Origin: Deltaproteobacteria bacterium
GTDB taxonomy: Bacteria; Desulfobacterota; Desulfarculia; Adiutricales; Adiutricaceae
Assembly: GCA_031264145.1 (NCBI GenBank)
Contig: JAISEK010000065.1
Span: forward strand, 1 to 37,748
DNA: 37,748 nucleotides
Direction: 5' to 3'
Part shown: piece after piece, positions 1 through 37,748 of the stretch
How positions within the stretch are numbered: position 1 is the first letter of the stretch
How the letters are laid out: every line of letters starts with the position of its first letter
Program-made: the position numbers and the translations under genes
Notes under the pieces: generated by a model
Told to the model about the DNA's origin: nothing
What the model saw: only the letters and a program-made list of their open reading frames with translations
Database searches by the model: none

Positions 1-971
1 TGCGAGGCCCTCGGCATCTGTGATCGGACGGTGGAAAGGTTGAAGAAACGCTTCGTGGAGGATGGGATGGAACAGGCGCTGGAACGCAAGCCGGTTGATT
101 TTGGCGTCAGGCCGTTCAAATTCGATGGAGCCATCGAGGCCAATCTCATCGCCATGGCCTGCGGCGAGCCGCCTGAGGGGAGGGCCAGATGGACGGTCCG
201 TCTCCTGGCCGAGATGGCCGTCGAGCTCCGTGTCGCCGACTCGATTTCGCCAACGTCCGTGCACAAGATTCTAAAAAAAACGAATTTAAGCCTCACCAGA
301 CGAAGTACTGGAAAATCCCGCCTGAAAATAGCGCCGAATTCGTGACCTTCATGGAAGATGTCCTGGATACCTATAGCAGGCCCTATGATCCCCTGGTGCC
401 GGTCGTGTGCATGGATGAGTCCAACTGGCAGCTGGTGGGTGAGGTCAGGGAGCCAATCCCTTGCGGCATCGGAAGGCCGCTTCGGATTGACGATGAGTAC
501 GTCCGTGACAACGTGGGCAATATCTTCATGGCGGTCGAGCCATTGGCTGGGAAACGTTTTGTCTCCATAACTGAAAGGAGGACCTGTGCTGACTGGGCCT
601 CTTTCATCAAGATGGTTTTGGACGATCATTATCCTGATGCGAGCATGGTCGTGCTGGTCATGGACAATTTGAACACAAATGCGTTGGTCTCGCTTTATAA
701 ATCAATGGAGAAGGAAGACGCCCGTCGTTTGGCCAGACGCCTGGAAATCCATTACACACCAAAACATGGTAACTGGCTGAACATGGCCGAAATCGAGCTG
801 AGCGTTCTCAAAAGCCAGTGCCTGGACCGTCGGATTGGGGACATGGACACGCTCGGCCGCGAGGTACAGGCCTGGCAAGACGATAGAAACAATCGTATTG
901 CTCCCATATAGTGGCAGTTCACGACTGAAGACGCCAGGATCAAATTGAGGCATCTTTATCCGACATTTTAG
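1..971 (+). pseudogene. IS630-family transposase, frameshifted and with an internal stop
   Basis: This is a DDE transposase of the IS630 family, cutting and joining DNA at TA targets. The first part (from base 1, open at the edge) has the HTH region with GICDRTVERLKKRF. At an A8 run (273-280) the homologous reading moves to the -1 frame, where KKNEFKPHQTKYW continues the family pattern. The catalytic acidic residues lie in CMDESNWQ, VMDNLNT and NMAEIELSVLK. A -1 shift on an A run is used as programmed frameshifting by some IS630 members, so that shift alone may be functional. The TAG at 909-911 is not: the same frame continues with WQFTTEDARIKLRHLYP to a second stop at 969-971, the usual family C-terminus. 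The element therefore probably makes a transposase lacking about 20 terminal residues. Confidence in the family is high; loss of activity is inferred. Confidence 0.82.
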
Positions 972-985
972 AAAAAACAAGGGAC
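1..985 (+). mobile_element. IS630-family insertion sequence, left end outside window
   Basis: The block carries an IS630-family transposase. Its right boundary can be set because homology to a second, degraded copy at 18155-18549 continues past the transposase stop to the same point, where both copies meet a TA dinucleotide (986-987 here, 18153-18154 there). IS630 elements insert at TA. The left end lies before base 1, so the left inverted repeat cannot be seen. The element abuts, and appears to have inserted into, an older transposase relic on the minus strand. Confidence 0.8.
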
Positions 986-987
986 TA

Positions 988-1817
988 GGTAAGTACGCCT
1001 TTCCACGGCGCACAAATAATCAGTCAATTTTCCAAGGTACTTCATGTTTTTGATTTTTGAGGCGTCGGCGTCCGCCATCAACGCGATCGCCCTGTCCACG
1101 TCGCCGCGCCATGGCAACGGCTTGATGGCCCCAAGATATTCGCCCGAGATCTCCTTGCCTCTGAAAGCCATGCCATAATACTCCCTGAACTTCTTCACGA
1201 GATGGTACCAGTCAAGGACGATTTGAATCTCGTGAAGGAAAACATCTTTTCGATCTCGTCATGTATACATCTGGCCCCATCGGTGAAAAAGACGAAGGGG
1301 GGAGTCATACAGCACTCCGTTGAAGGCCATGAAACCTGGGCACGAGTCTCAAGGTTTGTGCCATGCCATGCCCATCGGACACGCATTCTCCGTCTTTGCT
1401 CTAAAAATGGACCACCGTATGCCGCACGTATTTCGATTTTGTCGCGTCCTCTTCCATTGGCCGGGTAGGATTCTGTCGTGTCACGCCTATGTCGTCGACG
1501 GAAAGGTTGAGCGCCATTAATCGCTCCTCGTAATCCATCGGATTGTAATTGACGATGCCGTTGGTTTCCGCTTGTGGACACAGGCTTTGCTCGGGTTGGC
1601 TGACAATGTGGGTCTGGTTTGGCTCTGCTTCCAATTGCACAGGTGGAAAATATGGACGGTTTAGGGAATATCGCCAATCACCTCCCAGCCATCGGCGATT
1701 AATCCATACGGCAGGGCAGACATGGTCCTTTCCAGCCACCGTCCCTTTCTTGGCAATTGATACCTGGACTTTATACCTGTAATATGCCCAGATTAAAGAT
1801 AATCCCTGGCCAGGCAA
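988..1817 (-). pseudogene. Decayed DDE transposase, truncated by the IS630 element
   Basis: Minus-strand fragments in three frames line up as one broken transposase. One segment has VDDIGVTRQNPTRPMEED (about 1400-1500), a second has VFFTDGARCIHDEIEKMF (about 1225-1280), and a third has IQIVLDWYHLVKKFREYYG and continues to about 1000. DGA...LDWYHL is the middle of the catalytic core in several DDE transposases, including ISKra4- and ISLre2-like families; I cannot fix the family. At least two frame changes separate the pieces. The 3' part stops abruptly at the TA next to the IS630 end, in sequence reading ERRTY, so the C-terminal third is missing. It is probably dead. The N-terminal boundary is uncertain. 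Confidence 0.6.
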
Positions 1818-1882
1818 AGTATTATGGCCAATCTTTTGGGGTCTTCACCCTGAAAACGCATCGACCGTAAGGAGAGGAAACC

Positions 1883-2368
1883 ATGGGCGGAAAGGTAGAC
1901 AAAAAGATACTGGAGCTGTTTCTGGCGATGGTCATGTCGCTGCTGCCAGTTTCCCTGGGCCTGGCCCAGGGCGACGGGGACCAAAATCAAGGACGGTTGG
2001 TCTTCTCGGCATCGGGCGGGAGCATCCAGCAGAGCTTTGACAGTGACGGCCATGTGGCCGCGACGCAGATCCGCGCCGCCTCGTCCAACGGTGCCACGGT
2101 GATCAGCAACCTGAAGACTGGTTACCCGGCCATGACCGAGGTGGAGGTGGAAGCCACCATGTCGGTGGCCCAGGGTACCTACCGGGTCGCATTCATGCAT
2201 AAAGGCCAGAAATCCCTCGAGCTGTCAGCCCAGGACGGCTCCAGCGACCAGGGCCGCGGACTGGCGACAGTCGACTCAGATGGCAACCTGCCATATGCGG
2301 TCGAGGCCGAGCAGGCGATGGGCATGGACATGGCTGTGAATGTGTCGTTGCCAAAGGCCACGGAGTAA
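1883..2368 (+). CDS. Small secreted or periplasmic protein of unknown function
   Basis: The product is 161 aa with a typical signal peptide: a basic start (MGGKVDKK), a hydrophobic core (LFLAMVMSLLPVSLGLA) and likely cleavage after the LAQ region near residue 29. A good ribosome binding site (AAGGAGAGG) sits 5-13 bases before the ATG. The mature part has no cysteines, is rich in Ser, Gly, Ala and acidic residues, and looks beta-rich (TEVEVEATMSVAQGTYRVAF). I do not recognise a family. It lies alone between transposase debris upstream and the convergent eptA gene, so context gives no role. It may be an exported structural or binding protein. Coding status is supported by the ribosome binding site, the signal peptide and an uninterrupted frame. 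Confidence 0.6.
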   Translation: MGGKVDKKILELFLAMVMSLLPVSLGLAQGDGDQNQGRLVFSASGGSIQQSFDSDGHVAATQIRAASSNGATVISNLKTGYPAMTEVEVEATMSVAQGTYRVAFMHKGQKSLELSAQDGSSDQGRGLATVDSDGNLPYAVEAEQAMGMDMAVNVSLPKATE

Positions 2369-2892
2369 AAACGCCCTGCCATCCCATGGGCCTTGAAGGA
2401 TAAAATGGGTGGGCGGCATATCCGTCAGGCGACCCTGAGCCTATCCCCGGCGGCGGCGACCAGGCCGCCGCCATCCGTGCCCCCTGGCCTGGCTCAGGGA
2501 CGGCCAGGCCGAGTGAGGCGGGCGGAACGAAGGAGGCCCATACCCTGGGCGACGGTGGGATTTTCCCTGATTGACCATGGCTTTACTCAGGTGAACAGGA
2601 CATCGCCGACAACCCACCCATAGCCGAAACGGCCACATGGATTTGGGAGGCCTCTTCCCTGGACAGTCCGGCATGTACGAACGATGGCCCACCCGTGCTG
2701 CCATATTCGCTGTCCTCTTGCGAAAGGTGGGATTGAATACCTTTCACGCCGCAAAGTTATTCAATCAGAGCCGTAACCTATCGCTGTTATGGTCGCCTGA
2801 AATTATTTAATTTTTCAATCTAATATTTTTATCAGTACTTATGTAGTGTCTATCTTGTTCAATTACTTATATATATTAATAATTTTATATGA
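2369..2892. other. Convergent intergenic region, GC-rich then AT-rich
   Basis: No gene is recognised. The first 360 bases are GC-rich with only out-of-frame short reading frames. The last 150 bases (about 2740-2892) are strongly AT-rich and lie at the 3' end of the minus-strand eptA gene. I see no clear terminator hairpin with a T-run. Confidence 0.5.
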
Positions 2893-4515
2893 TTATTTAT
2901 TTCCATCTTCCATTTTTTGTTGACCAAATTTATTGTCGATTTTCGGTAATGGCACCAGGCGACAAGGCAAAAACAAATCCAGATCGGCCTCGTACAGCCT
3001 GGTGTCTATCTCCAGGAGCCCGGCCAAGGAGTGGAACAGATAGTCATGGGAGTAAGGCACCAGGGCCCTAGACTTGAGACACTCGTAGTCTATGTGGTCA
3101 TGGGTCTTCATCGCCTCGCTCATCCAAAGGATCATCGGGACCTTGATCTGCTCGTCCGGAGCGATCCCGAAGGGAAGGCCGTGCAGGTAGATTCCGTTTT
3201 CGCCCAAGGATTCGCCATGGTCGGAAACGTAAAGCAGTCCCGATTCGAGATTGGGATGTTCTTTGAGAGACTCGATGGCCAGGTCCACCACGTTGTCAGT
3301 GTAGACGATGGTGTTGTCGTAGGTGTTGACGATGGCCTCGATCCCGCAGTTCTGGATCTCGCTGGTGTCGCAGGTAGGCTGGAAGAATCTGAATTCCCCT
3401 GAATACCGTTTGTAGTACGATGGCCCGTGGCTGCCCATGGTATGCAGGACTATGACCGTGTCCCCGGTGACGTTAGCTAGGATGTCATCCAGGGGCTCGG
3501 ACATCACCTCGTCGTGGCAGTAAGTGCCGTCGCAGTATTCACGGTTGTTCTCGGCCACCATGTCCCTGGTCCGTACCCTCTCGCAGACCTTCTTGCAGCC
3601 GTTGTCGTTCTCTAGCCAGATCACCTCGTAACCGGCGTTGGACAAGAGATCGAGAATGTTCTCCGAATGGGGGGAATCTTTGGGGCTAAACCTAGAGCGG
3701 GGCAGATGGGAGAACATGGCGGGAACGGAGATCGCGGTTGACGTACCGCTGGCCGTCACGTCCCGGAAACTTATCACGTCCTGTCCCTGGAGCCTCGGGT
3801 TGGTGGGACGATCGTAGCCATTGAGGGCGAAGTTCATGGAACGGGCGGTTTCCCCGACAATCAGGACAAAGACGGTGAAAAGCCCGTCCTCATAAGGAGC
3901 CAGTCTCGCTTCCTCATCTATGCGCCTGAATTCCCTTTTGGCCAGGGATTGCCTCTCAAAGTACCGATAGGCACTGTAAGCGAAGTTGGTGGGGTTAATC
4001 AGCCTGGTCACTTCCCGATTGTTGCGACCGAACACGGCATATTCCTTGTAAAGCGTGAGCGCGATGAGCCCCAGGCCCAGGAGGCAGGCCAGCGCTGACA
4101 CCAGCCTTCCCCTGAGCTCACGCAGGGCGGGCCTGAAGACCACCTCGGACTTCATGACCAGAAAGGACGGCGCGAGCCCGGTGAGGGCCAGCCAGGACAA
4201 CGCGCTGGGATTGACGAAATCGAGGGCCTCCCGCCGGCTCGTCTGAAAGAGGTTGGCCATCATGTCCGAATCTATGAACACCCCGAACTGGAACATCACG
4301 TAATTGGCCGCACAGGAAAGGAGTATCAGGACAGTCAAGATGGGCTTGTGGACGCAGGGCCAGACAAGCGCATTGAACAGCAGGAATAGGCCGAAGAAGA
4401 TTAACGCTGGCAGGCTGACGGCGAACAGCAGGCTTGCCAGGGGATTTGCCTCGATTTTGTCCAGGCAGAATCGCCATAAGCTAATATTTAGTATAAATTC
4501 AAAATACAAAGTCAT
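2893..4515 (-). CDS. eptA: EptA/MCR-like lipid A phosphoethanolamine transferase
   Basis: This inner-membrane enzyme moves phosphoethanolamine from phosphatidylethanolamine to lipid A, lowering surface charge and giving resistance to cationic peptides. The 540-aa protein has about five N-terminal membrane helices (residues 8-160) and a periplasmic sulfatase-fold domain. Visible motifs are the metal ligand in IVGETARSMNF (E222), the nucleophile in SGTSTAISVP (T260 by alignment with MCR-1 T285), SHGPSYYKRY, and the late metal site DHGESLGENG. Three cysteine pairs typical of the family are kept (NGCKKVCE, YCDGTYC, PTCDTSEIQNC). The pair bracketing the nucleophile is not: the positions are S256 and A266. 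The 5' codons are AT-rich like the upstream DNA, and no strong ribosome binding site is visible, so the start is less sure. It follows a Cpx-like two-component pair on the same strand with a CpxR-box-like site in the gap. Confidence 0.9.
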   Translation of the reverse strand: MTLYFEFILNISLWRFCLDKIEANPLASLLFAVSLPALIFFGLFLLFNALVWPCVHKPILTVLILLSCAANYVMFQFGVFIDSDMMANLFQTSRREALDFVNPSALSWLALTGLAPSFLVMKSEVVFRPALRELRGRLVSALACLLGLGLIALTLYKEYAVFGRNNREVTRLINPTNFAYSAYRYFERQSLAKREFRRIDEEARLAPYEDGLFTVFVLIVGETARSMNFALNGYDRPTNPRLQGQDVISFRDVTASGTSTAISVPAMFSHLPRSRFSPKDSPHSENILDLLSNAGYEVIWLENDNGCKKVCERVRTRDMVAENNREYCDGTYCHDEVMSEPLDDILANVTGDTVIVLHTMGSHGPSYYKRYSGEFRFFQPTCDTSEIQNCGIEAIVNTYDNTIVYTDNVVDLAIESLKEHPNLESGLLYVSDHGESLGENGIYLHGLPFGIAPDEQIKVPMILWMSEAMKTHDHIDYECLKSRALVPYSHDYLFHSLAGLLEIDTRLYEADLDLFLPCRLVPLPKIDNKFGQQKMEDGNK

Positions 4516-4848
4516 TAATACTATAAATTTAAAACTTGTGATTTTATATTTATTATTTTTTTTATAAAATTAAACATTTTCTTTACCTTAAACTGAATTT
4601 TAAAAATATTAAAATCTTTACCTTATTTTGAAATTTTATCTTTGTGTTTATATCATATTTAATGTAACTTTTTTTATATAATTGTAAAGAATTGTAAAGA
4701 TAAAAATCATTATGGTGGGCATATTTAGCGAGGAGCTAACCTGGCAGGATAAACGTGGGAGGCTATTGGGCGTATGATTGAAGACCATTTTGAAAAAAGT
4801 TAAATTATATAAACAATTAAATTATTAAATTTAAATGTGTAAATATAT
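4516..4848. other. AT-rich gap between kinase and eptA with candidate operator
   Basis: This 333-base, very AT-rich region separates the kinase stop from the eptA start on the minus strand. It contains a perfect GTAAA-N5-GTAAA repeat (4684-4698) and two further GTAAA half sites read on the minus strand (4582-4586 and 4617-4621). Its length and content suggest that eptA has its own promoter here besides any read-through from the two-component operon. No gene is seen. Confidence 0.55.
4684..4698 (+). promoter_or_regulatory. CpxR-box-like direct repeat upstream of eptA
   Basis: The sequence is GTAAA, five bases (GAATT), GTAAA. This is an exact match to the CpxR box consensus GTAAA-N5-GTAAA known from enterobacteria. 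It lies about 170 bases before the eptA start. The adjacent regulator is CpxR-like in its DNA-binding domain, so a regulator-operator pairing is plausible. The region is AT-rich, which raises the chance of a random match; the second near-match ahead of the regulator gene strengthens the case. Confidence 0.5.
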
Positions 4849-5943
4849 CTAACAGCTTATTGGCAGAACCAAGGTGACTTTCAGGCCTTGGTTACTTTCG
4901 GGCCTGCCAGGCGTCGGTGCATGGTCAACGACGTTCACCGCCGTCACTTGGCCGCCGTGCAACTGGGCGGCTTGCCGGGTTATGGCCAGCCCCAGCCCGA
5001 AACCGTCGCCGCCATTGGTTCTGGCCGAGTCGAGCCGGAAAAAAGGCTGGAAAATGCTCTCCAGCTGGGCACCAGGAACGCCGGGGCCATGGTCGATGAC
5101 GTCCAACACCAGGCTTTCCGGGGAGACCCTTAGCCTCACGGCCACCATGCTGCGGGGCGCCGTGTGCTGGAGGGCGTTTTTGACCATGTTGTCCACCGCC
5201 CTCCGGATGAGCCCGGCATTTCCGAGATATACGGCCGACCCTGGGCCATCGAACGTGGTTTTGGCCCCATTGGCCGCCCCTGGCGTCTGCTCCTCCAGGC
5301 TCCCGAGAACCAGGGCGGAAAAATCGAATGGTTCCTTTTCCAGTCCCGATTGGCCCGCCGTCTCCAGTCTCGCCCGCTCCAGCATTTCGCCGATCATGAG
5401 TTCCAGGCGGCCGATGTCCTTACCCAGCTGGGCAAGGCTACCGTCCGCCTTGCCCGAGTGGGCTAGGTCACGCCTTGCCAGTGCCAGTGCCATCTTCATG
5501 CGTGCCAGCGGTGAGCGCATTTCATGCGAGATGTCCCGCAAAAGGGCGCGCTCAATCTCAAAAAGCCGAGACATGTTCCCGGCCATTTTGTTGAAGCTGC
5601 GGGCAAGGCTCCCGATCTCGTCTCCCCTTTTGGCGTCCGCCCCCACGACGCGGGCGCAGAGCTCCCCCCGGGACAGGCTCTCGACCGTGGGCTGGATTCT
5701 GGTCAGGGGCCCGGCGATGATCCGGCTGATGACCAGGCTCCCCAGAAGACTCGCGAGGACGATGACGATCAGCCAGAGCAGGGCCTCGGCCGGCCCGGGT
5801 TCGAGACCGATGCCGGCCAGCCGGATGAAATCCATGGCCAGGCCTTCCGCCCCTTCACCCAATAGGGCCACCGAGGTGGCCAAAGCCGTGGACAAGGCAT
5901 AGGTCTTCCAAAACAGTGGGAGATCGTCCCAAAATCGGCTCAT
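4849..5943 (-). CDS. CpxA-like membrane sensor histidine kinase
   Basis: The 364-aa sensor kinase phosphorylates the response regulator encoded just before it. It has an N-terminal membrane segment, a second one at residues 55-78 (LLWLIVIVLASLLGSLVI), a HAMP linker (about 75-130), the dimerisation/phosphoacceptor motif RDISHEMRSPLARM with H140, and an ATPase domain with N-box DNMVKNALQHT, G1 DHGPGVPG, F-box IFQPFFR and G2 GFGLGLAI. The layout from HAMP onward resembles CpxA, but the periplasmic loop is only about 30 residues against a full PAS-like sensor in E. coli CpxA. It may therefore sense through the membrane or a partner. The start has an upstream AGGAAA ribosome binding site, 33 bases after the regulator stop, so the pair is an operon. 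It could instead be PmrB-like given the eptA neighbour. Confidence 0.85.
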   Translation of the reverse strand: MSRFWDDLPLFWKTYALSTALATSVALLGEGAEGLAMDFIRLAGIGLEPGPAEALLWLIVIVLASLLGSLVISRIIAGPLTRIQPTVESLSRGELCARVVGADAKRGDEIGSLARSFNKMAGNMSRLFEIERALLRDISHEMRSPLARMKMALALARRDLAHSGKADGSLAQLGKDIGRLELMIGEMLERARLETAGQSGLEKEPFDFSALVLGSLEEQTPGAANGAKTTFDGPGSAVYLGNAGLIRRAVDNMVKNALQHTAPRSMVAVRLRVSPESLVLDVIDHGPGVPGAQLESIFQPFFRLDSARTNGGDGFGLGLAITRQAAQLHGGQVTAVNVVDHAPTPGRPESNQGLKVTLVLPISC

Positions 5944-5976
5944 CTAATTTCCTTCCGGCCACCTGAGCCGACACGG

Positions 5977-6738
5977 TCATTTTTGGACCGATGCCCGGCG
6001 ACTTTCACGCCCTCCTTCCCCCTCGGCCTCATCGGGCGTGGGGCCGGAAAAGGAATAACGGTAGCCCTCGCCCCTGATGTTCCTGATTCTCCTCGCCCCC
6101 TCGTCGCCTGGCCAGACCTTCTTCCTTATCCGGCTGACATGCATGTCCAGGCTGCGGTCGAAGACCTGCTCTCGGCGGCCCAGGGCCTGGGCGAAGAGGA
6201 CTTTCCGGGAGACGTTCCTTCCGGCGTTCGAGGCCAGAAGCCATAGGACCTTGAACTCCACTGGAGTCAAGTTGATTGCCCGATCGGGGAAGCTGGCCTG
6301 AAGCGAGTTTTCGTCCAGGACAAGGCCATCGACCGTAAGCCGGCCGACATCGTGCCTATAGGGCCCAACGGCCGACCGCCGCAACAGGGCGCGCATTCTG
6401 GCCAACAGTTCCCTGGGCTCGAAGGGTTTGGGAAGATAGTCGTCGGCGCCCATCTCCAGACCCACCACCCTGTCCACCGGCTCGCCTTTGGCGCTCAGCA
6501 TTATGACCGGCAAATGCCGGTTCGAGGCCCGGATGGCCCCAAGAACCTCCAGCCCGTTTTTTTTCGGCAACATGACGTCAAGAATGACCAGATCGGGAAC
6601 GGCTGCCTGGCCGATAAGAATTTCCAGGCCGCCATGTCCGTCGAAGGCACAGGAACAGTCAAAACCTTCCTGAGATAAGTAATTAGATAATAAATCACAT
6701 AATTCATGATCATCATCTATTATCAGTACAGTTTTCAT
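5977..6738 (-). CDS. CpxR-like OmpR-family response regulator
   Basis: This is a 253-aa DNA-binding response regulator. The receiver domain (1-118) has the acidic pocket IIDDDHE, phosphoacceptor D54 in VILDVMLPKKNG, and K104 in YLPKPFEPRE. The C-terminal winged helix (about 135-235) contains LTPVEFKVLWLLA and FDRSLDMHVSRIRKK, the latter close to the FDRAIDMHISNLRRK of E. coli CpxR. The ATG at 6738 is chosen because the receiver starts there (MKTVLIIDDD) and GGAGA lies five bases upstream; the frame stays open further upstream without homology. It heads an operon with the kinase, and eptA follows. A near-consensus CpxR box (6811-6825) 73 bases ahead of the start suggests autoregulation. The first about 25 codons are AT-rich. 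Confidence 0.88.
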   Translation of the reverse strand: MKTVLIIDDDHELCDLLSNYLSQEGFDCSCAFDGHGGLEILIGQAAVPDLVILDVMLPKKNGLEVLGAIRASNRHLPVIMLSAKGEPVDRVVGLEMGADDYLPKPFEPRELLARMRALLRRSAVGPYRHDVGRLTVDGLVLDENSLQASFPDRAINLTPVEFKVLWLLASNAGRNVSRKVLFAQALGRREQVFDRSLDMHVSRIRKKVWPGDEGARRIRNIRGEGYRYSFSGPTPDEAEGEGGRESRRASVQK

Positions 6739-7193
6739 ATGTCTCCAGGCGGGTCTGTTTTTCGATATTTTAATACGACAAGCCAGCCCGGACAATATTT
6801 TTTTTGTTTCTTTACATTTTGTTACAATCAGTGACGATTTTTGGCATTCCGAATGGTAAAGTATTGGCCACATTCGAAGGCTGGTCTGAAGTGTTGGTTA
6901 ATTTGGGCCAATTTTGGAGCCAGGCAGGCCGAACCAAAAAATCAGTTTTTAGCTTATATTTAATATATTGATGTACTTAATTATATTAATAATAAGATAT
7001 ATTTATATTTCATTTATTATATTTTTTAATATAATATTATACTAAATTAAAAATTTATAAATATTATTAAAATATGTAATTGAAATATCTATATAAAATT
7101 ATCAAGACAGAAAAATAGTTCTACGGCGAAACTATTAAATTATAAATATATCTCTGTGATCGATAAAATCAGAAAATAAATATAGGCTAGATT
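6739..7193. other. AT-rich divergent promoter region
   Basis: The region lies between the divergent response-regulator and EamA-family genes. About 6940-7193 is extremely AT-rich with long runs of A and T and no reading frame of note. The part close to the regulator carries the CpxR-box-like site. I could not pick one promoter for the plus-strand gene because TATA-like hexamers are everywhere. Confidence 0.5.
6811..6825 (-). promoter_or_regulatory. CpxR-box-like site ahead of the regulator operon
   Basis: On the minus strand it reads GTAAC, five bases (AAAAT), GTAAA, one mismatch from GTAAA-N5-GTAAA. It is 73 bases upstream of the response-regulator start. It matches the arrangement seen 5' of eptA and would allow autoregulation, as is common for Cpx systems. 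Binding is inferred. Confidence 0.45.
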
Positions 7194-7604
7194 ATGTTTA
7201 TTATATATGCTATTTTATCATCAATTTTTGCCGCATTGACTACAATTTTAGTAAAAATAGGTCTTTACGATATAAATTCTCACCTGGCCACGGCGATACG
7301 GACCTTGGTCGTCCTGGGACTCTCATGGGCCATGGTCCTGACGGTCAACGCCCAGAGCGAAATTGCCAGGTTAAGCCGGAGAAATCTCGTCTTTCTGGCC
7401 CTCTCAGGGCTTTGCACCGGACTATCGTGGCTGTTTTACCATAAGGCCCTGCAATTGGGGCCAGTCGGCAAGGTCGCCCCCATCGACAAGCTGAGCCTGG
7501 TCCTGACCATCATCCTGGCAGCGGTTTTCCTGCGCGAGCCGGTTACGCCCAAAACAGTGGCCGGTATGGCCCTTCTGACGTTAGGCGTTGTCACCCTGAC
7601 CTGA
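7194..7604 (+). CDS. EamA-family small membrane transporter
   Basis: A 136-aa, very hydrophobic protein with about five membrane helices: half of a normal 10-helix drug/metabolite transporter, as in single-EamA-domain proteins. The most family-like stretch is LSWLFYHKALQLGPVGKV followed by APIDKLSLVLTIILA and LREPVTPKTVAGM. It probably acts as a dimer; the substrate is unknown. The first 30 codons are AT-rich (ATT, ATA, TTA), then codon use becomes GC-rich at about 7285, in the region of DINSHLATA. It is divergent from the Cpx-like operon, and I see no CpxR box oriented for it. A link to lipid or undecaprenyl-sugar export, as for ArnE/F, is only speculation from location. Confidence 0.75.
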   Translation: MFIIYAILSSIFAALTTILVKIGLYDINSHLATAIRTLVVLGLSWAMVLTVNAQSEIARLSRRNLVFLALSGLCTGLSWLFYHKALQLGPVGKVAPIDKLSLVLTIILAAVFLREPVTPKTVAGMALLTLGVVTLT

Positions 7605-7945
7605 AAGGGCCGGCGAAGTGCCTCCCCCCATGTCCCTGGCGTCCACCCCGGTTTCCCCTGGCCAGACTTCCCTGGAGCTGGTTTCCCTTGCCCGGCCCCC
7701 GCGCAGCTGCGGCACCCGCAGTCCATCCCCCGTCCCGCCGATGGCATGGGTTTTATTATTCCTCATGGTCAGCTCTTTGAGCCAGACAAAAACCCATTAC
7801 TTTTAAATAGTCAATTATTTACTACTATTTAGGCAATAATTAATAATATTGCTCCGCCTAGTGCCTAGTTTTTCTTGGAATAAAGGTACTGGCCACCACC
7901 AGTGGCCTAGGCCCAGCTTCCCCGGCGCCCAGCGGATTGGGGGAG
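7605..7945. other. Intergenic region between convergent genes
   Basis: No gene is recognised. About 7800-7860 is AT-rich. A loose inverted repeat (GGCCTAG at about 7905 with CTAGGCC at about 7947) lies at the 3' end of the minus-strand DUF3786 gene. It has no adjacent T-run, so I do not call a terminator. Confidence 0.35.
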
Positions 7946-8605
7946 CTAGGCCAGGAAGCTGTGCTGGCAGTCGTCGGGATCGGAGATGAGGCCCGCCGCC
8001 AGGAGGAGATCGACCACCAGGCACATGGTGTAGAGCTCAAGGCACTCGTAACTCACGAACTGGTTGGCCGAGGTGTCGAAGAGGACCTTTATCTCGGCCG
8101 GGAACTCGTCGTCCGCCTCGAAGAACTCTATCCTGGCCGGCAGTCTCGGGAGCCCGAAGTCCCAGGCCTGGGCCCCGGCCTGTGAGCGCCCCTGGTGCCG
8201 GCCACCTATTTTTGGGGCGGCCTGGGCGAAGAGGCCGTAGCGGTCGCCGAACTTGTCGGCGAGCGGCTTGGCCAGGTTTTCCGAGGGGCTGCCGCCTGTG
8301 ACCCCGATCCCGGTCAACCGCCCTATGGGCACGAACTGGCCGGTCAGTTCGGCCCGGCCCCGGGAGGCCAGGTAATGGGCCACCACGCTCTGGGCGTCGA
8401 TGGGCACCGGGCGTCCGTCGGCCGAGGCCACGGACCCGTTGTCCAGGAGGAGCTTCCGGCCCAAAAAGTCGGCCACGGCCCGGCCCTGGCCGTCGATGGC
8501 CAGGCCCAGGGCCTCGGCCTGGGCCTTGAGGTCAATTTTGGCCAGGTTCTCCAGCTGGGTCTGGCGGTAGTACATCCTGGCCTGGTTGGTCTTGGCGCGG
8601 CTCAT
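7946..8605 (-). CDS. DUF3786 family protein (first of two)
   Basis: A 219-aa soluble protein. The C-terminal half shows the DUF3786 pattern: LAKPLADKFGDRYGLF, then a gap, FGLPRLPARIEFFEADDEF and PAEIKVLFDTSANQFVS. The family occurs in anaerobes and has no assigned biochemical function that I know of. The start is supported by GGAGG five bases upstream. It is transcribed alone, divergent from the archease-like gene. A second family member lies at 28734-29348 with its own conserved residues, so this is a paralogue rather than a duplication in place. Confidence 0.7.
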   Translation of the reverse strand: MSRAKTNQARMYYRQTQLENLAKIDLKAQAEALGLAIDGQGRAVADFLGRKLLLDNGSVASADGRPVPIDAQSVVAHYLASRGRAELTGQFVPIGRLTGIGVTGGSPSENLAKPLADKFGDRYGLFAQAAPKIGGRHQGRSQAGAQAWDFGLPRLPARIEFFEADDEFPAEIKVLFDTSANQFVSYECLELYTMCLVVDLLLAAGLISDPDDCQHSFLA

Positions 8606-8803
8606 GGCGTCCTCCGGGTCCCCAGCCGGACGGCGGGGGAGTTTTTTCAGTTTGGCCCATTATAGGCCGCAGGCGGGGGATTGGCAAACGCCGTGGGCCG
8701 CCTCCAGCCGGCCATCGGGACACTGAGACGCCAGGCCCTTGGCAACCAAGGGCCCTTTAATGTATATTTGCCGCTGGACGCCCGAGGGCGGCCGGAGGCA
8801 GGC

Positions 8804-9247
8804 ATGGCCATAACGGGCTACGACATCAGCAGAATCGAGGGAGAGATAACCGTCAACCTCAAGGCGGCCGATCCCTATGGGCTGGTGCAGGCCTCGATCC
8901 TGGCCATGGGCTCGCTTCTGACCAACAGGGAGCTCCCGGCCGAGTACTGCGAGGCGGCCTGCCTCTTCTTCGCCGGGAGCTCCAGGAACGAACTCCTGGC
9001 CCGCCTCTGGGTCGAGCTTCTCTACTACATCAGGGAGGAGCGGCTGAGCCTGGTCAAGGCCTCGGTGGCCGAGTTTTCCGAGGCCAGCCTGGACGTCGAG
9101 TGCTTCTTCAGCCCCGACTTCACCCTGGGGGCCACCCTTTTGGGCCCGGAATGGCTGGGGGGGCGGGTAACGGTCCCCGTGTGCGCGGAGGTCAGCGGCC
9201 GCTGGCTGGCCACCATAGTCTGGAAGCCGGCGGCCCCTGGTGCCTAG
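8804..9247 (+). CDS. Archease-like protein
   Basis: The 147-aa product starts MAITGYDISRIEGEITV. It has the archease layout: an N-terminal strand region, an amphipathic helix (LVQASILAMGSLLT), then ARLWVELLYYIREERLSLV, which matches the LL-W-ELLY signature of archease (MTH1598/TM1083-like). Archease activates the RNA ligase RtcB or modulates partner proteins. The HTAD-type start of canonical archeases is not clear here, so this is a divergent member. The ATG at 8804 is chosen over upstream in-frame codons because GGAGG lies five bases before it. Its stop overlaps the GTG of tyrA, implying translational coupling. No rtcB is present in the window. Confidence 0.6.
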   Translation: MAITGYDISRIEGEITVNLKAADPYGLVQASILAMGSLLTNRELPAEYCEAACLFFAGSSRNELLARLWVELLYYIREERLSLVKASVAEFSEASLDVECFFSPDFTLGATLLGPEWLGGRVTVPVCAEVSGRWLATIVWKPAAPGA

Positions 9248-10118
9248 GTTCAAGCTCCCGCCGCGGCTGCCCTTCCGCAGGCTGGGGGTGGCCGGCCTGG
9301 GCCTTATCGGCGGCTCCCTGGCCAAGGCCTTCATGCCCTTCGGCGGCCTGGAGATATCCGTCTTCGACAACAATCCCGAGACCATAAGGGAGGCCGGGCG
9401 GATAAAGCGCCTGGCCAGGGTCACCTCCGACCCGGACGAGTTCCTGTCCTGGCCTCTGGATCTGGCCTACCTGTGCCTCCCGGTCCGGCGCAACATCGAG
9501 CTGGTCGGCCGCATGGGCCGCCTTGGCGTCCCCTTCCCGGTCACCGACTCGGGGAGCACCAAGGGCCCCATAACCGAGGCGGCCCTCTCGGCGGGCCTCA
9601 ACTTTTGCGGCGGCCACCCCATCGCCGGCAAGGAGGTGGCCGGCTTCGGGCACTCGTCGGCCGATCTGGTCCGCGGCTGTCTCTTCCTCCTGACCCCTGA
9701 CCAACGCTTCGGGGACCGGCAGAGGGAACTCCTGGGCCGCCTCCGGAACCTACACGAGCTTCTGGGCTGCCGGGTCCGCCTGGTCTCCCCCTCGGAGCAC
9801 GACCGCATCTACGGCCTGATAAGCCACCTCCCTTACGTGGCGGCCTCGGCCCTGGCCGGGACGGCCCTGGAGGTCGGCGGCCCTGACATCCTCTCCTGGG
9901 TGGGCACGGGCTTCCGGGACACGACCAGGGTGGGGGCCTCGCCGCCGCGCAAGTGGGTCGAGGTTGCCATGGAGAACTCCGAGAACCTCTCCGGCTACAT
10001 CGGGGACCTCATGGGGGTCCTGGGCCGTCTGAGGGACCTCATAGCCGACCGGGACGAGCCGGGCCTGGCCGGGCTCCTGGAGGAGATTTCCTCTTTCCGG
10101 AGAAGGCTGGCCAAGTAA
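9240..10118 (+). CDS. tyrA: Prephenate/arogenate dehydrogenase
   Basis: A 292-aa cytoplasmic enzyme of tyrosine synthesis that oxidatively decarboxylates prephenate (or arogenate) with NAD(P). Motifs in order are the Rossmann loop VAGLGLIGGSLAKAF (about 17-31), DSGSTKGPI, the substrate/catalytic region GGHPIAGKEVAGF, the HDR in SEHDRIYGLISHLPYVAA, and FRDTTRVGASPP. The length is normal for a single-domain enzyme without chorismate mutase or ACT domains. The GTG at 9240 overlaps the archease-like stop by eight bases, and the sequence from it fits the family N-terminus. Putting tyrA behind an archease-like gene is unusual. tRNA-Pro follows downstream with its own promoter. Confidence 0.92.
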   Translation: MPRFKLPPRLPFRRLGVAGLGLIGGSLAKAFMPFGGLEISVFDNNPETIREAGRIKRLARVTSDPDEFLSWPLDLAYLCLPVRRNIELVGRMGRLGVPFPVTDSGSTKGPITEAALSAGLNFCGGHPIAGKEVAGFGHSSADLVRGCLFLLTPDQRFGDRQRELLGRLRNLHELLGCRVRLVSPSEHDRIYGLISHLPYVAASALAGTALEVGGPDILSWVGTGFRDTTRVGASPPRKWVEVAMENSENLSGYIGDLMGVLGRLRDLIADRDEPGLAGLLEEISSFRRRLAK

Positions 10119-10196
10119 TGAGCCCGCTTACTGGCCCCTGCCGCCCGGTGGCCCTGGCGGAGGGGGGCCGTTCCCGCGCCCGCCCAAAAGCGGCTA

Positions 10197-10225
10197 TTGC
10201 ATTTCGGGCGGCATTAAAGTAAACT
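10197..10225 (+). promoter_or_regulatory. Probable sigma-70 promoter of tRNA-Pro
   Basis: TTGCAT (10197-10202) and TAAACT (10220-10225) are separated by 17 bases, giving a start near 10232, about 50 bases before the mature tRNA. Position and spacing fit; the -10 is imperfect. Confidence 0.45.
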
Positions 10226-10280
10226 ACCCTGGCTTGGAAACGGCATCTTTTCCAGCCAAGGCCTTGGGCCCGCGACATGA

Positions 10281-10357
10281 CGGGACGTGGCGCAGCCTGG
10301 TAGCGCACCTGAATGGGGTTCAGGGGGCCGCTGGTTCAAATCCAGTCGTCCCGACCA
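10281..10357 (+). tRNA. tRNA-Pro(GGG)
   Basis: The cloverleaf can be drawn by eye. The acceptor CGGGACG (10281-10287) pairs with CGTCCCG (10347-10353), followed by A and an encoded CCA. The D arm has GCGC...GCGC, the anticodon stem is CCTGA/TCAGG with loop ATGGGGT, giving anticodon GGG, and the T arm is CTGG-TTCAAAT-CCAG. It decodes CCC and CCT. The 3' 20 bases are repeated near-perfectly at 11195-11214, as at an integration site. Confidence 0.95.
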
Positions 10358-10358
10358 T
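10339..10358 (+). repeat. Direct repeat copy 1 (att-like, 3' end of tRNA-Pro)
   Basis: AATCCAGTCGTCCCGACCAT, inside the tRNA 3' end, recurs with one mismatch at 11195-11214. Tyrosine integrases commonly use tRNA 3' ends as attachment sites and leave such repeats. Confidence 0.7.
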
Positions 10359-10398
10359 CTGTCAATTTCACATGCTTTCCAATACGGACCCGGAGGCA

Positions 10399-10432
10399 AC
10401 GGGCCCCTTGACGACAAGGGGCCCGTTTTTTT
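10399..10432 (+). terminator. Rho-independent terminator after tRNA-Pro
   Basis: ACGGGCCCCTTG (10399-10410) and CAAGGGGCCCGT (10415-10426) form a perfect 12-bp stem with an ACGA loop, followed by seven Ts. It sits 42 bases after the tRNA and should end its transcript. Confidence 0.9.
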
Positions 10433-11194
10433 GCCTTCAGGCCCTTGGTGCCTGGGGCCACCCCGGTTCCTTCCCGGCGTCCCGTATACCGGGGAGAACG
10501 CCAGGTAGCCCTTGGCCTGCTATCTACCGTCGCCGGGGCCACGACGCCCAGTTCAGCCCAGGTTATGGAGGAACCAGTGCGGCAATGGCCGACCTCCACG
10601 CCAACGACCAAAATGGCCGTTGATTTTTTGAAGTTTTTCTGCCCGGCCATGGCTTGAATCTTGGCGGCCATCCTGAGCGGCCATACGCCGGTTGCCAGAG
10701 GCCTCCAACGGCCCTTCCCCAAACAAGCCCAGCCAGTGCCTTTGGACCGCATCTTCCCGGAGATGCCCAAGGGTGCCCCGCCTCCGCCGGAGGCGGCCGA
10801 GGACGCGCTGGCCCTGGGGCAATCGGGGGAAGGCCCGGTTTGGCTTCTACCGCCTGGGTGGATAAAGATGTGGCCGGCCGCCTTGCGCTGGAGGGGCCCC
10901 ATGGACCGCCACGCCCGGCAATTCTGGACCAAAAAGCGGCGGGAAACGCACCTTGCCGCGAATATCACGAAGCTCCCCGACCCGTCCGGCCTTCCCCTGG
11001 AAATCTTCCATTCGGGGCCGCAATCGGATATCATGGCCCCTGGCATTCGGAGACGCGCCAGGGGGCCTTTCTCGCTCCCGCAAAGAAGAAATGCCTTCTG
11101 GGCTCCGTGCCGGATTTTGGGGCAAGGGGGCCTGGCCCGGGCCAAAGCGTCTTGTCCTGTCTCGTCGGCAAGCGGCTTTAGCCCCTGGCAGGCG

Positions 11195-11214
11195 AATCCA
11201 GCCGTCCCGACCAT
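11195..11214 (+). repeat. Direct repeat copy 2 (att-like)
   Basis: AATCCAGCCGTCCCGACCAT matches the tRNA-Pro 3' end at 10339-10358 in 19 of 20 positions and lies in the same orientation, 85 bases before smc. Confidence 0.7.
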
Positions 11215-11298
11215 GGAGGAGGGGTCAGGGGGCCAGAGGCCCCATGGCCCCCATTCTTTATCCTCCCCTCAGCCCGGATCGGCGATTGCGGCGTTCCC

Positions 11299-14200
11299 AT
11301 GTTCCTGAAAAGACTGGAAATAGTGGGCTTCAAGTCCTTCACCGAGCGGACGGCCGTGGCCTTCAGCCCCGGCATAAGCGCCGTTGTCGGGCCCAACGGC
11401 TGCGGCAAGAGCAACATCATTGACGCCATCCGCTGGGTCATGGGCGAGCAGAGCCCCCGGCTCCTCAGGACCCGCAACATGGAGGACCTGCTCTTCAACG
11501 GCTCACTGGGCCGCTCGCAGGCCTCGGTGGCCGAGGTCACCCTCACCATGGCCAGGGAGCTGGATCAGGCCAAGGGCCAGGCCGAGATATCCGTCACCAG
11601 GCGCCTCTACCGGGGGGGCGACAGCGAGTACCTGGTCAACAGGATCCCCAGCCGGCTCAAGGACCTGGTCCGCTTCTTCATCGAGGCCGGCATGGGCACC
11701 AGGGCCTACAACATCATCGAGCAGGAGAAGGTCGGCCGCCTGGTGGACGCCCCGCCCGAGGAGAGGCGCCTCCTGATCGACGAGGCAGCCGGCATCACCC
11801 GCTTCAAGGAACAGAAGAAGGAGTCGGAGCGCCGACTGGAGCAGGCCGAGCAGAACCTGGCCACGGTGGCCACGCTCCTCTCGGAGACCGCGAGGCGCCT
11901 CTCGTCCGTCACCAGGGCGGCGGCCAAGGCGGCCCGCTGGCAGTCCCTGAGGACCGAGCTCAGGGAGCTCGAGCTCGTGCTCTCGGCCAAGCGCTTCCTG
12001 GAGTACGGCGACGGCATTTCCGGCCTCCGGGCCAGGGCCGCCGGGATGAGGGAGGCCCTGGCCCTCATGGAGGCCGACAATTCCCGGATCGAGCTGGCCG
12101 TCGACGCCCTCAGGCTCACCGAGGCCGAGCAGGGCCAGCTGCTGGAGGCCGAGCTGGGAGCCTTCCACCAGCAGAAGGCCGGCCTGGACCATATGAACAT
12201 GGAGATTGGCCACCTCGAGGCTGACCTGGAGTCAGCCTCGGGACGCCGCGAGTCGGCCCTGGACGACCTGGCCGGTCTCGACGACGAATACGGGCGCCAC
12301 CAGACGGACCTGGAGCGCCTGGAAAAGGCCGTCGGGGACCAGACCAGGGAAAGCCGCGAGGCCGAGGCCGAGCGCCAGGAGCTCAGGGAGAAGTGGCGGG
12401 TGGTCAAGTCCCAGTGCGACCTCCTGGCCGAGAGGCGCGGCCAGGCCGGGGCCCGGCTCGAGAAGGCCAGGGACCTCCTGGGCCGCCTTGGCGAGACCCT
12501 GGCCGGGGCCGAGAGCCTGGCCGAGCACCTCAAGGGCCGCCACCGCGCCCTGGGGCTGGAAAGCAACCAGGCCGACCTGACCCTGGCCGAGGCCAGGGAA
12601 CGACTGGCCTCCCGCGAGCGCTTCAAGGCCATGATCGAGGAGGATCTGGCCGGCATGAGGGAGGAAGCCGAGCGTTTCCTCGAGGAGCGCGACCTGGCCA
12701 GGCTGGAGGTCGAGGCCCAAGTCCGGCTCCTGGGGGAGGCCGAGAAGACCGTGGCCTCCCTCTCCTCCAGGCTGGACACCCTCGAGAACCTCCGGGACAG
12801 CGGCTTCGGCTGGTATCCAGACGGGGCCGTGGCCCTCCTGAAGGACCCGGATGCCAGGGGCCTGATCGGCCCGGTGGCCGAGTCCTTCGAGGTGCCCGAC
12901 GGGTACGAGGAGGCGGCCGAGGCGGCCCTGGGCGACAAGCTGGGCTGGATCCTGGTCACCGACCGCCGGGCCGGCCTGGAGGCCCTGAGGCTGGCCCGGA
13001 AAAAGGGCCTGGGCCGCTGCGGCTTCGTCTCCGGCGAGGGCCTCCGAGGCCAGGGGCTCTCCGAGGCCCTCCTGGGGCGCATCGAGCCCCGCCCGTGCCT
13101 TTCCCCCGACATGCTCGACAGCCCCAGCAGCTTCCTTACCCTGGAAGGCGACTTCCTGGGCCCAACCCTCATGGCCGGCGGGGGGCCGCCCGCCGAGGCC
13201 GCCTCCGGGCCCAAGGGAGCCCAAAAGCCGGCCAAGGCCGGGGAAAAGGGGCAGATGGGGCTACTGGCCAGGCTCAAGGAGCTGGAGGGGGTCTCCGCCC
13301 AGCTCCAGTCGGCAGAGGACGCCGCCAGTCGGCTAAACGACGAGGTGGCGGCCAAAAGGGGCACCCTCTCGCTGGCCCAGGAGGCCCTGTCCACGGCCAA
13401 CAACCGCCTGTCCGCCCTGAACGCCGACCTCAACGACGCCTCCTCCAAGATCATGGTCGCCGCCTCTGAGGTCAAGGGCCTGGCCATCCGCCGGGACTCC
13501 CTCTCCGGCGAGATAGCCCGCAACGAGTCGGAGATGGCCGCCTGCGAGGAGAAAAGGGAAGCCGCGGCCAGCGAGCGCGAGGCCCTCGCCGGCCAGGCGG
13601 GACAGCTGGAGGAAGCCTTCCAACAGGCCGTCCAGGAGGCCGAGGGCCGGAACGGGGACCTGGAGGAACTCAGGGAGCAGGGGCAGGCGGCCTCCTCCAG
13701 GGCCGACGCCATCTCCGAGCGGCTGGAGGGCACCAGGCGGGAAATGGCCAGGGTCTCCGACTGGATCGACAACCTGGAGAACCGCCGGACGGCCCTGGAG
13801 GCCCTGGCCGGGGAGCTCCTGGAGACCCAGGAGGCCCTGGCCGGGAAAATCGACGAGCTGAGGCAAGCCGTCGGCGGCGGGCCCGAGAGCCTGGCCCAGG
13901 CCGAGGAGAGGCTAAGGCTCATCCGCCAGAGGCTGGACGAGAACAGGGCCGAGCTCCTGGGGATGGAGGAGGAAGCCAAGAAAAGCCGCAAGGCCAGGGA
14001 AGAGGCGGCCTCGGGCCTTGGCGAGGTTGACAGGGAACTCCTGGAGGCCGGCTACGGACTGGAAAAAATCACCGGCAACCTGCTGAGGGACTGGCGGGTC
14101 GTGTTCATCGATCCCAATGCCCCCGCCACGGTGGGGCCAGGCCCCGGGGAAGGCCCCTGGACCGGCGTCCGCCCCGGCCCAGGTGAAGACGGCGGGACCG

Positions 14201-15108
14201 ATGGCGGTGCCTGGACGGACGACCTGGGCGCCCATGACGGGGACCAGGATGACGGGGACGCGGAAGAGGCAGCCACGGACGAGGCCCCCGGGACGCCGCC
14301 GGTCGGCGACGGGGCCCGAGAGGTGGAAGATCCAGGGCCGGACCATTCCGGCCAGACCGATGGGGAGGAGCCGGAAGGCGAGATGGCCCTGGCCCCGCCC
14401 GAGGTCCTGGACCCCAACGAGCTGGCCGCGAGGGAGCTTCCGGAGACGGCCGAGGCCACCATCCTTGGCCTGAGGGAAAAGCTGGCCGCCCTGGGCGAGG
14501 TCAACCTGGAGGCCATCAGGGAGGAGGCCGAGCTTTCCAAAAGCCACGCCTTCCACAAGACCCAGCACGACGACCTGACCGGGGCCATAGCCGACCTGAG
14601 GAACGGCATAACGCGCATAAACCAGACCTGCAGGGAGCGTTTCAGCCGGACCTTCGACCTGGCCAGCCAGAAGTTCAGGGAAATCTTCCCCGTCCTGTTC
14701 GAGGGGGGCGACGGCTGGCTCACCCTGACCGACGAGTCGGATCCCCTGGATAGCGGGGTGGAGATACACGTCCATCCCCCGGGCAAGAAGATAATGGTCA
14801 TGAGATCCCTCTCCGGGGGCGAGAAGACGCTCACCTCTCTGTGCCTCATCTTCGCCCTGTACCTGATAAAGCCCAGCCCGTTCTGCCTCTTGGACGAGGC
14901 CGACGCCCCCCTGGACGAGGCCAACATAGACAGATTCAACAGGCTCCTCAGGAATCTCTCCGGAGCCTCCCAGATCATCATGGTCACCCACAACAAACGG
15001 ACCATGCAGATCGCCGACTCCCTTTACGGCGTGACCATGGAGACGCCCGGGGTGTCCAGGCTGGTCAGCGTGAATCTTTCCGAGGCCGAGGATTTGTCCA
15101 ATGCTTGA
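11299..15108 (+). CDS. smc: Chromosome segregation ATPase SMC
   Basis: The 1269-aa condensin subunit compacts and separates replicated chromosomes, acting as a dimer with ScpA/ScpB. The N-terminal head starts at MFLKRLEIVGFKSF with Walker A GPNGCGKSNI (31-40). Long coiled coils flank a hinge at about 500-640 (DSGFGWYPDGAVALL to the GLGRCGF region). The C-terminal head has the signature LSGGEKTLTSLCLIF (about 1171) and Walker B/D-loop CLLDEADAPLDEANID (about 1195). The protein is longer than usual because residues about 936-1040, just before the C-terminal head, are a low-complexity Pro/Gly/Asp/Glu segment. A second Ala/Gly/Pro stretch lies after the hinge (about 630-650). The ATG is at the family start. 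Its stop overlaps the ftsY start by eight bases. Confidence 0.96.
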   Translation: MFLKRLEIVGFKSFTERTAVAFSPGISAVVGPNGCGKSNIIDAIRWVMGEQSPRLLRTRNMEDLLFNGSLGRSQASVAEVTLTMARELDQAKGQAEISVTRRLYRGGDSEYLVNRIPSRLKDLVRFFIEAGMGTRAYNIIEQEKVGRLVDAPPEERRLLIDEAAGITRFKEQKKESERRLEQAEQNLATVATLLSETARRLSSVTRAAAKAARWQSLRTELRELELVLSAKRFLEYGDGISGLRARAAGMREALALMEADNSRIELAVDALRLTEAEQGQLLEAELGAFHQQKAGLDHMNMEIGHLEADLESASGRRESALDDLAGLDDEYGRHQTDLERLEKAVGDQTRESREAEAERQELREKWRVVKSQCDLLAERRGQAGARLEKARDLLGRLGETLAGAESLAEHLKGRHRALGLESNQADLTLAEARERLASRERFKAMIEEDLAGMREEAERFLEERDLARLEVEAQVRLLGEAEKTVASLSSRLDTLENLRDSGFGWYPDGAVALLKDPDARGLIGPVAESFEVPDGYEEAAEAALGDKLGWILVTDRRAGLEALRLARKKGLGRCGFVSGEGLRGQGLSEALLGRIEPRPCLSPDMLDSPSSFLTLEGDFLGPTLMAGGGPPAEAASGPKGAQKPAKAGEKGQMGLLARLKELEGVSAQLQSAEDAASRLNDEVAAKRGTLSLAQEALSTANNRLSALNADLNDASSKIMVAASEVKGLAIRRDSLSGEIARNESEMAACEEKREAAASEREALAGQAGQLEEAFQQAVQEAEGRNGDLEELREQGQAASSRADAISERLEGTRREMARVSDWIDNLENRRTALEALAGELLETQEALAGKIDELRQAVGGGPESLAQAEERLRLIRQRLDENRAELLGMEEEAKKSRKAREEAASGLGEVDRELLEAGYGLEKITGNLLRDWRVVFIDPNAPATVGPGPGEGPWTGVRPGPGEDGGTDGGAWTDDLGAHDGDQDDGDAEEAATDEAPGTPPVGDGAREVEDPGPDHSGQTDGEEPEGEMALAPPEVLDPNELAARELPETAEATILGLREKLAALGEVNLEAIREEAELSKSHAFHKTQHDDLTGAIADLRNGITRINQTCRERFSRTFDLASQKFREIFPVLFEGGDGWLTLTDESDPLDSGVEIHVHPPGKKIMVMRSLSGGEKTLTSLCLIFALYLIKPSPFCLLDEADAPLDEANIDRFNRLLRNLSGASQIIMVTHNKRTMQIADSLYGVTMETPGVSRLVSVNLSEAEDLSNA

Positions 15109-16549
15109 TTTTTTCAGCCGGAAAAAGAGAGACCCACAGGATTCCGAGCAGGCCCAGGCACCTGGGCATGAAGGGCCCCAGGCCGGGGAAGCCATCCAGG
15201 AGGAGCCCCAGGCGTCCCCCGATGTCCCAGGCGACGGGGCCTCCCCTGCCCCGCCCCAGGATGGCCCCATGCCCGCGGCGGAGGAGGCCGGCGGGGAAGA
15301 CGCCCCCCCCTCCGGCCCTGAGGCTGAAAAGAGGAAAGGCTGGTTTGGACGCCTGAGGGAAAAGTTTTCCCCCGGGCCGCCGGAAGACGCCCCGGCCGGG
15401 ACAGGCGAGGCGAAGGCCGGGGACCCATTGCCGGCAGCAGCCTCCCAGGGCGAGGATCCGGCCCAGGCCGGCGAGTCCCCAGTGGAAACCGGCCCTGCCG
15501 GGGACCAGCCCCCTGACTTGCCCGGGACCGCGCTGGCGTCAGGCGCAGGGCCAGACTTGCCGGCCGCCACGGGCCAGTCCGGAGAGACGCCCCCAGGGGA
15601 CGCCCTGGACGAGAAGGGCGAGGCCCCAGAGAGGAAGGTGGGCTGGTTCGGGCGCCTCAAGCAGAAGCTGGCCTCGACCAGGGACAAGCTGGCCGGCCGG
15701 CTGGAGACCGTCCTCTCGGCCACCAGGACAATCGACGACGACGTCTTGGACGAGCTGGAGGAGATTCTCATCACCTCCGATCTTGGCGTCAAGACCAGCA
15801 CCGACATCCTGAGCAAGATAAGGGGCCAGGTGGCCAGAAAGGAACTCAATGACGTGGAGGCCCTGAAGGCGTCCATAAGGACCCGCATCTCCGAGATGGT
15901 CATGGCTCAGGCCATGCCCCCCGTTGACGCCAAGCCCTTCGTCACCCTGGTGGTCGGGGTCAACGGGGTGGGCAAGACGACCACCATCGCCAAGCTGGCC
16001 CGCATCCACCAGAACGAGGGCCGGAAGGTCATCCTGGCCGCCGGGGACACCTTCCGGGCGGCTGCGGTGGAACAGCTGTCCATCTGGGCCCAGAGGCTCG
16101 GTGTGCCCATAATCTCCCAGCCCACGGGGGCCGACGCCTCGGCCGTGGTCTTCGACGCGCTCACGGCGGCCAAGGCCAGGGGCGCGGACGTCGTCCTCAT
16201 CGACACGGCAGGGAGGCTGCACACCAAGACCAACCTCATGGACGAGCTCAAGAAGATCCGGAGGGTGGCCGCCAAGGCCATCGACGGCGCCCCGCACGAG
16301 ACCATCCTGGTCCTGGACGCCAACACGGGCCAGAACGCGGCCAGCCAGGCCAAGATCTTCAACGAGTCCATCGGCGTCGACTCGCTCATAGTCACCAAGC
16401 TCGACGGCACCTCCAAGGGGGGGGTCATCGTCTCCATAATCAACGAGGAGAGGCTCCCGATAAAATACATAGGGATCGGCGAGACCTTCGAGGACCTGCG
16501 TCCCTTCGAGCCGGAGGCCTTCGTCGAGGCCATCATGGGCCCAAGGTGA
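15101..16549 (+). CDS. ftsY: Signal recognition particle receptor FtsY
   Basis: The 482-aa GTPase docks ribosome-SRP complexes at the membrane. The N-terminal 175 residues are acidic, Pro/Ala/Gly-rich and disordered (A domain). The conserved NG domains follow: N domain from GWFGRLKQKLASTRDKL (181-197), G1 GVNGVGKTTTIAKLA (about 286), the insertion-box region with ILAAGDTFRAAAVEQL, G3 DTAGRLHTKTNLMDELKK (about 368), and G4 TKLDGTSKGG (about 431). The GWFGRL motif occurs twice (80-85 and 181-186), and the extreme N-terminus, MLDFFSRKKR, is also aromatic and basic; these may be several membrane-contact points. It overlaps smc and is followed one base later by a kinase gene, so the three are probably co-transcribed. 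Confidence 0.96.
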   Translation: MLDFFSRKKRDPQDSEQAQAPGHEGPQAGEAIQEEPQASPDVPGDGASPAPPQDGPMPAAEEAGGEDAPPSGPEAEKRKGWFGRLREKFSPGPPEDAPAGTGEAKAGDPLPAAASQGEDPAQAGESPVETGPAGDQPPDLPGTALASGAGPDLPAATGQSGETPPGDALDEKGEAPERKVGWFGRLKQKLASTRDKLAGRLETVLSATRTIDDDVLDELEEILITSDLGVKTSTDILSKIRGQVARKELNDVEALKASIRTRISEMVMAQAMPPVDAKPFVTLVVGVNGVGKTTTIAKLARIHQNEGRKVILAAGDTFRAAAVEQLSIWAQRLGVPIISQPTGADASAVVFDALTAAKARGADVVLIDTAGRLHTKTNLMDELKKIRRVAAKAIDGAPHETILVLDANTGQNAASQAKIFNESIGVDSLIVTKLDGTSKGGVIVSIINEERLPIKYIGIGETFEDLRPFEPEAFVEAIMGPR

Positions 16550-16550
16550 C

Positions 16551-18155
16551 ATGCCCAGGCCAAAGACCATGGGCCACGGGCATCCAAGCCTGCGCCTGCT
16601 GCTTCTCCTGGTCAACCTGGTCATCCTGGCCATCCCCATCTCCGGCCTTTACCTGTTCAGGATTTACGAGAACGAGCTCGTCCGCCAGACGGAAAGCGAG
16701 CTGATCAGCCAGGCGGCCATCCTGGCGGCCATGTTCCGCCGCGAGGTGGTCGCCATCGGCGGTCCAGGCTACGGCCTGGCCCACTGGACCAGCCCATTCG
16801 GGTCCGAGTCGGATCTGAGGATTGTCCCCACCCTCCTTGACCGCTCCAGCTCTCCCATCCACGGCGACCCCTTCGCCCCCTCCGCCTCCAGCCGGCAGCC
16901 GGACCATACGGCCCTCACGGCGGCCAGGAGCCTGGCCCCGGTCATCCAGGAGGCCGCCCTGACCACCCTCTCGACCGCGGTCATCCTGGACTTTCACGGC
17001 CTGATGGTCAGCCCTGGGCGGGGCCAGGGCCTCTCCATGGAGCGGAACCCCGAGGTGGCCCAGGCCCTGGAGGGGCACTACTCGAGCCTCCTCAGGGCCA
17101 GGACGGTCTCCGGGTCCACCAGCCTGGCCTCGGCCAGCCGGGACACCCCCTACCGGGTATTCGTGGCCATGCCGGTCTTCAACGGCCGAAGGCTGGCCGG
17201 CGTCGTCTGCCTCTCCAGGACCCCCAGGGAACTGGCCAAGGCCCTCTACCAGGAGCGCTGGAATCTCACGCTGGCCGGTGCCCTGATCCTGGCGCTCATG
17301 GTCTTCGTCAGCCTCCTGGCCTCGCTTCTGATCATAGGCCCGGTCAAGAGGCTGGCCCGCGAGGCCGGCCTGGCGGCCGACGATCCAGGCCAGGCCGTGG
17401 GGCAGAGGGGCAAGGGCGATCTGGTCGTCGTCCGTGAGGTGGCCGAGCTCAGGGCCAGCGTCAGCGACATGGCCGAGCGGCTGACCAGACGCTCCGACTA
17501 CCTCAAGGCCTTCGCCTCCGGGGTCTCCCACGAGTTCAAGACGCCCCTGGCGGCCATAAAGGGGGCCATGGAGCTCATCGGCGAGCACGGCCAGGACATG
17601 GCGCCCGTGACCTTCCAGAAGTTCGCCGACAACATCCGCCAGGACCTCGACCGCCTCGAGCGCCTGGTCGGCCGGCTCCTGGCCCTGGCCAGGGCCGAGG
17701 CCATCAGGCCAACGGGCGGGGAAAGGACCGAGGCCAGGGGCCTGGTCCTGGCCCTCTCGGGGCGGCTCTCCTCCCTCCACCAGGGCTTCTCCGTCCGCCT
17801 CCTGCCCGGCCCCGACAGCCTGGACCTGGCCATCGACCGCGACGTCCTGGAGACTGTCCTCCTGAACCTCCTAGACAACAGCCGCGAGAACGGGGCCAAC
17901 GAGGCCGAGATAGCCCTTTCCTCCGAGGGCGGCCTGGGACTCTTGACCGTCCAGGACGATGGCCCGGGCATCAGGCCAGGCGACGAGGAGAAAATCTTCA
18001 GCCCCTTCCACACCAGCCGCAAGCACCAGGGCGGCACCGGCCTGGGGCTCAGCCTGGCCCGGACCCTCCTGGCCCCCTACCTGGGCGAGCTGTCCCTCCT
18101 GGGCCCCCCGGCCGTCTTCCGTCTCAGCGCCCCGCTGGCCAAGGACCTGCCCTAG
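16551..18155 (+). CDS. Membrane sensor histidine kinase, CreC-like layout
   Basis: A 534-aa kinase. Helix 1 is at residues 14-36, a periplasmic region of about 200 residues ends in a Cache-like stretch (YRVFVAMPVFNGRRLAGVVC), helix 2 is at 239-262, followed by a HAMP-like linker. The phosphoacceptor motif is SGVSHEFKTPLAAIKG with H327. The ATPase domain has LLNLLDNSRENG, DDGPGIRPGD, IFSPFHTSR and GGTGLGLSLAR. No response regulator is adjacent, so it is an orphan here. The ATG comes one base after the ftsY stop without its own clear ribosome binding site, implying coupling. The last codon TAG uses the TA target of the degraded IS630 insertion plus its first base, so the natural end could once have differed. 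The protein ends at a normal place for the fold. Confidence 0.88.
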   Translation: MPRPKTMGHGHPSLRLLLLLVNLVILAIPISGLYLFRIYENELVRQTESELISQAAILAAMFRREVVAIGGPGYGLAHWTSPFGSESDLRIVPTLLDRSSSPIHGDPFAPSASSRQPDHTALTAARSLAPVIQEAALTTLSTAVILDFHGLMVSPGRGQGLSMERNPEVAQALEGHYSSLLRARTVSGSTSLASASRDTPYRVFVAMPVFNGRRLAGVVCLSRTPRELAKALYQERWNLTLAGALILALMVFVSLLASLLIIGPVKRLAREAGLAADDPGQAVGQRGKGDLVVVREVAELRASVSDMAERLTRRSDYLKAFASGVSHEFKTPLAAIKGAMELIGEHGQDMAPVTFQKFADNIRQDLDRLERLVGRLLALARAEAIRPTGGERTEARGLVLALSGRLSSLHQGFSVRLLPGPDSLDLAIDRDVLETVLLNLLDNSRENGANEAEIALSSEGGLGLLTVQDDGPGIRPGDEEKIFSPFHTSRKHQGGTGLGLSLARTLLAPYLGELSLLGPPAVFRLSAPLAKDLP

Positions 18156-18549
18156 CGCCTTGTTTTTCCCCAGAATGCCGGATAAAGACGCCCCAATTTG
18201 CCCCTGGGGCATCCTGCGTGGACCGCCGTTTGCGCGAGGGAAGCGATTGCCCCTGTCGCCCTGCCAGGCGCGTTCCTCACGTCCGGGCGCGCCCATGTCC
18301 CCAACCCGACGCCCAGGCGCTGGCCTTGGGAACGCCTGGCCCCATTTCGGCCATGTCCGGCCGGCTCCCATGTTTCCGGGCGTAACGGACTTCCAGGCGT
18401 CTGGCCAGACGACGGGCCTCTTCCGTCCCAAGGGATCCGCGAGGCGGGACTGACGCGCGCGTGTTCAAACCGTCTCTGGCCGACACGGCCCTGCCCGCGC
18501 CAGGATGCCGCTGTCCAGGACCGTTTTTATGAAAGAGGCCCAGCCAGCG
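18155..18549 (-). pseudogene. Old degraded IS630 transposase fragment (3' half)
   Basis: Read on the minus strand, this aligns without large gaps to bases about 590-985 of the window. EEARRLARRLEVRYARKHG corresponds to DARRLARRLEIHYTPKHG, and the nucleotide match runs through DMAE, GDM and AWQ to the shared terminal bases next to TA. The frame is broken more than once and the catalytic Glu region (AEIELS in the other copy) reads AEMGPG. Most differences replace A or T with G or C. The 5' half is missing: homology stops at TGGCTGGGCCTC, where a perfect inverted repeat begins. It is a dead relic; the right end inserted at the stop codon of the upstream kinase. Confidence 0.8.
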
Positions 18550-18591
18550 CCGCCCCCCTTCCAGCGAAGGGGGGGCGGCGCTGGCTGGGCC
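18537..18591. repeat. Perfect 22-bp GC-rich inverted repeat
   Basis: Bases 18537-18558 are exactly complementary to 18570-18591, with an 11-base loop (TTCCAGCGAAG). The left arm overlaps the last part of the IS630 relic (GGGCCTCTTTCAT in minus reading), so the right arm is an inverted copy of the relic's broken edge. No T-run follows on either side, so it is not a typical terminator. It may mark a deletion or rearrangement end. Confidence 0.85.
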
Positions 18592-19141
18592 CCAAGAAGG
18601 GCCAGTATCGTGTCAGCCTCTAATTATGAGTCTATGGGTTAGCACAGCGTGAATTACAGGCTTAGAGGCCAGAATGGGAGCTTGCAAGGCACGATTAGCC
18701 GCCTGACAGGACACTAGCGCCCATCGTTTCCTTTCCTCGAACCACGGCGCGTTGACCCGCAGCGCGGCTCGTGAGCTGCCTTCATCATCACATGCATACC
18801 CGATACCTGCCATATTTGCCATGCCACGCTGCCATCTCTTCATACCTGTCGCCGTGAAATCTGGCCAATCAGCTGGTCCGCCAGCATAGGAAGATGGCCA
18901 TTGGAAGCATGGGCGATAATTTCAACTGACATTCCATCCAAGAAACCAATCAAGAAAGTGGGGGGACGACCTTTCGGGTGCCCGCCCTGCAGATCCACTG
19001 CGTTTTTTTTCGCAGGATGGTTCCCAGCCATATGTTGGCCAAGCGATATAACTCAACACGCTCATGTCAATCATTGCATATGACATCAATTATATCGCAA
19101 GGTCATATTTGCGGGCCATGGCCATGATTATGATCAGCATA
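18592..19141. other. Unassigned, probably degenerate accessory DNA
   Basis: Two short minus-strand frames (18613-18843, 76 aa; 18840-19031, 63 aa) are open but have no recognisable domain or convincing ribosome binding site. Base composition is intermediate. The location between an IS relic and a broken toxin-antitoxin pair suggests further mobile-DNA debris. Confidence 0.35.
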
Positions 19142-19508
19142 TCATACGTGGACCATGATCGTTATTCTGGCCTCTCGAGGCTTTCTGCCATCAGAATCTT
19201 CTTTTTTGAACAAAGTCACGCCAGCCTGGTCAATGCGTTGCCTCAGCGGGGCTGAGACAAGTGTCTGGTAACTCATGACGTCCTCTCCAAGCGGGAGGCT
19301 GCTTTCCATGAACGAAGTATGGAGACGCGCCACCTCTTTCCCCTCCACCTGGCCATACAGGGCCAGATCGATGTCGGAATAAGGACGATGGGCGCCCAAG
19401 GCGCGCGGAACCGAACAGAACCACCTGGTAAAGGCTGGCCGCAAAAGGGGCCAGAATCGCCTTGACGCTGCCAAGCTGGGCAGTGGCCAAGCCATGGTCA
19501 GCCACCAT
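19142..19508 (-). pseudogene. mntA: MntA-like antitoxin nucleotidyltransferase, frameshifted
   Basis: MntA proteins are minimal nucleotidyltransferases that neutralise HepT toxins by adding AMP to a tyrosine. The frame from ATG 19508 reads LAPFAASLYQVVLFGS and then fails. One base later in the run at about 19405-19412 the correct sequence continues in another frame as RALGAHRPYSDIDLALYG. Joining them restores GS-x10-DxD, the catalytic signature of the family, so a single-base insertion has broken the gene. The downstream part (LHTSFMESSLPLGEDVMS ... GVTLFKKE) fits the rest of the domain. The ATG overlaps the end of the hepT-like gene by 11 bases, the usual toxin-antitoxin order. Confidence 0.75.
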
Positions 19509-19920
19509 GTTCGGCCTCCTTTTCCAGGAAAAACTCATATAGAGCCTCCAGGGCCGCCAAATAATGCTGGGCGATATCGGCGATCACCCGTTCAAATCTG
19601 GGAAAATCATAGGAGTGGGACATTCCGTTGCGGGCGTCCATAGCATCCACCCACACCTGGCCGTCCTGGATCATCCTGGCTTCGAAAGCCGCCCTGATGA
19701 CCGTGGCCGGGGTGATGACGGGCAGCGACACGCCTTCGCCTTACAGATAATCCCTCATGGCTTTCCAGCCCAGTTCAAAGGCATATCCAAAACGTTGGAT
19801 GCAGCCTTCCTTTTCCAGTTGGGTCAATTCCTTTTCCGCCTCAATGGCCTCGCGCAGCAAGACGAAAGCACGCTTATGGTTTTTGAATCGATATAGCCAG
19901 CGGGGTGTGCCGTCAGCCAT
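19498..19920 (-). pseudogene. hepT: HepT-like HEPN toxin with internal stop codon
   Basis: This would encode a 140-residue HEPN-domain protein of the HI0074/HepT type, the RNase toxin of type VII toxin-antitoxin systems. The N-terminal part from ATG 19920 ends in GCIQRFGYAFELGWKAMRDYL. The next codon is TAA (complement of 19741-19743), and the same frame resumes with GEGVSLPVITPATVIRAAFE. The catalytic and regulatory motif RNGMSHSY is present (R-x4-H-x-Y; the Tyr is the AMP acceptor in studied systems). One substitution, for example from CAA, would explain the stop. The alternative GTG at 19731 would give only a C-terminal fragment. Toxin and antitoxin are both damaged. Confidence 0.78.
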
Positions 19921-20196
19921 GTTTCACCTTGCTGATTCTTGGCGCCATGGCCCTGCCGTCAGGCACGACCACCATCACATGGTCGCGGGGCGATCACGCC
20001 AGTTTGGCCATATGGCTGGAAGCTATCCACAACATGGCCTTTTTCGCGGCCACCATGGAAATTGCCGGCCATGTTGCCAGCTGGATGACGTTCGAGTGCC
20101 GAGCAAGGAGGCGTCCTCACCCCTCAATCCCGCCACCGAGGTGCCGGACCCATGTTAGGCCATTCGGGCACTTCAAGCCAAGGCCCAGAAAAGGAG
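19921..20196. other. Non-coding stretch upstream of the broken toxin pair
   Basis: No gene is recognised up to the terminator at 20197. The minus-strand start of the hepT-like gene has AAGGTG just upstream as a possible ribosome binding site. I find no convincing promoter. Confidence 0.35.
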
Positions 20197-20228
20197 CCGG
20201 CCAGGCTCTCCCGCGAAAGCCTGGCCGG
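20197..20228 (-). terminator. Hairpin terminator candidate after the secreted-protein gene
   Basis: CCGGCCAGGCT (20197-20207) and AGCCTGGCCGG (20218-20228) form a perfect 11-bp stem with a 10-base loop. In minus-strand reading it follows the stop at 20260 by about 30 bases and is trailed by CTCCTTTTC, a weak T-rich tail. Confidence 0.55.
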
Positions 20229-20259
20229 AAACGAGTCTCGGCTGGAGCGCCCGAAAGGG

Positions 20260-21369
20260 CTATCTTTCCCTCCAGTAGAGGGAGGCCGTGTCGTAGGCCG
20301 GGGCCTGGTCCTCCAGGGAGGCGCCCCGCTCTGGGTCTGGGTAGAAGAAGGGACCGGCCGGCTCGAAGGCCCCGGTGCCGTGGAAGCCCTCAAAGAAGGA
20401 ATTCGTGTACTGGTAGCCATCCTGGGTCCTGCCCAGGCCCATCCCAAGGCCCGCCCCGTCGATGGCCCCGAAGACGACCGGGACCATGACCCAGGGGCTG
20501 GGACGGCCATCGGGCATCCTGAAGCGGACATGGTACTCGCCGCCCTCGACGGTGACGCTGTCGACCAGGGGCCTCAGGGCCTCGCGGACCATCTCCCTGG
20601 CCATGTTCAGCCGCCTCTCAGTGGAGACGCCCTCGGCGTAGCGCAGCCTGGCCCTGATCCGGAGGTCGAGGTGGGCGAAGAACTTCTCCAGGGCGGCCGA
20701 ATGGGCCACTATCCCCGGCTGTTCCGGCCAGACCATGAGGGCCCCGAAGACGCCCTCTGACAGATCGGCCAGGACGGCGGGGAAGCTCTCCTGGTCGAGC
20801 CGGTCGTAGTAGAGCCTCTGGCGGTAGTCGGTCCCGTAGTAGTTATCCACGAAGCCGCCCGTGTCAAGGAAGCGCCAGTTCCGGGACCTCCTGGGGCTGT
20901 AGTCCCCCTGGTAGCCGTAGGACAGGCGGCCATACCAGCCGCCGCCCGAGACATAACCGAGACGGAGGCCGTCGCCCGAGGGATAGTCGGCACGGAGGAC
21001 GCCGCCCCGGCCCTGGGCGGGGCGGCGGGCGTCGCCGAAGTAGCTGTAGGGGGCATAGTACCCCGGGCGGCTATAGGCGGCCAGGTTGTCGATGGACCTC
21101 CGCTGGGGGGTGTAGGTGCCGAGCCCAAGGGGGACGAAGGGTCTCAGGTTCCTGAGCCGCTCGGTGTGGCTGAGCGTCTGCCGGCCTGCCCCCAGGCTGG
21201 CGGTCCCCTCGGCGGTGGGCTGGAGGCCGGGGCCGCCGCCCGGAGGGCCGGGAGGCCGGTGGCCGGGGCGCTGGGAGCCGGGGCCCGGGGGGCCCGGGGG
21301 ATCGGCCATGAGGACTGCGGACGGAATCAGCAAGGCCAAGCTTACCAGGACGGTCAGAAAATGCTTCAT
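20260..21369 (-). CDS. Secreted protein with Pro/Gly-rich and Tyr/Gly/Arg-rich regions
   Basis: A 369-aa protein with a clear signal peptide (MKHFLTVLVSLALLIPSAVLMA, cleavage near 22). Residues 23-60 are Pro/Gly-rich (PPGPPGPGSQRPGHRPPGPP). Residues 95-185 are rich in Tyr, Gly, Arg and Asp (RPGYYAPYSYFGDARR, YGRLSYGYQGDYSPRR, NYYGTDYRQRLYYDR). Then comes a folded-looking domain (200-330) with helices and strands such as RLNMAREMVREALRPLVDS and GGEYHVRFRMPDGR. The C-terminus is again aromatic-rich. I do not recognise a family. GGAGGG lies six bases before the ATG, there is a promoter candidate at 21547-21575 and a terminator after it, so it is a single-gene unit. A cell-surface or matrix role is only a guess from composition. 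Confidence 0.7.
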   Translation of the reverse strand: MKHFLTVLVSLALLIPSAVLMADPPGPPGPGSQRPGHRPPGPPGGGPGLQPTAEGTASLGAGRQTLSHTERLRNLRPFVPLGLGTYTPQRRSIDNLAAYSRPGYYAPYSYFGDARRPAQGRGGVLRADYPSGDGLRLGYVSGGGWYGRLSYGYQGDYSPRRSRNWRFLDTGGFVDNYYGTDYRQRLYYDRLDQESFPAVLADLSEGVFGALMVWPEQPGIVAHSAALEKFFAHLDLRIRARLRYAEGVSTERRLNMAREMVREALRPLVDSVTVEGGEYHVRFRMPDGRPSPWVMVPVVFGAIDGAGLGMGLGRTQDGYQYTNSFFEGFHGTGAFEPAGPFFYPDPERGASLEDQAPAYDTASLYWRER

Positions 21370-22353
21370 GGTAGCCCTCCAGGAGACGGACGCTCCGGGC
21401 TGTGCCGGGGTCTTGGTCGTCGGGAATAGGACCAGGGCGGGCGGCCCTCATGGTCAGCGCTAGAGTCCTCCGGCGGCCCGGCCCCCCAAGCGCGGAAGAC
21501 CGGGGCCTCAACAGGCCCGGCGGGCCTGACTCGAGGAAGACACTTTTTTTTAGCATAAGCTGATAGTCAAGGCAAGCTTTTTCGTCACCCAGATATCAGG
21601 GAAAGCCAATAACGAAGCCAACTTCTGGCGCTATCAATTTGCATAAATGGTATAAAATGAGACTATTTTATCTGCACTGCGTAAAGTTACGGCTACCATG
21701 AATGGGCCAGGGCGATGGCTTTTTGGCGGCAATTTTTATTAGTGTGTCCACGGTGTTGCCCTGTGATGGTGGTCTCGTCTTTAAGATTCCTAAAAACAGG
21801 TTAAGGGTTTTTGGAGCCGCGTTTAGCTTGCCCGCGAGGCCCAGGAAACGGCGGCAAAGAATTTTTTTTGCGCATACTTTTCCTGGGGCCGGCTCCAGTT
21901 TGCCTAAACTGCCAGATAACATTATTGGAGACTTATTTAACAAAATAACATTTTTACGTCGCTTATATGGCAATAAGGACAATAAGATGTCCAGAACAAA
22001 AGACGAGCCGCCCGGGGCCCGTAGAAGGCCCAGGGCGGGGATATCAATAAGCAAAAATGTATATGTGTGTAGACGTGAATGTATAATTAGCGATATTGGC
22101 TTTTTTTGGGGAAAATCGGCTAATTTGCCGGTGGGTTTGCCTGCCCATGTCCCCGCCAGGCCAATACCAGGCCACGAATCAAAAACATCAATCTACAAGT
22201 ACATGTTCAAATAAATATAGGAGTCTAAATTCATATAAGTATAATTAAAAGTATGACTATATTTTATGGCCTTGGATAGAGATAATGTTGTCAGAGAAAC
22301 TTGCGTAAAATACGATATTGAGACGTCCGGCCGACGTAAACGGGCCTGGCCCG
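21370..22353. other. Long intergenic region, no recognised gene
   Basis: Open frames exist on both strands at 21668-22054 and 21702-22214, but they overlap each other, show no family resemblance and lack good ribosome binding sites. Composition alternates: AT-rich at about 21590-21670 and 22200-22320, more balanced between. I regard it as non-coding or decayed. Confidence 0.4.
21547..21575 (-). promoter_or_regulatory. Candidate sigma-70 promoter for the secreted-protein gene
   Basis: On the minus strand TTGCCT (complement of 21570-21575) and TAAAAA (complement of 21547-21552) are 17 bases apart. A start near 21540 would leave a leader of about 170 bases. The -10 is weak. Confidence 0.35.
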
Positions 22354-23148
22354 TCACTCGGGGAGACCCCTGAGGCTCACGGTCCTGATGGAGGTGGCGG
22401 CGCCCTGCCCATCGAAGTCGACGATGGCCCCCTCCAGGCAGGGGTCGTCCTTGGATGCCTTGAAGCGGTGGAGACGGCCGGTGAGGAAGGAGGAGATGAC
22501 CTCGGCGGGACGCATGCCGATGACCGACCCGTGGGGTCCGGTCATGCCGGCGTCGGTCAGGAAGGCCAGCCCGTTGGGGAGGATCCTGGCGTCGCTGGTC
22601 TGGACGTGGGTGTGGGTGCCCAGAAGGGCCCCCAGCCTCCCGTCCAGGAAGTGGGCCAGGGAAATCTTCTCGCTGGTGGTCTCGGCGTGGAAGTCGATGA
22701 TGGTGACGAGGGCCCCGGCCTCCCTCATCTCCCCAATCAGGGTCTCGGCCCGCCGAAAAGGGCAGTCCAGGGGCTGGTTGTTGTAGACCCGGCCCATGAG
22801 GTTGCCGAAGCCGACCTTGCGGCCGTCGCGGGCCTCCAGGATGGTGAAGCCCCGGCCGGGGCAGGGCTCGGGGAGGTTGGCCGGCCTGATGACCCTGGGA
22901 TCGGCCTCCAGGAGGGGGACGACCTCCTGGTGCCGGAAGGTGTGGTTGCCCCCGGAGAGGCCGTCTAGGCCGGCGTCGAGGAGCTCCCTGGCGCAGCCAG
23001 GGGTCAACCCCACGCCACCGGCCGCGTTCTCGGCGTTGGCCAGGGCCAGGTCCAGGCCCTCGTCGGCCATGAGGCCAGGGAGCCTCCTGGATACCAGGAG
23101 GCGCCCGGTGCCGGCGAAGACGTCTCCCAGGAAAAGGACCCTCGTCAT
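22354..23148 (-). CDS. ymdB: YmdB-type metallophosphoesterase (TIGR00282 family)
   Basis: A 264-aa cytoplasmic phosphodiesterase of the YmdB family, a dinuclear-metal enzyme that hydrolyses 2',3'-cyclic nucleotides in Bacillus and affects RNA turnover and development. Motifs are FLGDVFAGTGR (start), ANAENAAGGVGLTP, SGGNHTF, RPANLP, IIDFHAETTSEK, GTHTHVQTSDARIL and DAGMTGPHGSVIG. The usual GNHTWD reads GNHTFR here, a mild departure next to the metal ligands. It is the last gene of a two-gene minus-strand unit: the exporter upstream ends two bases before its ATG. In many bacteria ymdB sits by rny; here the neighbour differs. Confidence 0.88.
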   Translation of the reverse strand: MTRVLFLGDVFAGTGRLLVSRRLPGLMADEGLDLALANAENAAGGVGLTPGCARELLDAGLDGLSGGNHTFRHQEVVPLLEADPRVIRPANLPEPCPGRGFTILEARDGRKVGFGNLMGRVYNNQPLDCPFRRAETLIGEMREAGALVTIIDFHAETTSEKISLAHFLDGRLGALLGTHTHVQTSDARILPNGLAFLTDAGMTGPHGSVIGMRPAEVISSFLTGRLHRFKASKDDPCLEGAIVDFDGQGAATSIRTVSLRGLPE

Positions 23149-23149
23149 C

Positions 23150-24595
23150 TCAATCCCGCTTGGGTCCGGTCCGGCAGGCCAGGGAGGCGAGGATGCCGGT
23201 CAGGCAGATGGGGGCGAAGATCCAGAAGCAGGCGCGGCTGGCCGAGAGGAAGGCCGGGTACTTCTCCGGCGTTATGGCCCCCTCGCCTATGACCAGGCCG
23301 AAGACCAGGGTGGTCAGGGCCATGCTGGATATCTGGCCGCAGAGCCTGGTCACGGTTATGACCCCAGAGGCCTGGCCCAGCCGCATGGGCGGCACTGAGC
23401 TCATCATGGAGTTGGAGTTGGGGGCCGAGAAGAAGGCGAAGCCGGCCCCGGTAAGGGCCATGGTGGCTATGAGGATGGCGTCCGGGGTCGCCTCGCCCAG
23501 CATCAGGGCGAAGACGAGGATGGCCGCCAGGATGGCGAAGAGGCCGCCCGAGGCCAGCCGGCTGGGCTCCATGCGGTCCGAGAGCTTCCCTGAGAGGGGC
23601 GTCAGGGCGGCCTGGACCACCGGCTGGGCCATCAGGTAGATCCCGGCATGGGACGGGCTGAGGCCCTTGGTGTACTGCAGGTAGAGGCTCATCAGGAAGG
23701 TGATGCTGAAGGACGAGAGGTAGCTGATGTAGGCCGCGAGGCTGGAGAAGGAGAAGCGCCGGCTGTCGAAGAAGAGGCGCATGTCCAGAATGGGGTTCCC
23801 GGAACCCAGGGACCTCAGGAAGAAGAGGGCCACCAGGACCAGGCCCCCGGCTAGGGCCGGCACGGCGAAGCCCCGGCCCAGGCTGGCCAGGCCCGTGAAG
23901 CCCAGCCCCAGGCCCAGGATCCAGAGGATCGCCCCCACCCAGTCCAGCCTCTCGTCCGGGGTGGGCGGGCTGTCCGGGGAGACCATCTTTATCAGGACCA
24001 GGGGCGGGATCATGCCGAAGACGGTGTACCAGAAAAGGCTCCGCCAGCCCAGGTACTGGACCAGGAAGCCCACCAGGAGTGGCCCCACGGAGAGGCCCAC
24101 GTAGACGGAGGATATGGTAAGGCCGAGCACCCGCCCCCGTTCCCGGGGCGGGTACTCGGCGGTGACCATGGTGGTAATCGTGGTGAAGAAGCTGACCAGG
24201 CCCAGGCCGCAGAAGGCCCGGCTGATCACGAGGGTCGCGTACGAGGTCGAGAGGGCGCCCAGGAGCGAGGTAACGATGGTCACCCACAGGCCGATGACCG
24301 TGATCCGGTGGCGGCCGACGAGATCCGAGAGCCTGGCCACGGGGGCCGAGGCCATGGCCATGGCCAGGAGCGTGGACAGGGCCAGCCAGCTGACCTGGAC
24401 CGCCCCCAGGCCCATCTCCCGCTGGATGACCGGCAAGGCCACGTTGAGGCCGATGAGTCCGGAGTTGCCCAATATGTTTGAGGTGATGGCGGTCCAGAGG
24501 ATCAGCTTGCGCCGGCGCGCCAGAAAGGCCTCGCCGAGGTCCCCCGGATCGGGCCCGATCGGGCGGCCATCACCGTTCATGTCTAAGCTTGCCAT
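23150..24595 (-). CDS. MFS drug/solute exporter, 14-helix type
   Basis: A 481-aa major facilitator protein, by length and pattern of the DHA2-like (14 membrane helix) drug:H+ antiporter group. Helix 1 region is NILGNSGLIGLNVALPVIQ. Conserved motif A is seen as ARLSDLVGRHRITVIG, and the motif C region as VYVGLSVGPLLVGFL following TTMVTAEYPPRERGRVLG. The middle carries the extra helix pair (AILWILGLGLGFTGL). The substrate cannot be read from sequence. The first 30 residues are polar; an internal ATG at residue 6 is an alternative start. It overlaps neither neighbour but is two bases from ymdB, so they share a transcript. Confidence 0.85.
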   Translation of the reverse strand: MASLDMNGDGRPIGPDPGDLGEAFLARRRKLILWTAITSNILGNSGLIGLNVALPVIQREMGLGAVQVSWLALSTLLAMAMASAPVARLSDLVGRHRITVIGLWVTIVTSLLGALSTSYATLVISRAFCGLGLVSFFTTITTMVTAEYPPRERGRVLGLTISSVYVGLSVGPLLVGFLVQYLGWRSLFWYTVFGMIPPLVLIKMVSPDSPPTPDERLDWVGAILWILGLGLGFTGLASLGRGFAVPALAGGLVLVALFFLRSLGSGNPILDMRLFFDSRRFSFSSLAAYISYLSSFSITFLMSLYLQYTKGLSPSHAGIYLMAQPVVQAALTPLSGKLSDRMEPSRLASGGLFAILAAILVFALMLGEATPDAILIATMALTGAGFAFFSAPNSNSMMSSVPPMRLGQASGVITVTRLCGQISSMALTTLVFGLVIGEGAITPEKYPAFLSASRACFWIFAPICLTGILASLACRTGPKRD

Positions 24596-25006
24596 AAGTT
24601 GTCACTATATCCAGGGACCGGGAGCCGGGGCCGGTCGAAGGCGAAAGGCCAGAAAATGCGGGATGCATGGTCGGCGGGAAGGTTGGCGCCCGCGGGCCTG
24701 GCCCGGACAGGGCGGGAGGCGGCAGGAAGGCCGCCACGCATAGTTTACCATATCTTTTAAACATCCTGATTATATAAACAAAATCTTGGCATTACCTTTC
24801 CGCCGGCACCGCCAGGGACCCGCCCCGGGCTGGCCTCCAGGCTTGTCCGGTGGTTGATTTAAGAAATCGACTCGGTTAGAATCACCTTGCCGAAGCACGA
24901 AGTCGTCCTAGACGGGCGCGGGGAAGGCTACATCCCCCATGTGGCCGCCGCGACTGGACGGGCGTCTTGGGCCAAAAGCGAACGACCCAGCACTGGAGAA
25001 ATAGAG
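24596..25006. other. Divergent intergenic region with a plus-strand promoter
   Basis: It separates the minus-strand MFS gene from the biotin-carrier gene. A sigma-70-like promoter lies at 24854-24882. About 24740-24790 is AT-rich and could serve the MFS gene. No other feature is seen. Confidence 0.45.
24854..24882 (+). promoter_or_regulatory. Sigma-70 promoter of the biotin-carrier operon
   Basis: TTGATT (24854-24859) and TAGAAT (24877-24882) are spaced by exactly 17 bases, placing the transcript start near 24889. This supports a translation start at 25007 and not at the in-frame codon 24887. Confidence 0.6.
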
Positions 25007-25219
25007 ATGGCCGATATTTTGGCTCCCATGAGCGGCAATATCTGGAAGATTTTGGCAGGCGAGGGGGACCCGGTGGCCGAGGACCAGGAGATCCTGATCA
25101 TGGAGGCCATGAAGATGGAGATCCCCGTGACCGCCCCCCAGAAAGGCCGGCTGGCCTCGCTCAAGGTCAAGGAGGGCGACCCGGTCGAGGCCGAGACCCT
25201 TCTGGCCGTGGTCGAGTAG
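25007..25219 (+). CDS. Stand-alone biotin/lipoyl attachment carrier protein
   Basis: A 70-aa single-domain carrier. It has the biotinyl motif EAMKMEIPVTAP, whose Lys is modified by biotin ligase, in a barrel with matching halves (MADILAPMSGNIWKIL at the start; GRLASLKVKEGDPVEAETLL at the end). Such short carriers serve as the separate BCCP of carboxylases or decarboxylases. No carboxylase subunit is in the window, so its enzyme is encoded elsewhere. The ATG at 25007 is chosen because the domain begins there and GGAG lies eight bases upstream; an upstream in-frame start would add 40 residues without homology and coincide with the promoter's start point. Confidence 0.85.
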   Translation: MADILAPMSGNIWKILAGEGDPVAEDQEILIMEAMKMEIPVTAPQKGRLASLKVKEGDPVEAETLLAVVE

Positions 25220-25270
25220 GACCGGCCACCTTCCCTGCCCGGCCGGCCACCGGCCAGGATGGAGCAAGCC

Positions 25271-26110
25271 ATGCTCGTTGACGTCCACGTCCACCTGAGC
25301 TCCCCGGGCCTGGCGGCCGACCGAGGCCCCTTCCTTTCCGGCGAGCCAGGGCTGTCCACCCTGTACGGCGACCCGGCCGCCAGGCTGGTGACGACCCAGG
25401 AGCTCTTGAGGGAACTGGACCTGGCCGGGGTCGACAAGGCCCTGGTCATGGGCTTCCCCTTCACCATCGAGGACAACGCCAAGCGCCACAACGACTGGAT
25501 CCTGGAGGAGTGCGCCCGCTACCCCGGCCGGCTCTACCCCCTGGCCGCCTTCGACCAGCGCGCCCCCTGGGCCCTGAGGCACTCGGAGGCCTTCCTCGCG
25601 GCCGGCGGCTTCGGCCTGGGGGAACTGTGCGTCTACGACGAGGGCCTTACCGGGCCGACGCTGGACAGCCTGGAGGCCCTGGCCGGGCTCTGCCGCGGCC
25701 GCGACGCCCCCATGCTGGTCCACGTGAACGAGCCCATCGGCCACAAGTACCCAGGCAAGGCGCCCATGGAGATAGGCCAGATCATGGAGCTGGTCAGGCG
25801 CTCCCAGGGCACCAGGCTCATCCTGGCCCACTTCGGCGGCGGACTGCCCCTCCTGGCCTGCCTCAGGAAGGAAGTGCGGGAATTCCTGGATCTTGTCCGC
25901 TTCGACACGGCGGCCATGCCCTTCATCTTCGAGCCGCGCGCCCTCAGGCTGGGGGTGGACCTCCTGGGGGCCGGGAGCTTCCTCCTGGGGACCGACTTTC
26001 CCCTCCTCAAGACCGCCCGCTACGTGAAATTCCTCGAGGCCACTGGGCTTGACCCAGCCGAGATCGCCCAGATCTCAGGCCTGGCCGCCCAGGCCTTCCT
26101 GGGGCTGTAG
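25271..26110 (+). CDS. Amidohydrolase family 2 (TIM-barrel metal hydrolase)
   Basis: The 279-aa protein starts MLVDVHVHLSSPG, which carries the HxH metal-binding strand of the amidohydrolase superfamily. Later landmarks are FPFTIEDNAKRHNDWILEE, MLVHVNEPIGHKYPGK (third His), LILAHFGGGLPLLACL (fourth His) and LLGTDFPLL (terminal Asp). This is the pattern of the COG2159 group, which hydrolyses or decarboxylates cyclic or aromatic substrates; the substrate is unknown. The ATG at 25271 is preferred to 25259 because GGAG (25261-25264) is well placed for it and the HxH strand follows directly. It lies between the carrier gene and prmA, with two bases to prmA. Confidence 0.8.
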   Translation: MLVDVHVHLSSPGLAADRGPFLSGEPGLSTLYGDPAARLVTTQELLRELDLAGVDKALVMGFPFTIEDNAKRHNDWILEECARYPGRLYPLAAFDQRAPWALRHSEAFLAAGGFGLGELCVYDEGLTGPTLDSLEALAGLCRGRDAPMLVHVNEPIGHKYPGKAPMEIGQIMELVRRSQGTRLILAHFGGGLPLLACLRKEVREFLDLVRFDTAAMPFIFEPRALRLGVDLLGAGSFLLGTDFPLLKTARYVKFLEATGLDPAEIAQISGLAAQAFLGL

Positions 26111-26112
26111 CC

Positions 26113-27147
26113 ATGGAGGACTGGCTCCTGGCCACCCTGGCCTGCCCCCCCGTGGCCGGCGAGGCGGCCTCCGCCGCCCTCTTCTCCGCCGGGGCCGGGG
26201 GGGTATGGGAAGACTACCCCGACGGCCGGGGCCGACTGGTCTTCAAGGCCGGATTCGCCAAGGGCGAGGAGATGCGCCTGATGGCCGAGCTGCCAGAGGC
26301 CCTGGGCCGCATGTCAGGGGCCCTGGCGCTTCCCCTGACGGACTTCTGCCTGTCCCTGGAGCTGAGGGCCGGCGAGGACTTCGGCGAGAGCTGGAAGAAG
26401 GATCTCGCCCCCATAGTGGTCTCGCCCAGCCTGGCCGTGAGCCCCAGCTGGTGGGAGGACGCCCTCCCGCTCCCACCGGTGGCCGCGGTCCTGAGGCTTG
26501 ACCCAGGCTCGGCCTTCGGCAGCGGCCACCACCCGACGACCTTCCTGTGCCTTGCCCTCCTGTGCCGGCTGGTGGAGCGGGGGCTTTTCTTCAACCGGGT
26601 CCTGGATCTCGGCGCCGGGAGCGGCATCCTGGCCCTCTCCGCCGCCCTCCTGCTCCCCAAGGCCCGGGTGAGGGCCATCGACGACGACCCCGAGACCCTC
26701 TTCGCCATATCCGCCAACGTCGCCCTCAACGGCCTGGGCGGCCGCCTGGCCCCCGAGATCTGCCGGCTCTCCGACGTGGAGGGCGAATTCGACCTCATCA
26801 TGGCCAACATCACCCGCAACGCCCTGGTCGGGCTCTCCGGGGACATGGCCGCCAGATCCGGCCTGCCCGGCCGCCTGATCCTCTCGGGCATCCTGTCCGA
26901 CCAGGCCGAGGCGGTCACCAAGGCCTTCGCCGCCCACGGATTCGCCCTGGAGAGCCACCTGGGCCAGGCCGAGTGGTCGGCCCTGTCCCTGGCAAGGGGC
27001 CTCCAGGTGGCCCCGGCCGCGGAAAGGGAGATCGTCCCCGAGGACCAGGGGTCCCTGTGGCGGGAGCCCCAGGACGGCCAGGCCCCGGAGGCGGCCGGCG
27101 AGCCCCGGGCGGAAGTCCCCTTGGGTCCTGGGGGAAAGGGCCGTTGA
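26113..27147 (+). CDS. prmA: Ribosomal protein L11 methyltransferase PrmA
   Basis: A 344-aa SAM-dependent enzyme that trimethylates ribosomal protein L11. The N-terminal substrate domain (1-125) is followed by the catalytic domain: LDPGSAFGSGHHPTTFLCL, the SAM loop VLDLGAGSGILALSAALLL, AIDDDPETL, and FDLIMANITRNALVGL (NITRNAL replaces the usual NIL-x-PL). Residues about 300-344 form a Pro/Glu/Gly-rich tail not found in typical PrmA of about 295 aa. It starts two bases after the amidohydrolase stop, and its TGA overlaps the TTG of rsmE, a common prmA-rsmE pairing. Confidence 0.92.
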   Translation: MEDWLLATLACPPVAGEAASAALFSAGAGGVWEDYPDGRGRLVFKAGFAKGEEMRLMAELPEALGRMSGALALPLTDFCLSLELRAGEDFGESWKKDLAPIVVSPSLAVSPSWWEDALPLPPVAAVLRLDPGSAFGSGHHPTTFLCLALLCRLVERGLFFNRVLDLGAGSGILALSAALLLPKARVRAIDDDPETLFAISANVALNGLGGRLAPEICRLSDVEGEFDLIMANITRNALVGLSGDMAARSGLPGRLILSGILSDQAEAVTKAFAAHGFALESHLGQAEWSALSLARGLQVAPAAEREIVPEDQGSLWREPQDGQAPEAAGEPRAEVPLGPGGKGR

Positions 27148-27842
27148 GGCTCCCCCGCTTCTCCCTTTCCGGCCAGGGCCCCGCCCCTGGCCCCGGGGAG
27201 ACGGTCGGGCTGGACCGGGCCCAAAGCCGCCACGCCTGTCGGGTGCTGAGGCTCAAGAAAGGCCAGGCCGTCGAGCTGGCCGGCCCCTGGGGCCTGGCCA
27301 GGGGCCTGGTGGAGGAGGCCGGGCCCGCCCTGACGGTGAGGCTCTCGTCCCCCTTCGAGTCCCCGGAGGCCACCGCCGGCGAGGGGCCCGTCCTGGCCCT
27401 GGCCCTCATCAGGGCGCCCCGCTTCGACTGGGCCGTGGAAAAGGCGGCCGAGCTGGGTGCCGCCCGCCTGACGCCCCTGGTCACCCTGCGCTCCAACCCA
27501 TCGGCCCTTGGGGAGGCCAAGAGACGACGCTGGGACCGCCTGGCCGAGGAGGCCCGCAAGCAGTGCGGCCGGCCCCGGCCCATGGCCATTGACGCTCCCC
27601 TCGCCCTTTCGGACTTTCTGGGACTCGGGCTCCCGGGCCGGAGGATCCTCCTGGACCCCTCCGGTCCCCCTCTTTCCCCAGGCCCAACCGCCCCGGCCTG
27701 CCTGCTGGTCGGCCCCGAGGGCGGGCTGACCGACGGGGAGAAGGCCCTGGCCCTCGACAGCGGCTTCGGCCCGGCCAGCCTCGGCCCCCTCAGGCTACGC
27801 TCGGAGACGGCCGCCCTGGCCGCCCTGGCCAGGCTGGCCTGA
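27144..27842 (+). CDS. rsmE: 16S rRNA m3U1498 methyltransferase RsmE
   Basis: A 232-aa SPOUT (trefoil-knot) methyltransferase acting on U1498 of 16S rRNA. An N-terminal PUA-like part (LRLPRFSLSG ... RHACRVLRLKKGQAV) is followed by ALIRAPRFDWAVEKAAELG, RWDRLAEEARKQCGRPRP and the knot motifs LLVGPEGGLTDGE and GPLRLRSETAALAAL. The TTG at 27144 is chosen: it encodes the family start RLPRF, sits in the prmA stop as TTGA, and has a purine-rich GGGGGAAAGGG ahead. The frame is open far upstream, but that part is only the shadow of prmA. The length is normal for RsmE. Confidence 0.9.
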   Translation: MRLPRFSLSGQGPAPGPGETVGLDRAQSRHACRVLRLKKGQAVELAGPWGLARGLVEEAGPALTVRLSSPFESPEATAGEGPVLALALIRAPRFDWAVEKAAELGAARLTPLVTLRSNPSALGEAKRRRWDRLAEEARKQCGRPRPMAIDAPLALSDFLGLGLPGRRILLDPSGPPLSPGPTAPACLLVGPEGGLTDGEKALALDSGFGPASLGPLRLRSETAALAALARLA

Positions 27843-27966
27843 TCCGCCCCTCCCTCACCGGACGCCTTTTTTGTTGGCCTGGCCCCTTGACGCCGCCGGC
27901 GCCAGGCCTTATGTTTGGAGAAGGGCCATAGTCGGAAGGCCACCCCCCGGCCCCAAGGAGCATCGG

Positions 27967-28296
27967 ATGATAACCATTACCGCCGACGCCCAACAGCGTC
28001 TAGACAAGTTCCTGACCGACAACAAGGCCACCCGCAACGTGCGCGTGTTCTTCCCCTCAGCCGGCTGCGGCGGCGAGGGCCAGCTCTCCCTGACCGTCGA
28101 CGAGCCCAACGAGGGCGACTTCTCGGTGTCAATCGGGGACATAGTCTACTGCATCAACAAAAGGCTCCAGGACGTCACCGGGGCCGTCAAGATAGATTTC
28201 AAGGACGACGGCCGGGATTCCGGCTTCGTGGTCGATCCGGAGAAGATCCTGCCGGCCGTCGATTCCGACTGCGGCGGCTGCAGCGGCTGCTGCTGA
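27967..28296 (+). CDS. IscA/HesB-like protein with Cys-rich tail
   Basis: A 109-aa protein. It starts MITITADAQQRLDKFL, the A-type Fe-S carrier opening, and continues with VRVFFPSAGCGGEGQLSL, which holds the first conserved Cys. The C-terminus, DSDCGGCSGCC, has more cysteines than the CxC of IscA. The family, seen in anaerobic deltaproteobacteria, may bind or deliver an iron-sulfur cluster; biochemical function is inferred. AGGAG lies just before the ATG. It is not linked to an isc or suf operon here and lies 124 bases after rsmE. Confidence 0.82.
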   Translation: MITITADAQQRLDKFLTDNKATRNVRVFFPSAGCGGEGQLSLTVDEPNEGDFSVSIGDIVYCINKRLQDVTGAVKIDFKDDGRDSGFVVDPEKILPAVDSDCGGCSGCC

Positions 28297-28733
28297 CGCG
28301 CCCGGCCCGCCCAGCCCCAGAATTCGGCCCTGGCCGCCGAGGCCGGGGAGAACCGCCCCCGCCGGCCGACCCCGCCTAAAGGCAGTGGCCCGCGGGACCG
28401 AGGCAGGCCGGGGAAATGCGTCGCGGACGGGTCCAAGGCCATCGGGCAGGATGCCTCCCGGGGTCCTGCCGCCCTGGGGCCCAGGCCCCAGACTGGCTAG
28501 GGGGCGGGCACGAGGCGGACATGGACGGGCCCAGCATGGCGGCTTCCCCCGCGGGACATCATGCCGGACAGCGCGGCCAACGGCCATGCGAAGGGCCCTT
28601 TTGGGTCCAGCCGCCAAGCCAAGGCCCCGACAGCGGGATGACGGCGGCGAGTTTTCCACCAGGCACTCTTACCGCAAGAGAAGGGTGCCTTTCCTCCTCG
28701 GGCTGGGGCCCGGGCTTTCATGACAGGAAGACA
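28297..28733. other. GC-rich intergenic region
   Basis: The frame of the downstream DUF3786 gene is open through part of it (from 28416), but this translation has no homology and the better start lies at 28734. No RNA gene or terminator is recognised. Confidence 0.4.
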
Positions 28734-29348
28734 ATGACCGAGGCCAAGACCGTCTCTTTTCCCGTGGCCCTCTGGGAGGACCTGGCCCAGGTGGACCCCA
28801 TAAGGGCCGCGGCCAACGCCGGGGCCTCCTTCTCGCAGGGGCTCTTCGTGCTCGACTTTCTGGGCGCCCCCTTTACCATCGACACGGCCAGGCGGCTGGT
28901 CGACGGGCCGAGCGACCGCCTGAGGGCCGATTTCCAGAGGGCCCTGGTCCTTCTGGTGTATCTGGCCCACTGCGGCCGGAACGACCCGCCTGACCCGGCC
29001 GGCCGCCTCGTGGGCCCCCTGGAGATCCCCGGCGGGGCCATGTTCTTCAGGGGACCGCACGTCATCTCCACCGCCCCCCTGGAAAACGCCTATGGCAGGG
29101 ATCCTGGGGCCCTGGCCCGGCGGGCCCGCTCACTGGGCGCCCATGAGAGCCCAGGGCACCTCTTCGCCTGGAGTGTCCTGCCCAAGATAGACCTTGCCTG
29201 CGTCCTGGACCCCGAGGACGAGGAATTCCCGGCCCAGGCCGGATACCTGGTCGACGCCCACGCCCACTACCGCCTGCCACTTGACGCCATCTGGGGTCTC
29301 ATCAACGTGGCCACGGAGGAGCTCCTGCCACCTGCCGGCCCCTCCTGA
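28734..29348 (+). CDS. DUF3786 family protein (second of two)
   Basis: A 204-aa soluble protein. It shows the full DUF3786 pattern: GLFVLDFLGAPFTIDTARRL, ALVLLVYLAHC, GRLVGPLEIPGGAMFFRGPH, LENAYGRDPGALARRARSLG, WSVLPKIDLACVLDPEDEEF, and PAQAGYLVDAHAHYRLPLD. The biochemical role is unknown. The ATG at 28734 is used because AGGAAG lies a few bases before it and upstream sequence lacks homology. It is more complete than the paralogue at 7946-8605. Confidence 0.75.
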   Translation: MTEAKTVSFPVALWEDLAQVDPIRAAANAGASFSQGLFVLDFLGAPFTIDTARRLVDGPSDRLRADFQRALVLLVYLAHCGRNDPPDPAGRLVGPLEIPGGAMFFRGPHVISTAPLENAYGRDPGALARRARSLGAHESPGHLFAWSVLPKIDLACVLDPEDEEFPAQAGYLVDAHAHYRLPLDAIWGLINVATEELLPPAGPS

Positions 29349-30531
29349 CCAGCCCCCGCCCGCCCCATTTTCCGGCCACCCCTATCCCTGGCCCTGCCCG
29401 GGACCCCCGGCCCCCGCTTCCCCGCGCCCGCCGAATCTAGGGGGGCCGTCTTCCACCGCCCTCCCCACAGGGCCCTCCTCGGCGGCCGCCTCCGGGCCGC
29501 TCGGAGGCCAGGGAGGGCCGACCGTCTTGGCAAGCGTCCTTCCAGGATATAGGGGCGAGCCGGGCCAAGCCCCGCCTGGACGCCTGGCCTCCCCGGCCAG
29601 GGATTGACCATGCCGCCAGGGATCCGCAGAACGTCCAGGCCCTTGGCCAGGTGAGGCCCGCGCAAGCCTGACGGGAACCCCATCGCCTCCTTGCCGCCGT
29701 CCGCTGGCGGGCTGGGCAGGAAGCCACGGGGACGACCCATGTTTTGGTCTTTCGCTTTCGGCCCACTTGGCCCCACTTCCGGTTTTCCGCCCCCTCGCGG
29801 CCCTCGCCCACGTCTGGAATTCTTGTCCTCTTCCGCCCACTCCTTGGGCCCCCATCCGGAATTCCAGCGGCGCGATGGCCCGGCCCGGCCCATCCCCTGG
29901 AGCCCTAGTCCCCCCATGGCCCTCCCTTGCCCCCGGGGCCTTTGCCCCGTCCTTTTGGGATCATCATCGGGGATTTTCAAGGCGCGATGGGTCCCGCCCC
30001 TCCTTGGCATTCCCCCTCTCAAGGCGCGATGGGTCCCGCCCCTCCTTGGCATTCCCCCTCTCCCGGCCGGCTTTGCCCTTCCCCTTGGGCCCGGCCTCTC
30101 CCCCGGTCCCTCCGGGCCCCATCTGCGTCTTTGGGGCCCTCTCGCCCCCGGCGGTCACGCCTTGGCCCTGAAAACCCATTTTCCTTTCTTTCTATACTTT
30201 TCAAAGTCGGGGACATTCCTGGCCGGCCGTTTTCTTTAGTTTCATTACTCTCCACAACATGGTAAAATTTATGGACATTATTGAAAATATACATAAAATC
30301 AATCTGATATTTTCAAAAGCCTCTTGAAATAAAAAAAATAGTGACTACCTTCAGTTAAGAGACGATGGCGCCCCGGCCCCCAAGATCGGCCAAGAATGCC
30401 CCCGAGGGCGGCCCTTCCTGGGACCGGGGCGCCATGCCCTGACCAGCCCCAGTCTCGCGTCACCCAGGCGGCCGCATCCGACGGCCAAGAGGGCTGGGCC
30501 CAACAAACCTTCCAAGGAGGGTTTTGAATAT
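29349..30531. other. Long non-coding region, pyrimidine-rich then AT-rich
   Basis: From 29349 to about 30170 the plus strand is strongly C- and T-rich with no credible gene; frames on both strands are compositional. It contains a 42-bp tandem duplication. From about 30176 to 30350 it is AT-rich, then GC-rich up to the lon ribosome binding site. CTTGAAA at 30323-30329 resembles a heat-shock -35 but has no matching -10. Confidence 0.5.
29979..30062 (+). repeat. Perfect 42-bp tandem duplication
   Basis: Bases 29979-30020 and 30021-30062 are identical. Each unit begins AAGGCGCGATGGGTCCCG and ends CATTCCCCCTCTC. A partial relative (GGCGCGATGG) lies near 29870. A perfect copy in otherwise degenerate DNA implies a recent event. 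Confidence 0.95.
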
Positions 30532-33201
30532 ATGGTGACGGCGCCTGCGGCCATCCCCCTAGTGCGAGGTCTTGGTTCCATGAAGCGCGGTAACATACAT
30601 TCTCCAACCATATATCCCCTTCCCCCGCTGAACCCCGATCTTTACTACCATCCCGGGAGCGAGGCGGACCTTTGCGACGTCCCCGACACCATAAGGCTCC
30701 TGCCGATGGCGGAGTTCAACTCCTTCCCGCAGCTGGTCTCCAGCATCAGCATCGAGGACCCGGGCACCATCTCCTTCCTCAGCGGCGCTGACGTCAACGG
30801 CTATCTGGGCCTCTTCGCCCTGAGGCACTTCGATGTCGACCCCCTGGACCTCCGCAAGGAGGACTTCTATCCGGTCGGGGTGGCCGCAAGGGTCTTGTCG
30901 GTGGCCGAGGGCCAGGCCGGCCAGGACAGCGTGAAGGCCGCCGTCCAGGGCATCTGCCGCCTGTCCCTCTCCGAGGTCATCCCCGCCGGGCCTCTGGCCA
31001 GGGCCAGGCGCCTGGACGAGCCCCACGTGGCCGACGATAGCCTCCGGCCCCTGATGCTGGAGGCCAAGAGGCTGTTCGCGGAGGCCATAAAGCTCATCCC
31101 CGGCCTCCCGGTGAACCTTTTCAAGATAAACCACATCCTAGATGGGCAGCCCGCCGTCCTGGCCGACCTGATCATGGCCTCGATGCCGCTGAAGACGTCC
31201 CTCAAGGCCGAGTTCCTGGCGGTCGGCAGCCTCAAGGACCGCTACCACCTGCTCCTGGAGCACCTGACCCTGGACGTGGCCACCCGCAAGGCTGGCCGGG
31301 CCATCAGCTCCCGCATCGAGAGCAGCCTGGCCAGCCGCTACAAGGAGCAGCAGCTCAGGGAACAGCTGAAGGCCATCAAGGCCGAGCTGGGCGACGCCGA
31401 CGATTCCGACGATCTGTCCGAGATCTCTGGCCGCCTGGACCGGTCCGATCTGCCCGAGGCCGTCAGGGCCTCGGCCGCGAGGGAGCTCCAGAGGCTGCGC
31501 CTGACCCCGGCCCAGAGCGCCGAGTACCCGACCATCAGGAATTTCCTGGAGTGGCTGCTGGGCCTGCCCTGGAACAAGTCCAGCGAGGGCGCGGCCAGCC
31601 TCCCGGAGGCCAAGGCCATCCTGGACCGAGACCACCAGGGCCTTGACGCCGCGAAGAAGCGCATCCTGGAGTTCCTGGCGGTCCACAAGCTGACCAACGG
31701 CCTCGCCGCCCCCATCCTCTGCCTGGTCGGCCCCCCTGGCGTGGGCAAGACCTCCCTGGGCCGCTCGATGGCCGAGGCCATGGGCCGCAAGTTCCAAAGG
31801 CTCTCCCTGGGCGGCATGAAGGACGAGGCCGAGATCAGGGGCCACCGCCGCACCTACGTGGGGGCCGCCCCCGGCCGCATCATTTCCGGCCTGAGGAAGG
31901 CCGGCGTGAACAACCCCGTGTTCCTCCTCGACGAGATCGACAAGGTGGGCCAGAGCCATGCCGGCGACCCGGCCGCGGCCCTCCTTGAGGTCCTCGACCC
32001 CGAGCAGAACGACTCCTTCACCGACAGCTTCCTGGAACTCCCGTTCGACCTCTCCAGGGTCCTCTTCGTCCTCACGGCCAACGTGGCCGAGAACATCCCC
32101 GCCCCCCTCCGGGACCGCCTGGAGATAATCGAGATTCCAGGCTACACCGTCGAGGAAAAGGTCGGCATCGCCAGCCGCCATCTCTGGCCCAGGGAGCTGG
32201 GCCGCCACGGGCTGGCCCCCGACGAGGTCGCGATTGGCCCCGAGGTCCTGGCCCGGCTGATCGGGAACTACACCTGGGAAGCCGGCTGCCGCGAGCTTGG
32301 CCGCAGGCTGGGGGCCCTGGCCCGCGGCCGGGCCATGGCCAAGGCCGAGGGGACGGATAGGCCGCCACTCGTCTCGGCCGAGGAACTCAGGACGGTCCTG
32401 GGGCCGCCCTGCCGGCGCAACGGGGACAACCGCGAGAAGGAGCCCCAGACCGGGGTGGTCACCGGCCTGGCCTGGACCGCCGCCGGGGGCGATATCATGT
32501 TCGTGGAGGCGGTGTCCATGCCCGGCAAGGGCCAGCTGTCCCTGACCGGCCAGCTGGGGGAGGTCATGCGGGAATCGGCCCAGGCGGCCATCTGCTACGT
32601 CCGCTCAAGGGCCAAGGACTGGTTCCTCTACGACGGCTGGTTCCAGGAAAACGACGTCCACATCCACCTGCCCCACGGGGCGATACACAAGGACGGCCCC
32701 TCGGCCGGGGTGTCCATGGCCACGGCCGTGGTCTCCCTGGTGACCGGCCAGAAGGTCAGGCCCGAGGTGGCCATGACCGGGGAGATAACCCTCCGGGGCC
32801 TGGTCCTGCCGGTGGGCGGCCTGAAGGAAAAGCTGCTGGCCGCCAGGCGGGCGGGCCTCTCGCGGGTCCTGGTCCCCGAGGGCAACATGGCCGATCTCCA
32901 GGAGCTTGGCGACTCGCTGACCGAGGGCCTGGAGGTGACGCCAGTGGCCACCCTGGACGACGTCCTGGAGATGGCCCTCCTGCCCCCTGACGGCCTCTTC
33001 GAGTCCGAGGCCTACAGCCCAGCAGGGGCCCTGGCCGGGACATCCAATGCCTGGACGGCGGCCCTCCAGTTCAGGGCCTCCAAGCTGGTGGCCATCGGGC
33101 AGCTCCCCGTCAGGGTGCCCGAGACCCCTAACCTGAACGCCGCCTGGGGCCCCGTGTCCCCAGGCATGCCCAATGCCGGCCCCAGGCTGAAGGAGGCGTA
33201 G
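30532..33201 (+). CDS. lon: ATP-dependent protease Lon with extended ends
   Basis: An 889-aa AAA+ serine protease degrading misfolded and regulatory proteins. The N-terminal substrate domain runs to about 280 (RLLPMAEFNSFPQLV is a divergent opening). A coiled coil (SSRIESSLASRYKEQQLREQ) leads to the AAA+ module with Walker A GPPGVGKTS (about 400), Walker B VFLLDEIDKV and the arginine-finger region. The protease domain has the catalytic dyad S724 in KDGPSAGVSMA and K767 in VGGLKEKLLAA. It is about 100 residues longer than E. coli Lon: some 45 extra at the N-terminus and about 65 after DDVLEMALLPP, both low in recognisable structure. The ATG has AGGAGGG 10 bases upstream. It stands alone. Confidence 0.93.
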   Translation: MVTAPAAIPLVRGLGSMKRGNIHSPTIYPLPPLNPDLYYHPGSEADLCDVPDTIRLLPMAEFNSFPQLVSSISIEDPGTISFLSGADVNGYLGLFALRHFDVDPLDLRKEDFYPVGVAARVLSVAEGQAGQDSVKAAVQGICRLSLSEVIPAGPLARARRLDEPHVADDSLRPLMLEAKRLFAEAIKLIPGLPVNLFKINHILDGQPAVLADLIMASMPLKTSLKAEFLAVGSLKDRYHLLLEHLTLDVATRKAGRAISSRIESSLASRYKEQQLREQLKAIKAELGDADDSDDLSEISGRLDRSDLPEAVRASAARELQRLRLTPAQSAEYPTIRNFLEWLLGLPWNKSSEGAASLPEAKAILDRDHQGLDAAKKRILEFLAVHKLTNGLAAPILCLVGPPGVGKTSLGRSMAEAMGRKFQRLSLGGMKDEAEIRGHRRTYVGAAPGRIISGLRKAGVNNPVFLLDEIDKVGQSHAGDPAAALLEVLDPEQNDSFTDSFLELPFDLSRVLFVLTANVAENIPAPLRDRLEIIEIPGYTVEEKVGIASRHLWPRELGRHGLAPDEVAIGPEVLARLIGNYTWEAGCRELGRRLGALARGRAMAKAEGTDRPPLVSAEELRTVLGPPCRRNGDNREKEPQTGVVTGLAWTAAGGDIMFVEAVSMPGKGQLSLTGQLGEVMRESAQAAICYVRSRAKDWFLYDGWFQENDVHIHLPHGAIHKDGPSAGVSMATAVVSLVTGQKVRPEVAMTGEITLRGLVLPVGGLKEKLLAARRAGLSRVLVPEGNMADLQELGDSLTEGLEVTPVATLDDVLEMALLPPDGLFESEAYSPAGALAGTSNAWTAALQFRASKLVAIGQLPVRVPETPNLNAAWGPVSPGMPNAGPRLKEA

Positions 33202-34155
33202 GTTTCCCGGTCCGGTCTCGCGCCGCTGACGGGGTGGCCCGCCAGCCCCCGCCCGGTGCCAGGCGGGGACCGCCAGCCTCCGGCCGGCCCATGGGGGGGG
33301 AAGGCCACTGGCGAGTCCCAGTCCCGGGCACCCTGGGCCGATGCCAGCCCACCCGGCGGCGGCTTCCCCGCCTGGCTCCCGCGGCCTCGGGCAAACTCCA
33401 GGGGCCCGCTTTGGACAGGGAGGCCGGATAACGGCCGAGGGCCAGCGGCGGCCCGTCCACCGGCGACCTGCAGGCGGGACGGGGCCATGCCGCCAGGGGC
33501 CTCGGGGAAGCGACCAGGACGGGGGCCACTTCGCGCCGCCCGGCCCAACTGGCCTGGCCCATGCGACCGATGTTCCGGGACGGGAAGGGCCTCCGTGACG
33601 CTTCTCGGGCAAAGGCCTGGGGACAAGACGCCTTTATTTTACCCAAATCAGCTTCCGCGCTGGCGAGTGTTGTCCATCGGGCCACTCAAGACGGCCTGGC
33701 CCAGGCGAATTTGGACTCCCGGCAGGCCATATGGCCCTGCCAGGGAGCCTGATCTCCGGCGGCTTCCCGTGCACGGGCCGGTGACTGGCGTTGGCCGACG
33801 TGATCGCCAGACGCCCCCGGTTCCGTCTGGGCCGTTATCCGCCGGGCCGTCGACTCCTCTGGTCTCTCCTGGGATGGATCCCTTTGGGATCGCCTGGCGG
33901 GATGTCCTCAAGCTCGGCCCAGATGCCCCCAAAAACCAGCTACCGATTAGATACGAAATTGTCCCAAGATTCATGTCTCGCGAACAGCCCTCTTCACGCT
34001 TGCCTTCATGTTGTCCCCGCATGATGGTTGCCCTGCCTGGGTCACCGTCAAAAGCCTCGCCATCCATCCCCTATACCCATCCGCGCCGCCACGCATCAGG
34101 GCCCCCCTGCCAGAATCCAGTCGGCCATCCCCGGCTCTCCCAATCTCTCAAAAAA
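33202..34155. other. GC-rich degenerate region between lon and the IS
   Basis: No gene can be assigned. Open frames on both strands are compositional and mutually overlapping. GC content falls gradually from about 33900 toward the insertion sequence. A near-palindrome (GGCAGG-CCATATGG-CCCTGCC, about 33721-33741) is present without context. Old IS or gene remains are possible but not demonstrable by eye. Confidence 0.4.
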
Positions 34156-34171
34156 GGGTGTACCGAAAATT
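34156..34171 (+). repeat. IS terminal inverted repeat, transposase 3' side
   Basis: GGGTGTACCGAAAATT, exactly complementary to 35908-35923. The transposase stop lies 16 bases inside it. Confidence 0.92.
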
Positions 34172-34186
34172 CTTACTCTATTTAAG

Positions 34187-35452
34187 TCACTTTTTTATCT
34201 TCTGATAAACTGGCCGCAAGGTGTAACCTAAAATTCCCTTTGCTCCATCTATCTCATAACGTTCTCTGGTTGGCTCTATTACATCTGTCTCCCAAAGGTT
34301 GCTCTTCGCTTTTGACATCAATGTGACAATGTTTTGTCCGGTCTCCTGGTTCCATCTCATTCCAGCTTGCTTAAGGCGGTACTGTAATACAGTCCTATTG
34401 GCACTTTCAATAGCACCACTGCCTATATACCATCCACGTTCTTCATAGGTTGCGTAATCTATATTTTTTATATTATTCAAAATATATTGCGAAAGATCAA
34501 ATTTACTTTTAGATAAAACATTTTTATTAAGTAAATTTAACTCCTTTAGAACAATATTATATTTACTTTTTCTTAACATTTTGCATATTATTTGAGCCCA
34601 AGGCTTATATTTTGTTTCATCCAGGCTAAAAATATTTTTTGCAAAATTAGTTACATTTTCCGCCAAATGATAGTAATCTAATATTTGTTGAGCATCGGGA
34701 AACAATTCTTCTTTCATTAACCTTATCCAAGTTGCGCCATCACTTAGTAGTATAGTTTGCTTATATTGTCCATATCCATTACGTAGAGCGGTAGCTAAAA
34801 GATGTTTTTTAAAAATTTCAGCAGGACCAATTAAAGATATATATTCTCTTTTTCCTATTTTACGTTGTAATTTACCATTTCGATCTTTCCACAAATAAAA
34901 ATTATCTGAACTAAAGACCATACCAAGCTTGTTTTCCATCCATTTGGATTTGTGCTCAGGACTATCAGAATTCTCGGTTGTATCTTGTTTTTCGCCAGCA
35001 ATGCTATGTTTATGCTCATTTGGTTTTCTTGTATGTATCATGGCTCCATCTGTTTCAATATAAAAATCGTAGTCTTTCTTTTTTTGAGGAAAAATAAGGC
35101 GACCTGAATTAAACAACGTCCAGGACTCTTCAGTTCTCGCAATGTCTCTACGAAAAACCAAGGCCCCAATGGTGTTTGCAACAGATCTGATAGTGTCTTC
35201 ATTAAGATTGATGGCAGTGTTGCGTTTAATTTCTTTAGAAGCTTGATCATAGGAATGAATCGCTTGCACCCAGTGTACAATTTCCAACATGGCAGCCACG
35301 CTAATTTTGTATGGTAGCTTATCTATACCGAATGCTTCATCCAATGGAAAAATCATTTTTTTGTCAACTGAGTTTGCTAATTTAATTTTGTCATTTTTTG
35401 TGGACGGGATGAGAGCAGTCCGTAAGATAGTAAATTGTCCAAACATAGTCAT
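34187..35452 (-). CDS. ISKra4-like transposase, main part (orfB)
   Basis: A 421-aa DDE transposase portion. Visible core elements are FYIETDGAMIHTRK (first Asp region), LLSDGATWIRLMKEELFPDA followed by ILDYYHLAENV (second region), and WYIGSGAIESANRTVLQYRL with KQAGMRWNQ (third, with the catalytic Glu). GSGxIES..RLKQxGMRW is the ISKra4-type ending. The annotated ATG at 35452 is probably not the real start: the frame is open upstream, without stops, as far as an A10 run at 35510-35519, where a -1 shift from orfA would give a fusion of about 552 aa. Codons are AT-rich, unlike neighbouring genes. No damage is seen, so it may be active. Confidence 0.85.
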   Translation of the reverse strand: MTMFGQFTILRTALIPSTKNDKIKLANSVDKKMIFPLDEAFGIDKLPYKISVAAMLEIVHWVQAIHSYDQASKEIKRNTAINLNEDTIRSVANTIGALVFRRDIARTEESWTLFNSGRLIFPQKKKDYDFYIETDGAMIHTRKPNEHKHSIAGEKQDTTENSDSPEHKSKWMENKLGMVFSSDNFYLWKDRNGKLQRKIGKREYISLIGPAEIFKKHLLATALRNGYGQYKQTILLSDGATWIRLMKEELFPDAQQILDYYHLAENVTNFAKNIFSLDETKYKPWAQIICKMLRKSKYNIVLKELNLLNKNVLSKSKFDLSQYILNNIKNIDYATYEERGWYIGSGAIESANRTVLQYRLKQAGMRWNQETGQNIVTLMSKAKSNLWETDVIEPTRERYEIDGAKGILGYTLRPVYQKIKK

Positions 35453-35487
35453 AATCGACAGGGGAAAACTTTTCCATCTTTTTAATT

Positions 35488-35844
35488 TTATTCCTTTCTC
35501 AAGATATTCTTTTTTTTTTGAGCTAAAAGTATTTTTTCGTTAATGGTCTTTGCTTTTTCCCAAGCCAACTCCTTATTTAATTTTTTTTGTTTATTTTCTA
35601 AGTCGATCACTAAATCTTCTATATCTGATAAAGATAAAAAATGATCCGGTTCGGTTGACCCAGCATTGAAAGATTTATTGAACTCAATAAGACTATCCAA
35701 GTATTGTGCTAGTAGATCAACGGTAATTCCTCGTGCTTCGCATTGAAAAAGAGTCTGTACACGAGATATTATATTATCTATAGACTTTTCTTCAATCATA
35801 TCAAGATCAAAATCAGGCCTTTCGTCTACTTCTTCTTTTTTCAT
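35488..35844 (-). CDS. IS N-terminal frame (orfA), joined to transposase by frameshift
   Basis: 118 aa, acidic and helical (SLSDIEDLVIDLENKQKKLN, then a Lys-rich end AQKKKNILRKE). It has AGGAGG about eight bases before the ATG. Its last codons read through the A10-G run (minus strand) to a TAA at 35488-35490; stepping back one base there continues as KKEYLEKGIKLKRWKSFPLS into orfB. A-run followed by G is a classical slippery site (as in dnaX). Alone, orfA may act as a regulator, as in other frameshifting IS; fused, it is the transposase N-terminus. Confidence 0.75.
   Translation of the reverse strand: MKKEEVDERPDFDLDMIEEKSIDNIISRVQTLFQCEARGITVDLLAQYLDSLIEFNKSFNAGSTEPDHFLSLSDIEDLVIDLENKQKKLNKELAWEKAKTINEKILLAQKKKNILRKE
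35510..35519 (-). promoter_or_regulatory. A10 slippery site for -1 frameshifting in the IS
   Basis: Ten As followed by G on the coding strand at the orfA-orfB junction. A -1 shift here removes the orfA stop and opens orfB without any in-frame stop between. I did not identify a stimulatory downstream structure. Confidence 0.65.
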
Positions 35845-35852
35845 GGAGCATC

Positions 35853-35876
35853 CTCCTGCAAATTATATCGCAGGAG
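35853..35876 (-). promoter_or_regulatory. Hairpin covering the IS ribosome binding site, with TATAAT in its loop
   Basis: On the minus strand CTCCTGC (35876-35870) pairs with GCAGGAG (35859-35853) across a 10-base loop. The second arm contains the AGGAGG of orfA, and TATAAT (35867-35862) lies in the loop region. Transcripts entering from outside would hide the ribosome binding site, whereas a start just after TATAAT would lack the first arm. IS10 and IS50 use this logic against read-through activation. The matching -35 is weak. Confidence 0.55.
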
Positions 35877-35907
35877 AGCTATACCATAATTTTCAAAAAA
35901 AGGGAAA

Positions 35908-35923
35908 AATTTTCGGTACACCC
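35908..35923 (-). repeat. IS terminal inverted repeat, transposase 5' side
   Basis: Exact complement of 34156-34171. It marks the upstream end of the element, 64 bases before the orfA start. Confidence 0.92.
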
Positions 35924-37075
35924 TTAAGCCAGGGCCAGGACATGCGCGTCAATTTTATTGGCCCGCGCGATTGGAAGCGCGAGCGGAATCACTATGGTTC
36001 GCGCAAGGAATTTCGTTCACGCTATTGGTTCCGGCGAAAAGCAAAACTGTTTGGCCGCCGCTGCCCGCCAAGGACAGGATGGCGGGAGTCGGGGCAAGGA
36101 AAGGCCTGTGACTCTTGCTCTTGTTCGCCATGCCTGCGTGAACGGCGAAACCCCCGATCGCGCCTGCCATAGCGCCCCGTCTTTCAGCCATATTAATCTC
36201 CTGGGCGAAGGCGCCTAAGCGTCTCCAATCGCGCGGGTTCGACTTTTACGCAAAATAGGCCGGCCAAGGCGGCGATTTAGGGCGTAAATCAGCGGACGCC
36301 GCCCCCACGCGCGCACCTTCAACGGCGCATTGGCTATCGCGATAGCGTTGGCCGCCATGGCGGCCCCGCTGCCCAGGGCGGCATGAAGGCCATGCCATGC
36401 GGCCGGCGGGCCAGCCACAATTCGATGCCATGATAAATTCCCATGCCGCGGCCTCTTGAGCGCCAGAGAGCGGCCAAGCCTGATGGCCGTTTCCAAGACG
36501 TCGCTTTAGCGGATTGCAGCTCGCCAGGGTTTTGCCTCCTTGCCGCAATTTGGCAGCCCTGGCTGGCCTACAGGACTTTAAAGAGAGGCCTCCCGGCCAA
36601 TTCTTTGGCTTTTTCGCGGGAAAACCGAGTTTGCCGGCGGGCGGAAATACCGGCTGCCCTCGCGAGATTGGCGCCATGAGAACGGCAGGAGCCTGGCCCT
36701 TGCGGCACGATTGGCACTAATCTTGCGTAGGCCGAGCCCCGCGGAGGCGGGGCGCCTTGTAATTTGGCGGGATTTTATTTATATTGATGCGGCAGGCCGA
36801 AACAGCGTGGGCTTAGGCCCGCCAGGCAAGGGAAAGAGGCAGCCGGCGGGAGCATCGGGAGTCCCTTGCCGCCAAAAGGGGACCGGGGAACGCCGGCGCC
36901 GCCCCCGCGCGGCCTTGTGATTGGCGCCATGGCCATTTGGCGGGCGGCAGTCCGCCCGCCGCGCGCCCCCACTGGGCTTGCCCGCCCTTGCCATACGTCT
37001 CCGCCGCCGTTCGATTTTCAGGCCTAATTGTTAGTTTTCGGGCTTCTTTAGCCGAGCCAAGGGAGATTACCTGGG
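35924..37075. other. Probably degenerate region upstream of tyrS
   Basis: No assigned gene. The sequence is rich in GCGC and ATTGG words, unlike the CTGGCC-rich genes around it, and frames on both strands overlap without family resemblance. A short stem (GCCCCGC 36736-36742, GCGGGGC 36747-36753, GGAG loop) lacks a T-run. One small frame with a good ribosome binding site is listed separately. Confidence 0.4.
35955..36191 (-). CDS. Possible small protein next to the IS, unrecognised
   Basis: A 78-aa frame starting MAERRGAMAGAIGGFAVHAG. The only support is a well-placed ribosome binding site (AGGAGATTAAT directly before the ATG). The frame ends 31 bases before the IS terminal repeat, so it could also be the start of a gene cut off by the insertion. 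No family is recognised, and the surrounding DNA looks degenerate, so this may be chance. Confidence 0.25.
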   Translation of the reverse strand: MAERRGAMAGAIGGFAVHAGMANKSKSHRPFLAPTPAILSLAGSGGQTVLLFAGTNSVNEIPCANHSDSARASNRAGQ

Positions 37076-37748
37076 ATGGCCCGCCAAAACACGTACAAGC
37101 TCCTTTTGGAAAGAGGGTTCATCTACCAGACGACAGACGAGGGCGCCCTCACCAGCCTGTTCGGCCAAAGCGAGGTCGTCGGCTACGTGGGCTTCGACGC
37201 CACCGCCGACTCGCTGCACGTGGGGCACCTGCTGCCCCTGATGGCCCTGTCCTGGATGGACAGGACCGGGCACCGCCCAATCGCCCTTGGCGGCGGCGGC
37301 ACGTCCATGATCGGCGACCCCAGCGGCCGCTCAGAGGCCCGCAAGCTGATGGACTCGGAGGCAATAGAAAGGAATCTTGCTGGCATTAGGCCACAGATGG
37401 CCAAGTTTTTGTCTCTCGACGACGGCCGGGCCCTGCTTCTTGACAACAGCCAGTGGCTGCTGGATCTGAATTACGTGGGCTTCATCAGGGACATCGGCCG
37501 CCACTTCTCCGTGAACCGCATGATAGCCGCCGAGTGCTACAAGAGCCGGCTGGAGGGCGGGCTGTCGTTTCTCGAATTCAACTACATGGTCATGCAAGCC
37601 TACGACTTCCTGAAACTGTACGAGACAAGGCTGAACGTCCTGCAGCTGGGCGGCCAGGACCAGTGGGGCAATATCGTGGCCGGGGTGGAGCTTATACGCC
37701 GGGTCCACGGCGGGGAGGCCTACGGGCTGACCATGCCCCTGCTCCTGG
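37076..37748 (+). CDS. tyrS: Tyrosyl-tRNA synthetase, N-terminal part (cut by window end)
   Basis: The enzyme charges tRNA-Tyr with tyrosine. The 224 visible residues begin MARQNTYKLLLERGFIYQTT. They include the tyrosine/ATP site VGYVGFDATADSLHVGHLLP (HVGH is the class I HIGH motif), GGGTSMIGDPSGRSEARKLM, LEFNYMVMQAYDF, and LQLGGQDQWGNIVAGVELI with the substrate-binding QxxxD/DQWGN loop. The KMSKS motif and the anticodon and S4 domains lie beyond the window. AAGGGAG lies 10 bases before the ATG. This and tyrA are the two tyrosine-related genes here but are far apart and not co-regulated in any visible way; no T-box is seen upstream. Confidence 0.95.
   Translation, partial: MARQNTYKLLLERGFIYQTTDEGALTSLFGQSEVVGYVGFDATADSLHVGHLLPLMALSWMDRTGHRPIALGGGGTSMIGDPSGRSEARKLMDSEAIERNLAGIRPQMAKFLSLDDGRALLLDNSQWLLDLNYVGFIRDIGRHFSVNRMIAAECYKSRLEGGLSFLEFNYMVMQAYDFLKLYETRLNVLQLGGQDQWGNIVAGVELIRRVHGGEAYGLTMPLLL

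Follow-up and report, generated by a model that had tools for sequence, protein, structure and literature searches.

When a tyrosine integrase inserts an element at the 3′ end of a tRNA gene, sequence from attP makes the gene whole again and the host's own end is displaced (PMC4383910). The T loop is a known crossover subsite of tRNA genes, and the integrase need not be carried by the element itself (PMC4383910). Here, we analyzed a 37,748-nt stretch of DNA, called the window, in which a tRNA-Pro(GGG) gene lies upstream of smc. Like the Islander tRNA-targeted islands (PMC4383910), the locus has an intact tRNA and, further downstream in the same orientation, a displaced 3′ fragment, with foreign DNA between the two. 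The repeat edge likewise falls in the T-loop/junction subsite, and the site is empty in relatives. Unlike those islands, the insert at tRNA-Pro is only 0.86 kb long and holds no integrase, and it would fail Islander's integrase and 2-kb length filters. We classify it as a remnant rather than an intact tRNA-targeted element because there is no integrase gene inside.

A second comparison is offered by the IMG/VR prophage contig IMGVR_UViG_2521172634_000003, which contains a full tRNA-Pro(GGG) with an adjoining integrase and, at another place, a further copy of the tRNA end. This contig shows that the end of tRNA-Pro(GGG) serves as an att site. Its tRNA species is that of our locus, and it too has the 19-bp tRNA end twice. 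However, the contig is 50 kb long with phage genes and an integrase, and its repeat is at least 44 bp.

The window comes from a Deltaproteobacteria MAG that belongs to the Candidatus Adiutrix lineage. The SMC protein of the window finds its best matches in MAGs labelled Deltaproteobacteria, and a Candidatus Adiutrix MAG is more distant. These are termite-gut bacteria. We consider it likely that the locus is the scar of a tyrosine-integrase element at tRNA-Pro(GGG) that was later stripped of its integrase and cargo. The integration scar is clean and well supported, but ordinary. It records an earlier integration at tRNA-Pro(GGG) in the Candidatus Adiutrix lineage and belongs to a kind of scar that standard island finders skip, because their filters demand an integrase and a length of 2 kb or more.

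The direct repeat at tRNA-Pro(GGG)

ARAGORN and Rfam identify a single tRNA in the window, tRNA-Pro(GGG), which is identical to the tRNA in several relatives. The features of the locus are as follows.

10281..10357, plus strand: intact tRNA-Pro(GGG); from 10339, in the T loop, to its 3′ end the gene is putatively element-derived, as attL core
10339..10358, plus strand: direct repeat copy 1, putative att core inside the restored tRNA gene
10359..11194, no strand assigned: inserted DNA of 836 bp, probable element remnant, with no coding signal and no homologue found
10398..10427, plus strand: strong intrinsic terminator now serving the tRNA, with perfect 13-bp arms and a run of seven T; not the genus design
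11195..11214, plus strand: direct repeat copy 2, putative displaced original tRNA 3′ end and attR core, with one T-to-C change
about 11222..11260 (hairpin about 11222-11253), plus strand: probable ancestral tRNA-Pro terminator beside copy 2, with a 1x1 internal loop and a degraded T run
11299..15108, plus strand: smc, the downstream neighbour, which adjoins tRNA-Pro in many relatives

Copy 1, AATCCAGTCGTCCCGACCAT, consists of the final 19 bases of the tRNA and the next base, and thus spans the T loop through the tRNA 3′ end plus 1 nt. Copy 2, AATCCAGCCGTCCCGACCAT, lies on the same strand with 19/20 bases identical, separated from copy 1 by the single T-to-C difference and by a start-to-start distance of 856 bp. 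The initial annotation had reported this recurrence with one mismatch, and the 20-bp direct repeat is real. Within the whole 4.0-Mb genome, copies 1 and 2 are the only sites with two or fewer mismatches to the 20-mer, and a reversed control pattern gave zero sites. All 37 tRNAs found in the genome were also surveyed for a recurrence of the terminal 18 bases up to 10 kb downstream, as far as the contigs allow. A same-strand downstream repeat was found for two of them, tRNA-Pro(GGG) and tRNA-Arg(CCT), and the opposite-strand and upstream controls of the survey yielded zero repeats.

With an assembly in 198 contigs, a chance repeat or an assembly artefact has to be considered. However, an equally good same-strand match within the tRNA-smc interval has a chance expectation of about 5e-8, the orientation and upstream controls are without matches, and the repeat lies mid-contig. 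Furthermore, a 20-bp repeat is too short to mislead an assembler of usual word sizes. We regard this explanation as close to negligible.

Copy 2 could also be the surviving end of a tandem tRNA-Pro gene that has decayed, as tandem tRNA copies occur in general and one relative (G034) has a second intact tRNA-Pro(GGG) elsewhere. Yet the 70 nt before copy 2 align to the 5′ part of the tRNA with a score of 6.5, against 6.9 in shuffles (p 0.58), while the next 20 nt are 95% identical, which is a sharp edge and not decay. The initial annotation had named such a decayed gene as grounds for abandoning its reading. As far as sequence can tell, the decayed gene is refuted, and we consider it extremely improbable.

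Relatives and the probable ancestral junction

Next to smc on one contig, tRNA-Pro was found in 15 relatives, with a tRNA-smc interval of 138-1695 nt; the window has 942 nt. In all relatives for which the tRNA-Pro-smc neighbourhood was read, the tRNA-Pro(GGG) end occurs once, and a second copy was not detected in the interval at up to five mismatches. A family-wide genome search found an extra partial tRNA-Pro(GGG) copy only in this genome, the other matches being Pro tRNA places. The initial annotation had proposed this comparison and had counted both repeats in relatives without the element as evidence to the contrary; none of the relatives read has them, and an insertion is supported. Spacer length alone is not evidence, because four relatives have long, gene-poor tRNA-smc spacers without a repeat. 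The suggestion of an active hotspot upstream of smc, in contrast, was not supported. The relatives have no islands at this site, the 15 relatives lack a second tRNA end, and no Pfam family was matched by the longest ORFs in the three most extended tRNA-smc intervals.

Several relatives have further features at or near their tRNA-Pro genes. Spacers of 1.6-1.7 kb between tRNA-Pro and smc, with no recognisable protein families or second tRNA end, are found in G010, G028 and G008 (L071, L076, L077). Two tRNA-Pro(GGG) genes identical over 77 bases lie on different contigs of G034 (L073, L074), one of them beside smc and each with its own terminator design. The genome G040, of the same order, has three dispersed partial tRNA-Pro(GGG) copies beside different genes (L254:4041, L255:4062, L257:4091); the terminator behind each of them is almost that of the intact gene (L256). 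The contigs of these fragments gave no integrase match, and the fragments were left out of the evidence.

A closely spaced hairpin terminator lies 3′ of tRNA-Pro in most relatives. For four of the six same-genus relatives (G001, G003, G004, G006), tRNA-Pro is directly followed by one terminator design, with an AGGGGTC-type outer stem, a 1x1 internal loop and a short GC inner stem. This design is present in the window after copy 2, with the 1x1 internal loop shared, and not after the tRNA itself. The degraded terminator-like hairpin at this position had been overlooked in the initial annotation. The terminator that follows copy 1 begins 40 nt after the tRNA and differs from the genus-design hairpin. 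Aligned with the terminators of these four relatives, the copy-2 flank has a summed local score of 69, above all 500 dinucleotide shuffles (mean 31.8, maximum 57), and the copy-1 flank has a score of 40 (p 0.04) in the same test. Because the genus design follows copy 2 and not the tRNA, the copy-2 side is most likely the ancestral junction, with the sequence from 11195 onward as the old host end and 856 bp inserted. We infer that the terminator at 10398-10427 arrived with the insert. A terminator beyond the second repeat can thus still mark the host's original copy after the element itself is lost.

One relative counts against the insertion reading: G005, the nearest by the N-terminus of SMC, has neither terminator type. 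The contig of another relative (G002) ends at the tRNA-Pro site. The terminator of G005 (L065) lies ~110 nt after tRNA-Pro, behind an AT-rich inverted repeat, unlike its congeners. This flank is possibly another small insertion at the same spot.

The terminators also bear on recombination with a related strain, in which a donor tRNA 3′ end, terminator and smc would have replaced the smc-proximal part, leaving copy 2 foreign and copy 1 with its spacer resident. Long gene-poor tRNA-smc spacers are present in the family, and the copy-2 terminator resembles those of genus relatives, both in favour of such an exchange. However, the illegitimate joint must then fall exactly in the T loop, and a terminator type found in 4/6 congeners is most simply resident. 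We judge strain recombination unlikely.

Integration at the tRNA 3′ end accounts for all of these facts, including the terminator swap. A tRNA-targeting tyrosine-integrase element (a prophage, island or satellite) would have recombined within the T-loop/acceptor part of tRNA-Pro(GGG). Its attP would have brought a copy of the tRNA 3′ end, restoring the tRNA gene as copy 1 with a new terminator, and the host 3′ end with its own terminator would have been pushed downstream, where it now adjoins smc as copy 2. Internal deletion, decay or both may then have removed the integrase and cargo and left 836 bp of non-coding DNA between the att cores. The initial annotation had read the locus as a tyrosine-integrase footprint. 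Its claim of an element footprint at the tRNA 3′ end is supported by the single ends in relatives, by the probable ancestral terminator after copy 2 and by the lack of a decayed tRNA gene before copy 2. That a tyrosine integrase was the agent, and that most of the element was deleted, we infer.

DNA between the repeats

We count the insertion as 856 bp when copy 2 is included (10359-11214) and as 836 bp between the att cores (10359-11194). The inserted DNA has a GC content of 64%, and the window one of 62%. Within the 836 bp, no frame shows the codon bias seen in the adjacent genes. The longest ORFs are 215 aa on the plus strand and 292 aa on the minus strand; codon scores are negative for both, and their GC is flat across codon positions. 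We rejected a decayed gene on these grounds. The longest open stretch gave p 0.03 in a Markov-shuffle test, which we attribute to GC-rich sequence. No integrase or other mobile-element gene was detected between the repeats, and the six-frame translations had no match in Pfam or PHROGs except one PHROG at E 0.61. These results agree with the initial annotation, which had found nothing recognisable here except the terminator: there is no recognisable gene, and the terminator is real. The translated search that it proposed likewise returned no integrase or phage-satellite match.

Related DNA was sought at several levels. The host's own genome, 37 family genomes and plasmids gave only short GC-rich matches (<70 nt), 63 class genomes gave none at E 1e-6, and phages gave one 37-nt match and nothing longer. 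Searches of viral contigs with the predicted circular attP junction and the insert ORFs found none. Because no coding signal, protein-family match or related DNA was found, the 836-bp insert is best seen as the remnant of a deleted or decayed element.

Alternatively, the insert could be a complete, very small non-coding satellite that relies on the integrase of another element in the same cell, acting in trans. The att-like ends are clean, any of the 10 Phage_integrase matches in the genome could provide the function in trans, and elements need not carry their own integrase (PMC4383910). However, the unit is single-copy, and no relative of it was found in the 63 class genomes, in phages, in plasmids or, by junction and ORF searches, in viral contigs. 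Neither PHROG/Pfam matches to satellite genes nor related copies were found. Such a satellite is very unlikely, and it is highly improbable that the 856 bp form a complete integrative element, free of protein genes and moved by an integrase in trans, although if true this unit would rank among the smallest tRNA-integrating elements. The initial annotation had left the choice between internal deletion and a very small satellite; deletion or decay fits better because nothing functional or homologous was found in the insert, and the satellite is without positive support.

An integrase-bearing stretch in the same genome

The second tRNA with a downstream repeat in our survey, tRNA-Arg(CCT), borders a 7.1-kb stretch between 47-bp exact repeats (G000:C150, about 11321-18428). 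A Phage_integrase gene of 342 aa adjoins the tRNA in this stretch, which is what an integrative element looks like in this genome. As at tRNA-Pro, a same-strand copy of the tRNA 3′ end lies downstream. The two differ in that the tRNA-Arg repeat extends over 47 bp to the anticodon region, compared with 20 bp at tRNA-Pro, and in that the 7.1-kb stretch carries an integrase. Both the short repeat and the missing integrase at tRNA-Pro speak against an integrated element there. The stretch (G000:C150:8431-22505 region; about L235:2890-9997) also encodes a metallo-beta-lactamase-fold protein that is RNase J/CASP-like, as well as a Gp49-like (DUF891, RelE/HigB-type) toxin-like protein.
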